Part shown: piece by piece, positions 1-64,000 of the stretch
Layout of the letters: each line of letters opens with the position of its first letter
Position numbering within the stretch: position 1 is the first letter of the stretch
DNA from: a virus
Strand: one strand, 5' to 3'
DNA length: 64,000 nt
Virus record (IMG/VR): IMGVR_UViG_3300045125_000089
Coordinates: 1 to 64,000 of that record
Made by a program: the position numbers and the translations under genes
The notes under the pieces: model-generated
What the model saw: the letters and a program-made list of their open reading frames with translations, nothing else
What the model was told of the DNA's origin: nothing
Databases searched by the model: none

Positions 1-798
1 GGATAAATCGGGGTAAATAACCATATCAGCCAGTTCCAGTAAGATTGAAACCATCTACGGTAAGCTCGGCCATTTCCTTGACACTGCGAGTAGAAACAAA
101 CTTGGACAACTTACCTTGAGACGTAAACTCGCGGTGTAGCAGCAGCAATCTCAGTAACCGCCAGCATAGTATTCATATTAGCATCTGGACAATCGGTTCT
201 TGATAAGTTCCATTTCAGTATTCTGACTCAAGAATATCAACTTCAATCTTGACGGTAAAACGGTCAAGCAAGCCTTGTCCATCACTCGAGTGGCAGTATA
301 TTCGTTACCAACATTAGCAGTAGCAATAAAGCACACGCCTTCAGCAACATGAACTTTTTCACTACCAAGCTTTTCATCCAAACGAGCATATACGCTGAAT
401 ATAATCAAGCGGGGTAAGCAAAATGTTCAAGCGTCGGGATGAGCGCGAGAAAGCTCGTCAAGATGAATGACGCTATTAGGAGTACGCAAAGCCTTGACAA
501 ACGGCGACTCATCAAAGTGTGCCAGTGTCCTTGTTGAAATGGGTATTTCCAATCAACGTGGCACGAGGGTCTTGAGTAGCACCCATGTTGAGATAGAAGT
601 ACTTGTTACGGCGACCAAGGGCATCAACAAGACATTGAATGGCAGACGTCTTACCGGACCAGACGGACCAACAATGAGGATATTCTTGCCACGCAAAGCA
701 CTGCGAACAAGATACTTCCACTTGATATCCTTCATATACAGCTTGCTGGGCTTGATGTTTGCAGCCTGCTCAATAACGGACTTGGGGTCAGTGTTCAT
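1..798 (-). CDS. MoxR/CbbQ-type AAA+ ATPase (partial)
   Basis: AAA+ ATPase of the MoxR/CbbQ type, expected to remodel a protein partner using ATP. It starts at 798 (MNTDPKSVIEQ) and runs off the left window edge. Walker A reads GPSG and then, one frame over, GKTSAIQ, so a base is missing near 657. Walker B reads HLDELSRAHPDA near 445-480. FIATANVGNEYTATR follows as the sensor 1 region. The C-terminal part is readable only with frame changes and ends in a VIYPDLS-like stretch. Similar ATPases occur in many large phages, often beside a VWA-domain partner, which is not visible here. The family call is firm; the role is unknown. Confidence 0.8.
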
Positions 799-810
799 AT
801 TCTTTTGGTC

Positions 811-828
811 TTATTCATATATATGAAC
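811..828. promoter_or_regulatory. 18-base palindromic motif upstream of the ATPase gene
   Basis: TTATTCATATATATGAAC contains the perfect palindrome TTCATATATATGAA (814-827), 15 bases upstream of the ATPase start and just after a terminator. The same 18 bases recur at 22906-22923. A promoter or operator role is inferred from position. Confidence 0.45.
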
Positions 829-854
829 AATGAACCTCTCTTTTACAAAGTCAA

Positions 855-885
855 TAAAAAAGCCCCACAAAAATGTGGGGTTTCC
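855..885 (-). terminator. Rho-independent terminator
   Basis: On the minus strand, CCCCACA, a short T-rich loop and TGTGGGG are followed by CTTTTTT. It lies after the stop of the 911-1619 gene and before the ATPase gene. Confidence 0.8.
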
Positions 886-910
886 TAAGTTATTGATTAT
901 CAATTCTCTT

Positions 911-1619
911 TTATGACTTCTTCTCTTTAAGAGCAGGTGTGTCTTTTAGTTTTACAGATAGCTTGTCTGGACTTTCTGTGCTTTTATCGTGCTTTAGATA
1001 TGCTGACTTGGCGTCTGCTTTATCTTTCAATACCTTGTCCACAATCTTTTCAATCTTGTCTACGTATACTTCCACCAAGAGCAGGAGCAACGTTCTTTGT
1101 TGATTGGTGCATTATCTTTATTTGCCTTTTCTTCTGCCTTTGATGTAGTGTCATCTGCTATTTCAACTTGCTTTTCTTCATCAACATCATCCATCTTGTC
1201 GGCTTCTTCGGCTTCTTCTTTTTCGGCTGGCTTTTTGCCAAATCCTTTAGACTTTTGTCATATGCTTTTTGAACATATGTCTTGTCTGAACTTTCTGCGT
1301 GCTGCTTTACAAGTTCCATTGCTGCTTCTAAAGATATACCACGAGCAATCTTTCTTTCAGACTCATTTGTAATAGATACAACATCATAACAATGGTCGCA
1401 GTTTTTAGCCTAGTTGAACTTCTTGATTACCTTTCATTCCCGCAGTCTTACCTGTGCCACGAATGTTTGTTACTTTTGCATCCTTGCCCATCGCCTTGGT
1501 CAATGCTTCTTCACCAGTCAAATCCTTTTTATCTGACTGAATAGGTGTACCAAACTGATTGTTGGTGATTTCTTGCAATACTAATTTTTTGATGGCTTTC
1601 TTTAAAGGTCGCGATTCAT
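911..1619 (-). CDS. Lys/Glu-rich uncharacterised phage protein
   Basis: I do not recognise this protein. Read across several one-base slips it gives about 230 residues. The N-terminal helix reads KKAIKKLVLQEI, followed by a Gly/Lys-rich segment, then ISLEAAMELVKQHAESSDK. A strongly acidic and basic low-complexity part (EKEEAEEADKMDDVDEEK) precedes a C-terminus ending LKDTPALKEKKS. The charge pattern is like T4 scaffold-core or internal head proteins, but this is only a resemblance. The N-terminal LQE matches the (I/L)xE prohead protease rule seen in other genes here. It is bounded by terminators on both sides, so it is probably its own transcription unit. Confidence 0.6.
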
Positions 1620-1640
1620 AGTTGTATATATGGTTTAATA

Positions 1641-1648
1641 TATAAATA
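1641..1648 (-). promoter_or_regulatory. Inverted TATAAATA motif
   Basis: Plus-strand TATAAATA (TATTTATA in coding direction), 21 bases upstream of the start at 1619 and directly after the 1661-1688 terminator. It is one of 12 such sites. Confidence 0.45.
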
Positions 1649-1660
1649 GTATATTGTAAT

Positions 1661-1688
1661 AAAAAACCGCCATATTACAGGCGGTTAT
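1661..1688 (-). terminator. Rho-independent terminator after nrdA
   Basis: In the coding direction, AACCGCC, an 8-base loop and GGCGGTT are followed by TTTTATT. It lies 17 bases past the nrdA stop codon. Confidence 0.85.
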
Positions 1689-1704
1689 ATATGTTTTTAT
1701 AATA

Positions 1705-3353
1705 TTATGCTTCGCAACTCTTGCATTCAAGAATGCTTCTGCCCAGTTCTTGGGCGGGATTTGTGCCTCGTTGATAATAAAGGCACTTTATGCCCTGTTC
1801 CCAAGCGAATATAACCAACTGATTTACATCTTTGACTGGTGTCTTGGGATGAATCATTAGATTTAATGATTGGCCTTGGTCAATATACCTTTGGCGAGCA
1901 GATGCTTGAATAATAACTTCTTTCTGGCTAATCTCACCAAACGTCTTGAATACGTCCTTTTCGTGTTCTGACAAGAACTCAAGGTGCTGAACCGAACCGC
2001 CCTTGAGAAGAATGCTCTTCCAAGTATCTGCATTGTTCTTGCCGTGTTTTTCAAGCACTGCTTCAAGATATGGATTGCGATAAGTAAACTTACCTTTAGC
2101 CAAGTCTTTTGTATAATAATTGCTATTCAGCGGCTCAATGCTTGGCGAAACTTGACCAAGAATGAATGAACTGCTTGTTGTTGGAGCAATCGCCATTGTA
2201 GTAACATTGCGGCGACCATATCCTTTAGCAACGGCGGTTCACCATATTCCTTGGCCATTTCTTTGCTGGCGGCATAACTCTTGTCACGAATGACCTTGTG
2301 TATTTGAGTATTTGAAGTCTTGGCTTCCAAACTCTCAAACGGAATCATTTTACTTTGCAGGAATGAATGCCATCCAAGAACACCAATACCAAGTGCTCGC
2401 TGATTCTTAGCAAATGTATGAGCAGCCTTGAGGAATGGAATATTTTCAGTTGCCTGAATATAATCTTCCATCACCGCATCAAGGAAATATGTCATTGTTT
2501 CAACAGCGTCGGTAGATTTCCAATCTTCATAATGCAGAAGATTCATAGAAGACAAGTTGCATACAAATGTTTCTTCGGCAGAAGAACTGAGGCAGATTTC
2601 AGAACATAGATTAGATGCGTGAATCTTCATCTTTTTGTCCTTATATACTTCTGGAGCATTATCATTTACATTATCACTAAAGAAGATATATGGATAGCCA
2701 GACTCAAACCGCTTCTTGAGCACTTTGGCCCAAACAGCACGAGCATCCTTGTCGCCATCAATCATCTTCTTCATAAACTTGTTGCCAACGCAAACACCAA
2801 TACTCAAGTCTTGAATAGCGTGACCTTCTTCACGAATGCCAAGAAACTCCATAATATCTGGATGTTCAATCGGAAGATATGCCGCAAAACTGCCACGTCG
2901 GACATTTGATTGTGATACTACACGAGTAACCGCATCAAACATTTCCATAAAATGGACAGGACCAGAACTTGTACCACCAACGCTAATCGGTGTACCACGA
3001 CTACGCAAGTCGCCAAAATATCCAGACGTGCCAGCACCATACTTTGTAAGCATACCAACTTCAGCGGTCTTTTCAAGAATGGCATTCATAGTGTCAGACA
3101 CATATGAACCATTGCAACTAATAGATAATCCGCGTCCATTGCCAAAGTTTGCCCAGACAGGAGATGATAATGAATACCATCCTTTGTGCATATAGGACTC
3201 AAACTTTTCAGCGAATCCTTTCTTTTTTAGAATCTTTTCCGCAGCCTTAGAAATCTCGTGGATTCTTTCTTCTGCGGTCTGCCCTTTAGGCAAATATCCT
3301 CGTTCAAGGAATGTGATGCTGTCCTTGTTCAGCCAATAAATGTCTTTGCTCAT
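1705..3353 (-). CDS. nrdA: Ribonucleoside-diphosphate reductase alpha subunit (class I NrdA)
   Basis: Large subunit of class I ribonucleotide reductase, making dNDPs from NDPs for phage DNA synthesis. It is about 550 residues, shorter than E. coli NrdA, and starts directly in the catalytic core without an ATP-cone domain. Visible catalytic parts are SCNGSY (first redox cysteine), NLCSEI (the N-x-C-x-E radical site), CLYYQRG (paired radical-transfer tyrosines) and the C-terminal CKSCEA shuttle cysteines. One base is missing near 2220: the protein leaves frame after GEPPLLK and resumes as GYGRRNVTTMAIAPT. It is followed by a terminator, and nrdB lies just upstream with a 4-base gap. All key residues survive, so the break is probably a sequencing error. 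Confidence 0.93.
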
Positions 3354-3356
3354 AAC

Positions 3357-4330
3357 TTAAAATAGGTCGTCTGCTTGTATAGATTGTGTTTTCTTAGCAT
3401 ATTCAACAGGTCTCTTATGAAAGAAATCTGTCATAGTATTACCCATTACATCTTCATCCATCCAAGTAGTCAACTCAATAATGCTTTGTGGCACTTCAAA
3501 TATTTTTCTGAAGCCAATCATTTCCAAACTATCGTTCAGACGACGCTGCACATATCCTTTTAAAATATCTGCACTAATCTTTTCGTCGGCATAATCACCA
3601 ATCATCCAATCAATAAGCTTGCATTCAGCATTATATGATTCTTGTGCTTCGTGAAGAATTTTTTCTTCAAGTTCAGCATCAAACAACTCTGGCAGTTCTT
3701 GGCGAATAGTATTTACAATCTTTCCACCAGCAAGACCGTGTAATGTTTCTTCCTTGGCTGTATATGCTACTTGTTGAGCAGTATCCTTGAGAAGTCCTTT
3801 ATAACGGTTAAACCAGTTGATAATATAAAACTGACTAAACAAGGACACATTTTCTACATATAGTGTAAAAGAATCAGCGAGTATATATACTGCTTGCGAT
3901 TGTCTGTATATACCTTGTCAAGATATTTACGAAGATACTTTACACGCCCTTGAATAATATCAAGTTTGAGGTTTTCTTCAAACACATCCTGCATTTGTAG
4001 CACATCCAGTAGTTTTTCATATGCATTGTTATGAATAACTTCAATGTTGCCCATAGTAATACCCAAATCACTAAGTGCTGGATGTGGTAGTGTATCACCC
4101 AACTTTGTCCAAAATTTCTTTACAGATATTTCTATCTGTCCAATCGCACTCAAAGCATTTTTGATAATGACCTGCTCTTGCGGAGTTAGTTCAGTTTTGT
4201 ACTGTTGTAGGTCGCTTGTAAATGTAAACTCGTTTGGAGTCCAGTGTCCAGCCCACATAGCATCAATATATTCTTGTGCCCAAGGATAGCGATTTGGCTT
4301 ACGAGCGATTTGTTCGTCAAAGATTGTCAT
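3357..4330 (-). CDS. nrdB: Ribonucleoside-diphosphate reductase beta subunit (class I NrdB)
   Basis: Radical-generating small subunit of class I ribonucleotide reductase, partner of the adjacent NrdA. The segment NIEVIHNNAY holds the iron ligands E and H, and the tyrosine seven residues after E is in the place of the E. coli Y122 radical. Further ligands are in AKEETLHG and HEAQESYNAE. The C-terminus IQADDLF is the expected NrdA-docking tail. Translation starts at 4330 behind GGAGGA. The protein slips frame near 3860-3890 (after YSLILLHY, resuming at SLFSQFYIINWF), within a conserved helix, again suggesting an assembly error. About 323 residues in total. Confidence 0.92.
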
Positions 4331-4416
4331 AAATGTTCCTCCGCTTGTTATTATTGTGTGGAGAATAAATACGTGTTATAAAAAATAAATTATGCAAAAA
4401 ATTTTAGAAAATTTTC

Positions 4417-5814
4417 TCACAAATTGATGTTTTCACCATTTTGGTTTTGGCGAGAACTATTCCATTTATTTTTCAACATGGTCTTCATAGAAGATTCGTC
4501 ATCTTCCATACCAGACTGAATGGCCATTGCTTCCTTTGACTTGGAATCGTAGATTTCAATATCGCCATTTCCTGTATTCATCTTGGCATATAGTGTAATG
4601 CCATCAGGACCAAATCGGTTCTTGATTACGTGACAACGAGCAGTATTGTTTGCCTTATCTTGCACATGTTTCGCGTTACGCTAAACACAAAGTCAGCGGT
4701 CATAATCTTACGATAAGAGTCGGCAATGTTATGTGCTTGAACAACGTCTTCTTGTCCACCGCTACGGTTTGTTTGCGACGCAGTCCATACAGGAATCTGT
4801 AGTTCTCCAGCAACTTGACGCAGTTCTTCATAAATGTTTCCTGCTTCGCTATAACTATTGCTGTTCTTTTCCTTTTCCTGTGGGCGAAGGATGTCAGCAT
4901 AATCAACAATCATCTCATTGATTTTTACATTTTCAAGTGCCTGAATACGTTCAATATGAAACTTTAGTGATTGAGCACTTACGGTCTTGAGAGGAAAATA
5001 CTTTACAAACAACTTACCGTCGATTTTCTTGATAGCGTCTTCAACTTCATCTTGACGATGCTTGATTTCCTGAAAATCAATGTGAGTAAAGCAGCAGTCA
5101 TAACGTAGACCAACATAGTTTTCGTTTAGTTCCAAAGTGAAGTGTGCGATATTCTTTCCCTTCTTCATTGCTTTGGCACCAAGGCTGCATAGCAGCCAAC
5201 TCTTACCAATGCCAGCGGGGGCAACAACAATACCAAGTTCGCCAGGTCCAAGACCGCCGTCCATGAGAGAGTCAATAACATCCCAACCAGTAGGAATGGT
5301 ATTGCGACACATCTCACTCATACGAGTAGCAACATCCTTGTGATAGTTGTGTCCAAGGTTGCGTTCCATACCAGCCTTCATGGCCTTATCAACCAGACCC
5401 TTAATTTTGTCATATTCACCAGTCTTCAAATGGTCAACCGACTCAATGATGGCATTTTTGAGTTTCTGGTTTTGCAGAACTCAGAAACTGTTCACGTACA
5501 AACTGAAGATCCTTTTCGGTAATCTTCATATATACGCTCTTGAGTTGGTCCACAACCGACGATTTGAAATCGGCATTCTCAATCGTATCAACACGAACTT
5601 TGAAAACTTGCATAGTAGGCAAGTCCTTATATTCCGCGTGATATTGAATGATTTCCTTTACAATCCAACGATGTGCCTCATTTTCAAAGGCATCAATCTC
5701 TATGATGTCAACAACTCGTTCCAAGAACGATTTGTCCGTAAGGATGCTTGCGATAATCTTGATTTGAAATTCAAGACCATATTTGTGTAGATTGTCTATG
5801 ATTACTGGAGCCAT
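4417..5814 (-). CDS. Replicative DNA helicase, DnaB/T4 gp41-like
   Basis: Hexameric 5'-3' replicative helicase of the DnaB family. The N-terminal helical domain (MAPVIIDNLHKYGLEFQIK, then ASILTDKSFLERVVDIIE) resembles T4 gp41. The RecA-like motor has Walker A APAGIGKSW, Walker B EMIVDYADIL and the TASQTNRSG motif. The tail KNRFGPDGITLYAKMN is also typical of the family. Frame changes near 5450-5475 and near 4680 split it; both are bridged by conserved sequence. Expected length about 465 residues. It sits between the RNR genes and the flap exonuclease, in keeping with a replication operon. No separate primase is visible in the window. Confidence 0.9.
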
Positions 5815-5875
5815 AAATGATGATGTTTAGAATATTACGACGCATTTGGAGTTTCGTCAATTTGATTTAGAATAT

Positions 5876-6943
5876 TTATGCGGATTTTGCCATAACGTGC
5901 AATGGATAGAAAACTTCCTGCAACCATACATGATAGTTTGATATAGTGGAGTGCATACCGTGTGCAGTAAGTTTCTGAATGAAATGAAACTTGTTATAGT
6001 CGTAGATATTCTCTACTGCATCAGATATTTTCATCTGCAAAGAACCTGCAAAGCTTGGGTTCTTTAGTTGCATAAGCATATAGTTTCTATTCAATATCTT
6101 AGCGTGTTCAACAATACTTGAATATATCTTCTTTTCGTTGATACAATCCTTGGCACGCAGCAATAGTTCTTCCACTGAAGTTTCCTTGTTTTCTGTAAGC
6201 ATAGGAAAGCATTTGATTGCCGTCTTTAGTCCTACGCCTTTTACTCCATCAATATTATCAGAAGAGTCACCTTCAAGTATGCGATAATAAATAAAGTTGG
6301 TAGGATGCACGCCATATTCATTGATTACATCCTGCACGCCATATATCTTTTTCTTGATAGGACTCCAAATACATACTCTATCATTTACAAGTTGAATAAA
6401 ATCCTTATCTCCACTCATAATGGTGATTTTAGCGTTTGGATACATCTGTGTAGCAATATAAGCAATGGCATCGTCTGCTTCTATATAATCAATAGAAATA
6501 ACACTAACAGGCAAGCTGCGAAGAAAATCAATCAGTTTTACCATTTGATGCACCATTGCTTCCTGCTCTGTTTGCGGGTCGCTCATTTCTTCATATGCTC
6601 TATTTACACGAACAGATACTTTACGATTGTTCTTGTATTCTGGATATATGTCTCGACGACGTTGGCTACCGCCCTTGCCATCAAACACTACAATTACTCT
6701 GGTGGGATGTAGTAGTTTTATTGCATATCCAAGGCTGGTAAGAAATCCGGTTACACCACCAACGTGATCACCATTTTCACTTAGTGTAGGAACAACGGTC
6801 CAACAGCGAATAAAATTGTTTGTTCCATCCACAACAAGAATATCACTATTCTTTTCTTTCTTTGTATTTACAGGCAAAGATGCGTGCTCAGATTTTATCT
6901 GAGAAAATATAGATGCAAACTTCTTTTTCGTTTCTTCTTGCAT
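5876..6943 (-). CDS. 5'-3' exonuclease / flap endonuclease (T4 RNase H-like)
   Basis: FEN/PIN-fold nuclease that would remove RNA primers and 5' flaps during lagging-strand synthesis. It is intact at 355 residues, one of the few unbroken long genes. Acidic metal-site motifs are clear: LVVDGTNNFIR, VVFDGKGGSQRRRDIYPEYK, YIEADDAIAYIA and MSGDKDFIQLV. They are followed by GDSSDNIDGVKGVGLKTA, which carries the last acidic residues and the helix-hairpin-helix DNA-binding loop. About 35 extra N-terminal residues precede the first motif. It lies between the helicase and the recombinase genes. T4 rnh and bacterial Pol I N-terminal domains are the nearest known relatives. Confidence 0.92.
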   Translation of the reverse strand: MQEETKKKFASIFSQIKSEHASLPVNTKKEKNSDILVVDGTNNFIRCWTVVPTLSENGDHVGGVTGFLTSLGYAIKLLHPTRVIVVFDGKGGSQRRRDIYPEYKNNRKVSVRVNRAYEEMSDPQTEQEAMVHQMVKLIDFLRSLPVSVISIDYIEADDAIAYIATQMYPNAKITIMSGDKDFIQLVNDRVCIWSPIKKKIYGVQDVINEYGVHPTNFIYYRILEGDSSDNIDGVKGVGLKTAIKCFPMLTENKETSVEELLLRAKDCINEKKIYSSIVEHAKILNRNYMLMQLKNPSFAGSLQMKISDAVENIYDYNKFHFIQKLTAHGMHSTISNYHVWLQEVFYPLHVMAKSA

Positions 6944-6951
6944 TTGTGTGA

Positions 6952-6983
6952 ACCATATGAAGATATTTCACTTCATATGGTCA
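6952..6983. other. Intergenic hairpin between exonuclease and recombinase genes
   Basis: Inverted repeat ACCATATGAAG / CTTCATATGGT with an 8-base loop, in the 47-base gap between two minus-strand genes. There is no T-run, so it is not a standard terminator. An RNA processing or translational control element is possible. Confidence 0.4.
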
Positions 6984-6990
6984 TTTTAGT

Positions 6991-8209
6991 TTAGTCGTCG
7001 GACCCTTCAGATGCTTCGTCATACTCCACATCATCGGCAATCTCGGAATTTGGAGCCTTATACTTCATAACAAAATTTTCGCAAAGTTTGTTATATAGAT
7101 AATCTCTGCATTCTGGACGATCTTTTCAGTAACTTGGGCAAGTCCTTCTTTTCAAATACAACTGTTTCGGGTTCTTTACCTTCAACGGGCATAATGAATT
7201 GCAGGTTCTTTGCCTTTTTGTCTTCTTCTCTTTCTTCTTCCAACTGCTTCTTTGTCTTTTTCTCCCGCAACCTTTACCTTTTTTGCGTTGGTTACAATAT
7301 CCCATTCAATGAGATGCTCTAACCAGTTGCTGAAGTTGTCGATACCACGGTCGAAGTAGATGTCAAATTCGGCGAGATCGCATAGGCGGACCCATACGAT
7401 TCTTCACCACAGTGCACTTGGTACGAATACCAACCGTCTGCTTGTCTGCATTCTTGATTTGATTCAACTGCTTTAGACGTAGGCGAAGCGAAGCGTGAAA
7501 CGCAATGGCTTTGCCGCCGCTGGTTGATCCACGGATCGCCGAGACCAACAAACCCCACCTTCTGACGAAGTTGATTGGTAAAGCACAAGCATACACGCTG
7601 TTTGGCAATAAGTCCGGTAATCTTTCTCATTGCCTTGCTGATTGCAATTGCTTTGCCTGTAGCATAACCATCCGCACCGTGATCGCTTGCCAGTTCCTTC
7701 TTGGTAGAAGCAGCCGCAACAGAGTCAACAAGGATTGTAACCAGACGATTCTTGCTGCTCTTGCGAACAAGAGTGATGATTTCTTCAACTTTATCAAATA
7801 CATCTTCTACTGTATCAACGTTGATGTATAGCATCTTTGGAACGTCTACACCAATCGCTGTTAGAAAATCGGTAGATACGGATGTTTCTGTATCAATAAA
7901 CACCGCCAATCCACCCTTTTTCTGTGTTTCAGCAAGCAGATGAGCGCCCATAAGGCTCTTACCAGATGCTTCAAGACCAGTAAGTTCAGTGATTCTACCC
8001 ACAGGCAATCCACCATTGGGGCGGTTTGCAATAGTCAAATCAACCAAACTGTTTCCGGTACTAACCCAGTCAGTAATCTGCGAAGGATCGTCTTCTGCAT
8101 CAAGAAGAAAGCAACTTTACCGTCGCTATTCTTGTTGATGGAGTCGGCCAAAGCCTCCGCCAGTTCATCACGAGAGCCCATCTCGTGTTCAATTGTTTTT
8201 CTTTTTCAT
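6991..8209 (-). CDS. recA: RecA/UvsX-like recombinase
   Basis: Strand-exchange ATPase for recombination-dependent replication and repair. After a start at 8209 (MKKKN, then, one frame over, IEHEMGSRDELAEALADSI) the core reads GLEASGKS (Walker A), LVTILVDSVAAAS (Walker B) and LCFTNQLRQKVG (DNA-binding loop 2 region). The C-terminal part reads RFDIYFDRGIDNFSNWLE and ends in an acidic tail (DDVEYDEASEGSDD). It needs several frame corrections (near 8195, 8110, 7525, 7380, 7265 and 7125), all bridged by recognisable RecA sequence. About 405 residues. It lies next to the SSB gene, as expected for a recombination module. Confidence 0.88.
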
Positions 8210-8226
8210 AGTTTATATGTTAGGAC

Positions 8227-8270
8227 GATGAGTGGTGTGCCGGTACTCCATCCGACACACCACCATCATC
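8227..8270. other. Long hairpin between SSB and recombinase genes
   Basis: GTGGTGTG-C-CGG pairs with CCG-A-CACACCAC around an 8-base loop, and flanking GATG/CATC extend the stem. It lies 25 bases past the SSB stop and 18 before the recombinase start. No T-run follows in the coding direction. It could attenuate or stabilise the transcript. Confidence 0.4.
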
Positions 8271-8294
8271 ATTTATTCTACTACTCCGTTCAAC

Positions 8295-9119
8295 TTACGA
8301 GTTGAACAAATCGTTGAATTCGTCGGCAATAGCCTTGGTATTGGCAGGAGCCTTGACCGCAGCCTTAGTTGTAGCACTCTTGGGTGCAACAGGAGCATCG
8401 GCAGGTTCTGCTTCAGCAGGAGCGGTGGCAGTAACGGTCTCACCATCTTCAGCCGCTTCTTGTGAAGAGTTGAGCCAAGTGTCCATGACCGCAGCAAGTT
8501 CTTCATAGGAGAGTTCAGGAAAAGTTCTGTGACGTTCTTCTGGTTCTTGACTTTTTCCTTGATGGCCGCATCGGCAGGGTCAAACGCAGGCGTCTGGTTT
8601 GGCTTTACACGAATAGTGGTCTCAGGAAAACTCTTGCCGGTTTCTTCGGCGGTCTTAAACTCGACAACAATATCACGTCCTGCTCTCAGGTCAGTAATAT
8701 CACCATAATCAGCATCGGCAATAATGCTCAAGATTTCCTGATACACCTGCTTGCCCATACCCCAGAACTTTACTCCCTCGTGTTCTGCTCCGCGAACCAG
8801 AACAGGAACATATGTACGCAACTTGGGTTCAAGGGAACGGCCAGTCTTCCATTCTTCCTTGTCTCCGCTCTTCTTGAGTTTGTTGGCAAACTCAACAATA
8901 GAGATCGGGGCGACCAAACGAAGAAGGAGACAAATATGTCTTGCCGTTCATGTTGTAATGAAAAAGCAGTTCAATGAACGGATTTTCAGGGTTGTGAGCA
9001 TAAGGAACGATTCGGATTACGTTCTTGCCCGGTGTTGGCTTCCACACAGCGGTGGTCTTGTTTTGCGTGCTCTTGAGCGAATCAAGACGCGACTTAATTT
9101 TATTAAGATCTAATGACAT
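8295..9119 (-). CDS. Single-stranded DNA-binding protein (T4 gp32-like)
   Basis: Covers single-stranded DNA at the replication fork and works with the recombinase and helicase. The start MSLDLNKIKSRLDSLKS is followed by the conserved gp32-type stretch WKPTPGKNVIRIVPYAHNPE, LLFHYNMNGKTYLSP and SFGRPD-PISIVEFANKLKK. The core continues with FWGMGKQVYQEILSIIADA. An Ala/Pro-rich linker leads to the acidic tail end IADEFNDLFNS, the usual partner-binding tail of gp32. Frame slips near 8910 and 8520 split it. About 275 residues. A long upstream region (9120-9304) probably holds its promoter. Confidence 0.88.
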
Positions 9120-9218
9120 AATTATTTATTCGTTAATTGTTAATGTGTTTGACCAATTTGAAATGTACTCAACTCGGTCAATGTTGAATACTATGACTCA
9201 ATAAATGGTAATCGTCAA

Positions 9219-9248
9219 TCTATAAGAAGCAGTTAGCTAACTTTTCAA
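9219..9248 (-). promoter_or_regulatory. Candidate sigma70-type promoter with internal palindrome
   Basis: In the coding direction, TTGAAA, an 18-base spacer and TATAGA, about 100 bases upstream of the SSB start. The spacer contains the perfect palindrome AGTTAGCTAACT (9231-9242), which could be an operator. The rest of the 9120-9304 gap holds nothing else that I recognise. Confidence 0.4.
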
Positions 9249-9304
9249 TATTTAATTAGTCATTCGTTAAGTTTATATAACTATAAACTATAAAAGATTT
9301 TTGA

Positions 9305-9703
9305 CTAACTTATACTGTATATCTTCATCAGCCTTGTTGGCGTGACTTTTATTTTGCCTTCTCTAGCGGTAATAAACGAGTTTCTATATTGTTCCCAGTT
9401 TATCTGAAATGTATTTGATACTATACCATTATTCTGTTCTTTGATAAGTTCATTAAGAGCATTGATGCTGTATATAATATTAAACTCTTTTTTGCGATGC
9501 ACAGAAATGGTGTTGGTATAAAACTGACTGCCATTCTTTTCTGCGTTATATGTAAGAAATATTTCATCTTTGTTGGCGGCGTTTTGTAGCACATACACTT
9601 TCTTTTCAAGAATATTATAGTATTCAGACAATGCGTCTATTTCGTTTTGGAAGGTATTATACTTTGCGAAAGTGCAAAGAAGTTGTGCGTTATTGCCTGC
9701 CAT
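9305..9703 (-). CDS. Uncharacterised protein, about 132 residues
   Basis: Not recognised. The reading frame from 9703 (MAGNNAQLLCTFAKYNTF) is intact to the stop at 9305. I prefer this ATG because it starts 1 base after the stop codon of the upstream gene, a typical coupled arrangement; the frame itself extends further upstream through that gene. The protein looks helical in its first half (ALSEYYNILEKKVYVLQNA), with alternating hydrophobic strands later. No membrane segment or known motif is seen. Confidence 0.65.
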   Translation of the reverse strand: MAGNNAQLLCTFAKYNTFQNEIDALSEYYNILEKKVYVLQNAANKDEIFLTYNAEKNGSQFYTNTISVHRKKEFNIIYSINALNELIKEQNNGIVSNTFQINWEQYRNSFITAREGKIKVTPTRLMKIYSIS

Positions 9704-9704
9704 A

Positions 9705-10590
9705 CTACACCATACTCTTTTCTGCAAAGATTTTATACTCGTCTCTGTCAACACTCTTGATTGGCACAACTTCACCACTCAATCCAACAACTGCTATTGT
9801 ATTGCCTTCAATGTCTCTATATTCACCGTATGGCTCTGCTTTCCATCCTTTTTTATCAGCAAACTTTTTGATATACTTGAATATTGTTCTGGTGGGGTTG
9901 TTACTACCGGCACTTCTACGGCGGGAACTTCTGCTGGTTTTGGTGCTTGCGGTTTTTGCTCGTGGTACTTCCGCTGGAATGACCGACGCTGGTTTGGAAG
10001 AATATCTCGCCTTAGCTGATGCTTTTATTTTTTCTATGTCTTTGTTTGATAAAGGTGTCTCGTCGTCGCTTTCTGGAGGAAGTTCGTCTTTTTGCAGCAA
10101 CGGGTTGTTTGGCAGTCGGAACTTGTTGAGCGGGAGCTTTTGCGGACTGTGCAGTAGGAGACGGTGCCGTCTGTGGTTTTTGTGATTGAGGTTGAGGTTG
10201 TGTAGTAATGTTGCCTGTTGCGTTTGACGTTTTTGCTTTCCTTTACGTTTGTAATATAAATTCATTCCACCTTTACCGTGGGTTGGGTCTGATATCGAGT
10301 GTGTACCTTTTTTGATTGCCGCGTCACGGTATTCCTTTGATGGAAATGTAACTAACCATCCATCTTTATTAAATGCCTGTCTATCTGGGTATTTGCCTTC
10401 TTGGGTAATTATTGTTTCCAAAAGCTCTTGGATTCCTTCTTCTTTAGACCTTTTCCTTTTAAAACTTCGTATACTATGTCTATATGTTCTACATTCGTCA
10501 AATCTACAATACCACTCATCGATTCCTTCGTGCAACGACGACTCAAGTAATATGTCGTCTATGAATTTTTGATATGTTTTTCTTATTCAT
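9705..10590 (-). CDS. Uncharacterised protein with T4 capsid-targeting-like N-terminus
   Basis: Function unknown. Removing one A from the AAAAA run near 10578 joins ATG at 10590 to the rest and gives MNKKTYQKFIDDILLESSL. This closely resembles the T4 internal-protein capsid-targeting peptide (MKTYQEFIxE) and ends in LLE, matching the (I/L)xE rule of the T4 gp21 prohead protease. The body has a conserved-looking block (GWLVTFPSKEYRDAAIKKG, then HGKGGMNLYYKRKGK), a Gln/Pro/Ala-rich linker readable in another frame, and a C-terminal domain (FKYIKKFADKKGWKAEPYG). It is therefore a candidate internal head protein. The start depends on the frame correction. Confidence 0.6.
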
Positions 10591-10600
10591 TATATAATCC

Positions 10601-11926
10601 TTATTGTTTCTTAAATTTTATTCCCTTTGAGTATGAATAAAAATACCATCCACTCGATTGACTCAAATCTTCTATATATTCAACCCAAGTTATTTTTGCG
10701 CTCTCTTGTTTACCAACTTTATTAATTATAATAATTCCGGTATAATCAAGTTCTGGTAAAGCTCTTTTCCTACTTGCTCTGGTGTTAAAGTTTCATCAGA
10801 AAACATTTGTAACTTTAGTATTTCTGGTACAATAATTGACTGTTCTCTATTTCCTATTGCCGTGACGTTTATTTCCACGGGCGTTTGTTGTGCCGGTGGA
10901 TTTTCTATCGTTTCTTTTGACTTCCTGGTCAGGAATTTCTACAGCCACTTCTACTTCTTTATTTGGTAGTTTAAAATCAGCAACACTTGTTATGGCCTCT
11001 ATCTTTCTCTTTGTCCGGCATTTCTTTGAAAAACACTCTGCATTTTATTATGGACTTAAATACATTCACACCAAATGCTTCTTTGTTTGGATTTTCAAAA
11101 TACTTTAGTGCATATTCAAACTCTTTTGCATCAAGGGCACTTAGGTATATCGTTTACTTTTCTCAAAAGATTTAATAAAGCTTGTTTATTATCTTTTCTT
11201 CTTTTCACGAAATATTCCAACTCATCCATCGGCTTATGACAATTTTTAAATTATCAAACCCCTTGCCTTCTCCTTTTTTAAAACTATTATCTTCGACTTT
11301 AAATACTCCTCCGACCGATTCTTTATACCGTCAACGGTTCCGCTCGGTAAAACCAAGTCACCGGACTCTCCTCTTCCTGTCTTGCTTGCCGGATATTAAA
11401 AATACAAGAGGATATTCTCCCCGACCAATCGAACTTCTTCCTTTCAGAGGCATCAGAATCTAAAAATCCTATTATATGGTCTTCATTGTATAAGTTTGGG
11501 CGAGAACTGTATAATTGTCCAATATATTCCGCGGCAGCAGAAGGCGTCATTTTATTAAAATTTCGTATAAATTCCAATTCGTCCGAACCCCATTGCTTTT
11601 TACTACTTTTTGAAGTATCCCGCACTTTATGAAACTCAATATTTTTCTATTTTATCTTCTGGTATATTTTTTGCAGTCAACGACGCCTCTGATATATTGC
11701 CTTTAGACCACTTTGTCCTAACACTGTCAGCCGTGTTTTTTTGTTTAGACGGTGTTTTTAATTTTTCCATTACACTTTGGACAACTTCTTGTTCCAAGCC
11801 ATATTTTTTAAGTGCGTTTTCAAGCAAATTTATATTATCTTGTACTTCAAATCCATTCATGAATCCATCCTTGGACTCAAGTGCCAATTCACTTAAAATT
11901 TTTTCTATAATCTTGTTTTTTTCCAT
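10601..11926 (-). CDS. Uncharacterised protein, about 440 residues
   Basis: Not recognised. A continuous protein can be read from MEKNKIIEKILSELALESK at 11926 to SGWYFYSYSKGIKFKKQ at 10601 by changing frame at least five times. Segments include LLENALKKYGLEQEVVQSV, DELEFIRNFNKMTPSAAAEY, LDAKEFEYALKYFENP and QQTPVEINVTAIGNREQS. The N-terminal helix contains LSE and LALE, again (I/L)xE-like. Whether this is one gene or two cannot be settled with the indels present. It follows the polymerase gene. Confidence 0.5.
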
Positions 11927-11930
11927 AATA

Positions 11931-11938
11931 TATAAATA
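11931..11938 (-). promoter_or_regulatory. Inverted TATAAATA motif
   Basis: Plus-strand TATAAATA 4 bases upstream of the start at 11926, in the gap after the polymerase stop. Confidence 0.4.
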
Positions 11939-11972
11939 TTCGTATATATGAGATATACGCATATAATAAATA

Positions 11973-13340
11973 TTATATAAGCACTTGTTTCATATCTCCA
12001 TAGTTTTTGCCAACATACACTTTTACAGGAAACTTATCTCGCTCCATTATGCTTTTGATTCTTTTTATAATAGACATTTTGTCTTCTTTATGAGCATCAA
12101 AAAGTATACTATCGTATGTATATAAAATAGGTATGGTTTTTTTGTTGTTTAGATTGTTCATCAGGTCACCCAATACATCAACTGCCATTTCTGTTTCAAA
12201 TGCCTGTAGTATATAGTTGAATAGTTTGTTTGGCGTTGGTTCTTGAATATGACAATGTTTGATTTTTCTGCCATATTTTGGCGTCTCTATATATCCATTC
12301 TCCATAAAGAACTTCCAACGATGGTCAATATACTCTTGTACCTTCTTGAAGTATGGTATATGCAGCCACTTTTATCTATACCACCATATATCTGCTTGAA
12401 TGTAAATCCTTTAGCGACGGCAATATCTTCTTCAGTTATATTTGATTTATTGAAATAGTATTTGGAAAGATATGCATATGGGTTCTCGGCGGCGTCCATA
12501 CTAAAGTTGGACAAATGAGCAATCAGACGAGGATGAAAAGCATTATAGTCCATCATTACCAGCATACCATCGTCGCCATATCTACTCACAAAGCAGTTTC
12601 TGCTGCCATCATTCTTGTTTAGAGCAGCATAGTTTACGCCGCCAAATCTATTTGATGGTCTGCCTGGTTGATGTAAGCAGATTATACTGCGAAAATACAA
12701 TGTTGTTTTTGATATGACGATTTTGTTCTTCGCCAAATGCTTCTGTAAAATCATCATTCACACACAATCCATTTGACTCCAACTTGGCAAACAAATCTGT
12801 CATTATGTTGTTGGTAAATGTAAATCCACGTTCATTGGCATCCTGCACAGATATGTTCTTTATCTTGCTCACTGCTTCAACAAACATTCGTGCGTGCTTG
12901 TATATTGGCACACATTTATTGAGATTATACAAGTTCTTGAAGTTATACTCTACAAATCTATGCGAGTTTGTTGACTCAATATCATTTGGCAAGTCGCCGC
13001 TATCAAGAAACCTATATACATTTATATCAATAAAACCATAATCCTCGCCAAGCAACTGAACAATGTTCTTTTTATCAGGCACAATCTTGTTGTGATATTT
13101 TGCATTACGCAACGCAACCTTGATATTAGTTAGATTGTCCGGCAAGCAGATACATTCGCTATGTTCTATTGGCAAACACCAATAAGTTTCGCTGATATAA
13201 AAGTAAAAGAAGATAAGCGATATTTTGTTATTGGATACGTGCTTTTGACTATCGGTGCATACAATATCCATATACATATGCTCAGAGTTGAGCATTGATA
13301 TTAGACCATTATAATCGTTGGATGTTTCTACAATATGCAC
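11973..13340 (-). CDS. Divergent family A DNA polymerase
   Basis: DNA polymerase of the Pol I (family A) fold, presumably replicative or repair. It is only about 455 residues. The palm block reads PSNRFGGVNYAALNKNDGSR, then motif A VMMDYNAFHPRLIAHLS, motif B DIAVAKGFTFKQIYGG and motif C ILYTYDSILFDAH. The thumb-like segment PYFKKVQEYIDHRWKFF and the Q-helix NYILQAFETEMAVDVL also fit. The catalytic aspartates of motifs A and C and the motif B Lys and Tyr are kept. The motif A glutamate is His, and HDE is YDS. The N-terminal part looks like a proofreading exonuclease domain without its acidic pairs. Frame slips lie near 12660 and 12350. Confidence 0.82.
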
Positions 13341-13370
13341 AATTTTATTATGTGCTAGTAGATATGTTTG

Positions 13371-16116
13371 TCAACTTATTTTAACTACCTCGCCAATATT
13401 CAAGTCGGTTGGCCAGAACAGATGACAAATCCACGCCTTCTTCTTTTCTTATTCTATCTATTTCAAAAGTATTTTGGTCTATTACGCCCGCTTTATCAAG
13501 AACATTGCCTTTGTAAATATTGTTCTTTGGGCCAGTTATTTTCCATCTTACTTGCACAAGTTTATATAAGTTTTATTGATAATCGCTCGGGCTATATAAG
13601 ATATTTCGTGTATTACATTTTCATTAACTTTTTTGCAAATACGCGAGTAATAAATCCATTGGTATAATCATCGGCAGATGGCATTGGTTTATATATTGTA
13701 ATATTTGTACTACCACCTATCTCTGGAAATATACCATATTGTGAAGATAATGTTTCGTTGTATATCATAATGTTGTTAATGGTCTCACTTGTGCTACAAC
13801 CGTAGTTGTCCAATTTTTATCTTCTATGTTTTGTTTAACATCTGAAATTTGCCATACTGCATTTTCAAAATTATATGGTTCTGGTGCATGGTCGATTAAG
13901 AACTGAGAAAGATAGTTTATACCGGATATTCCTAATAATTCCAATGTTAGTGTAGTTCCTGGCATTATTGCATTATTTAAATATGGAGATTTTTTTATCA
14001 GGAAGCTTCAACACATAATTTAAGAAAGTGGTATTTTTTTCATACAAAAAATATCTCAAATTCTTGCCTGGATTATTTTGGTCTTTTTTATAATATATAA
14101 AAAATGTATCTAAATTTTTGTCGCTGCGTGTTTGTCGTTTTTTGACATTTTCTTCATATCTTCTTCTCAATGTTTCCATTTCTCTGCGTTCACGTTCCCC
14201 AACCGATTGTTCACCTTGCAGTTCTACATTCAAATTTGGATTTTGGTCAGATGCAACGACTGTTTTTATTTCTCCTTTACGATACAATCTATCTCCCGAA
14301 GAATATCTGCTTACGATAGGATTTGCTGCCACATGTTTTTGTTTGTGTAGAACCATCTGGGTCTTGTTCTGGATTTGCACTCTGCATTACCAATTGGTTC
14401 ATCATTTCAGAACTCATCTTTACGTCAAAAGATGCTGCCTTAATAAATGCAGAATCTAACGCACCCAACGTAATAACCGACAAATTTCTAGCATCATTTT
14501 TTATTGCTATACCAGGTAAGTTTTCGTCATATACGGAATATGTACTATTACCATACTCGGCGGGTATTAATTTAAGTTGGCAAGTTTGACAAAGTGCTTG
14601 GTTTATTCCTGCAATAGTTCTTCTATTAATTTTAATACCGAGTCGTGTTTCAACACAAGCTTTCTAAAATATTCTTCGTCAATGAACAAATCTCTCAAAA
14701 ACCCCCAATATCCAGAATTAAATTTCTGTGCAACATTTCCATCATTGTCAAATATCTGGTCGTCTTCGTATACTGGAAATGATTCTCCGCTTGGATTTAT
14801 AACCTCCTGTAAGTTGTCATATCTTGTAAAATCTAAAGAATATTCTTTCAATGTATTTTCTACGGTTTGTTTAAATAAACGATTATAGGTTTCGTCTTCT
14901 GGTTCATATTCGCGGTTTGCGTCATCCAGTTCTTCATATGCAAATCTTGGTGCATATCTGTTTGGTACAAGTACATCTGTGCTTGCCGACTTCATCAGAG
15001 GATGTCCGCACATTCTTGCGTCCATTATGTCTAACTCACGTATTGTTGCAGTTTGGGTTCCTTCCATCGTTACTCTAAAAATGCATTTATAATATCTTGT
15101 ATTAAATCCATTCTTAGCCAAAGTTTTGCTGTTTTATTTTGCGATGGAGTATTTGTTATTCTAAAAACACGTTGGTCAATTATTTCTTTTTCTTCTCCCA
15201 ATTGTAATTCTCTTCTGATTTTGACATATTCGTCTTTAGGCGAATCTATATTCATCATGTTTTTTCTGCAAATGAGTAAAAACTTTTCACAGATACATAG
15301 GTTCCTTCTCGTTTTATTGTAACATCCTTGGTTGCAATCTGCTCTCCTTCTATAAGTTTGTTCGCATTTATTAATGTAGTATGACAATCATAGCCGCCAT
15401 TTTCGTTCATCTTATATCCATAATCTACTATGAATCCAAGACCAGCATCATAGTTTCCCTTGGACTGTTTAATATATTCCAATGTGTAGCCAGGATCAAC
15501 AAACATATTGTTTATCCAGTCCAAATCAGTTAAATCCACTAACGCTGTGCGGTCATAGTTATTCCATCCCCATTCCACCAAGCAAGTTATTCTTGGTGTT
15601 AAAAAATATGGAATCAGATAATTTAATTGTGCCAAAAGAATAACATTTCCAGTTTATTGTAATCTTTCTGCACAAAGTTTGGAAAACTTGAATTTGAGCC
15701 GTTTAGTTCACACGACACCGATTCTACGTTTGGAGGTGGGCGGTGTGGAAAATCTGTTCTTGTTACTTCTCCAGCTCGTCCTACTCGTGGAACAATATAA
15801 TTTTCTTTGTCTATTTGATGCGGGTTTCCTTTGGCGTCTACTCCTATGGTTATTTTTCCATTTTGATTAAACCCCGTAGCTTTCTGCAAATCCGTATGCT
15901 CCGCCAATACAAATCCATCCTTGCCTTCGGCGGCAGATAATTTTGATATTCCGTTTGGAAAAAATCTAGCCCACTGCAGTTCTTGGACCGCTGTATGGAG
16001 ACTCTTCCGTTGGATTTGAGGTTTTGTCCATATTCTCTTGCTCGACGTTTCAATTCATCAATTACCCACGGCGATAGTGGATGCAATCCCCACGGTACTA
16101 CAGTTATATTACTCAT
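13371..16116 (-). CDS. Baseplate hub / tail-tip structural protein
   Basis: Large virion protein, probably part of the baseplate hub. From MSNITVVPWGLHPLSPWVID at 16116, frame-corrected reading gives about 900 residues. Landmarks are FLTPRITCLVEWGWNNYDRT, FRVTMEGTQTATIRELDIMD, then IMPGTTLTLELLGISGINY and ISDVKQNIEDKNWTTTVVAQ. The last of these is typical of hub proteins of the gp27/VgrG/gpD type, where a short motif describes the domain before the spike. The C-terminus reads INLVQVRWKITGPKNNIYKG. At least eight indels break it. The exact T4 counterpart is not certain; its position beside a LysM-like baseplate protein and downstream of the tape measure supports the call. Confidence 0.62.
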
Positions 16117-16121
16117 AACAA

Positions 16122-16425
16122 TTATATATTATTTTCTCTTCTAAAGCTTAAAATTATGTTGTCTATGTTTTGTGGTATTCTTAATTGCTGTCCCGTTGGT
16201 GCTTTTAGCGTCGCTTTTATACCATTCGCTTGTGCAATAACCCACCACAATGTGCTATCTTTATAAAATTTATATGCCAAGACTGTCAAGATAATCTGTT
16301 TCACTTGCAACGATGTATATATCATTCAACGCCACCGGTATTTTTGGATATCGTGTTGTTCTAAACACTCGCTTGCCATCATAGCGTTTAAAAACATTAA
16401 TTTCATTTTGAACATATCTATTCAT
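16122..16425 (-). CDS. LysM-like baseplate wedge protein (gp53-like)
   Basis: Small baseplate protein of about 100 residues. The start MNRYVQNEINVFKRYDGKR is followed by YPKIPVALNDIYIVAS, then, across a one-base slip near 16285, LAYKFYKDSTLWWVIAQANG and TGQQLRIPQNID. The pattern of a hydrophobic helix, KFY.D..LWW.IA.AN and a final G..LRIP is the LysM-like fold found in T4 gp53 and related tail proteins. It starts 1 base after the stop of the upstream structural gene. Confidence 0.75.
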
Positions 16426-16426
16426 A

Positions 16427-18449
16427 TTATAATACACTCCATCCTACTTGTGGACCAAAATGATAATTGCTTGTCAACGATTTGGCTGTCTTTCTATTAT
16501 ACTCAACTGGACTGAAACGTCAATAAGTGTTGGAAGCTGTCTTGAATATACGTTATTTTGATTTATGACCTTTTCATTTCCATATACATATGTATACTTA
16601 TTATCTCGTAATGTTTCCCATTGAGCATCATCTGGTACAGTAACCCCAACACTTCTTAAAATAGCGGGTTGGTCTACATATAAATCTCCTATTCTAAATT
16701 CTATCATCGGTGGATATATAAATCCGCTTTCTCTGCCTGTGGTATCTGTTGTTTCATTTACTATAAAAGGCGTCATCTGCACCGTGGCTTGGTCCATTGT
16801 TCCGATTGCCTGAGATTGTATTTGTGGTTGTTGCAATAAACCAGATGTTACAATTGCTCTGTCTGTATATTTACTTGGTCTAGTTAATCCTACTAAATAA
16901 TTTACTCTTTCCCAGTTAGGTACTAATTCATATATACTATTGGCATATACTCCTAAAGTTAAAACTTAATTCTCTGGTAAACCCTTTATAAATAAAAAGT
17001 TTGTCTGCGCGACCCATGTATTTAACATCATCCCAATCAGCAGTATTATTGTCTTGTATGCTACCAAGGGTTGCTCTGAATGGAATATACTTTGTGTTTA
17101 TCAAATCATAAAAATAAAAGAATATTAAGTCTTTAGATTGATTTGACCCCTGTTTTAAAAGTATTTCATCTATACTATCCGTGGTTACCAGTAAGTTATA
17201 ATCGTCTGGCGTTCCTGTCTCCCCCGTACCTTTGATGCTTTAGCAAATCCTCTATTGTCTATTCGTAATTCGTTTACTGTTTCTTGACTTCTTAGATATT
17301 CTATGAATGGACCATCAGTAACCGTTGATTTATCCACAAAATTCAAATTATCCGCGTCAATGCCTTTAGGTATAGAATTATAATCAGTAAGATTGTTTAT
17401 TCCTTTGTCTGGATTATTCGTGTATCCTTCCGCGGATTTTCTGCGTGGCGGCAGTATAGCAACGTATGATTGAACTGCTCGCAACATGCTTGCATATCTA
17501 TCTACTATTAATGTTGAAGGACCGGTGTCTCCTGGATTTTTTATTATTGCTTTTGGTGCATAATAATTGCTCGTGTCGTCTTCTCCATAAGGCGTATCTG
17601 TTCTGCTGGCGTATAAACGTGAAAATCTTTTGGATTACGCGGCGAAGAATTATCCGCCGATGCCAAAAATTTGTCATCATTATAAAATGTTGTTGCGTCT
17701 CTGTTTGGTGCAGAGATGATTAGCTTGTTTCTATCTTCTAAATATGAGAAGTATATACCCTCCTGATATGCCGAGTCATATTCTGGTCTATATTTCCATG
17801 GGTCTATAACATTTGCTCTTCTCGTACTTGGTATAAGTGTTTGCATCCTGTCCATCGAATGGTTCGTGCAACCCACCACTTGTTCCTCCACCTTGTCCAA
17901 TTCCCCACAATGTTTTGAATATAGAGTTTGCATTATTTCCAGTTTCAAATCTTAACAGCCCATATGGTGCTCCACCTTTTGCAAATGCGTAGTTTGAAGT
18001 ACGTGTACCTCCGCCATTATTATTTCTAAAATTTATATTTATTTCAGAATGTCTGACTGGAAATTGTCTGCGCACCGAGTTTAACAAACTGCGATAGTTA
18101 TATATTCTTGTTTCGCTGAACGCATTTGTTTGTTGTAAAAACGCTTGATTTCTGGTGAAGTTGCGGCCAATCCCGCTAGAAGAAAATTGTCTAAATCTAT
18201 CAACGTCCACCGACACCGAAGGTTCTGGATATGTTTGCGAACTATATTTAGTAAAATCTTTTTTATAATTAGAATCAGTAAGTTTGGTGTATATATAAGG
18301 CTGGTCGGGTCCAGAGTCTCCCCCGCTTGATAATATGGACTAAATTTATTATATATTCTGTATTCGTTTCTTAAAAACGAGGCTACCCGCAACGAAGGCG
18401 TATTTCGTCGTATTGGCACTAATGGAGCTAAAAATGTATTGTCTTCCAT
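16427..18449 (-). CDS. Tail/baseplate structural protein
   Basis: Virion protein of about 670 residues read across at least six indels. The start MEDNTFLAPLVPIRRNTPSL is followed by Gly/Asn-rich sequence (NNGGGTRTSNYAFAKGGAPY), AQEI-type helical sequence, and a C-terminal domain with KYMGRADKLFIYKGFTREL, LVPNWERVNYLVGLTRPSKY, FIYPPMIEFRIGDLYVDQPA and PTLIDVSVQLSIIERQP. This last domain looks like tail-tube-associated proteins at the tube-baseplate junction of large myoviruses. Position directly downstream of the tape measure fits the T4 gp48/gp54 place, but I cannot prove orthology. Confidence 0.6.
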
Positions 18450-18453
18450 AATC

Positions 18454-18461
18454 TATAAATA
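18454..18461 (-). promoter_or_regulatory. Inverted TATAAATA motif
   Basis: Plus-strand TATAAATA in the 12-base gap between the tape measure stop and the start at 18449. Confidence 0.4.
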
Positions 18462-21400
18462 TCAAGATGACTTGGCCAATGTTCTTGAAACTAATATACC
18501 ATCCATATTAACAGCAATTGCCCCATTCTTCAGCAGCCCAATTAATTCATCTAATTTTTCAATCATAGCGTTTTGATTATTATTTACATTAACAATGGGC
18601 GTTGCGCCTCCAGCAGTTCCACCGAGTTTTGATATTGCGTCGGTAAGCTTGTCAACAGTTTCTTTAAGTTCATCAAGGTTTTTGACTTCAACTGCCATAG
18701 TAACTTGTTTTTCAACATTGGCTGTACTTCGCTGTTTGTATGTTGTTGCCGCGTCTCCTCCGAGTAGTTTACCTACAAATGGAATACTTTTTATAAAATT
18801 AAACGCGGTTTTGAATGGAGAAACTAGTATATCAAATATTCCACCCATATTGCGGTTTATGCCTTTGGTTATGGAAGTCTTTCAATGACCCACTTCTACC
18901 GAACATAGATGATGCAAATTAAACACTCTTTTGAATGGTAGAGTTACTGACCATTAATGATAGTAGAACTAATGGACGTTAAGCCGTCAACCATAGCAGA
19001 ACCAATAGACTTTATTCCATTTATTATAGAATCTCCAGCAATCCATCTCCACCGAATAACTTAGAAACAAAATTAAACACTTTTCTGAATGGCCAAGTAG
19101 TACGTCCAATAACATTCCTCCGATGGATTTAATACCATCCACTATACCGAGTCCAAGTTCAGACGGCGATTGACCCAAAAATGTATTTTTCTAACCATTC
19201 CCATACTTTGACAAATGGCATCATCAACCATTCCAATACCGTTTTTCCTACGCTTTTTATACCTTCAACCATTTCATCTGGAATATCCACACCAAATTTT
19301 CTTAGTACCCACACTCCAATATCTATAAATGGAGATATGATGGCGTCAAAAATTGCACCAGGTACCGCCAATAAAGACTTTATTATCTTATCACCAATAC
19401 TTAAGTTGTCATCAGTCCATATACTAAACAGGCTTGTTCCCAATTCCCATAATATTTGAATTGCTGTTATGACTTGTCCTATAACAGGTATGGCTTTGAA
19501 AATATTCCAACAAATCTACCAACCAGTCCAAATGTTTTCCAAATACCCCAAATAGGTTTGAAACCGGACCAAGTGCGTTTCCAATTCCACCAACTGCACC
19601 AAAAAGTTTAGACACTGCAACAATTCCTAAGTTTGTAAATTTAGAAATTTGTGTTATAAGTGGTGGAACCCAACTAAACATACCAGACAATCTTGCTCCT
19701 ATACCCGATACTCTGGAAAGTCCTACAAATATATCTTTTATGTACAATCCCATCCCCAAAAAAATTGCACTTACAGCTTGAAATGATTTTAATTCCGTAA
19801 ACACTTTTCCAGACATTATTCCTAAAAACATAAACAATCTTACCACCGTGCTTACCGCCTCTCCGAGTTTTTCAGCATAAGGAACAATCTTGTTTACTCC
19901 TTCTCCTATCTTTGTCATTATTTCTTCCAGTTTTAACCCACCTTTCTCTCCAGACCGTAACCCACTAACAAATTTATCAAATGGAGCTAAAAATCCTCGC
20001 ACCACTGCTGCTATGATTTTAAACGCAAATCCTAATAATCTTGCAGCTTAATTATTATCGGAGGCATTATTGTGTTTGCTATAGCAAGTAAAGCGTCGGC
20101 TATGTCTGTCCAAATTGCTGCGAATGCATTGGTAAGTTTATTCATTTCACCCTGCATCAATTCTCTTTTTGCCATTTCTTCTGCCTGTTTTTCCAAGTCC
20201 GCGGCGGCAGCTTTTTCGTTCTCTTTAATTTTTTGCTGCATTTCCGTGTATTTTTTATACAGTTCAGGACGAGTTTGCTCCAATTTTGCAAGAAGTTTTT
20301 GTTGATTTTGCTGCTTTATTATTTCTTGCACTGTCATTCCAGCCGCCTTGGCAAGAGCTTCTTGTTGATATACGTTAAGTCTTGTAAAATCTCCAGCTCT
20401 TTGCTATCTGTTTCAACGCAAGCTCTCTAGATTTTACTACGTCTCCTGCATATGCCGCTGCTCTAGCTTCTTGAAAATTCAGTGCTTTTCCTATTAATGC
20501 AGAAGCTTCAAGCTCGCTTGTAATACGAGTCTTGGTAATTTAAGAAATCCTCTAGCCGATTTTGACAAGGAGTTTACTGTAGTACCAAGTCTTCTTGCTT
20601 CCACGGTTGCTCGCATCAACGCCATAGGACTCTTTTGCAAGAAAGGCCAGAGTGTCTTCAGACGCGTTTGCCATATCATTCAATACCGCTCTTGGTGCAA
20701 CTCCTCCCATTTCTGCCAAAGCAGCGGCAGATTTTATCATAGAGTCTCCGGTACTTCCTACAGAATTTGATATAGATTCAAACAATCCTTTAAATTTTGC
20801 AGCATCTTGTACATTCAATCCAAGATTTGCCGCCATCATAGCAGTATTTGCTATTGCTTCTTTGGTAACCAATCCAATTACCTGAAATTCATTTGTTAAT
20901 GCCGTTGCTGCTTCATATGCTTCTTTTATCCCGACACCGAGATTTTGCATTTGAACATTAACTTCTCTCGCAGCTTTATCCAATTCTCTGGTTTGACTTA
21001 CTAAAAATCCCGTGTTTTTTCTGAAGTCAAGTGCTGCTTGGTCCAATTCTTTCCATCTTTCGAGTGAGGCTTTCAACATTGCCAACCAAGCACGCATTCC
21101 ACCTTTAGCAATAGATATCAATAATTCTTTTGTTTTGCTGTATCCCTCCACACTAGCATTAATAAAACCCTCAATTTCTTGCCCCGTTATAAGCAAATTT
21201 TTTGTAATTTGTAGTTGTGATTCTAAAGTTCTAAGCGCATCTTTTTCCAATTTTAAGCGGTTAGATGTATAGTAAGCCGCAACCTTTCCTCCATCAATTT
21301 TTTTGTTAATACAGATTGTATATAATTTTCTATTTTTTCTTCTTTCTGCTTTGCGGCAATCGTGTCTTTAATTGTCTGTATATCTCGCCGTCTGGCCGCT

Positions 21401-21793
21401 GCTGTTCTTTCGGTAATTTTTCCAGAAGCTATTTCTTGTTGAAATTCTCGCTCTTTTCGAGCCAGCAGTACATTTTGATATTTTATTTGGTCTTTTATAA
21501 TCTCACTTTTATATTGAGAGGTTGCCAGTTTACTTTCGTTTTGTGCTATATTTTTTTGTATAGTGCTATACGTAGTTTCTAACTTTGTAATTTTTTGTTT
21601 TTTTCTTCAATTTTTTTAGTTAAATCTAATACTATTTTGTTACCTTCTACTTCTCTTTGCAAGTCTTCTGCTCTTTTTTTGAAACTCCGCGAGTTTTATC
21701 AACTACCTCTGCTATTTTTTCATATATATCCAATGCCGCTTGTGCGCGATTATACTCTTCCTGCGTCATTGATATATTATTGCTGTCGGCCAT
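18462..21793 (-). CDS. Tape measure protein
   Basis: Sets tail length and threads the tail tube lumen. About 1,110 residues, read from MADSNNISMTQEEYNRAQAA at 21793 over many indels. The N-terminal third is coiled coil (FQKRAEDLQREVEGNKIVLD, EREFQQEIASGKITERTAA). The middle is Ala-rich helical sequence (AAALAEMGGVAPRAVLNDMA). Gly-rich amphipathic and hydrophobic segments (FSWVPPLITQISKFTNLGIV, GVWVLRKFGVDIPDEMVEGI) follow, and the C-terminus reads MGGIFDILVSPFKTAFNFIK to LVSRTLAKSS. Length, composition and location among tail genes identify it. Repeated PF.K.F.F.K..PFVGK-like modules lie in the last kilobase. Confidence 0.85.
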
Positions 21794-21813
21794 TTATATA
21801 ATAGTTTATCCTA

Positions 21814-21821
21814 TATAAATA
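21814..21821 (-). promoter_or_regulatory. Inverted TATAAATA motif
   Basis: Plus-strand TATAAATA 20 bases upstream of the tape measure start, between it and the stop of the T4_baseplate-type gene. Confidence 0.4.
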
Positions 21822-21838
21822 TATAATAACCACCCTTT

Positions 21839-22887
21839 TTACCTGCGTATTCCTGGTCTATCTACCTTTGGACCACTTGATTTTGGTCCTTTTGCGGCAG
21901 ATTCGTGCTGTTCTGCTTCTTGTTTCTTTGTATCTACAAGCTTTCGTATATAAAATCTACGCAAATGCACAGGTAATGCATATGCTTCGGTGTGACTAAA
22001 TGCCCCATTGCTATAATAGCATAGGGTGAATATTTCTTCGTGCAGGTTTACTTTATACTCAGGTGCTAGGCCAAAGAAGTCAACACCCAGTGGCATTGCC
22101 ATCCTTTCATTATGCCCGCAAGCACTGCAAGTAAAATCAAATGTCATATCCAAATCAGGTGTATTTTCGCGAATATGCTTTCTTAATGCCATACTATCCT
22201 TGGCAAGCATGTTATCTACAAACTTCTTGACGCCTCCTCTATCACTATTTCCATCAATAGAAACAATGCTATACTTTATTCTGGTTGTCATTTCTGGTGT
22301 ATTCGTTTTGGAAATTTTTGCAAGACCTTTTAGTTCTGCATCAATGTCTCCTTCATCTTTGTGCGTTAATAATCTATAAACTATAGTCTTTTTTGATATA
22401 GGAAGTTCAAAAGAAAATGCGTTTTCTCCTTGGTATGTTTACTAAAGTCAAATGCTTTGGCTTTTAGGTCAGCCAAGTTTATTTTGACTTCATTTTCTTC
22501 GCCGCATTTTGGGCAAGTAATCTTGGCAGGATATTCATCGCCGTATGCAAGTCTTCTAGCAGCAACAAATATGGCATTTTTATCTCCAATCAAGATGTCT
22601 TCAAGTTTTACACCTGGTGATACAATCAACGCCTTCAACAATTCATCCAATACCACGCCCTTCTTGATAAGATTTTGATTAGTAAGAATATCTTCTTCGC
22701 GAGCAGTCATATACTTTAGTTGAATGCGACCACTGCTTAATGGAGAAGATAGTGGATAAAAATGGCCCTCCGAAGGCAAGTCTATATATTCTGTAGGAAA
22801 ATCAAGCTTTTGCTCTACTGGTGCTGCTTGTGCAACTACTGGCTGAACCTGTGCATTTTGCTTTGTAACTGGTATTGTATTATCCAT
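21839..22887 (-). CDS. T4_baseplate family protein (gp26/gp51-like)
   Basis: Baseplate hub subunit or hub assembly factor. From MDNTIPVTKQNAQVQPVVAQ at 22887, a Gln/Pro/Ala-rich leader is followed by the diagnostic LPSEGHFYPLSSPLSSGRIQ, KYMTAREEDILTNQNLIKKG and VAARRLAYGDEYPAKITCPK. Two Cys pairs (CPKCG and, later, CSACG) suggest a zinc site. A frame slip near 22425 splits it; the second part starts GENAFSFELPISKK and ends KSSGPKVDRPGIRR. About 348 residues. It lies immediately upstream of the tape measure gene, as expected for a tail assembly role. Confidence 0.8.
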
Positions 22888-22905
22888 ATTTAATATAACT
22901 TTTGT

Positions 22906-22923
22906 TTATTCATATATATGAAC
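22906..22923. promoter_or_regulatory. 18-base palindromic motif, second copy
   Basis: Identical to 811-828 (TTATTCATATATATGAAC). It lies 19 bases upstream of the T4_baseplate gene and right after the 22945-22977 terminator. Confidence 0.45.
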
Positions 22924-22944
22924 TAAAAGTAGTTTTTTGTATAT

Positions 22945-22977
22945 ATAAAAAGTTCTGCCGCTAAAAAGCGGCAGAAG
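22945..22977 (-). terminator. Rho-independent terminator
   Basis: In the coding direction, TTCTGCCGC, TTTTTA and GCGGCAGAA are followed by CTTTTTAT. It ends the transcript of the 23003-23986 gene and is followed by the palindromic motif. Confidence 0.85.
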
Positions 22978-23002
22978 CAGTGACAATATGTTTATTTAGT
23001 TG

Positions 23003-23986
23003 TTATTGTTTTAATCCTTTTTTCTTCATCAAGTATGCACGCAGTCTGTTCATTTTTGCTTGTTTAGCGGCTTTTTCAGATGCAGCAAGATTTGATATAT
23101 CAGGTTCTGCGGTATCTGCATCTACTCCAGTATCCGTCTTTGCTTTTTGCATTGCATTTTGAATAACAGATGCGTCCATGCTTAATGGAGTTTCTTCACT
23201 ATTCTTTTCTGCGATTGCGTCCACAACTTCTTGTTCGGTTGCGTTTGGATTATACTTCATGAATTCTTCAACGGCATCTTCTGTTCTAGCAATTTCGGCT
23301 TTTGTACCAGTTCCTGTTGATGCGGCGGGCGATGTTGTTGGACGACCTAGGTTTGGATTCTTTCCTTGCTTAACATATGGTCCTTTTGGAGCTTCTGTTG
23401 GTGTGCCATCTGGAATGGTCTTGTGTCCTTTAACAACCCAACCGGTTGGAGAATTTGGGTCTTGTACTTTGAACTTGCTGCCAACGGCACCTTTTACACG
23501 AGCCATTTCATCAATTTCTTCACGAATCATTTGAAGAATATCTTCTTTTAGATTTCCAACCTTTTGTGGATTGGCTGGCTTCTTTACAACAGGAAGCTTC
23601 TTGCCTTCTTCTTTTTCCTTTGGTTCAGATGTTGGAGTTAATGACTTTGAATCAGCGACTTTTTCAGTGTGTTCGGTTGATTCTTTGGACTTTTGAAATC
23701 CAGACAATCCTTTAGATTCTGACAATTGTTGTTTTGCAGCAACAACTTCTTCGGTGATTATTTTCAATAATGATTTTAATTCTGATTTTTTCATAGTGGT
23801 TTCTTTAAGGTTAATTCTTCTGGCATAATCTTCCGCCGCTTTGGTTGATGTATCTATTATGTTTTTGATATATTGTTCTCTCTTTTTTGGGTCACGCTCT
23901 TTTAAGAATATATCATCATATGCAATGTCTTTTAAACTAGCTTCTAGTTGACCTATTTTGAAGAGATATTTAGGAGAGTTGTCCAT
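23003..23986 (-). CDS. Uncharacterised protein with internal capsid-tag-like helix
   Basis: Intact 327-residue frame, function unknown. The first 64 residues (MDNSPKYLFKIGQLEASLKD to INLKETT) are helical. They are followed by a second good start at 23794 (MKKSELKSLLKIITEEVVAA) behind AAAGAAACC. That helix has the ITE and LSE sites shared by neighbours. The rest is low complexity, Lys/Pro/Thr-rich (VVKKPANPQKVG, GRPTTSPAASTGTGTK), with a helical C-terminus ending AYLMKKKGLKQ. Either two genes run together in frame, or one protein has an internal tag. A packaged internal protein is possible. Confidence 0.65.
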   Translation of the reverse strand: MDNSPKYLFKIGQLEASLKDIAYDDIFLKERDPKKREQYIKNIIDTSTKAAEDYARRINLKETTMKKSELKSLLKIITEEVVAAKQQLSESKGLSGFQKSKESTEHTEKVADSKSLTPTSEPKEKEEGKKLPVVKKPANPQKVGNLKEDILQMIREEIDEMARVKGAVGSKFKVQDPNSPTGWVVKGHKTIPDGTPTEAPKGPYVKQGKNPNLGRPTTSPAASTGTGTKAEIARTEDAVEEFMKYNPNATEQEVVDAIAEKNSEETPLSMDASVIQNAMQKAKTDTGVDADTAEPDISNLAASEKAAKQAKMNRLRAYLMKKKGLKQ

Positions 23987-23989
23987 ATA

Positions 23990-24669
23990 TCACCATTTAC
24001 GACACGACCAATAACGGGCTTTTGTTCTTGGTCCAGGATTAGCACAGTTATGGCGAGCGCGAAAGCTTTTGCGACGCTTTGGATTACTCTTTTTGATTCT
24101 CATCTTCTTGTCGCCAAAGTTTACTTTTTTCACTTTTCCAGTTTTAGGATTCCTAACAAAAACTTTGAACTTTTTTGAATCGCCTCTCATTGGCTTGCCA
24201 AGTGGAACTTTACGACCACGATATTCTGCTTCTTCCAAGTTTTCCTTAGCATCAGCATTGATGTCTCCATATATTTCATAGAACTCATCACCTTCACAAG
24301 TATGTTCTTCACCTTCTGGAACCATATCCCAGTTGGTTTTCTTGTAGCATTCTTCCCACGCTTCATCCATTCCACCTTCTTGCATAGCGGCTTCATAACA
24401 TTCCCAGCATTCACCCACGCCGCCTTTAGCAGAAGATTGAGATTTTTTCCATTCAGCGGAAACCCGTTGGGCAACTTCAAATCTTTCTTGATCTGTGAGT
24501 TTGCGATTTTCTCTTTCCCAGTCTTTCAATGCTTGGGCTTCATTGCCTACAAGATCTCCTGGCTTGCAATACTGCTTGTACCGCATCATCGAGGTCATTG
24601 TTAACGAATGATTCATTCCATACTTCTTCTACCATTTCACGTATCAATTTTCTTAGTTGTTCTTCTTTC
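23990..24669 (-). CDS. Conserved phage protein with RRKSFRARHNC domain
   Basis: Starts at 24669 with MKEEQLRKLIREMVEEVWNE behind GAGGAAA, and slips frame near 24550. It is then continuous to the stop at 23990. The middle is Cys/Glu-rich (VGECWECYEAAMQEGG, DEAWEECYKKTNWDM). The C-terminal block KVFVRNPKTGKVKKVNFGDK, then RRKSFRARHNCANPGPRTKA and RYWSCRKW, is one I know as recurring in T4-like aquatic phages without an assigned function. It may bind metal through the spaced Cys and His. IRE in the N-terminal helix fits the (I/L)xE pattern. About 226 residues. Confidence 0.7.
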
Positions 24670-24980
24670 ATAAGTGTTTCCTCGTTCTTTTTTCTGCCTT
24701 GGCAGTGTGCTTTTTGACTAAATCCTTTTGGATGGCTGCAATCAATACTACGCTTGTATTTTTTACTCCATTTTTCATCAAGCTCTTCGACGCCTTCTGA
24801 TTTTGTACCCCAATTCTTTGCTCCTTTTTTACGGCATTTTACCAATGCACCTGACGCATATGCACTCGGCCATACTTTATAACGAGATTTGACCTTATAA
24901 TAGCAGGCGTCTTTCTTTTCATTCATGAGCATTTCTGATACAAGTTCTCCACCGCAAATTGGGCATATATGATTTTCCAT
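24670..24980 (-). CDS. Small Cys-rich conserved phage protein
   Basis: From MENHICPICGGELVSEMLMN at 24980. A CxxC zinc-ribbon-like start is followed by ACYYKVKSRYKVWPSAYASG and ALVKCRKKGAKNWGTKSEG, a short module that recurs in proteins of aquatic T4-like phages. The end reads SHPKGFSQKAHCQGRKKNEE. No stop codon separates it from the next start at 24669 (the frame reads EETL-M), so it is either fused to the downstream protein or its stop was lost to an indel. Function unknown. Confidence 0.55.
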
Positions 24981-25348
24981 AATAGATTCTTCTGTTTTCT
25001 TTTTTACAACTGAAAGGAGCACCTGCCGGTACGCCCTTTACTCTCGTATAACCTTTCCAACATTTTAGTTCGTCCATCTGATTAACTTCCGTTTTGACAT
25101 TCTTTGCTTTGCCACTGCGTTCTGGATTTGGGTCTTCTCTACGTTTTCTACGCGCTGCTTTTGCTCTGGCTTTTTTACCCATCGCCTGTGCAGATTTTAA
25201 TGGACGACATTTTGGCTTACCTTCACTTGATTTTCTCTGGCACATTGTCCACGAATTTTACCGTCTGGACCAAAACGTACCCATTTCTCTTTGAACCATT
25301 TATGCAGGTTTTCTTCAAGTTCAATAAGTTGTTGTTCTATATTATCCA
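24981..25348 (-). CDS. Small basic conserved phage protein
   Basis: From MDNIEQQLIELEENLHKWFK at 25348, the frame continues KEKWVRFGPDGKIRGQC. After a slip near 25235 it reads KPKCRPLKSAQAMGKKARAK and AARRKRREDPNPERSGKAK, then LKCWKGYTRVKGVPAGAPFS. The KW.RFGPDGKIRGQC plus basic helix combination recurs in aquatic phages; function unknown, though the basic part could bind nucleic acid. Near 25005 an A-run joins it in frame to the next module (KKKTEESI-M), so a fusion is possible. The start overlaps the stop of the upstream gene. Confidence 0.55.
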
Positions 25349-25660
25349 TTATGCCCTATCTTGTATAGCTTGTTGCTTACGAATTACATCAGATTGCTGC
25401 TTTTGCAGTTTTGCCTTAGTGCGTTCTGCTCGCTGTATTTTTGGCTGAATAGTTTGCTGTAGCTTGGCCATATCACCTTCTACTTTTTTAATATTTGTAG
25501 TTAGCTTATCGCTCTGAGCTTTTAGGTTTGCTAAATCTTTTTTATCTGCATCGGACAATCCGGTTTCTCCAGTGGAGCTATCAACTACTGCAAGGTCTTG
25601 TTCGCTTAATTTTCTGCGAACAACTTCTTGAATTATAGTTTTTAGTTGCGAACGTGTCAT
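25349..25660 (-). CDS. Small coiled-coil protein with tag-like N-terminus
   Basis: Intact 103 residues. The N-terminus MTRSQLKTIIQEVVRRKLSE shares the [KR]SxLKxII.EVV pattern of its neighbours and contains IQE and LSE. The rest is coiled coil (LANLKAQSDKLTTNIKKVEG, IQRAERTKAKLQKQQSDV). It starts inside the stop codon of the upstream gene (ATGA overlap), so the two are translationally coupled. Function unknown; a small virion or internal head protein is possible. Confidence 0.7.
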   Translation of the reverse strand: MTRSQLKTIIQEVVRRKLSEQDLAVVDSSTGETGLSDADKKDLANLKAQSDKLTTNIKKVEGDMAKLQQTIQPKIQRAERTKAKLQKQQSDVIRKQQAIQDRA

Positions 25661-26032
25661 TTGCCGTGCATTTTAAGAATTTCTTCGGCAGCTTCTTTTG
25701 CTTTTTAGCAAGTTCAACTTCACGCTTTTCTTCTGGATTGTTCTATGTCAGTTTCATCGTGGTCTTTACCTTCAAACACAGCCCACATTTCATCAATCTT
25801 TTTATTGCCGTTCTTTTTGGCATAAAAAATCTTCCACATTGTAGCATATGCTTTACCTTCATCATCTTTATATTGCTTCAACAATTTATCGTGAAGTTTC
25901 TTTGGAAAATTTGGTGGAGACTTTTCTTGCAGTTCTTGCTTTTCTTCTGCCACACCAAGTGGAGCAAAATCATCTTTCATGAGTTTCTTCTACGACTTCA
26001 CGTATAATTTGTTTTAGTTCTGATTTCTTCAT
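25657..26032 (-). CDS. Small helical protein with tag-like N-terminus
   Basis: From MKKSELKQIIREVVEETHE at 26032. After a slip near 25980 it continues FAPLGVAEEKQELQEKSPPN and LLKQYKDDEGKAYATMWKIF, a block (KAYATMWKI) that recurs in small proteins of aquatic phages. A second slip near 25735 leads to NNPEEKREVELAKKAKEAAE and EILKMHGK. The stop overlaps the next start. About 124 residues. N-terminal IRE fits the (I/L)xE pattern. Function unknown. Confidence 0.65.
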
Positions 26033-26056
26033 AGTTTCTTTTTGTTTTTAGGTATA

Positions 26057-26064
26057 TATAAATA
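26057..26064 (-). promoter_or_regulatory. Inverted TATAAATA motif
   Basis: Plus-strand TATAAATA 24 bases upstream of the start at 26032, downstream of the tail tube terminator at 26158-26190. The rest of the 26033-26214 gap holds nothing else that I recognise. Confidence 0.45.
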
Positions 26065-26157
26065 TAAACTATACTATAAAAAAGTATTATATAGTTGTGT
26101 TTCACACAGGTCATACCCGTGGGTTATAGGGGGTAGACAGATTATTGTCAAGATAAA

Positions 26158-26190
26158 ATAAAAAACCCCCACGTCTTATGATGGGGGTTT
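26158..26190 (-). terminator. Rho-independent terminator after tail tube gene
   Basis: In the coding direction, AACCCCCA, a 10-base loop and TGGGGGTT are followed by TTTTATTTT. Confidence 0.85.
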
Positions 26191-26214
26191 GATATAAGAA
26201 CTACTATAATAATA

Positions 26215-26704
26215 TTAAAATTGCAAGATGCAATAATCCATAGACAATGTTAGATTGATTGTCATGGCTTCGGCATTTGCCCAGTCCATACCAGTAAAGT
26301 CAACGCTCGATGGAAATGCTCCTTTTAAGTCCCACTTTTCAACGATGTCTCCAACAGGTCCAAGAACTTGAATTTGAATATCTTTCTTGTACATATCAGC
26401 ATATCCGTTACGACCAGTAACAGACTCGTGAGCAAGACGCACCCATTCCATTACAGCTTGTGCACCAGATGGAACGATTGGGTCATACAATGTAATAGAC
26501 AAATCTTGCCATTCACTCTTACCTTTGAGTTTACGTTTCAGATTGATATGGTCTAATGTAATAACACCAAGATTGATGTTAGGACGGGCAACAGCTTTGA
26601 TTAGGTATGCAGGAATGCCGTCGATGTTCATGATAAAACGGTTTTGAACTTTTGGTTCAAATGCCGTGAAAAAATATTTGATTTTGGTCTAGTAGTTCTG
26701 CCAT
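26215..26704 (-). CDS. Tail tube protein (T4 gp19-like)
   Basis: Building block of the inner tail tube. About 162 residues. From MAELLDQ at 26704, one base must be corrected in the first 20 codons to join YFFTAFEPKVQNRFIMNIDG, after which the frame is clean. Typical gp19 features are NRFIMNIDGIPAYLIKAVAR near the start, the strand SEWQDLSITLYDPIVPSGAQ, and the end MDWANAEAMTINLTLSMDYC. A terminator follows. In T4 the sheath gene is next to this one; here they are about 5.3 kb apart with an accessory island between. Confidence 0.9.
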
Positions 26705-26739
26705 AGTATTTTTATTTGGTTAAGATTATTGTCTCTGAA

Positions 26740-26747
26740 TATAAATA
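26740..26747 (-). promoter_or_regulatory. Inverted TATAAATA motif
   Basis: Plus-strand TATAAATA 35 bases upstream of the tail tube start, between it and the divergent homing endonuclease gene. Confidence 0.4.
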
Positions 26748-26817
26748 AAAACCATTATTAAAATATGTTGACGTTTTTTATATGTTATATACTATTTATC
26801 AGCATACGAACCTAAAT

Positions 26818-28391
26818 ATGGCTAGACCCAAGCAAAATCCTGATTTAGTTACTCTAAAATGCCATACTTGTGGTAAAGATTATGACGTAAAATATCAAAA
26901 AAGAAACAAACAGCGTTTTTGTTCTCGCATTTGTTCAGTGAATAATCCAGAGGTAAAACAGAAAAACAGAGAAGGTGTAAAGACAACATTTGATGAAAAA
27001 TATGGCGGTCATCCAATGGCAACAAATAAAGAAACATTGGAAAATTATAAATCATCTATGCGTCAAAAATACGGAGTAGAATATGCTCCGCAAATGAAAG
27101 ATTTTGTTGAAAAAGTAAAATCTGATTAAATTGCAGAGATATGGAGATGCGAACTACAACAACATTGATGGTATGAAGTCTACAATGATTGAGAAGTATG
27201 GCGTGGATAATTTTCGCAAGACAGAAGAATACAAGGAAAAATATCTAAATACTTGTATTACAAAATATGGAATAGAGCACGCTTCAAAATCAAAGCAATA
27301 TAAAGATTCGCACAAAAAATTGATGTTTGAAAAGTTTGCAGCGTCAGAAAGATTCAAGAACTTTGAACTGCAATTTACATTTGATGATTATAACGGTGTT
27401 ACAAAAAAATATAACAAAAAATATCCTTTTAAATGTAAACGTTGTAACAATATAGAAAATCACGACTTGTGTAACGGTAAGGCTGTAAAATGTTCAAATT
27501 GCGATAAAAGCATGTCTGACTTTCAACACGAAGTCGTTGAATATATACGTGCTATTTTGCCAACAGAACCTATAGTAACAAATAATCGAGCCATACTCTC
27601 ACCGCTTGAATTGGACATATATCTTCCAAACAAAAATTTCGCCATCGAGACAGATGGATTATATTGGCACAGCGAAGTTGGTGGTGGTAAAAATAAAAAT
27701 TATCATATAAACAAAACCAAACTTGCTTCTACAAAAGGAATAAGACTTATACACGTATTTGAGAACGAATGGATGAACAAAAAAGAAATCACAAAGTCAG
27801 TTCTTGCTTCTGTATTAACTAAGAAAAACGCTGTAATTTACGCAAGAAAATGCAAAATTAAAGAAATAAAGCCGTCGGAAAAAACAAAAATTCTTAGACG
27901 ATAATCATTTACAAGGAACAGACCACGCCACAATCAAGTTGGGACTATATTACAACGACGAACTAGTGTCTGCCTATGACTTTCGTTAGGTCGCGTTTTG
28001 ATAAAAGTGTAGAATGGGAAATGAGCAGATTTTGTAATAAATTAGGAACATCAGTAACTGGTGGCAGTTCTAGACTTTTTACGTATTTCGTAAAAACATA
28101 TAATCAAAAAGTATAGTGTCATATAGTGACCGCAGATATTTCAGCGGAGAAACATATCTTAAACTTGGATTTAATTTTGTTTCAAACACGCCGCCAAATT
28201 ATCATTATACAATAGACGGATATCATACCCTACAAAACAGAATCAACTGGCAAAAGGCCAAACTGAATAAAAAACTTTTGTCTTTTGACGCATCAATATC
28301 AGAATGGGAAAATATGAAAATGAATGGGTTTGATAGAATATGGGACTGCGGACATAGCAAATGGGTTTGGCAATCTAAAGTTTCTCAATAA
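26818..28391 (+). CDS. Free-standing homing endonuclease (Vsr/EDxHD-like)
   Basis: Mobile endonuclease gene running against its neighbours. It starts at 26818 with MARPKQNPDLVTLKCHTCGK and a CxxC...CSRIC zinc-finger-like module. At least three repeats of a KYG-centred helical module follow (YGVEYAPQMKDF, YGVDNFRKTEEYKEKY, YGIEHASKSKQYKD), probably binding DNA. The nuclease core reads ELDIYLPNKNFAIETDGLYW-HSE and later TKGIRLIHVFENEW, as in Vsr-fold phage endonucleases. The C-terminal domain has FLDDNHLQGTDHATIKLGLY, VSYSDRRYFSGETYLKLGF and PPNYHYTIDGYHTLQNR. Frame slips near 27128, 27900, 27985 and 28085 break it. About 525 residues. Confidence 0.82.
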
Positions 28392-28412
28392 ACAGCTAAT
28401 TAATAAAACAAT

Positions 28413-28706
28413 ATGAAAACTCCAATCGCAAAATATGATTTAGTGACCGGTCAAGTAACTATCGAAGATTATACCAAGGTAGTATGGGCAACTATAGTAG
28501 ATAATAGATACAAATGCGAGGTTGAAAGATTACAGCCTTATGAAGGAACGTTGACTATATTTGACGGACAAAATAGTGACGTGTTTGTGGGAGAAACTTC
28601 CGTAGTTATAGCCAGTGATGCACAAGCGGGACCAGAAATTATAGATGTATTAAATTGGAATAACTTAATCTACCAGATTATTGGAGGCGTTATCGGTCAA
28701 AATTAA
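28413..28706 (+). CDS. Uncharacterised 97-residue protein
   Basis: Intact frame on the plus strand, 21 bases after the homing endonuclease, starting MKTPIAKYDLVTGQVTIEDY. It looks like an all-beta small domain (VVWATIVDNRYKCEVERLQP, VFVGETSVVIASDAQAGPE) ending in a hydrophobic helix (IYQIIGGVIGQN). No family is recognised. Its 3' end overlaps the end of the convergent glycosyltransferase-like gene by about 17 bases. It could have moved in together with the endonuclease. Confidence 0.6.
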   Translation: MKTPIAKYDLVTGQVTIEDYTKVVWATIVDNRYKCEVERLQPYEGTLTIFDGQNSDVFVGETSVVIASDAQAGPEIIDVLNWNNLIYQIIGGVIGQN

Positions 28707-29360
28707 TACAATCGTACATCTTACTAGTATCAAAATTGTCGTGTAATATATCACCACATCGTTTTAGATACAAATCTGTAAACAAATTTGTTCTAGATTC
28801 AAACAGATGATATATACTATCTGCATATAATGTTCCCATTCCATAATGACCATAATTTCCCATTCGCCACGGTACTCCATAAACTGGTATGGCATCAAAT
28901 TTTGTTGGATAATACGCCTTGTATTTGATGCCCATTTCTTCCGCAATATAACTTATTTCTTCTGACGTGTCCGACCTATGCGTTGGTGCGAATGATGGTC
29001 TTCCCATTTTATTGTAACAATCCTTTGTTATCATATAAAATGTTACTCCTGCATAAACGTGTCTAGCCGGTGGGATATGATTGGCTAAATGAGCATTGCC
29101 AATAAAAGTATTATGTTTTATAACATAATCCAGTGTTTGGTCATATATGCTTCGGCAAATAGGAACGCAATCTATATCAATAAAAAAATATATATCGGCA
29201 TCTATACTATTGACTGCTTGGTCTATAAATTCTCCGTGTACCATATCCGCCTTGACATATGTCATTGGAATATCAAATTTTTTAATACTTTAGAAGACGC
29301 CTCTATCATTCGGGGGTCTATGTTGGAACCATACAAAGAAATTGATGCTATTTTTGTCAT
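28690..29360 (-). CDS. Glycosyltransferase-like protein (DxD type)
   Basis: Probably transfers a sugar from a nucleotide sugar. From MTKIASISLYGSNIDPRMIE at 29360, a slip near 29285 joins KVLKKFDIPMTYVKADMVHG. The core ADIYFFIDIDCVPICRSIYD contains the DxD metal/nucleotide motif in a GT-A-like strand context, followed by ARHVYAGVTFYMITKDCYNK and PWRMGNYGHYGMGTLYADS. About 224 residues, no membrane segment. It lies in the accessory island between tail tube and sheath genes. Modification of phage DNA, virion or host envelope are all possible; the substrate is unknown. Confidence 0.6.
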
Positions 29361-30033
29361 AACTTCTCAATAAATACTTCCAAATGGTCTTTACCGACTC
29401 CGTTATACGGATTTTTGTTTGACATAGGCAATCCTTTATTGGAACTATATTCTGACTGCAACTTACGTGCAAGATGCATATCTTTTTCAAGTGCTTTTTT
29501 ATATTCTATAAACGGCGACTTAATCCAACCGCCCTTACGCTTCATTATTCCGTGAGCAGATATTGTGTGGTCAAGATGATGCCAGATATCGCCATCATAT
29601 TCAAAAGATTCTTGGTGATGGTCTTTGTGTTAGAGCAAACTGGGCAAAATTGCCATCGCGGAACAATTCATCATATTTCTTCTGATACTCAGCATTGTTC
29701 TCGTCATACAAATATTTGTTCTCGTCAAAAAACTTGGAATATTCTGGTGTAGATGCAGACGAATATTTGTCAGAAAATTTTTCAAAATCTGGATGCTTGT
29801 TGTCAATGATTTTTCCATTCTTGTCTCGCACATTAACTATACTTGGAACCAATCGTCTTAGGATCGTTGGTGCAACTCGCACTCAACAAAAAATACTCAT
29901 AGTATGGCCAAACAAAAGCATAAAATCCACGGGTGGACGGCGGTCCGTGATATGAGTCGAAGTTGGCGTCATAGCCTCGTTGATTGACGGAACTCAATCC
30001 GCCAAAACGAGCAAACTTGATTTTCTTGAGCAT
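29357..30033 (-). CDS. Uncharacterised phage protein, about 225 residues
   Basis: From MLKKIKFARFGGLSSVNQRG at 30033: GYDANFDSYHGPPSTRGFYA and FVWPYYEYFLLSASRVAPTI follow, with slips near 29880 and 29640. After the second slip the sequence is HHQESFEYDGDIWHHLDHTI and SAHGIMKRKGGWIKSPFIEY, which joins cleanly to the end at 29357. The His/Asp-rich GDIWHHLDH stretch could be a metal site. Its stop overlaps the glycosyltransferase-like gene start (ATGA), so they form a coupled pair. I do not recognise a family with a known function. Confidence 0.6.
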
Positions 30034-30175
30034 ACGAATATATTATCATTACGATATATTATGTCAATAGAATATTGTAATGCTATTGTAAAAATATCTT
30101 GCCTACGTTTAAAAATTATATATGTATATTAGATATCAACCAATTATGGTTGGTATAAAAATAAAGGAAGCATAT

Positions 30176-30390
30176 ATGAAGAAATATATCGCTTTAGCAT
30201 TGATGACTTGCGGTCGCAGTAGTTGCCGCAGATGGTGGAGAAAAAGAAGAAGAGACCACAATTGACAGACCGAACAAAGGCTGTCATTGCCAAGTATGAC
30301 GCAAACAAGGATGGTAAACTTGACAAGGAAGAACGTGCCAAGATGACTCCAGAGGACAAGGCCAAGCTCGCCACCTCCTCCAGACGCTAA
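30176..30390 (+). CDS. Secreted EF-hand calcium-binding protein
   Basis: Small plus-strand gene with a good ribosome site (AAAGGAAG, 5 bases before ATG). The N-terminus is a signal peptide (MKKYIALALMT, then, after a one-base slip near 30208, AVAVVAADGGEK). The mature part is basic and ends with one canonical EF-hand loop, YDANKDGKLDKEERAKM, with D-N-D-G-D-E at positions 1, 3, 5, 6, 9 and 12. It is about 71 residues. Such small exported EF-hand proteins are known from bacterial genomes and are unusual in phages. The 3' half looks richer in G+C than its neighbours, suggesting recent transfer. A strong terminator follows. Confidence 0.72.
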
Positions 30391-30400
30391 AAAAGAAAGC

Positions 30401-31149
30401 CTAAACAATAAATCCCCGCAAGTCGCGGGGGTTTTTTATTTTCGAAGCCATTTCATCCACACTCATCTTATCATCATAAATGGCGGCTATAGTGTCTTTT
30501 AGTTTATCTAACTTACCCTTGGCTCGTAGCATCTTGAATACAATATTTTCTTCACTAAGTTCGCCGCCTTTGTCCAATCCTGCTTGACGAAACTTGTATA
30601 TTTTTTCAAGTAAATCTTTTAGTGGTTTTTCGCTGCTTTCATCCATCAACCCATCTATCTTCTTTGAATATTCCTTGTACTTTTTCTTGATAAGTTCTTT
30701 GTTGAAGTTTGGACTTTGTTTCTTTGGTTCTTTTATCCATTCATTTCTCAACACGCTATACTTTGAAGCAGATACTTGTTCTGCGCCAATATCTTCAACA
30801 TATAACTCAACATCAAACTTTTTCATCACAATGTCGTGCTTATTATTCCAACCAGCTTTAATCGCATCAAACATAGCCTGTACTTGTTCTTGCGTCATAT
30901 CAAGTTTGGAAAAATCAGTCGATATATGTAAATCAATGTCTGAATATGGCGTCCAGTTATAGTTGGTTATAGAACCTATAAGCAATATATCTTCTATCTT
31001 GATGTTTATATCTTGATTCTTTTTCAAATCCTGAACAAAATCCATTGCAATCTTGATGAGTGATTTTCTTACTTCATCATCTAATCTTGACCATCTTCAT
31101 TCATGTTCCAGATTGGCGCAAGTGTGTCATTGTATAATGGATAGTTCAT
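30401..31149 (-). CDS. Pol beta-type nucleotidyltransferase
   Basis: Nucleotidyltransferase domain protein, about 249 residues. From MNYPLYNDTLAPIWNMNEDG at 31149, a slip near 31082 joins RLDDEVRKSLIKIAMDFVQD. The active site is LLIGSITNYNWTPYSDIDLH: a GS motif followed by the DxD metal pair, with a third acid in KKFDVELYVED. A helical C-terminal half follows (FNKELIKKKYKEYSKKIDG). The last codons run through the terminator of the convergent gene, so the true end may be slightly earlier. Its start overlaps the stop of the HAD gene (ATGA), implying joint function. Substrate unknown. Confidence 0.75.
30412..30440 (+). terminator. Rho-independent terminator after EF-hand gene
   Basis: CCCCGC, AAGTC and GCGGGG are followed by GTTTTTTATTTT on the plus strand, 22 bases past the EF-hand stop. 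The hairpin overlaps the apparent 3' end of the convergent nucleotidyltransferase gene. Confidence 0.85.
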
Positions 31150-31967
31150 CTGCCCGCCCTTCTGTTTGATACATCCATCCATTTGATTACTTCGTTTCGT
31201 ACCACTTCTGCAATATCTTCTGAATATTGACTTATAGGAGTATCTGCGGCAGTTAGATCTTTATGATGATGTGCTACTATTTTATCTTTTATAAGTGTAT
31301 CCGCAAAAGCCTTGCACGCTTTTTCAAGCATGTTCATATCAGAAATATGAAACTGCTCTTTTAGCAGCAATGATTTTAATGATACATAGACTCATACAGA
31401 TACTATCTGCTTGATTTTGTTGATGTGCTACTTGCGGCATCTTTATGCAGTATAGCAATTCTATTATCTCCCGAATTTCTCCACGCAGTAATATTCTTAT
31501 CTGTATCATCAAGTAGTATATGCGTAGTTCTAGCATTGCTTCCGTCTATTATATAAGTTGGCTTTGATACGCCAGACGACGCAATGATTACTTTTACAGA
31601 TGGGTCAATATGTTTGCGTATCCAACTGCAGTCTTTGTGTTCTTTTATTGTATTACCCTGCCCCGCACTCAATACTACAGCCGGTGGATTTTTAAATGTG
31701 TCGTGGATATAATCCCACGCCAACACTTTAGCGTCTGGCAATGGTTCTAAATCAAGCCAAAATGTAGGGTTTTTATTAACAACATTCCAAAAACTATTTT
31801 TGCCATTTTTTGCTTCATATTCTTTTGGCAATAAGCCACCAGAAATTGCCTTAAAATCCTTTTGTCCATATCCACAAGCACTCCATCCATAATCGCAATA
31901 GAATTGATATTTTAATGGCGACTCCTTCTTGTACTTCTTTTAACAAGGACTTTAATAATATATGCAT
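31146..31967 (-). CDS. HAD-superfamily phosphatase (5'-nucleotidase-like)
   Basis: Predicted phosphatase of the HAD fold. The N-terminal helix is MHILLKSLLKEVQEGV; the first catalytic motif is readable across slips near 31875-31900 as D-x-DGVLVDMDKG. Motif II/III sequence includes VIIASSGVSKPTYIIDGSN, and the acidic motif IV is THILLDDTDKNITAWRNSG, followed by RIAILHKDAAS. This pattern resembles deoxynucleotidase-type HAD enzymes. A helical C-terminal domain (MNMLEKACKAFADTLIKDK, EDIAEVVRNEVIKWMDV) is added after a slip near 31400. It is coupled to the nucleotidyltransferase gene by an ATGA overlap. Nucleotide salvage or nucleic acid end repair are possible roles. Confidence 0.65.
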
Positions 31968-31971
31968 ATTT

Positions 31972-31979
31972 TATAAATA
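31972..31979 (-). promoter_or_regulatory. Inverted TATAAATA motif
   Basis: Plus-strand TATAAATA 4 bases upstream of the HAD gene start and directly after the tail sheath terminator. Confidence 0.45.
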
Positions 31980-32002
31980 TATCGCATACCTATCAAATAG
32001 CA

Positions 32003-32036
32003 ATAAAAAAACGCCCACCTTTCGGTGGGCTTTTTG
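32003..32036 (-). terminator. Rho-independent terminator after tail sheath gene
   Basis: In the coding direction, GCCCACC, GAAA and GGTGGGC are followed by GTTTTTTTATT. The other strand also ends in a short T-run, so it may work both ways. Confidence 0.88.
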
Positions 32037-32047
32037 ATTTTGACTTT

Positions 32048-35000
32048 TTATATATTAGACGCCCAGGAAATGTAGCACCCGTTGGTAGTACATTGAAGTC
32101 CAAGTACAATCATTTCAGCGGTACGTGTTGGCTGGATATAGATCTGACCATACAATATACCACGATCAACTAGATCAGGTGTATTGTTGCTGTCATCCAT
32201 AACAACACGGAAGGCGTATACGCCGGAGCGTTGCTGAACACTTTCCAGATATGGATTGACGATGTTCAGGAAGCGCTGACGGGTGGTTGCTACATTCTGT
32301 TCGAAGACTAGGAATCGCGACTTGAAGAAGCGATGAACTTCTTCAACAGCGATCAATAGACGGCGAACATTGACGCGATCCAATGCGCTTGGATTGCGTC
32401 GTAGTCTTCTGACCCCATGCAGACCACGCCCTGGCCAGGAAACGCGGCTATTGGGTTGACGTGGCCTTCGTATAGGGTGTCACGTTCGGTGTGTGTCAAT
32501 CTGTCAGCAACAGATACTGCCGATTTGGAATACCACCACGGTTTAGACCGGCTGGTGCAAACCATTCTGCGGACTACTTTATCGTTGGCTGAATATACAC
32601 TCATCATTACTACGGATGGAGGAACAGGCATTATCTTGTTACTGTTTGTTTCAGTAATTTTGACCCAAGGATAATAAGTTGCTGCATAGTTTGTATCAAA
32701 TTCACCAGCTTTATCAACAACGTTTTGATTGCTGCTGCACCGGCTGTTTGATTTGGAGCAATATCCATGATATAGAATGCATCACCACGACGTTCGCACA
32801 TATCAACAATTGAAGTTGGCTACATATGCGATGGTCTTCATAAGTTGATACCTGGTACAGTGATAAGATTGAAATCAAACTCATCAGAATTGCTCAAAGC
32901 GGCAATTGCTTGTCTGTATGCATATGTACCACGACTTGTTGATGTAGAGCAATCTAGACCCTGTTGATTTGTTGGCAATATGTCATTACCAATCAACACA
33001 GGAACTGATGGGCTCATACCATCAAAGCCACCTTGGAAGCCTAGAACAAAACGACGCTTCTTACGTTCGTGGATTCCTGATGAAGCAACATACAGTGGAG
33101 ATACTCCCGCAGTATGTTTGCTAGATCAAACGCGACGTTTGCACCTAGCAGCGGCACCTTGTGGTACTGGAGCAAATATTGCTTATTATCTAGTTCTGGT
33201 CCAACGCTCGTGCCGTTTGGATATAGAGCAGACCAAGTGCTGCGTCAGCTTGTGCTGGTGCTGGCTGGAATACATACACCGGACGCATATCTGCCTGGGT
33301 TGTAGGGTACAAGTATGCTGAAGCAGCTGGCAGTATTGCATTGCAGGTAATCTTACCCAACCGAGCATAGTCTCCGCCAACTGGTGAAGCATATGGACCG
33401 AAGCCATATGGTATTGCGTCTACTGGCCATGGGCCGGACTGACATTTCAACGCGAATATACTTGCTCTTCTGTGGAAAGTCTCCAAATTCTAGGATCTTT
33501 CCGTTGAAGTCGATGTAGTTGTATGTATCACCGATTCTACGAGCAATATAATTTGCGCTATTGACATCCAAGTTTAGATTGTCAAAACGTTCACAGATAT
33601 ACAGGTTTTGACATCTGTATCTACTATAGCTACGAAGCGCTAAAGTGAATGAACCATATGACGTACCTGGTACTGAGCCAGGTGACTTGACATTTGATGA
33701 TTTCAACCTTGTACGCAGTATTTGCCGATGTTCCGTCTGTCAGCGTATGAACCTTGAACAGGTCATATGCGGCACTCGAAGATACTCCACTACCAGTGAT
33801 ATGCAGAAATTAACTGCGAACGAATGAATGGTGTATATGCATTTGTTAGAGTCAAACGTGGACGTGCCATCGGCTGGTTCTATTCCATCTTCGAAGTCCA
33901 TTGCATCGCTGAGTCAGAAATTGTGATCTTCCAACTTTACCGGAAGCGAGCATCTCGTTTACGATTGTCCTTGGTGCTGATGCTTGAAGTTCTTATATGT
34001 ATAAGCTGCTTCAATCTTTTGACCAGCGGCAACAGGATACATAACCAGCTTTTGGATCTGTACCAAATACATTTGTGATATATTTGTTTGATTCTTCATC
34101 CAATGAGAACTGATATGTTCCATATGATGAACTTGCTGTATTTCCTGGTATTATCGGTATAGATGGTGTTCAATGCCAGCAAAGTCGGCGGTAACTGATG
34201 CTGCCGATGAAGTTGTCAACAGAGAACCACTGAATCCATACAAGAGCTCTGATTACGATCATATGCTAGTATTTGCCAATACGGCAAGCACAACACTGTC
34301 ACTGCCAGACGCACGCGAAGCACTTCACATCCATCTTCAGTTCAATCCTACACTCCGTTGACGAACGCAGTTTGGATTGAATGCACCATATGAACCAGTT
34401 AATACGCCTTCTATTTCAAGTTCAAAATCACAAGCACCGGTATGCGACGGATTGTCAATGAAGATAAACGTGCATTATTCCAAGGAGCATTTCCTGAAAT
34501 CAGGAAGTTGGTATTTGCTGCAGACGCTGTTGCATAAAACACGTCCAAGCATCCATCAGAAGCAGTAACTGCTCCATATAGATTTGTTGAAGAACTTTGC
34601 GAACGTAGCAACTTGCAATGTACCAATTTCCACTGTTTCGCCTTCATAAAATCCACTGTCAAATGTTACACTCACGCTGCCAGTGATTTTAAATACGCTG
34701 TTAGCGGCAGAATTTGGATATAATGTTGCATCAAGCATGCGACCCCGGATACGGTTGCGTTTTCTTGAAAACGACCGATATTAGTTGGTGTTGCGGTCGC
34801 AAACAGTGCTTTCTTTTTGGTTGTATCCGCAAGACCGCCGACGCGGATTCAACGGTCACTTAGAAGCCTTGTTGAGCGCAGATATTGCTGGGCGGTGATT
34901 GGTCCGTACAGTGTACCGTCCGCGTGCACCGAAGATGGCGCTCGAGATCGCCTTCGCTGGTAACCACGGTTGGTGAAAAAGCCCCGGTCGCTTTAGGGAA

Positions 35001-35137
35001 CGGGGCGACCTACACACCGCCGATTGCTGCTCTACGCCCTGTGCAAGAAACGTCTGGTCAATTTCTCTGGTGAATACACTTGGGCGAAAACGGTTCGTTC
35101 TGAAGGGCTATAATGTTCCATTTTGTTCGATTGCCAT
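32048..35137 (-). CDS. Contractile tail sheath protein (T4 gp18-like)
   Basis: Outer contractile sheath of the tail. Start MAIEQNGT at 35137 behind AGGAGA. Frame-corrected landmarks are GSVPGTSYGSFTLALRSY, FDNLNLDVNSANYIARRIGD and TYNYIDFNGKILEFGDFPQK in the middle. The C-terminal sheath domain reads DRVNVRRLLIAVEE, RFLVFEQNVATTRQRFLNIV, SGVYAFRVVMDDSNNTPDLV and RGILYGQIYIQPTRTAEMIV. About 1,030 codons, clearly longer than T4 gp18 (659), so extra domains are probably present in the N-terminal half. Dozens of indels between about 32650 and 35100 make exact reading impossible. A terminator follows. Confidence 0.88.
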
Positions 35138-35170
35138 AGTTTTTAGCTCTCCTATATAAAAAGTTGTAAA

Positions 35171-35178
35171 TATAAATA
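35171..35178 (-). promoter_or_regulatory. Inverted TATAAATA motif
   Basis: Plus-strand TATAAATA 33 bases upstream of the tail sheath start, between it and the 35200-35228 terminator. Confidence 0.45.
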
Positions 35179-35199
35179 TGCTCAAAAAATCCAAACAAT

Positions 35200-35228
35200 A
35201 AAAAATCCTCCAATGATGGAGGATTTTG
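35200..35228 (-). terminator. Rho-independent terminator
   Basis: In the coding direction, AATCCTCCA, TCAT and TGGAGGATT are followed by TTTTATTG. It ends the small gene at 35261-35551. Confidence 0.85.
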
Positions 35229-35260
35229 ATCTTTGTATTATTTCTCAATAATATATCAAT

Positions 35261-35551
35261 TTACTTTTTGGGCGTAAATACGCCCGTATTAATATCAAAG
35301 TACCTTCGCCATAACCCAGCTACAATCTTATCCAAAAACACCTTTTCTTAGGCCTCTATACAAGCGAGCTTCTAGTTTACACGCTTTTCGGTTTTGCAAC
35401 CTCACGCCGTTGCATTTCCAATTGACCAAGCGAAACGGTAATTTGCTCGTATGCTTCTCTGATAACAGTCAATTCAGGTATTTCGGCTGCATCAAATATT
35501 TTTGGTCCATTTGATGGTGAAGTTGTATATTTGAATTGTATTTAGTTCCAT
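35261..35551 (-). CDS. Small uncharacterised protein with helical core
   Basis: From MELNTIQ at 35551, read over several slips: KYTTSPSNGPKIFDAAEIPE, LTVIREAYEQITVSLGQLEM, QRREVAKPK, then LEARLYRGLRK and WRRYFDINTGVFTPKK at the end. About 97 residues. The middle is an amphipathic helix with coiled-coil character. The end pattern of a helix followed by D.NTG.F.P is common in small phage proteins beside structural genes. Function unknown. It is followed by a terminator and then the sheath gene. Confidence 0.55.
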
Positions 35552-35605
35552 AATGTTTTATAACGGTTTATATATGTATATATACAATTTTATAAAAATC
35601 AGTAT

Positions 35606-36012
35606 TTATGGTATGCTGCCAGAAAGATTACTACCTGATGGCACAAATATCCTGCAACATTGAAATTCACTAAATGCCCAAGAACCTGTTTCTGGATTTA
35701 TTGGATTTGGCATTGGTGGTATAAAAGCATCGCGATTATAATCGTATAGAAATTGCGGTCTGCATAGTTTTTCTTAACGGAGTGCACGCCAGTATGAGCT
35801 CCTTTAGCGAGTATTATAACTTGTTTGTATCCATATGTTGCCACCAAGTCCGAGCGTTGAGCTTAAAAATTCTGCACCATCGTTTTCGTGTTCATTTGAT
35901 ACAACCAAAGTTCTAGATACATAGCAACAGATATTGGTGTAGATAATGGTACGTTTGAACCAGTTATTTCTGATATGAAAATACTACCTGATAATTCTGA
36001 ATAATGTGCCAT
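35606..36012 (-). CDS. Small phage structural-region protein
   Basis: From MAHYSELSGSIFISEITGSN at 36012: VPLSTPISV, then across slips YVSRTLVVSNEHENDGAEFL and SSTLGLGGNIWIQTSYNTR, ending DYNRDAFIPPMPNPINPETG and SWAFSEFQC to GSNLSGSIP. The DYNRDAFIPP.P....SW block is one I know from small proteins next to tail genes in large phages; function unknown. About 135 residues, multiple indels. It starts a few bases after the stop of the glycine-rich gene. Confidence 0.5.
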
Positions 36013-36017
36013 AACAA

Positions 36018-36869
36018 TTACGATTCTTGATATTGATATTTAATAAATGCTATACCGCTGCCGCCACTTCCACCAGCAGCACCATTATATCCAGCACCAC
36101 TATACGACGCGGCACCGCCGCCACCTCCACCACCACCGTCTCCGCTATTCACATTCCGTTATTTCCAGCAGTGGCGTCGTTTGTATCTGCGTTTCCTCCC
36201 ATACCGCCGTCACCAGAAGTTCCGGCGGTTATAGGTTGTCTGCCTCCTTGGCCACCGTTATTTCCTCCGCGCACCTCCACCGCCTCCTCCTCCACAATAA
36301 TGTGCGTATATGGACCAAGTCCCAAATCTATGGATGGGCTTGTTATTACTGCCGTAGTACCATTAGCTCCTGGCGCTCCCTCTGGGTCTGGAGTGAAGTG
36401 GATCTTGCAAATGTTCTCCTTGCCCGCCACTTCCACTTGGGACCAGTTCCCGCATTTTGTCCGATGTATGCTACCAAAGTACCCGACTTGTACGCAATCG
36501 TAGAATCGGATCAGCCTCCACCAATTGTCACCGCATAGTTTGCATTATTATTAAAATAAGTATTAACACTGCACCGCCTAATATATAACTCCAATATGCG
36601 GTACCACCATTACCTCCATTTCCTCCCTCACGACCACTAGTTGTTGCACCGCTTGCACCACTAGCTCCACCGGCAACCAAGAAATAATCAAAAGAAAGAT
36701 TTGCGGATGATGTATATATAATTCTAAAAGTATCCGTTGAAGTAAATACATGAACTTTATAACTTCCCGAAGTATACACTTGACCACCAAATGCTGACAT
36801 TAAAACCCTTTTAGGAGCAGCGCGCATTCTTTTTTGACTAATTCTCTTGTCAATCAATCTAGTCGGCAT
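36018..36869 (-). CDS. Glycine-rich tail fibre-type protein
   Basis: From MPTRLIDKRISQKRMRAAPK at 36869. The segment VYTSGSYKVHVFTSTDTFRI, then FDYFLVAGGASGASGATTSG and REGGNGGNGGTAYW, is the usual entry into glycine-rich fibre domains. Later Gly-rich runs (GGNNGGQGGRQPITAGTSGD, GGMGGNADTNDATAGNNGM, SGDGGGGGGGGAAS) end in GGSGIAFIKYQYQES. The closing GGSGI..IKY strand matches the end of this domain type. About 280 residues over several slips. It is probably part of a virion fibre or decoration structure. Confidence 0.65.
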
Positions 36870-36880
36870 AACAAAAAATA

Positions 36881-37225
36881 TTATGTTATTTCTGTACCAA
36901 ATGCACTAAATCCTACATCACGGTGAAGTTGTTCCACTTCCACTAGCATATACTCTTAATGCGTTACTGGTCCAAGTGTTATTCCCATACTTAATACAAC
37001 AGAATCATTTGCAACTACTATAGTATCAAACGCCAAAGAACCGGAAGTTGATGGAGTTTTCCAGAAGCTTCTACAACGGCGATACTAAATTTTCTATCCA
37101 TCTTCCGGTATTACATACTCGATACTAAGTAACACTCGACGTTGCTGGAGAAGCTCTGGCACATACAAGTCGGTCCAAGAATTACTGGCAGCTTTTTGTC
37201 CTAATAGTCTATATGTTGTTGGCAT
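36881..37225 (-). CDS. Small putative structural protein
   Basis: From MPTTYRLLGQKAASNSWTDL at 37225, read over slips as YVPATSSVTLSI, then EASGK, STSGSLAFDTIVVANDSVVL and SMGITLGPVTALRVYASGSG, ending FSAFGTEIT. This alternation of short strands is typical of small beta-sandwich proteins encoded beside fibres in phages. About 114 residues. It lies 11 bases before the glycine-rich gene. No catalytic motif seen. Confidence 0.5.
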
Positions 37226-37251
37226 AACTTATATATATGTGGTTAAAAAAT

Positions 37252-37695
37252 TTAAAAGAAAGTTATAAATAAAAATGGATGTAATACATTATTTGCAACA
37301 ACATTTGGTACATTTAAATCGCCGGTCATATTTAACGAACCCGTAATAAATACACTACCACTTATATCCAACGCCGCATTATGTAATGGAGATTTTCTTA
37401 CACCAACACTACTGCCTGTAACAACCAACGCATTAGTATTAAATCTTCCCATTACAACTCTGTCGTCGCTAAATACTTCTAATATAGGCAATCCAGAAAT
37501 ATCACTAACTGCCATCAAACTGCCAGAAAGATTATCTGATATGCTAAACAAACTGCCAGAATTGCCAAGAAATGCTATACTACCAGAAGTTAATACTTCT
37601 AATCTTATAGTATTAGCCTGACTGCCGCTGAATTGTATAACAGGTGCGGCTGAAGTAGAACTTCTGTTTGGTATTATAAGAATGTCCGATGGCAT
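37252..37695 (-). CDS. Fibre-type structural protein
   Basis: Intact, 147 residues. It starts MPSDILIIPNRSSTSAAPVI. The block GSIAFLGNSGSLFSISDNLS, GSLMAVSDISGLPILEVFSD and DRVVMGRFNTNALVVTGSSV is a repeated-strand pattern common in tail fibre proteins of aquatic phages. It ends VFITGSLNMTGDLNVPNVVA and a hydrophobic tail. The same GSVFITGS phrase occurs near the C-terminus of the giant collagen-like gene (SAFITGSTFITGAVAING), suggesting a shared fibre module. It is at the downstream end of the LamG array. Confidence 0.7.
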   Translation of the reverse strand: MPSDILIIPNRSSTSAAPVIQFSGSQANTIRLEVLTSGSIAFLGNSGSLFSISDNLSGSLMAVSDISGLPILEVFSDDRVVMGRFNTNALVVTGSSVGVRKSPLHNAALDISGSVFITGSLNMTGDLNVPNVVANNVLHPFLFITFF

Positions 37696-37706
37696 AATTT
37701 ATTATA

Positions 37707-37714
37707 TATAAATA
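37707..37714 (-). promoter_or_regulatory. Inverted TATAAATA motif
   Basis: Plus-strand TATAAATA 11 bases upstream of the start at 37695. Confidence 0.4.
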
Positions 37715-37738
37715 TAACTATATAAAATATTGATGTTA

Positions 37739-38535
37739 TTATAATCCAAAGCGTGACTTTGATGAGTTATAGTTTTGAGTATTTCGTTGGGGGACAGTCG
37801 CCTATTCCGCGTTTGAACAACACTTACCTTTATAAGGAGCCCAATTACCGTCGCTATATCGTTGGCAAATAACTCAGCGTTGAACATATTCTTAGATTGA
37901 CATCTCCACCAGTATTTATGCGCGTTTCCTAAATTATCGTCGAAGTATTTCTACTTAATGTTTGTTTTTCTACGCCATTTATATACAATGAAGCTGACCA
38001 TCGGCGATTACAGTTACATTGTGCCATATGAACCATTTAAATGTGTAATTGAGTTGCTGCATTATGTGTCATACGATACAGTTATAGATTATGAATAATC
38101 GAGGCCGTAACACCTGCGGTATTGCTATCAACCTGATCGTAGTACTACACATAATACGACAACCGATAGCTTTCTGATAATTTCCTCTGGATGTATAATA
38201 GAACTATCCTCGGCTGCTTGTTGCCAGAACCCGATAATCTATTCCAAATATTAGATGGTGGCTATGGCCGGACTCAATAGTAGTAGAGTTGATTACGTCG
38301 TAGCAAAATTATACAGGATGTAACAGAAATATAATCATCCGTTCCATCAAACACAAATTCTGCACAATTTGAAGTACTAAAATGTAACTCCGCCGTTTAG
38401 TGTACCGATATATCCATTTCTACTTAAATCTATACCAAGCAATTTCCACTACCACGGATAACTCTTATTATTTGCTGCATCCAAATGCAATACTAAACCA
38501 TTTGATGTTGTCTTGATTGGACCTTCTATGCTCAT
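37739..38535 (-). CDS. LamG-type lectin protein, array copy 1
   Basis: Most downstream member of the tandem array. It starts MSIEGPIKTTSNGLVLHLDA and ends with the family signature (LSPNEILKT, then HQS-ALDYN-like sequence close to the stop; a final S-RFGL precedes TAA). The LamG/concanavalin A-like fold is inferred from NGLVLHLDA.N.KSY at the start and the EIL..Y helix at the end. About 265 codons, heavily broken by indels. A role as exposed adhesin or receptor-binding accessory is inferred from the family. Confidence 0.6.
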
Positions 38536-39202
38536 AATCCAAATCTTGTTTTTGTTGCGTTATAGTTTTGAAGTACTTCGTTAGGAGACAATGCTCTATT
38601 GTATACTTTGCACATTGCCAAACTTCCATTATAGTAAAATCCTCTACTTCCATTAAACCCTCCGTAAACTCCTATAGAAGAACCATTTGTATTTGTAGAA
38701 ATAGTTCCTGTTTGTAGTTCGAGTTTACTAAAACGCCATTTATATACAATCTACGTGTTCCGCTAACATACGTACCAACAACTTGTGCCCAATTTGAAGT
38801 ACTATATATGTCGCCGTTGTAGTTGAAAGTGTTGTAGTGCTGCCGCCAATATTTTGTCTCCAAAATATAGCAGTTCCTTCTTGAAATAGACTATATTGTG
38901 TATTAACTTGTCCTTTTCCAAACCGAAACCCATTCTGATTAAGATTGTTTGTTTTACCCAAACTTCCACGGATGGTGTTTGTGTATTCAATGCAGAATTT
39001 TCTGGGGAAATTATTGTACTGGTAGAGCCATTAAAACTAAAATTTCCTCCGCGTTGTATGTTATATTTGATAATGTGAAAGTATTACTACCAACTAAATC
39101 ATTTAATATCGTATTTGAAGCCGGACAACTTTTTGAGTTTTTTATGTCAACAAAAAACACCAATCCATCCGTAACTATAGTTGGTCCGTTATAATAGCTC
39201 AT
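38532..39202 (-). CDS. LamG-type lectin protein, array copy 2
   Basis: Starts MSYYNGPTIVTDGLVFFVDI followed by KNSKSCPASNTILNDLVGSN. The middle carries WAQVVGTYVSGTRRLYINGV and LVNSN, the usual LamG ligand-loop strands. The end reads LSPNEVLQNYNATKTRFGL. Its stop overlaps the next start by four bases (ATGA), implying translational coupling along the array. About 223 codons with several slips. Confidence 0.68.
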
Positions 39203-39884
39203 AATCCAAATCTCGATTTTAATGCACCATAATTTTGTAGATGCTCTTGATCTGTCAGTTGGCGATTATACATTGCTACATATGCTAATCTACCTTGAAA
39301 GCCTCTGCTTGAATATCCACTGGTTCCTAAATAGTATCTAAACGAAGACGCAAAATTACTTTGATTTGTTCTATATCCCCGAGTATATTCCCAACCACAG
39401 AAACCAGCGTAGTTGCTCCTCCTGTTCCATTTAAATAATATTCTTGTAGCAGTTGTTTGTGTCCAATCGTTTGCGTCCGTACCCGTTGTGCCAACATTAC
39501 GTATTACCCACGGTCCAGTTCCATTTGCATGATTGAAATCTTAAACTATCGTCTGCCCCAACGGCGGGTGTGCTAGACGCAATAAGACCGGCTAAACCTG
39601 CCATGCTCACTCTGGAAAAATCAGGCTGAAATACAATCGTCATATCCAAATATGCCTGACTTATATTGTCCGACTCTATGTAATTAGAATCATTTGCAGT
39701 AGCAAAATTGAAATAACTTTGAGGTCCGGCAGACACAAACGAAATAGTGCCAGCAATAGTACCATTTGCTCTACCAGTTATATCAGTCCAAGTAGTACCA
39801 CTGCCCGCATAACTTTTTGGATTGCTTAGCGCTCCAAACAAAGTATCAATCCATTACTAACTATCCTTGGCCCATAATCAAGGC
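39199..39884 (-). CDS. LamG-type lectin protein, array copy 3
   Basis: The N-terminal part reads DYGPRIVSNGLIL, ALSNPKSYAGSGTTWTDITG, RANGTIAGTISFVSAGPQSY and FNFATANDSNYIESDNISQA, a clear LamG beginning. The end returns to the H-LQNYGALKSRFGL type signature at 39200. The start codon is uncertain because a slip lies within the first codons near 39884. Confidence 0.62.
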
Positions 39885-39896
39885 ATATAATAAACT

Positions 39897-40163
39897 TTAT
39901 GGCATACTGCCAGTCATTGGACTACACCATTCACTTGTGCTTAATATTTCAAGTATTTCAGTATGTGTATATGGACCTTCGCTGCCAATAATAGTTGCTA
40001 CAAATGCTGGTGCATCGCCATTCCATTTTACCAATGTCTTTGTTTCATCAACAGACTTTCTTACTGTATCTGCGGATGTTTCTAATACTTGACTAAAGTC
40101 AACTTTATTTAGTTCGCTGACTGGGAATATAAGATATTCTCTATTTTCGTATATATCGCTCAT
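39897..40163 (-). CDS. Small intact protein inside the LamG array
   Basis: 88 residues, unbroken, MSDIYENREYLIFPVSELNK to SEWCSPMTGSMP. It has a small alpha/beta look (VLETSADTVRKSVDETKTLV, FVATIIGSEGPYTHTEILEI). It is not a LamG protein. I have no assigned function; its short length and place just upstream of array copy 3 suggest a helper or small virion protein. Confidence 0.68.
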   Translation of the reverse strand: MSDIYENREYLIFPVSELNKVDFSQVLETSADTVRKSVDETKTLVKWNGDAPAFVATIIGSEGPYTHTEILEILSTSEWCSPMTGSMP

Positions 40164-40192
40164 ATGTTATTATTATAGTTTAAGGTTGTATA

Positions 40193-40200
40193 TATAAATA
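40193..40200 (-). promoter_or_regulatory. Inverted TATAAATA motif
   Basis: Plus-strand TATAAATA 29 bases upstream of the start at 40163, splitting the array into an upstream and a downstream block. Confidence 0.4.
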
Positions 40201-40209
40201 TAATGATGG

Positions 40210-40957
40210 TCATAAACCATAGCGGCCTTTTGTGGCGTGATAATTTTGGCGGACTTCTTTTGCGGATAATGCTCGGTTGTATATATTCAATATTGTATAC
40301 TATCCATGTAGCCGTGTATAAGTACCAGCTCTGTGCGTGATACAGATGGCGAGCTATTCATCATTTGCAGCAGTATTACCTATTAAGTTACTAAATAAAT
40401 GTTGCAGTAATTAGCCGTTGCTTTGCAAACTGAGCAAATGAATTGCCGTTGTAAGCTATAATCGAATATACTCGCAGTTCTATGAGTAGAAGAATATATT
40501 TGCATTGTTTACCGAAGCAACTGGTCCGGTATATTGTTCCGAAGCTATATAATAGCTTGGTTCGATCGACACATGTATCAAGTGGCATAAGGGTAGCCGT
40601 TTAGCATCTGACCTATTATCTCAAAATAACATTATCTGACATGAGTACTATTTTCTGCTGCATACTATTATACCAAAGATTCGATGAGAATAGTACATGC
40701 TGATGCTCCATATTGTAAAATCTGTAACTGTTATATCACAAACTACTGCAGCAATCACTCTAGCTACCATCAAAAATCAATCACTCCACCATTCACTATT
40801 GATATACGCAGGTCCATTTATCAACGAACCTGTATTTCCATTTCTACTCAAATCAAAACCAAGTAGTTGCTGCCGCTTATGATGCTTCAATGTGCCTGCA
40901 TCCAGATATAATACCAAACCATCTGTATACAATATCTGGCCCGCCTTCTACGCTCAT
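40210..40957 (-). CDS. LamG-type lectin protein, array copy 4
   Basis: Starts MSVEGGPDIV, then in the next frame TDGLVLYLDAGTLK. It ends AKEVRQNYHATKGRYGL at 40210, the array's C-terminal signature. The interior is too broken by indels to read continuously, but the plus-strand fragments keep the spacing of the other copies (about 250 codons). ATGA overlap with the next copy upstream. Confidence 0.6.
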
Positions 40958-41672
40958 AATCCAAACCTTCCTTATTTGCGTTGTAGTTTTAAAGAGTTTC
41001 TTGCCGCTGATAATGCTCAGTTGTAGACTTCTAACGCCACCAATTCCGCCAGAATCATTGTCCATAATCTCCGTAACCTACATCGAGTATAATCTACATT
41101 ACAGTAGTTCGTGGACTTAACCAATCCAGTTCTTTAAAGTTACCCATTGAAATATAATGCTGGGTTGTTTATTGTTGTATACAGCAACACGTGAAATGAT
41201 ATGCTGGATATAGATGCGGTATATACCAAAATTCGAGCTAATAATGAGTTTCCGTGATATTATGACTACCACAGAATTGTTCCCACCGACATACCAGCAC
41301 CAGAATTAGTAGAATCATTTGCGGGAGCAATTATATTTCTTTGAGAAGCAACTCAGCTAGGCCAGTACCAGTACTTGCTTCAGTCACTGCTAAATTGATA
41401 GAAGTTGGTCTACACCACCTTCATATGTAAAATGTTAGTTGGCATTCAGACTGGCACGTACATATAGCATTGGTCGTTTGTATTATCAAACACATATGTT
41501 ACCAATATTGCTACTATTAAAGTTGGTCCAATACAAAGAACCTGTGTTGATTATTTCCACTTAAATCAAACCGGGTAGTTCCAGACTGCCGGGATAACTC
41601 TTTCTGATTTCCCGCATCAAGGCACATTACTAAACCATTCGTTACCATTTTTGGTCCATTGCTATAACTCAT
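40954..41672 (-). CDS. LamG-type lectin protein, array copy 5
   Basis: Starts MSYSNGPKMVTNGLVMCLDA and ends with LKNYNANKEGLDYE-like sequence, which is the usual NYNA.K.RFGL end with a one-base slip. About 240 codons. The interior is heavily broken. Coupled to both neighbours by ATGA overlaps. Confidence 0.6.
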
Positions 41673-42355
41673 AATCCAAACCTTCCTTTATTTGCGTTGT
41701 AGTTTTGAAGAACTTCAGTGGCAGATATGTGTCGATTGCACATCAATACCTGTGCTATATTTCCGCTCAATATTCGCTGCCACCTGTTTGTCTTCCAATT
41801 TGTGCGTTAGTTAACAACAGTGTTCCAAGACCGAGCCGTAGGCCCAGAAACCAATTGACCGTTTATATACATAGATGCGTTAGTTCACATTATATACTCC
41901 AACCAAATTAAACCCAAACTCCCGTTTTGCAGCCCCTGAAAGTAATATCGCTGTTATATCCACCCAAAATAATATGTTTGAACCTAATCTACCAATAAAT
42001 CTTGATTGATTATTTTGCTGCTGTGCCATATGAAATAAATCCAAGCAGTACTTTGCAACAACAAGAATTTAGCGGATTGCCCAACAGCAGAGATTGTTCC
42101 CGCAGAAGGCTCCAAATGGAAAACTGGCAGTTCCTATTGGTTTGCACCAATCCTTGCCCCACCATCAAACAAAATAACTCCACCATTTGCAGCACTGAAT
42201 GTAGGTCCATTTGTTAATGAACCACTATTATTGTTATTTATACTCAAATCCAAACCAAGTATTGCTGCCACTATTATAACTATTTCTATTTGCCTGCATC
42301 AAGGCACAATATTAAACCATCCCTTTATGATATCTGGACCTCCATCTACACTCAT
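41669..42355 (-). CDS. LamG-type lectin protein, array copy 6
   Basis: Starts MSVDGGPDII and ends VLQNYNANKGRFGL. About 229 codons. The interior shows LamG-like fragments such as SLINGPTFSAANGGVI in coding direction (near 42160-42215), in which the FNGT..Y-type strand is recognisable. Indels are frequent. Confidence 0.6.
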
Positions 42356-43171
42356 AATCCAAACCTTCCTTTTGTGGCATTATAATTTTGGCGGATCTCT
42401 GCATGCGGACAGTGCTCTGTTGTTATACCTTAAATATAGAAGCATTTTAGGTACTATTGCCAGGACGGGTATAGTTAAAGCATCCAGCACAATTCTGATG
42501 TAACGGTAGTCGCATTCGTACTGTATGCAGTCTGTACGACGGTTGATGTATTAGATATTGTTTGCGCTGTCCTGAATACAGTATTTTTATGTCACTCATC
42601 GCCACACCGAAGTAGACCATGTACTAAGCCACCGTTACTTTAAACAGCGATTTGTGTGGACTAATGTTGCGGGACCAAAGCGTTGTGGATCTATTTGTAT
42701 CTGCCATCACACCAAGCCTTTCCGTAGTCTCATTTCTAGCCAATATCAGATAATCAGTATAATCGCTAGTTTGCTCCTGTGTTGAAGCCGTATCTGAACG
42801 GGTCCTCTGTTGCCCCAGCATTTCCTTTACCAAATCATTGGGTCCAACGCCCCCGCCAAGTCGTACTTGAAGTGTGTTCTCATCCAAAGTTCGAATATGC
42901 TCCAATTCAGACATGCACTAGTCTATAGAATCTGCACTGTGTGCATACGTCTAACATAATTCATTTGCTCCCGAAAATGATAATTCTCCGCCATAATTGG
43001 CAGAACCTGTTGAAGGAGAAGTTACACACGGCTTTAATATCTCCGTTGTTTCCTCGCTTGTTAAATCCGCCCAAAACCGTGCCACTACCCAGGATAACTT
43101 CTGCTATTACCAGCATCAAGATGCAGCACTAATCCATCTGTTACAATTTTTGGTGAATAAAAAGTTGCCCA
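42352..43171 (-). CDS. LamG-type lectin protein, array copy 7
   Basis: The N-terminus reads FYSPKIVTDGLVLHLDAGNS, then RSYPGSGTVLGGFNKRG. The start is near 43171 but needs a one-base correction. The C-terminus ends with the NYNATKGRFGL signature overlapping copy 6. A 97-codon open stretch at 42624-42914 is out of frame with LamG features and is probably accidental. About 270 codons. Confidence 0.58.
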
Positions 43172-43179
43172 TATTTTTG

Positions 43180-43927
43180 CAACCCAAACCTTCCTTTTGT
43201 TTGCGTTGATAGTTTTGTACGATATTTCTGCTGCGGATAATGCTCTAGTTATATATTCTTACGTCGAGCTGTATCTCGACCATTAAAAATAGCTCTACGA
43301 CTCCCCAGTGCAGGACCTCTGTGCCAGTGGAACTGGAAGACATTCCGGCACCAGTGTTATACCGGCACCAGAAAGATTTCGAGTTTCGTCCAATATACCG
43401 TTTACGTAAGAACTTGCGCCCAGACCGCGGTGTTAGTTGTAGCAGACATCATACCATTGATTTGTACTTAACGCAGAGTTTCCGTCAATCGTCGTACGTT
43501 GCAAGGGTTGAGCTATTATTACTAAATCTGCATTTCCGGATGCTAATTTTGGGCTGCTAGTGCATAACACCACACCCCGTCATGACATTGCTTCTCTACC
43601 TCTAATGCCGCCCAATTACCATATGCCAGAGTATTCCCAGAGCCCACGCCATATCACAAATGTAATTGTAGTAGTAAGTTTGGCGGTATGGGCAGACTGG
43701 TTGCTGATCTCCGCAAGTACGTAATCATCCGTACCATCAAACACTATACTACCTCCATTTTGCACTTACGATGCGTTGGTCCATGTAGTTAACGAGTCCC
43801 GTTATTTCCACTTCCTGCTCAAATCACTCCACAGTTGTTCCGCTACCAGGATAGCTTCTATTATTACCTGCGTCCAGATATAATACCAATCCATCTGTTA
43901 CTAATTTTAGGCCGTTGTTATAACTCA
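43180..43927 (-). CDS. LamG-type lectin protein, array copy 8
   Basis: Starts MSYNNGLKLVTDGLVLYLDA followed by GNNRSYPGSGTTVE, a standard LamG opening. It ends with the Y-NYQRKQKEGLG type remnant of NYNA.KGRFGL near 43185. The interior is strongly indel-damaged. About 249 codons. Confidence 0.6.
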
Positions 43928-43941
43928 TACATTATTATATA

Positions 43942-45331
43942 TTAGGCCAATGATGGAAATCTTGCTGTTGTCCAATCAATAACAACATTATCAAAGTTAT
44001 AACTGCCAGATGGACCATAATTGTTTCTAGGATTTGACCATCCTGCTCTAAAATATGATATAGTAGTTGTTGCACTGGCCGCAAAAGAGCTTCCAACAAA
44101 ACTGCCTGTAACATCATACAATTCTCTATAATATCCTACTCCGCCAACAAATAATATATCTAGTCTATAGTATGTATTTGGTAATGCTTGTATGCCCATC
44201 AAATATTGCTCAAAGTTTGATGGTCTATTCATCGCTATTGAATCGGTTCCAAAATCGCCATATACTACAAAATTAAATCCACCAGTACTTGCAAATCGTG
44301 TATACATACTAATTGATACTCTGCTTGATGCTGGAAAATTATATTGAAACCACGTATTTATGCCACCGCCATATGCAGGATTTAATGTAATACTTCTGCT
44401 ACCTCTTGTAGTTCTATTATTTACTTTATTTATTCTATTTTGAGCAAAGTTAGAACCGCTGAATATATACGCAAATCCGTTGCCAACAAGGGACCAGTCA
44501 GAGCCAGTTCTATTATCTGTGGCATCCAAAATTGTTGTATTTACAACATTGTCTGGTATTTCAAATGTAAGTACGCATCTGCATATACACTTGGCTCGCT
44601 CAAATATCTATCTCTGCCAAAATTGTATAAACTTTGTATTTGTGATGCATTTAGAGCAGTATTATATAAACTAGATATTCCGATATCTCCTTTGAAGTAT
44701 CTATTTGAACTTAATTTTTCTGCACCAATTTGTATTCTATCCGCGTTAAATTGATATGCACTACCAGACCTCGAACCCGTTCTTACTAATGTGCCGTCAA
44801 GATATAATGATAATCTATTATTTGATATATGCTTCAACGCCAGTCACCATATACCATTTATCATAAAAAATGATGATGAAATTGTATATTGTGTTGACAG
44901 TCCATTGTAAAATGTATCTAGATTATAAACGGCAAATCAGTCATTGACCCAGATACTGTTGATGATGTTGTATTTGTTCGTATGCTAAATTGGTCTGCTG
45001 ATGCACTCATTATGCAAAATAAACCAGCGTTCTGGTCCGATGCAAGTGTTTCTTTCAGCCTGTCTAAACCACAAATTTATTGTCTTAGATGATACACTTG
45101 ATGATGGATTGGTATATGTTGTAGAAGATATATAATCGTCGATGGCGTCGAATGTAAAATAGCTTTACTTGATGTGGAATAACTTACTCCGATTTACTCA
45201 AGAAGCACTATGATTAAAAGGTGCAATAGGACTAAATATAGTAGTACTGCAGTTATATAAGACTTTGGTCCACTGGATCACAGTTTATATCAAACTGTCA
45301 TTGATTACTTTTGAACATATAATGTTGCCAT
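43942..45331 (-). CDS. Two-domain lectin-like protein in the LamG array
   Basis: Longest array member, about 460 codons. It starts MATLYVQKVINDSL, unlike the single-domain copies. The LamG part ends with NNRLSLYLDGTLVRTGSRSG, YFKGDIGISSLYNTALNASQ and IQSLYNFGRDRYLSEPSVY. After a slip near 44545 a second beta-sandwich-like domain of 195 intact residues follows (SDWSLVGNGFAYIFSGSNFA, INTWFQYNFPASSRVSISMY, YYRLDILFVGGVGYYRELYD). The second domain looks like a separate jelly-roll carbohydrate-binding unit; family not identified. Confidence 0.62.
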
Positions 45332-45359
45332 ATATATAACTATTGTATATATACACTTT

Positions 45360-46140
45360 TTATGTTAGACCAAATCTCTTCTTTTCTACGTTATAGTTTT
45401 GAAGAACTTCATGTTGGAAGACTAATGCTCTATTATACATTCGCACAGAAGCAACATTGCAATCTGCGTTAAGCGTATATGTGGAACCAATATTGCTGCC
45501 TATTGCTATTCGTAAATTATGGTTACTTGTGTATTTACACTAGGTGCAGAAAACGAGACTTGTTCCCAAAGATACGCCATTTATATATGTAGTTAAAGTA
45601 TTTCCACTTCGCACAACGATGCATAAAACCAAGAATCAATAACAATATTTGTATTTGATAATCCTATTGAAGCAGTCAGGGCTGCGACGCATTCATAATC
45701 GCCATTCCATATTTCATATCTTAGACTTGAAGTGACATACATAAAACATCGAGTGATATCCTCTATATACAAGTAATGCACTGGCAACTTCTGTAGCATC
45801 GTGGGCTGTTGGGCTTGAGTTATTTATTTTGCCCAAATTTCTGTTGTATGATTTCCGTATAAATAAGTTTCCAGCACCAAAGCTCCAGCAACAGTAATAT
45901 CTGCATATCCACCATTTTCTGCGGTGGGTGCAACAGTTCTTGAAAATTTTATAGATTTACTAGAGTTTCGTAAGAATAATATGTTGGATTAGACAAAGTA
46001 AAATTTCTTGCATTGCCACTTAAATCTATCCAAGTGGCACCACTGCCAGGATAACTCTTGGTATTTCTTGCATCCAAATACAATTGCAATCCACTTTGCA
46101 CTACTCTGCCAAGACCTGCTGCTACTCCATATGCACTCAT
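45360..46140 (-). CDS. LamG-type lectin protein, array copy 10
   Basis: Starts MSAYGVAAGLGRVVQSGLQL, then YLDARNTKSYPGSGATWIDL and SGNARNFTLSNPTYYSYETL: a clean LamG N-terminus. It ends VLQNYNVEKKRFGLT. About 260 codons, broken in the middle. It follows the two-domain gene by 28 bases and overlaps copy 11 by ATGA. Confidence 0.66.
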
Positions 46141-46853
46141 AATCCAAACCTTTTCTTTGTTATGTTATAATTGTTTAGTATTTCTATTGAAGATAATGTT
46201 CTGTTATAAACTGTAATTTGAGGTATATAACCTTGAAATGGAATATTGCCCACAGTGTTTGCCCAATGTCTACCAACTTGATAGTTGTTGGTTTTAGCAA
46301 AATTTCCACTGTTCCAAGTTATTGTACCAGAGTTTTGAAGCAAAGTTCCGTCCTTATAACAATAAATATTCAAGTGCTGCCCCGATTTTGATATTACAAT
46401 ATATAGCCATTTATTTATATGCGTGCCAATGTCAAATATTCCACTTTCTAATACTCCGACTTGATTTACACCAGTAAAATTATACGGCGCAGCAACAGAC
46501 CCATTTCCAAATGTCATTGAATATGCATAATTTGTGGCAGGAGAAGGAGTTATTAAAAATTCCTTGCCATATTTGATTTGCGTTTAATTTGTATGCCCAA
46601 GCCGTTTGTGTAAAACTTCCCGTGAAAATATCTCCATTAATACTACCACTTACCACATCGTCAGTCCCGTCAAAGCTAATTGCTCCTTGATTTGTGCCGT
46701 TAAAAGTTGGACCATTAGTTAATGACCCGCTACGACTATTCCCGCTCAAATCTCTCCAAACACTACTACCACTAACAAAACTTTTCTATTACCCGCATCG
46801 AGGTATAATACCAAACCATCCGTAACTAATCTGCCTCCTGAATTATAACTCAT
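46137..46853 (-). CDS. LamG-type lectin protein, array copy 11
   Basis: One of the better preserved copies. It starts MSYNSGGRLVTDGLVLYLDA. The N-terminal half includes SGNSRSGSLTNGPTFNGTNQ and GAISFDGTDDVVSGSI. The C-terminal 126 residues are intact: WLYIVISKSGQHLNIYCYKD, GTLLQNSGTITWNSGNFAKT and IPQITVYNRTLSSIEILNNY-NITKKRFGL. The order of strands matches LamG/concanavalin A-like proteins. Confidence 0.72.
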
Positions 46854-46898
46854 ATGAACTTGTCTCCGGTGCGGCCAATCCCCAAATAACACATTGTT

Positions 46899-47117
46899 TT
46901 ATATAGTTGATACTGTTTCGTTGCAATTTTCTTCATCACTCAAACCATCTGGAATATCAATGTATATACCATCATCAAATTGTTCCATAGTAAGAGTTCC
47001 ATTATAAAACAATCCAATATTGTCTGACACAGTTGTTGCAAACGATGCAACTTCTGCATAACTAGAATTGGTTAGTTTTCTAGCAAAGTGTAAATACTTT
47101 GGTTCATCGTATATCAT
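46899..47117 (-). CDS. Small intact protein downstream of fibrinogen-like gene
   Basis: 72 residues, unbroken, MIYDEPKYLHFARKLTNSSY to ENCNETVSTI. Acidic C-terminus. Its start overlaps the stop of the fibrinogen-like gene (ATGA), so the two are coupled, and it may be a chaperone or partner of that protein. No family recognised. Confidence 0.62.
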   Translation of the reverse strand: MIYDEPKYLHFARKLTNSSYAEVASFATTVSDNIGLFYNGTLTMEQFDDGIYIDIPDGLSDEENCNETVSTI

Positions 47118-47907
47118 CTTATATAAATCTCCACTCTTGCTGCTCTATTAATGCCGGTAGTATCTTGACAACAACTGATTCTATCACCGGCAGAATAACC
47201 TTGCCACGTTCCCGGCATCATACCTATTCCGCCACTAACATCGTCACTATCCATGTTTCCGTTGGGATATAATCCACCACCATTTTCATTCCATCCAAAT
47301 CCCCATCTAGTTCGTGCCGTACCTGGATTATTTCTATAGTTATATCCATAAAATCTAACATCTACTTGACTTGAAAATATACCACTTGCCCAACCAGAAT
47401 ATGTTTTGGCGTCTCGTATAAAATATCTATCTACTGTATTAAAGAACGTAGTAGGCACAATTCTTGCGCCGCCATAAAAATCATTTTGCAACCAAGTCCA
47501 TTGACCAGTGCCAGGTATACTACCACCTGTTCCCGGTTGTGATATCCGGCCAAATAGCAAGCATATCTTTTGCTCTATAATAATTCATAACATCAAACTT
47601 TAGCGTCGCCGTTATTTCTATTTGTTGCAGAAAGAACTGAATGTATTTGATGCTGTCCAATAACTGGCAGTATATCCAAAAGTAAGTAGAACTTGTTGAT
47701 GCTTTAAGTGCAAGCATCCATCCGCCGCCATCATATGAGCCAGTCATTAAACAATATGTTTGTGTAGGTCCAACACCCTGGTAAATTTATCCAATATACA
47801 CCATTTGTTGAATTTGGATAATTATATAAAATTGATACGGCACTGAGTGCAGCCTTGTCTGCTGAACTGCCATCATTTCTATTTATTAGACCAAACCGGA
47901 TTGACAT
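47114..47907 (-). CDS. Fibrinogen-like domain protein
   Basis: Secreted-type recognition fold inside a phage fibre locus. From MSIRFGLINRNDGSSADKAA at 47907: NGVYWINLPG, then QTYCLMTGSYDGGGWMLALK, the fibrinogen-type GVY.I....YC...DGGGW start. After slips near 47820 and 47540 it has ARTRWGFGWNENGGGLYPNG, GGIGMMPGTWQGYSAGDRIS and CCQDTTGINRAARVEIYIR. The CCQDTTG...RVEIYIR end is typical of bacterial and phage fibrinogen-like proteins. About 265 residues. Probably a carbohydrate or surface ligand binder. I chose the start at 47907 because upstream in-frame sequence is AT-rich leader. Confidence 0.75.
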
Positions 47908-47953
47908 AAACTTGTTATAATTTAGTTGTATATAACTATTGTATATATACACT

Positions 47954-48666
47954 TTATGTTAGGCCAAACTTCTTCTTTTCTAAGTTATAGTTTTGTAATA
48001 CTTCGGATGCGGATAGTGCTCGGTTGTATCTCAAAACATTAGCTATTCTTCCATTTAAATGGGCCGAATATACTGGGTATAATGGAGCACCGCCCATATA
48101 TAAAGTGCCCGCGCCGAAACTATTTGAAACATTTCCAGTAACAATTAAATTTCCATTTTGATATATTTTTGGGAAGAAACTCCATCTCGCACCAATACAA
48201 TATTATGATAGCGATTAACGGCATATTTATTCCAGACAACGCACAAGAACCGGTGGTATTTCCTCCGTATCTTCCAAACCAAATGAGATAAGGAGGACCA
48301 GCGGCGTTGCCAGATGTGATAACAACAAATTCAATTGTATCAGGATTATTCCAAGAAAAAATTACCCTTCGCTCTATACAAATCAAGATTTCCAGATATA
48401 TTTCCATTAAAATAAATCCAACAACTTAGTGTAAAAAGCTCAGTACCAGATGGTGCAGCTTGTGCGGTCATATAGTCATTACTGCCGTCAAACACAATAC
48501 TGCCCCATTATCACTATTATATGTCGGTCCATTTATCAAAGACCATATTGTTATTTCTACTAATATCAATCCGTGTACTGCCACTACTTCAACTCTTAAA
48601 GTTGCTGGCGTCTAAATATAATACTAATCCATCTTGTATTATTTTTACCTGGTGCTGCTGTGCTCA
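47954..48666 (-). CDS. LamG-type lectin protein, array copy 12
   Basis: Starts MSTAAPG, then in the next frame KIIQDGLVLYLDASNFK. It ends VLQNYNLEKKKFGLT. An interior fragment reads FVVITSGNAAGPPYLIWFGR. About 238 codons with several slips. ATGA overlap with copy 13. Confidence 0.62.
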
Positions 48667-49383
48667 TAATCCAAACCTTTTCTTTGTTTGCGTTATAGTT
48701 TTGAAGAATTTCAGCATCACTTAGACTTCTAAAATAAACTTGAGCCATTGCTATTCTACCTGTGTGAAAAAGAAGGAACGGTGTAATCCATGAGGGAACG
48801 CTACCTAGCCTGAATAGTAAATTGGATTGAAAATCTAAACCATTCCATTGAGATATTGTTGCTGTACCTGTCGTGGATATCTGTGTTCCATTTAAATACA
48901 TTTTTATACTAGAACTCCTGGTAGCCACATTGTAGTAACCATATGCCACGTATTTAACGGCATAGTATTAGCACTCAATACAACTACATCTGCTCCTCCG
49001 TTGCCTTGGACAAATGTTTCTAATTTTGTTCCGATGTATAACTTAAACTGTATCTGTAATTTTGTGCGCCCGCTCTAGATTTACTAATCAGTGTTTGAGG
49101 TGATGCTGGCGCTGCTGTTTTATATGACCACACATTTTATTGTTAAATCATTTGTTCCTAAATCGAGAACGTCTCCGAGCAAAACATTGTCATCACTCCA
49201 TCAAAAACAATACTTCCGCCATTAACACTGCTATGTTGGACCATTAGTTAATGTACCTGTTCTTTTGTTTTCAGTTAAATCCGTCCAAGTACTACTACCA
49301 CTAACATAACTTTTGTAATTGCTAGCATCCAAATATAATACCAATCCATTGCTTACTACTTTTGCTCCTGTATTATAACTCAT
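48663..49383 (-). CDS. LamG-type lectin protein, array copy 13
   Basis: Starts MSYNTGAKVVSNGLVLYLDA, then SNYKSYVSGSSTWTDLTENK. The C-terminal 117 residues read SSIKMYLNGTQISTTGTATI, FRLGSVPSWITPFLLFHTGR and RSLSDAEILQNYNANKEKVW, where the final RFGL is lost to a slip. About 240 codons. It shares the SYVSGSSTW opening with copy 14, so these two appear to be recent duplicates. Confidence 0.66.
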
Positions 49384-50140
49384 AATCCGACCTTTTCTTT
49401 GTTGCGTTATAGTTTTGTAATACTTCTGCTGCTGATAATGCTCGGTTGTACCAACAAACTTGATGCGATGTTTCCATTACCAGCCCTCGGATATGTGGAT
49501 GTGTCTTGATTTCCAGCCCGACTGCTAAAATCATTAGCCGTATTTGCGATGCTTGCGGGGCTAAGATCGTTACCTGTTTTGCATAGCGAAAGGACGCCAT
49601 TTGATAAAATATATTCAAGCTATCCAACGGTTTGGGAACAGGTGACACTTGTATTATACCGGAGCACCGTCAGATGCGTAAAGCCACCCTGCCGACTGGT
49701 CGCATCTGGAAAGTATCTTGGTATGTGAGTGCCACCGTCAGACCTAGATGCAAAATACCTTAACGTTCCACTATCGACTCTGAACAGAGATGAATATGAT
49801 TGGACCGCTCCGATCCGCCTTTATAAACCCCATAATGTGTTGAACGATCCCTAAACTACTTGCCTTTGCACCAGATGCATATGGTCCAAGGCACTTGGGT
49901 TACTTGCGTTTATTAAAGTGCAGGAGTTCCCAATGTTACATAATCATTTGTTCCATCAAAACTAAGCACACCACCATTAGCACTACTAAAGTCGGACCAT
50001 TGGTTAATGTTCCATTATTTCCATTCCTACTAACATCAGCCCAAGTACTGCTGCCGCTAACATAACTTTTATAATTACCAGCATCAAGGTATAATACCAA
50101 TCCATTACTTACTATTTTTGGACTATAATTGTGTAGACAT
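49380..50140 (-). CDS. LamG-type lectin protein, array copy 14
   Basis: Most upstream array member, directly downstream of the giant collagen-like gene. It starts MSTQL, then across a slip SPKIVSNGLVLYLDAGNYKS and YVSGSSTWADVSRNG. It ends YNRALSAAEVLQNYNATKK-RS, the array signature. About 253 codons, broken in the middle. The start lies 6 bases after the stop of the collagen-like gene, implying co-expression. Confidence 0.64.
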
Positions 50141-50145
50141 ATATT

Positions 50146-53100
50146 TTATATTTCTACTATTAGTTTTGGTATATCTTTACGTTCCGCCTGTACTAGATAA
50201 TAACAATATATATTACCATCATCGTTATTGTTGCTGATATAGATATATTCTGAGCTTGTGCTTGTTACAAACAAGTTTTGATAACTACCTATTGGTGTCA
50301 ACTGAACTGTAATAGTATTTTCATCAACTAGATTTTTCCAATAATCTGGTAATGCTATTAGTGAACTATTGGATATACCACGTACAAATACACCGTGTTC
50401 TGGACCTTCAAGCACACCATATTGTAGTTTCCTATTTTCCAACGTTGGATGGTCAATAAGGAATGACTTGGCGGTTGCGGTTAACAATCCATTTATGGCA
50501 ACTGCGCCGGTAATAAATGTAGAACCAGTAATAAATGCAGAACCAGTGACATTAAATGAACCAGATATTATAGTATTTCCAAGTATATCAAATGGTCCAT
50601 TAGCTGTAGTTTGTTTACTCCGATGCTTGTACCAGATTGATACATCACACTGTTCTCTAATCCAGTGCCTGCTCCATTTACTTTTGGTATATAATGCGGA
50701 GATGCACCGGCAACAGATGCGCCGCTGGTTCCACTAGAACCGCTCGTTCCGCTTATTCCATTTGTACCAGTGCTTCCACTTTGTCCGCTGGAACCTTGTG
50801 TGCCACTTGTACCAGATGTTCCACTACTACCAGATGAACCAGACGTTCCACTAGTACCAGATGTTCCTCTGCTACCAGATGAACCACTTGTTCCACTTGT
50901 ACCGGAAGAACCCGATGAACCACCAGACCCTCCGATTCCGCTTATACCAGAAGAGCCACTACTACCAGATGAACCGCTGGTTCCGCTTGTACCAGATGAA
51001 CCAGATGTTCCGCTTGTACCTGAAGTTCCACTGCTGCCGGATGTACCACTGGTTCCGCTTGTACCAGATGAACCTGATGAACCAGTTGCTCCACTTATTC
51101 CAGAAGAGCCACTACTACCAGACGTGCCACTGGTTCCACTTGTACCAGACGAACCAGATGTTCCGCTTGTACCTGAAGTTCCACTGCTGCCGGATGTACC
51201 ACTGGTTCCGCTTGTACCAGATGAACCTGATGAACCACCAGACCCTCCGATTCCGCTTATACCAGAAGAGCCACTACTACCAGATGTGCCACTGGTTCCA
51301 CTTGTACCAGACGAACCAGATGTTCCGCTTGTACCTGAAGTTCCACTGCTACCGGATGTACCACTGGTTCCGCTTGTACCAGATGAACCTGATGAACCAG
51401 TTGCTCCACTTATTCCAGAAGAGCCACTACTACCAGACGTGCCACTGGTTCCACTTGTACCAGATGAACCGGATGCGCCACTAGTACCAGATGTTCCTCT
51501 GCTACCAGATGAACCACTTGTTCCACTTGTACCGGAAGAACCCGATGAACCACCAGACCCTCCGATTCCGCTTATACCAGAAGAGCCACTACTACCAGAC
51601 GTACCACTGGTTCCACTTGTACCAGATGAACCGGATGTTCCGCTTGTACCTGAAGTTCCACTGCTGCCGGATGTACCACTTGTTCCACTTGTACCAGAAG
51701 AACCCGATGAACCACCAGACCCTCCGATTCCGCTTATACCAGAAGAGCCACTACTACCAGATGTGCCACTGGTTCCACTTGTACCAGACGAACCAGATGT
51801 TCCGCTTGTACCTGAAGTTCCACTGCTACCGGATGTACCACTTGTTCCACTTGTACCAGAAGAACCCGATGAACCACCAGACCCTCCGATTCCGCTTATG
51901 CCAGAAGAACCACTACTACCAGACGTACCACTGGTTCCACTTGTACCAGAAGAACCAGATGTTCCGCTTGTACCTGAAGTTCCACTGCTGCCAGATGTAC
52001 CACTAGTTCCACTTGTACCAGAAGAACCCGATGAACCAGTTGCTCCGCTTATGCCAGAAGAACCACTACTACCAGACGTACCACTGGTTCCACTTGTACC
52101 AGAAGAACCAGATGTTCCGCTTGTACCTGAAGTTCCACTGCTGCCGGATGTACCACTGGTTCCGCTTGTACCAGATGAACCTGATGAACCAGTTGCTCCA
52201 CTTATTCCAGAAGAGCCACTACTACCAGACGTGCCACTGGTTCCACTTGTACCAGATGAACCGGATGCGCCACTAGTACCAGATGTTCCTCTGCTACCAG
52301 ATGAACCACTTGTTCCACTTGTACCGGAAGAACCCGATGAACCACCAGACCCTCCGATTCCGCTTATACCAGAAGAGCCACTACTACCAGATGTGCCACT
52401 GGTTCCACTTGTACCGGATGAACCAGATGTTCCGCTTGTACCTGAAGTTCCACTGCTGCCAGATGTACCACTTGTTCCACTTGTACCAGAAGAACCCGAT
52501 GAACCACCAGACCCTCCGATTCCGCTTATGCCAGAAGAACCACTACTACCAGACGTACCACTAGTTCCACTTGTACCAGAAGAACCCGATGAACCAGTTG
52601 CTCCGCTTATGCCAGAAGAACCACTACTACCAGACGTACCACTGGTTCCACTTGTACCAGAAGAACCAGATGTTCCGCTTGTACCTGAAGTTCCACTGCT
52701 GCCGGATGTACCACTGGTTCCGCTTGTACCAGATGAACCTGATGAACCACCAGACCCTCCGATTCCGCTTATACCAGAAGAGCCACTACTACCAGATGTG
52801 CCACTGGTTCCACTTGTACCAGACGAACCAGATGTTCCGCTTGTACCTGAAGTTCCACTGCTACCGGATGTACCACTGGTTCCGCTTGTACCAGATGAAC
52901 CTGATGAACCAGTTGCTCCACTTATTCCAGAAGAGCCACTACTACCAGACGTGCCACTGGTTCCACTTGTACCAGATGAACCGGATGCGCCACTAGTACC
53001 AGATGTTCCTCTGCTACCAGATGAACCACTTGTTCCACTTGTACCGGAAGAACCCGATGAACCACCAGACCCTCCGATTCCGCTTATACCAGAAGAGCCA

Positions 53101-56100
53101 CCACTACCAGATGTGCCACTGGTTCCACTTGTACCAGATGAACCAGATGTTCCGCTTGTACCTGAAGTTCCACTGCTGCCGGATGTACCACCGGTTCCGC
53201 TTGTACCAGAAGAACCCGATGAACCACCAGACCCTCCGATTCCGCTTATACCAGAAGAGCCACTACTACCAGACGTACCACTGGTTCCACTTGTACCAGA
53301 AGAACCAGATGTTCCGCTTGTACCTGAAGTTCCACTGCTGCCAGATGTACCACTAGTTCCACTTGTACCAGAAGAACCCGATGAACCAGTTGCTCCGCTT
53401 ATGCCAGAAGAACCACTACTACCAGACGTACCACTGGTTCCACTTGTACCAGAAGAACCAGATGTTCCGCTTGTACCTGAAGTTCCACTGCTGCCGGATG
53501 TACCACTGGTTCCGCTTGTACCAGATGAACCTGATGACACCAGTTGCTCCACTTATTCCAGAAGAGCCACTACTACCAGACGTGCCACTGGTTCCACTTG
53601 TACCAGATGAACCGGATGCGCCACTAGTACCAGATGTTCCTCTGCTACCAGATGAACCACTTGTTCCACTTGTACCGGAAGAACCCGATGAACCACCAGA
53701 CCCTCCGATTCCGCTTATACCAGAAGAGCCACTACTACCAGATGTGCCACTGGTTCCACTTGTACCGGATGAACCAGATGTTCCGCTTGTACCTGAAGTT
53801 CCACTGCTGCCAGATGTACCACTTGTTCCACTTGTACCAGAAGAACCCGATGAACCACCAGACCCTCCGATTCCGCTTATGCCAGAAGAACCACTACTAC
53901 CAGACGTACCACTAGTTCCACTTGTACCAGAAGAACCCGATGAACCAGTTGCTCCGCTTATGCCAGAAGAACCACTACTACCAGACGTACCACTGGTTCC
54001 ACTTGTACCAGAAGAACCAGATGTTCCGCTTGTACCTGAAGTTCCACTGCTGCCGGATGTACCACTGGTTCCGCTTGTACCAGATGAACCTGATGAACCA
54101 CCAGACCCTCCGATTCCGCTTATACCAGAAGAGCCACTACTACCAGATGTGCCACTGGTTCCACTTGTACCAGACGAACCAGATGTTCCGCTTGTACCTG
54201 AAGTTCCACTGCTACCGGATGTACCACTGGTTCCGCTTGTACCAGATGAACCTGATGAACCAGTTGCTCCACTTATTCCAGAAGAGCCACTACTACCAGA
54301 CGTGCCACTGGTTCCACTTGTACCAGATGAACCGGATGCGCCACTAGTACCAGATGTTCCTCTGCTACCAGATGAACCACTTGTTCCACTTGTACCGGAA
54401 GAACCCGATGAACCACCAGACCCTCCGATTCCGCTTATACCAGAAGAGCCACCACTACCAGATGTGCCACTGGTTCCACTTGTACCAGATGAACCAGATG
54501 TTCCGCTTGTACCTGAAGTTCCACTGCTGCCGGATGTACCACCGGTTCCGCTTGTACCAGAAGAACCCGATGAACCACCAGACCCTCCGATTCCGCTTAT
54601 ACCAGAAGAGCCACTACTACCAGACGTACCACTGGTTCCACTTGTACCAGATGAACCAGATGTTCCGCTTGTACCTGAAGTTCCACTGCTGCCGGATGTA
54701 CCACTTGTTCCACTTGTACCAGATGAACCTGATGAACCACCAGACCCTCCGATTCCGCTTATACCAGAAGAGCCACTACTACCAGATGTGCCACTGGTTC
54801 CACTTGTACCAGATGAACCAGATGTTCCGCTTGTACCTGAAGTTCCACTGCTGCCGGATGTACCACCGGTTCCGCTTGTACCAGATGAACCTGATGAACC
54901 ACCAGACCCTCCGATTCCGCTTATACCAGAAGAGCCACTACTACCAGATGTGCCACTGGTTCCACTTGTACCAGACGAACCAGATGTTCCGCTTGTACCT
55001 GAAGTTCCACTGCTACCGGATGTACCACTGGTTCCACTTGTACCAGATGAACCGGATGCGCCACTAGTACCAGATGTTCCTCTGCTACCAGATGAACCAC
55101 TTGTTCCACTTGTACCGGAAGAACCCGATGAACCACCAGACCCTCCGATTCCGCTTATACCAGAAGAGCCACTACTACCAGACGTACCACTGGTTCCACT
55201 TGTACCAGATGAACCAGATGTTCCGCTTGTACCTGAAATTCCACTGCTGCCGGATGTACCACTGGTTCCGCTTGTACCAGATGAACCTGATGAACCAGTT
55301 GCTCCACTTATTCCAGAAGAGCCACTACTACCAGACGTGCCACTGGTTCCACTTGTACCAGATGAACCAGATGAACCACCAGACCCTCCGATTCCGCTTA
55401 TTCCTGACATTCCAGATGAACCAGAGGAACCACTTGTTCCACTAGAACCCCCAGACCCTCCTATTCCACTGATTCCACTTACTCCGGACGAACCAGAAGA
55501 GCCACTACTTCCGGATGCTCCACTTGTACCAGATGTTCCACTGCTACCAGATGTACCGCTGGTACCGCTGGTTCCGCTGGAACCTGATGAACCGCCTATA
55601 CCACTTACTCCAGAAGAACCAGAAGAACCACTGCTGCCACTTGTGCCAGATGAACCGGATGCACCGCTAGTACCAGATGTTCCACTGCTACCAGATGTAC
55701 CGCTGGTTCCGCTGGAACCTGATGAACCGCCTATACCACTTACTCCAGAAGAACCAGAAGAACCACTGCTGCCACTTGTGCCAGATGAACCGGATGCACC
55801 GCTAGTACCAGATGTTCCACTGCTACCAGATGTACCGCTGGTTCCGCTGGAACCTGATGAACCGCCTATACCACTTACTCCAGAAGAACCAGAAGAACCA
55901 CTGCTGCCACTTGTGCCAGATGAACCGGATGCACCGCTAGTACCAGATGTTCCACTGCTGCCAGATGTACCGCTGGTTCCGCTGGAACCGTTGAACCTGA
56001 TGAACCGCCTATACCACTTACTCCAGAAGAACCAGAAGAACCACTGCTGCCACTTGTGCCAGATGAACCGGATGCACCGCTAGTACCAGATGTTCCACTG

Positions 56101-57934
56101 CTACCAGATGTACCGCTGGTTCCACTGGAACCGTTGGAACCTGATGAACCGCCTATACCACTTACTCCAGAAGAACCAGAAGAACCACTGCTGCCACTTG
56201 TGCCAGATGAACCGGATGCACCGCTAGTACCAGATGTTCCACTGCTGCCAGATGTACCGCTGGTTCCACTGGAACCGTTGGAACCTGATGAACCGCCTAT
56301 ACCACTTACTCCAGAAGAACCAGAAGAACCACTGCTGCCACTTGTGCCAGATGAACCGGATGCACCGCTAGTACCAGATGTTCCACTGCTACCAGATGTA
56401 CCGCTGGTTCCACTGGAACCGTTGGAACCTGATGAACCGCCTATACCACTTACTCCAGAAGAACCAGAAGAACCACTGCTGCCACTTGTGCCAGATGAAC
56501 CGGATGCACCGCTAGTACCAGATGTTCCACTGCTACCAGATGTACCGCTGGTTCCACTGGAACCGTTGGAACCTGATGAACCGCCTATACCACTTACTCC
56601 AGAAGAACCAGAAGAACCACTGCTGCCACTTGTGCCAGATGAACCGGATGCACCGCTAGTACCAGATGTTCCACTGCTACCAGATGTACCGCTGGTTCCA
56701 CTGGAACCGTTGGAACCTGATGAACCGCCTATACCACTTACTCCAGAAGAACCAGAAGAACCACTGCTGCCACTTGTGCCAGATGAACCGGATGCACCGC
56801 TAGTACCAGATGTTCCACTGCTGCCAGATGTACCGCTGGTTCCACTGGAACCGTTGGAACCTGATGAACCGCCTATACCACTTACTCCAGAAGAACCAGA
56901 AGAACCACTGCTGCCACTTGTGCCAGATGAACCGCTTTCTCCAGACGTGCCGCTGCTGCCGGACGTGCCACTGGTTCCGCTTGAACCGTTGGAACCTGAT
57001 GAACCGCCTATACCACTTACTCCAGAAGAACCAGAAGAACCACTGCTGCCACTTGTGCCAGATGAACCGCTTTCTCCAGACGTGCCGCTGCTGCCGGACG
57101 TGCCACTGGTTCCGCTTGAACCGTTGGTTCCACTAGAACCTGCTATTCCGCTTTCGCCAGAAGAACCAGAAGAACCACTGCTGCCACTTGTGCCAGATGA
57201 ACCGCTTTCTCCAGACGTGCCGCTGCTGCCGGACGTGCCACTGGTTCCGCTTGAACCGTTGGAACCTGATGAACCGCCTATACCACTTACTCCAGAAGAA
57301 CCAGAAGAACCACTGCTGCCACTTGTGCCAGATGAACCGCTTTCTCCAGACGTGCCGCTGCTGCCGGACGTGCCACTGGTTCCGCTTGAACCGTTGGTTC
57401 CACTAGAACCTGCTATTCCGCTTTCGCCAGAAGAACCAGAAGAACCACTGCTGCCACTGTGCCAGATGAACCGCTTTCTCCAGACGTGCCGCTGCTGCCG
57501 GACGTGCCACTGGTTCCGCTTGAACCGTTGGTTCCACTAGAACCTGCTATTCCGCTTTCGCCAGAAGAACCAGAAGAACCACTGCTGCCACTTGTGCCAG
57601 ATGAACCGCTTTCTCCAGACGTGCCGCTGCTGCCGGACGTGCCACTGGTTCCGCTTGAACCAGACGAACCACTCGAACCAGATGCACCAGACGAACCACT
57701 CGCACCTTCCGCAAATAAAGCATACGAAGCAGTCAATGCCTGCAAAGAATATGAAGCTGTATATGCCCAGCTTGCGGTTGCGGCAAATGCTCCGCTTGGC
57801 AAACTTGAAGTTATTGCACCATATAAATCAGTTGTTGTCCACCAGCCAGAGCTGCTGTTGTATATAGGCACATAGTTATTTAACTTATCAGTTAATTTTA
57901 CTTCTATGGATTCTCTGCCTATTAGTCTGGCCAT
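50146..57934 (-). CDS. Giant collagen-like (Gly-X-Y) tail fibre protein
   Basis: About 2,600 residues. The N-terminal domain (MARLIGRESIEVKLTDKLNN, then TASWAYTASYSLQALTASYA) probably attaches to the virion. It is followed by roughly 770 Gly-X-Y triplets, almost all GTS, GSS, GIS, GAT, GIG or GGS, with practically no proline; at 55400-57700 GES and GIA triplets appear. The C-terminal domain (VAGASPHYIPKVNGAGTGLE, FITGSTFITGAVAINGLLTA, then FLIDHPTLENRKLQYGVLEG and PEHGVFVRGI) resembles phage fibre tips. Only a few single-base slips (near 53535, 55990, 57459 and one near 50610) interrupt 7.8 kb. It is probably a trimeric collagen-like fibre carrying the adjacent lectins or its own tip. Confidence 0.85.
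50730..57715. repeat. Hierarchical repeat region coding Gly-X-Y triplets
   Basis: A 9-base unit (one Gly-X-Y triplet) is arranged in higher-order repeats. The marker GTTCCTCTGCTACC recurs at about 50863, 51493, 52285, 53005, 53636, 54356 and 55076, at spacings of 630, 792, 720, 631, 720 and 720; all are multiples of nine apart from one extra base. In 55590-57280 the period is 135 or 144 bases. Confidence 0.85.
51910..54651. repeat. 1,350-base tandem duplication inside the collagen-like gene
   Basis: The stretch 51910-53300 recurs at 53260-54651, identical wherever I compared it except for one inserted base near 53535. The two copies are directly adjacent. It is either a very recent in-frame duplication (450 residues, 150 triplets) or an assembly duplication. 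Confidence 0.75.
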
Positions 57935-57953
57935 TGTATATAAAAGTTATTTT

Positions 57954-58310
57954 TTAGTTATTTGCGTTTTCTAATACAGATAATACAACTTGTAATGAAC
58001 CAGATTCTGCTGAAGTAACCACAAAACCATCATATCTTTCTAATACAATTTTTCCAGAAATAGGATTTAATGACTCATTTGGCGGCACAAGTGCTTCTCG
58101 TACAAGTGTTATAGCATCATTATTGCTAATAGAACCACTTTTTAATATTTTTACACTAGTAGCCTGCATGCTACTTGTAACGTTTGTAATTTGAGCAGAA
58201 AGCACAATAGAAGCAACATCAAGGTTTTCTCTATATATTATAGTACTTCCGCTGTCTAATGTAGTAGCAATAAGGCGGAACTTGTTTAGTGGTAATGTAG
58301 TTGTAGCCAT
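57954..58310 (-). CDS. Small fibre-associated structural protein
   Basis: Intact 118 residues, MATTTLPLNKFRLIATTLDS, then VLSAQITNVTSSMQATSVKI, LVREALVPPNESLNPISGKI and VLERYDGFVVTSAESGSLQV-VLSVLENANN. The pattern N.F......L, aQ..N, VPPN.aL....GK.VLE..D, and final lSvLE.aN is one I know from structural proteins of T4-like cyanophages. Its place between a beta-helix protein and the collagen fibre suggests a fibre or baseplate connector. Exact role unknown. Confidence 0.72.
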   Translation of the reverse strand: MATTTLPLNKFRLIATTLDSGSTIIYRENLDVASIVLSAQITNVTSSMQATSVKILKSGSISNNDAITLVREALVPPNESLNPISGKIVLERYDGFVVTSAESGSLQVVLSVLENANN

Positions 58311-58316
58311 GGTTTA

Positions 58317-58324
58317 TATAAATA
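58317..58324 (-). promoter_or_regulatory. Inverted TATAAATA motif
   Basis: Plus-strand TATAAATA in the 20-base gap between the 58331 stop and the 58310 start. It is so close to the ATG that a transcript begun here would have almost no leader. Confidence 0.4.
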
Positions 58325-58330
58325 TATAGA

Positions 58331-60265
58331 CTATACCGATTCTAGTGCCAAATTTAACGGCACAACACGGGCAGCTATAGCTTTATTAAACGTTCTACCT
58401 TCAATAGTTCCTGTTGCTTGTTTTATTACAAAATCTGCACCTGCAAAAAAATCACCAGTTTCATCGCCAGATGTATGATATACTCTACCACCAGCCTCTT
58501 CATATATACGTATATCAAAGTTTGTTTCGCCTATTCCGCCTTGATTAACAGGCAATCCAAGAAAATTGACCCCAGAGCCCGCATATGATAAATCGTGCGA
58601 TGTAGATGTGATTAATGAGCCAAACTCTTGAAGATATTTTGGTTCAACATCTATTGCTACACTTCTTATAACATCTACTGCCAAATCAAGCATCTGACCT
58701 ATCTTATTTTTAGCATCAGTAGTCATTGAACCAAAAAGTGTATCTGGGTCATTTATAATATAATCTTTGATATATTTGTATGACGACGTATAATCTTGTG
58801 CCATATGTTTACTATCATTTACTCTAAATGCAGCTATGGCACCTTTTCTAAAATCAACAGATGCTGTAGGCAATGTATATCTTTTGTCATTTGATACATC
58901 TTGTCCTTTAAACTGACCTTGTAAAAATGTACTTGTTCTGGCGGCTTTTGGTACAAGCAAGTCGGCGGCAAGTGCTTGAATAAGTAATCCACTATCTTTG
59001 ATTGTGGATAAGTATGCAGAAGATGTTGATATAAGATATGATGAACTATACCAACCATATGTTTGCAATTCTGTCATCATATAGTTTTGTATAGATGCAC
59101 TGTTTGCCAAAAGCAAAGAAGATGCAGTAGAGTCTATAGAAGAACTAATGTTTGTAATATCAGGCACAATAAGTATTCTTGATCCAGAAGCACGCAAACC
59201 ATAATCACCAAATGTTGTATTTGAGTTAAGCAGTGAAGCGTGTCCACCGTCCATTGCAAATATGCCTACTCTGCTAAAGTTGGTAAAGAATGAAACTTGT
59301 TGTGCATATCCTCTACCACGCACACACAATCCAATACCATTGAATGCAACTTGTGTATATGCGTCTACAATCATGGAACGCAATGGACTATATCCATCAA
59401 GTACACTATCATCTACAATCATACCGCCTGGTCCATTTCCAACAAGATAATTTGGTGGACTTGAGTTTGGACTTAATGGCACATAAAACTTGCTGAACGG
59501 TGTATTGATGCAAGAACAATTTTGTATGTATGGCGAAGTTGTAATAAATGCACCGGGTTGAAATGCAAAGAAAAATCCTTTGCGTGGATTTTCTAAATCA
59601 TCAATTTCTGCACCTTCAAGACGAAGATTATATGCATAACATCCGTTATTTACTAAAAATATGTTTTCGCCTTTGGTTCCTGATGTAGGACGAATAACTG
59701 TAGTTCTTAAATCATTTCCAACAATAGAAGTCCAAGCAGGTAGAATAATTGGAGCTTCTTCTATATAATACCCACTATGTACACGTATTGTACTTCTCCA
59801 CGGACTTGAACCTGTGCTATAAAGAGAAACTGAAGCAGATACTGCCAAAGATGCTTGTTTTATTGTTCTAAATGGAGTGTTTGGTGTTCTACCGTCATTA
59901 GTATCACTGCCATTTTCTGCAACATAAAATGTTTTGTCTATTTCACCGACTCGCAATAATCCACTACCATCACCAGTAAAAGAACCGCTAAATGAGCCAG
60001 TTCTATAACTGGTTGAATTTATTATTGTCTTCCAATTGTTTGGATTATTCCAATCTGCACTGCTGCTAGTAGAACCATAATATGCATAATATTCTTGTGA
60101 GCCTGTAGCAAATACAATTGCACCAACATCTCTTTTATTTGTTGGAACAGAACCAGTATCAGATAGTTGTCCAATTGGAAATGCTACACCACGCAAACTG
60201 GTTTGTGCCATCAACGGATTGTTTGGATTATTGTGCTGTAGAATGTCTGGAAAATTTAGTGGCAT
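58331..60265 (-). CDS. Beta-helix fibre/spike structural protein
   Basis: Intact 644 residues, from MPLNFPDILQHNNPNNPLMA. After a leader mentioning VFATGSQEYYAYYGSTSSSA, the beta-helix entry KTFYVAENGSDTNDGRTPNT-PFRTIKQA is clear; this is the classic start of parallel beta-helix domains in phage fibres. The middle holds short strands (IRVHSGYYIEEAPIILPAWT, GGMIVDDSVLDGYSPLRSMI). The C-terminus (GLPVNQGGIGETNFDIRIYE, VYHTSGDETGDFFAGADFVI-KQATGTIEGRTFNKAI) matches structural proteins of T4-like cyanophages. Likely a tail or baseplate-associated spike; no catalytic residues identified. Confidence 0.78.
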   Translation of the reverse strand: MPLNFPDILQHNNPNNPLMAQTSLRGVAFPIGQLSDTGSVPTNKRDVGAIVFATGSQEYYAYYGSTSSSADWNNPNNWKTIINSTSYRTGSFSGSFTGDGSGLLRVGEIDKTFYVAENGSDTNDGRTPNTPFRTIKQASLAVSASVSLYSTGSSPWRSTIRVHSGYYIEEAPIILPAWTSIVGNDLRTTVIRPTSGTKGENIFLVNNGCYAYNLRLEGAEIDDLENPRKGFFFAFQPGAFITTSPYIQNCSCINTPFSKFYVPLSPNSSPPNYLVGNGPGGMIVDDSVLDGYSPLRSMIVDAYTQVAFNGIGLCVRGRGYAQQVSFFTNFSRVGIFAMDGGHASLLNSNTTFGDYGLRASGSRILIVPDITNISSSIDSTASSLLLANSASIQNYMMTELQTYGWYSSSYLISTSSAYLSTIKDSGLLIQALAADLLVPKAARTSTFLQGQFKGQDVSNDKRYTLPTASVDFRKGAIAAFRVNDSKHMAQDYTSSYKYIKDYIINDPDTLFGSMTTDAKNKIGQMLDLAVDVIRSVAIDVEPKYLQEFGSLITSTSHDLSYAGSGVNFLGLPVNQGGIGETNFDIRIYEEAGGRVYHTSGDETGDFFAGADFVIKQATGTIEGRTFNKAIAARVVPLNLALESV

Positions 60266-60269
60266 AAAC

Positions 60270-61966
60270 TTATGATATTGCTAATGTTGTTCCGCTTGAA
60301 AAAGCTTTATCTGAATTTGATTTATAAACACGAACAGACACAGATGCTCCGTATGAATTGTTTATGGTATAATCTCCAAGTTTTGTGAATGCAGTCAATA
60401 CAGGCAATGCTCCATTTTGTATGATTGTACTTAAATCACCATATGACGCAGGATATAGTATGTATGTATAATTTCCAAGTACGTCGTTTGCCGCACTACA
60501 AGTTGCAGTCCATACTCTATTATCATCAAGCAATGAATCAACAACATCAGAATTTATTACAGATTGTGCTGTGGCGTTTGATGTTATATCTGTAGAACTT
60601 GCTGCCAAATAATTTCTGAACCTAAATGAGACAGAAGTAGATGTTCCGGTAATAAACGTTCCTATATCTGAACGTTTTCCATTTACTGCAAACGTTACTG
60701 TTCCACCAGAAGTTGCTCTGTTGATAGTATATGTGCTGCCAACAGAAAGAGTATTTGTTCCGGCAGGTAAACCGGCATCTCCAAAATAATAATTCAATGT
60801 ACCAACATCAGCTCCAGTTGAAGACCAGCTTGAACTTATTGGTCCAATTCCACCTAGGACTATCAACACCTACGCTAAATGATGCGGTATTTACTTGGAA
60901 TGAATTATTAACATCTCTTGTTGCCGCTAGAAATTGTGGAACCAAACAAGCGCATGCTCAATGAAGACAATGTAGGCGGAGTGTATGCAATAAGCATTGT
61001 TCGTAAAATATCTTCAATTGTAGAACCAGAATCTATTGTTATTCCAGAAATAATTCCACCAACATTTTGATTTGGTGTAATTGATTGTTGTAATATTGTG
61101 GCAGAAGATGTGGATATAGACCCAGTTATATGGTCTAAGTACAGTAAGAGACCCAGTTATTACAGCACTGCCACTTACTGATATAGTAAGACCATTATCG
61201 TATACAATACTTTGTACTAAAGATGTACCACCAGCCGATGCTTTTACTAAATAATTTTCACTTGCACCAATTGTCGGACTAGTGCCACTTGTACCACTTA
61301 CACCGCTAGTTCCGCTGCTTCCGCTAGTTCCGCTACTTCCGCTGGTTCCACTCGTACCACTAGTGCCACTGGTACCCGAACTACCTCTTGCTCCACTGCT
61401 TCCGCTTGAACCACTATTTCCACTTGTTCCGCTACTGCCACTGGTTCCTCCAGTCCCACTCGTTCCAGAAGTACCACTAGTACCAGAACTTCCTTGCGTT
61501 CCACTGGTTCCACTACTTCCTGCCTGCCCACTTTGACCCGCTGGTTCCACTTGTTCCACTCGTACCACTAGTTCCAGAACTTCCTCGTGTTCCACTCGTA
61601 CCACTAGTCCCAGATTGTCCGCTTGTACCACTCTGTCCACTTGTTCCACTGGTGCCACTCAGTACCGGAACTTCCACGAGTGCCACTGGTTCCACTTGTT
61701 CCCACTAGTTCCGGAACTACCATTGCTACCGGATGAACCATTGAACCCACTGCCTCCACCGCCAGAACCGTTTAATGCATACGACGCGGTTAATGCATAT
61801 GATGCACTTATAACCGAAACACTGGGTGGCAAGATAGTAGACCCCGTAACTGTACCGTCGGAGCAGTTTGTAATATAAGATTGCTACCACTTACATATAC
61901 TTCTTCAAAGTCAGACCCCGCAGCGTTGCGTTGCGTAAAATAAATAGCTTTTGGGTCAAGACTCAT
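60270..61966 (-). CDS. Second collagen-like fibre protein
   Basis: About 565 residues. The start MSLDPKAIYFTQRNAAGSDF at 61966 is followed by VISASYALTASYALNGSGGG and then about 100 Gly-X-Y triplets (GTS, GSS, GQS, GTR, GNS, GAR) at about 61290-61740. The next segment reads GASENYLVKASAGGTSLVQS and IVYDNGLTISVSGSAVITGS. The C-terminal domain is GTFITGTSTSVSFRFRNYLA to YILYPASYGDLSTIIQNGAL and NNSYGASVSVRVYKSNSDKA. Slips near 61865, 61715, 61670, 61545, 61135, 60945 and 60860 break it. The architecture parallels the giant gene at 50146-57934 with a different tip. Confidence 0.72.
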
Positions 61967-61975
61967 ACATTTTTA

Positions 61976-61983
61976 TATAAATA
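61976..61983 (-). promoter_or_regulatory. Inverted TATAAATA motif
   Basis: Plus-strand TATAAATA 9 bases upstream of the second collagen-like gene, in the gap before the 62021 stop. Confidence 0.4.
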
Positions 61984-62020
61984 TCAAAATATTGCCATTT
62001 TGTATGGAGTCTTATATATG

Positions 62021-62700
62021 TTAAGTCTTGACCGTTTCCAATGTATTAGCATCAACTTTTATATAAAAAAAGATCTTATCATATGTTTGGTCACCGGCAA
62101 CTAGTAGCACCTTGTATCTGTTGGGGCATATTCCCAGTCCTGCTCTTGGTAGGTCCACAAAAGGTAAATTAGAAGTTAAATTCAGGTCATCTGGTGGCAA
62201 TGGTCCATCTACAAACGTCCATGTTGTTACTGGCGTTCTATACCATTTTCCACCAATTTTAGCATAAAAATAGTTTGTATCATAGCTACGATTACCATCC
62301 ACACTCTTACTGTATCGTATGATGAAACTGGTGGAGGAAATAGCCAATTAAGTTTTCTATAAACGTTGCAATAGCAAACGCATCTTTATATGCATATATT
62401 TGCCAACCAGTCTTTGGCATCAATTGTTCTAAATCATTATAAAATCCATCTGTTGTTTTTAGCCATATTTCGTGCGGTCTTTTTATATTCTATCAAGTTT
62501 TGTAAGCGGAGGAGGTGGTATGATTACTGTACGATATTCTAGCTTTTCCCAAAAACCACTTTCCAAATTTCCTTCGTGATTTACATAAAATTCTTTGCCT
62601 CTGCGATAAAAAAATGCACCTTTTTTGGCAGCTATAATGCCTTCTGGGTTTGTGTCCGTATAAACAAACTTTTATTAAAGTCGTCTAATCTGGCGGGCAT
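62021..62700 (-). CDS. Uncharacterised structural-region protein
   Basis: From MPARLDDFN at 62700, read over slips: KFVYTDTNPEGIIAAKKGAF, FYRRGKEFYVNHEGNLESGF, then PHEIWLKTTDGFYNDLEQLM and GWQIYAYKDAFAIATF. The last 100 residues are unbroken: DGNRSYDTNYFYAKIGGKWY, RTPVTTWTFVDGPLPPDDLN to DANTLETVKT. About 225 residues. The two KFY./YFYAKIGGKWYR strand pairs look like repeated small beta modules. Function unknown; it lies among fibre genes and starts 10 bases after the spike stop. Confidence 0.58.
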
Positions 62701-62709
62701 ATGAAACTA

Positions 62710-64000
62710 TCAATATCCAACACTGCCCGTTAAATTATCGGTTCCCAAATTGGATAATGAAATTGTTAATGCATCGCTGGCAACATTTCCATATACTTTG
62801 TTATATATAGAGCTTGATTCCAACTAACACTTGAGTGCTACCTCCGCGGAATATATTTCCAGTGATGATATTAGCGGAGCCACTATATCCTCCAATATAA
62901 ATAGAAGGAGCACTACCGGCATTAAATATTGTATTTCCAATAAATGTACCTTCGTGTGCATTTGCGCCACGAATAACAGAGCCAGTATTATCGCTAATCA
63001 AAAAGTTGTTACTGATATAATGACCTTGAACGTTTTCTAACCACAGCGCACTACCAGAATTTCGTGAATCAATGTGACTATTATTAAAGAGTCAGTAATA
63101 CGATTCTTCCTGCAATTGGACGATTTGCCCAATCGTATGAATTGAATGGCGCAGCAAGAATGATTTATTTCCTTTGGCATATACACCATATACAACCGGA
63201 ACCATATATATTTGATTTAACAACAATCCTTCAGTGTTTTGTCCGGTGGAGGTATAGTCAACAGAGTTTATAGATATACCTGTTTTCCAGAAATTAAACT
63301 GCGATTGATTGATGGTTCCGTTTATACACAATCTTCTTAACTCTAGACCTGTTCCTTGATAAAATGAACCAAGCGGTCTACCAACAATCATACAATTTGT
63401 AATTCTGAAATTCCACGCTGATTCTAATATAATTCCGTTTGACCAATAATTTGAATTGTCGGAAAGAATATGAACATCATTTAAATCCACAGAAACATTT
63501 TCGTGAGCAGATTGACTTGATGTACCATATGTTATGTATATAGAAGAAGATGATGCGCCGGATGTAGTAAGGCCCAATCCTCGTATAGATACTTGATAAA
63601 TCTGGTCATCAAGTCCTCCATTGTCCATATTAAATTCTATACCATTTACGTTGGCGGTTTGTTTTATAATTGAAACGTTGGAACCATTTCCTACCAATGC
63701 AATATCGCATTGTGGATTTGATACAAGAGTCAAAGAGCCGGTAATTACATACGTTCCGTCAGGAAAATATACTGTACCTCTTCCAGATGCTTGTGAGGCT
63801 GAGATTGCAAGCAAAATTGCATTTGTATCATTTGTTGAACCATTTCCAATTGCACCATAATCTTTTACGTTATATGCAAAATTTGTATTTGCGCGCGCCG
63901 CATAAGAACTTGTGGTTGAACTCAAAGCATATGAACTTGTAGTTGAATTTAGTGCATAAGATGCAGTAACGGCGTTGGTAGCACTACCACTCAAAGAGCC
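62710..64000 (-). CDS. Pectate-lyase-fold tail spike (partial)
   Basis: Right-handed beta-helix spike whose start lies beyond the right window edge. The N-terminal linker has ASYALNSTTSSYALSSTT repeats. The fold signature is FAYNVKDYGAIGNGSTNDTN followed by AILLAISASQ and GTVYFPDGTYVITGSLTLVS, the pectate lyase superfamily entry found in phage depolymerase spikes. Rungs follow (NSNYWSNGIILESAWNFRIT, NCMIVGRPLG). After slips near 63150 and 63090 the protein continues VQGHYISNNFLISDNTGSVI and IYIGGYSGSANIITGNIFRG, and ends NLGTDNLTGSVGY. At least 425 residues are visible. Polysaccharide cleavage is possible but not shown. Confidence 0.8.

Follow-up and report, generated by a model that had tools for sequence, protein, structure and literature searches.

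A proline-free Gly-X-Y array of several hundred triplets in a probable tail fiber gene of a T4-like aquatic myovirus

The imino acids proline and hydroxyproline in the X or Y position of Gly-X-Y triplets are the usual stabilizer of collagen but do not strictly define it. Among phage proteins built on such triplets, EPclA-D, encoded by prophages of Escherichia coli O157, are likely trimeric side-tail proteins that have been purified and studied; in these proteins, a Gly-X-Y region lies between the non-collagen end domains PfN and PfC, proline occupies nearly half of the X positions, and charged residues are strongly preferred (PMC3368898). Collagen repeats have also been reported among the putative receptor-binding proteins of pelagimyophage genomes (PMC7029224), and in bacterial collagens, threonine is favored in the Y position (PMC8968730). 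Our literature search found no paper on a Gly-Thr-Ser phage collagen. The gene described here resembles those of EPclA-D in that it apparently encodes a phage fiber whose Gly-X-Y region is flanked by non-collagen domains, and differs from them in composition and in its end domains.

The analyzed window covers the initial 64,000 of the 96,698 bases of a metagenomic IMG/VR virus contig. This contig encodes a T4-type Gp23 major capsid protein, a terminase and a prohead protease. A syntenic relative encodes a tail sheath resembling those of Microcystis phage Mel-JY01 and Flavobacterium phage immuto; it also has a match to a baseplate hub and a weak one to a tape measure. The contig is that of a T4-like aquatic myovirus. 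The array belongs to a neighborhood of tail structural genes: upstream of it on the minus strand are a gene of phrog_1276 (unknown function; 57954..58310) and a tail-fiber or baseplate-wedge-like gene (58331..60265) that matches phrog_17885 (tail fiber, 8e-39), phrog_13163 (baseplate wedge) and cyanophage tail fibers.

Glycine is encoded at each third codon through 777 triplets of the minus strand (57706-50715), which the frame map of the window divides into four blocks separated by frame shifts. Block 1 (57455..57706; 28 triplets) is in the same frame as the N-terminus; block 2 (55989..57455; 163 triplets) consists mostly of 48-aa units (TRF period 144); in block 3 (53533..55989; 273 triplets), units of 48/45 aa give way to units of 51/54 aa near position 55450; and block 4 (50715..53531; 313 triplets) is made of 51/54-aa units. 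The 774 complete in-frame triplets include 315 GTS, 291 GSS, 33 GIS, 32 GIG, 22 GSG, 19 GAS, 13 GVS and 11 GAT. Position X is occupied by serine (42.5%) or threonine (41.7%) in 84% of the triplets and position Y in 90%, almost always by serine (88.1%, with 1.6% threonine), whereas none of the 2,322 residues is proline and only 16 are charged. These values bear out the initial annotation, which had counted about 770 triplets, mostly Gly-Thr-Ser and Gly-Ser-Ser, with no proline. All four glycine, all four threonine and all six serine codons are in use. The array cannot be attributed to chance because the longest run of GG at every ninth base in 200 shuffled windows is 4. Long antisense ORFs on the plus strand (up to 946 aa) merely mirror the GGN repeat and were set aside, and no other contig carrying exactly this array turned up in a scan with a DNA pattern specific to its units.

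Matches to the Pfam Collagen family (PF01391) score above the family cut-off along the array. The protein shares with this family glycine at each third residue over a long stretch, provided that three single-base indels within the array are allowed for, and departs from it in the lack of proline and in having threonine in X and serine in Y, so that a triple helix is only putative. Because the usual, although not strictly defining, imino acids are missing from X and Y, the protein can be classed as collagen-like by pattern only. Comparison of the repeat units of 51 and 54 aa yields pN/pS of 0.03 and 0.09, a strong constraint; repeat pairs are non-independent, but the direction of these values is clear, with the protein conserved and its codons drifting.

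In agreement with the initial annotation, the array is flanked by non-repetitive N- and C-terminal parts. The N-terminal domain (57707..57934, minus strand) starts with the ATG at 57934 of an ORF spanning 57413-57934, comprises about 76 aa and ends in ...ATASWAYTASYSLQALTASYALFAE; an IMG/VR search found no relatives of this stretch. Of the 172 ORFs sampled in the census below, only 3 have a [ST]ASYA motif before the array, and the motif was rejected for this reason as a general trimerization element. On the C-terminal side, a linker (VAGASPHYIPKVNGAGTGLENSVMYQSGT...; 50609..50714, minus strand) is nearly identical in an independent contig, IMGVR_UViG_3300032293_001310, the nearest relative found, which has the same 3' junction and tip and starts within a proline-free Gly-X-Y run (locus L011). 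The C-terminal part proper (50146..50612, minus strand; stop at 50148-50146) consists of a beta-rich linker and a tip domain, with the sequence KSFLIDHPT...EGPEHGVFVRG...LPDYW...ERKDIPKL. In the relative, the Gly-X-Y run and the tip of ORF 3-3086 are separated by beta-rich repeats that add about 740 residues and are absent in the window; either modular insertion or loss could account for this difference.

The tip domain of about 110 aa matches PHROG 17490 and 28536 and is shared with phage fiber proteins, with relatives at 34 IMG/VR loci and in 45 phage records, mostly of Synechococcus phages but including Flavobacterium phage immuto. In the AlphaFold model, which is beta-rich, residues 50-120 mostly have pLDDT above 90, and the best viral matches in the fold search, 54-56% identical, are phage proteins such as A0A6J5MBD4 and A0A6J5KP48 of UniProt, both recorded as 'Collagen triple helix repeat [uncultured Caudovirales phage]' and compared here by tip and record name. 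Searches with the tip yielded no significant Pfam family and no significant sequence relative in PDB; weak PDB fold matches (best E 0.098) to a cyanophage Pam1 tailspike domain, the phi297 tailspike and R-pyocin fiber tips are suggestive of a fiber tip and were not counted as evidence. The tip (window 50149-50544), which occurs broadly among cyanophages and further phages of aquatic habitats but is absent from Pfam, is a candidate new family. In phage immuto, the 'putative tail fiber-like protein' QQO92136.1 has a C-terminal tip 55% identical to that of the window and lies in a structural-gene neighborhood, and the tail sheath is similar as well; however, QQO92136.1, with a CDS of 1,764 bp (about 587 aa), is too short to contain an array as long as the present one.

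Taken together, the Pfam Collagen matches, the tail-gene context and the tip shared with tail-fiber-like proteins support the earlier proposal of a collagen-patterned, proline-free phage fiber. The locus probably represents a single gene, which encodes a long tail or side fiber of this T4-like aquatic myovirus. In the virus, the gene would be a continuous ORF of about 2,600 aa, and the frame changes would be errors of the contig. The short N-terminal part would attach the fiber to the virion and help it to trimerize, about 630-780 Gly-X-Y triplets would form an extended three-chain shaft, and the beta-rich tip would trimerize and touch the host surface, possibly contacting a receptor. A shaft forming an unbroken triple helix would measure about 0.54-0.67 micrometer, calculated for 777 triplets as 2,331 residues x 0.286 nm, and a fiber exceeding half a micrometer might be stabilized by threonine and serine side chains or by sugars, as had been suggested in the initial annotation. 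A scan of ten of the larger ORFs downstream found no sugar-transfer genes. Fibers of half a micrometer, if true, would give a longer reach to a sparse aquatic host.

The initial annotation further held that collagen segments of phages are usually short and contain proline, a generalization that, for environmental phages, does not survive a census of IMG/VR. A first scan, for runs of at least 65 consecutive triplets selected on glycine only, yielded at least 120 loci; a second scan was aimed at Y positions of the Ser/Thr type and is accordingly biased to these residues in Y. The two scans together supplied a non-exhaustive sample of 172 loci. Proline is below 1% in 88 of these, and 57 of the 88, a third of the sample, are more than 70% serine and threonine. 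Notable loci include a proline-free, single-frame run of 785 uninterrupted triplets in L150 (IMGVR_UViG_3300034062_003964), the examined stretch of which is open at both ends, and one of 612 in L227 (IMGVR_UViG_3300007541_007780), open at its 3' end. Two loci join arrays of this kind in a single frame to the tip of the window, namely L041 (2,813 aa), with a low-proline Gly-X-Y region of about 696 triplets with interruptions, and L223, with 88 triplets. All four loci resemble the window in being proline-free or nearly so and of the Gly-(Thr/Ser)-Ser type, and differ from it in contig, flanks and codon usage. Given how frequent proline-free, Ser/Thr-rich arrays are in the sample, the fiber of the window is not exceptional and is a large member of a class common in environmental phages.

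Unexpectedly, the position of threonine differs between most arrays of this class and most proline-containing ones. In the proline-free, Ser/Thr-rich arrays, the median content of threonine is 44% in X and 1.1% in Y, with X exceeding Y in 52 of the 57 ORFs, whereas arrays with at least 5% proline have 37% threonine in Y and 1.3% in X, with X exceeding Y in only 3 of 54. The same holds in the first scan alone, where selection was on glycine only (threonine higher in X in 23 of 27 proline-free, Ser/Thr-rich arrays versus 2 of 52 proline-containing ones). The placement in the window is the opposite of that reported for bacterial collagens. The switch of threonine between X and Y in phage arrays, which could reflect either shared ancestry or a structural rule, is the most interesting outcome of the analysis and is worth pursuing; the Thr-in-X rule offers a direct peptide test. 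We put forward, tentatively, a distinct class in environmental tailed phages, with proline-free Gly-(Thr/Ser)-Ser shafts of up to at least 785 triplets in which threonine is confined to X and serine to Y; these may be collagen-like or a non-collagen triplet fiber, with a stabilizing rule that does not involve imino acids and fibers that could exceed half a micrometer. Provided that shafts of this kind fold, nature would offer triplet fibers that are both proline-free and unhydroxylated, informative on what the collagen helix needs and on the design of simple fibrous proteins.

The same pattern bears on whether the shaft is a collagen triple helix, which is not assured because proline is lacking and threonine is in X. 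The fiber could be real and yet have a shaft of another kind, a polyglycine-II-like bundle or a flexible, hydrated and perhaps glycosylated tether. The complete lack of proline in 774 triplets, the near absence of charge and the abundance of threonine in X (0.417) with its scarcity in Y (0.016), a placement reversed in 51 of the 54 proline-containing phage arrays and in bacterial collagens (PMC8968730), speak for such a shaft; however, the strict glycine periodicity across hundreds of triplets and the Pfam Collagen matches suit a triple helix, and animal collagens tolerate short proline-free stretches (PMC13138384). We regard a shaft of this other kind as rather unlikely.

A near-exact tandem duplication (51910..54651, minus strand) pairs 54651-53260 with 53300-51910: the exact-repeat scan finds 1113 + 278 identical bases at offsets 1351/1350, or 1,391 in all, with one indel between the two parts. 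The duplicated block measures 1,351 nt (about 1.35 kb). Either a recent duplication or doubling in assembly would produce such a block, and because it is near-exact, the length of the array is uncertain by about 150 triplets (possibly about 627 to 777). An array far shorter in the virus, expanded by assembly through near-identical repeats, would in addition fit the other exact repeats, which reach 439 nt, and the contig of the relative, which ends within its own array. Wholesale artificial copying is, however, at odds with the synonymous differences carried by the two sub-arrays and by many units, and long arrays exist elsewhere in non-repetitive form: at the DNA level, the single-frame runs of 612 and 785 triplets are nearly devoid of repeated 60-mers. 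We judge a drastically shortened array to be unlikely.

With regard to the reading frame, the initial annotation spoke of one minus-strand gene, but no single ORF spans the array; four frame changes lie between start and stop, the frames had been joined without mention, and one intact gene in the contig is ruled out by the frame map. At the first break (57456..57466, near 57460), a base is missing, with CACAAGTGG in other copies and CACAGTGG here; at the second (55989..55999, near 55993), a base is likewise missing (TTCCAACGG -> TTCAACGG); the third (53532..53540, near 53537) has an extra base (GGTTCATC -> GGTGTCATC), which is the sole difference between the duplicated copies at that site. The fourth (50600..50614, about 50608) lies outside the array, which it separates from the C-terminal domain, and lacks an A before CTACAGCT relative to L011 (GVNKTAANSSFDILG). 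All four are on the minus strand; the first three each differ by one base from neighboring repeat copies, and the fourth differs by one base from L011.

A contig-wide comparison with the same relative finds orthologs that have a single ORF there split into 2-7 frames in the contig of the window; ribonucleotide reductase is among the split genes, its pieces being 97-98% identical. Over 23 kb, the alignment contains 363 gaps, 314 of 1 base and only 3 of 3 bases; many gaps in low-identity regions are presumably alignment noise, but genuine coding divergence would favor multiples of three. Because the whole contig is frame-broken relative to an intact relative and the repeat copies are strongly constrained at the protein level, assembly error is almost certainly the source of the four frame changes. 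We infer that the contig is error-prone throughout, like unpolished long-read assemblies; the reading frame and repeat number of the virus given here are presumed ones. An error model alone does not account for the low indel density in the array, with 3 indels in 7 kb of the repeat block against 64 non-triplet gaps in 9 kb of the best-aligned region elsewhere. The four frame changes within one stretch could in principle be genuine, marking a degenerating array or a phase-variable fiber switched by frame slippage in the repeats, but this is highly improbable and was rejected, given that unrelated conserved genes are broken alike in the contig and intact in the relative, that 1-base gaps outnumber 3-base gaps by 314 to 3, that the repeat units are strongly constrained and that the fourth break is outside the array. 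Conserved genes are frame-broken throughout window positions 1-50000 as well, and because of such breaks, annotation of this contig by ORF calling is unreliable.

Further proline-free Gly-X-Y stretches, also frame-broken, are located at window positions 61278-61656 and at contig positions 67959-71389 (68.0-71.4 kb; L009), and because of them the phage probably has several collagen-like fiber genes. Repeated gene pieces (GLVLYLDAGNYKSYVSG...) occur at window positions 49937-50145 and in several places between 38 and 50 kb; they have similar counterparts in several ORFs of the relative and may correspond to a LamG/concanavalin-type module, which they resemble. An ORF at 63092-63994 is similar to pectate lyase (PF12708) and of the tail-spike type.
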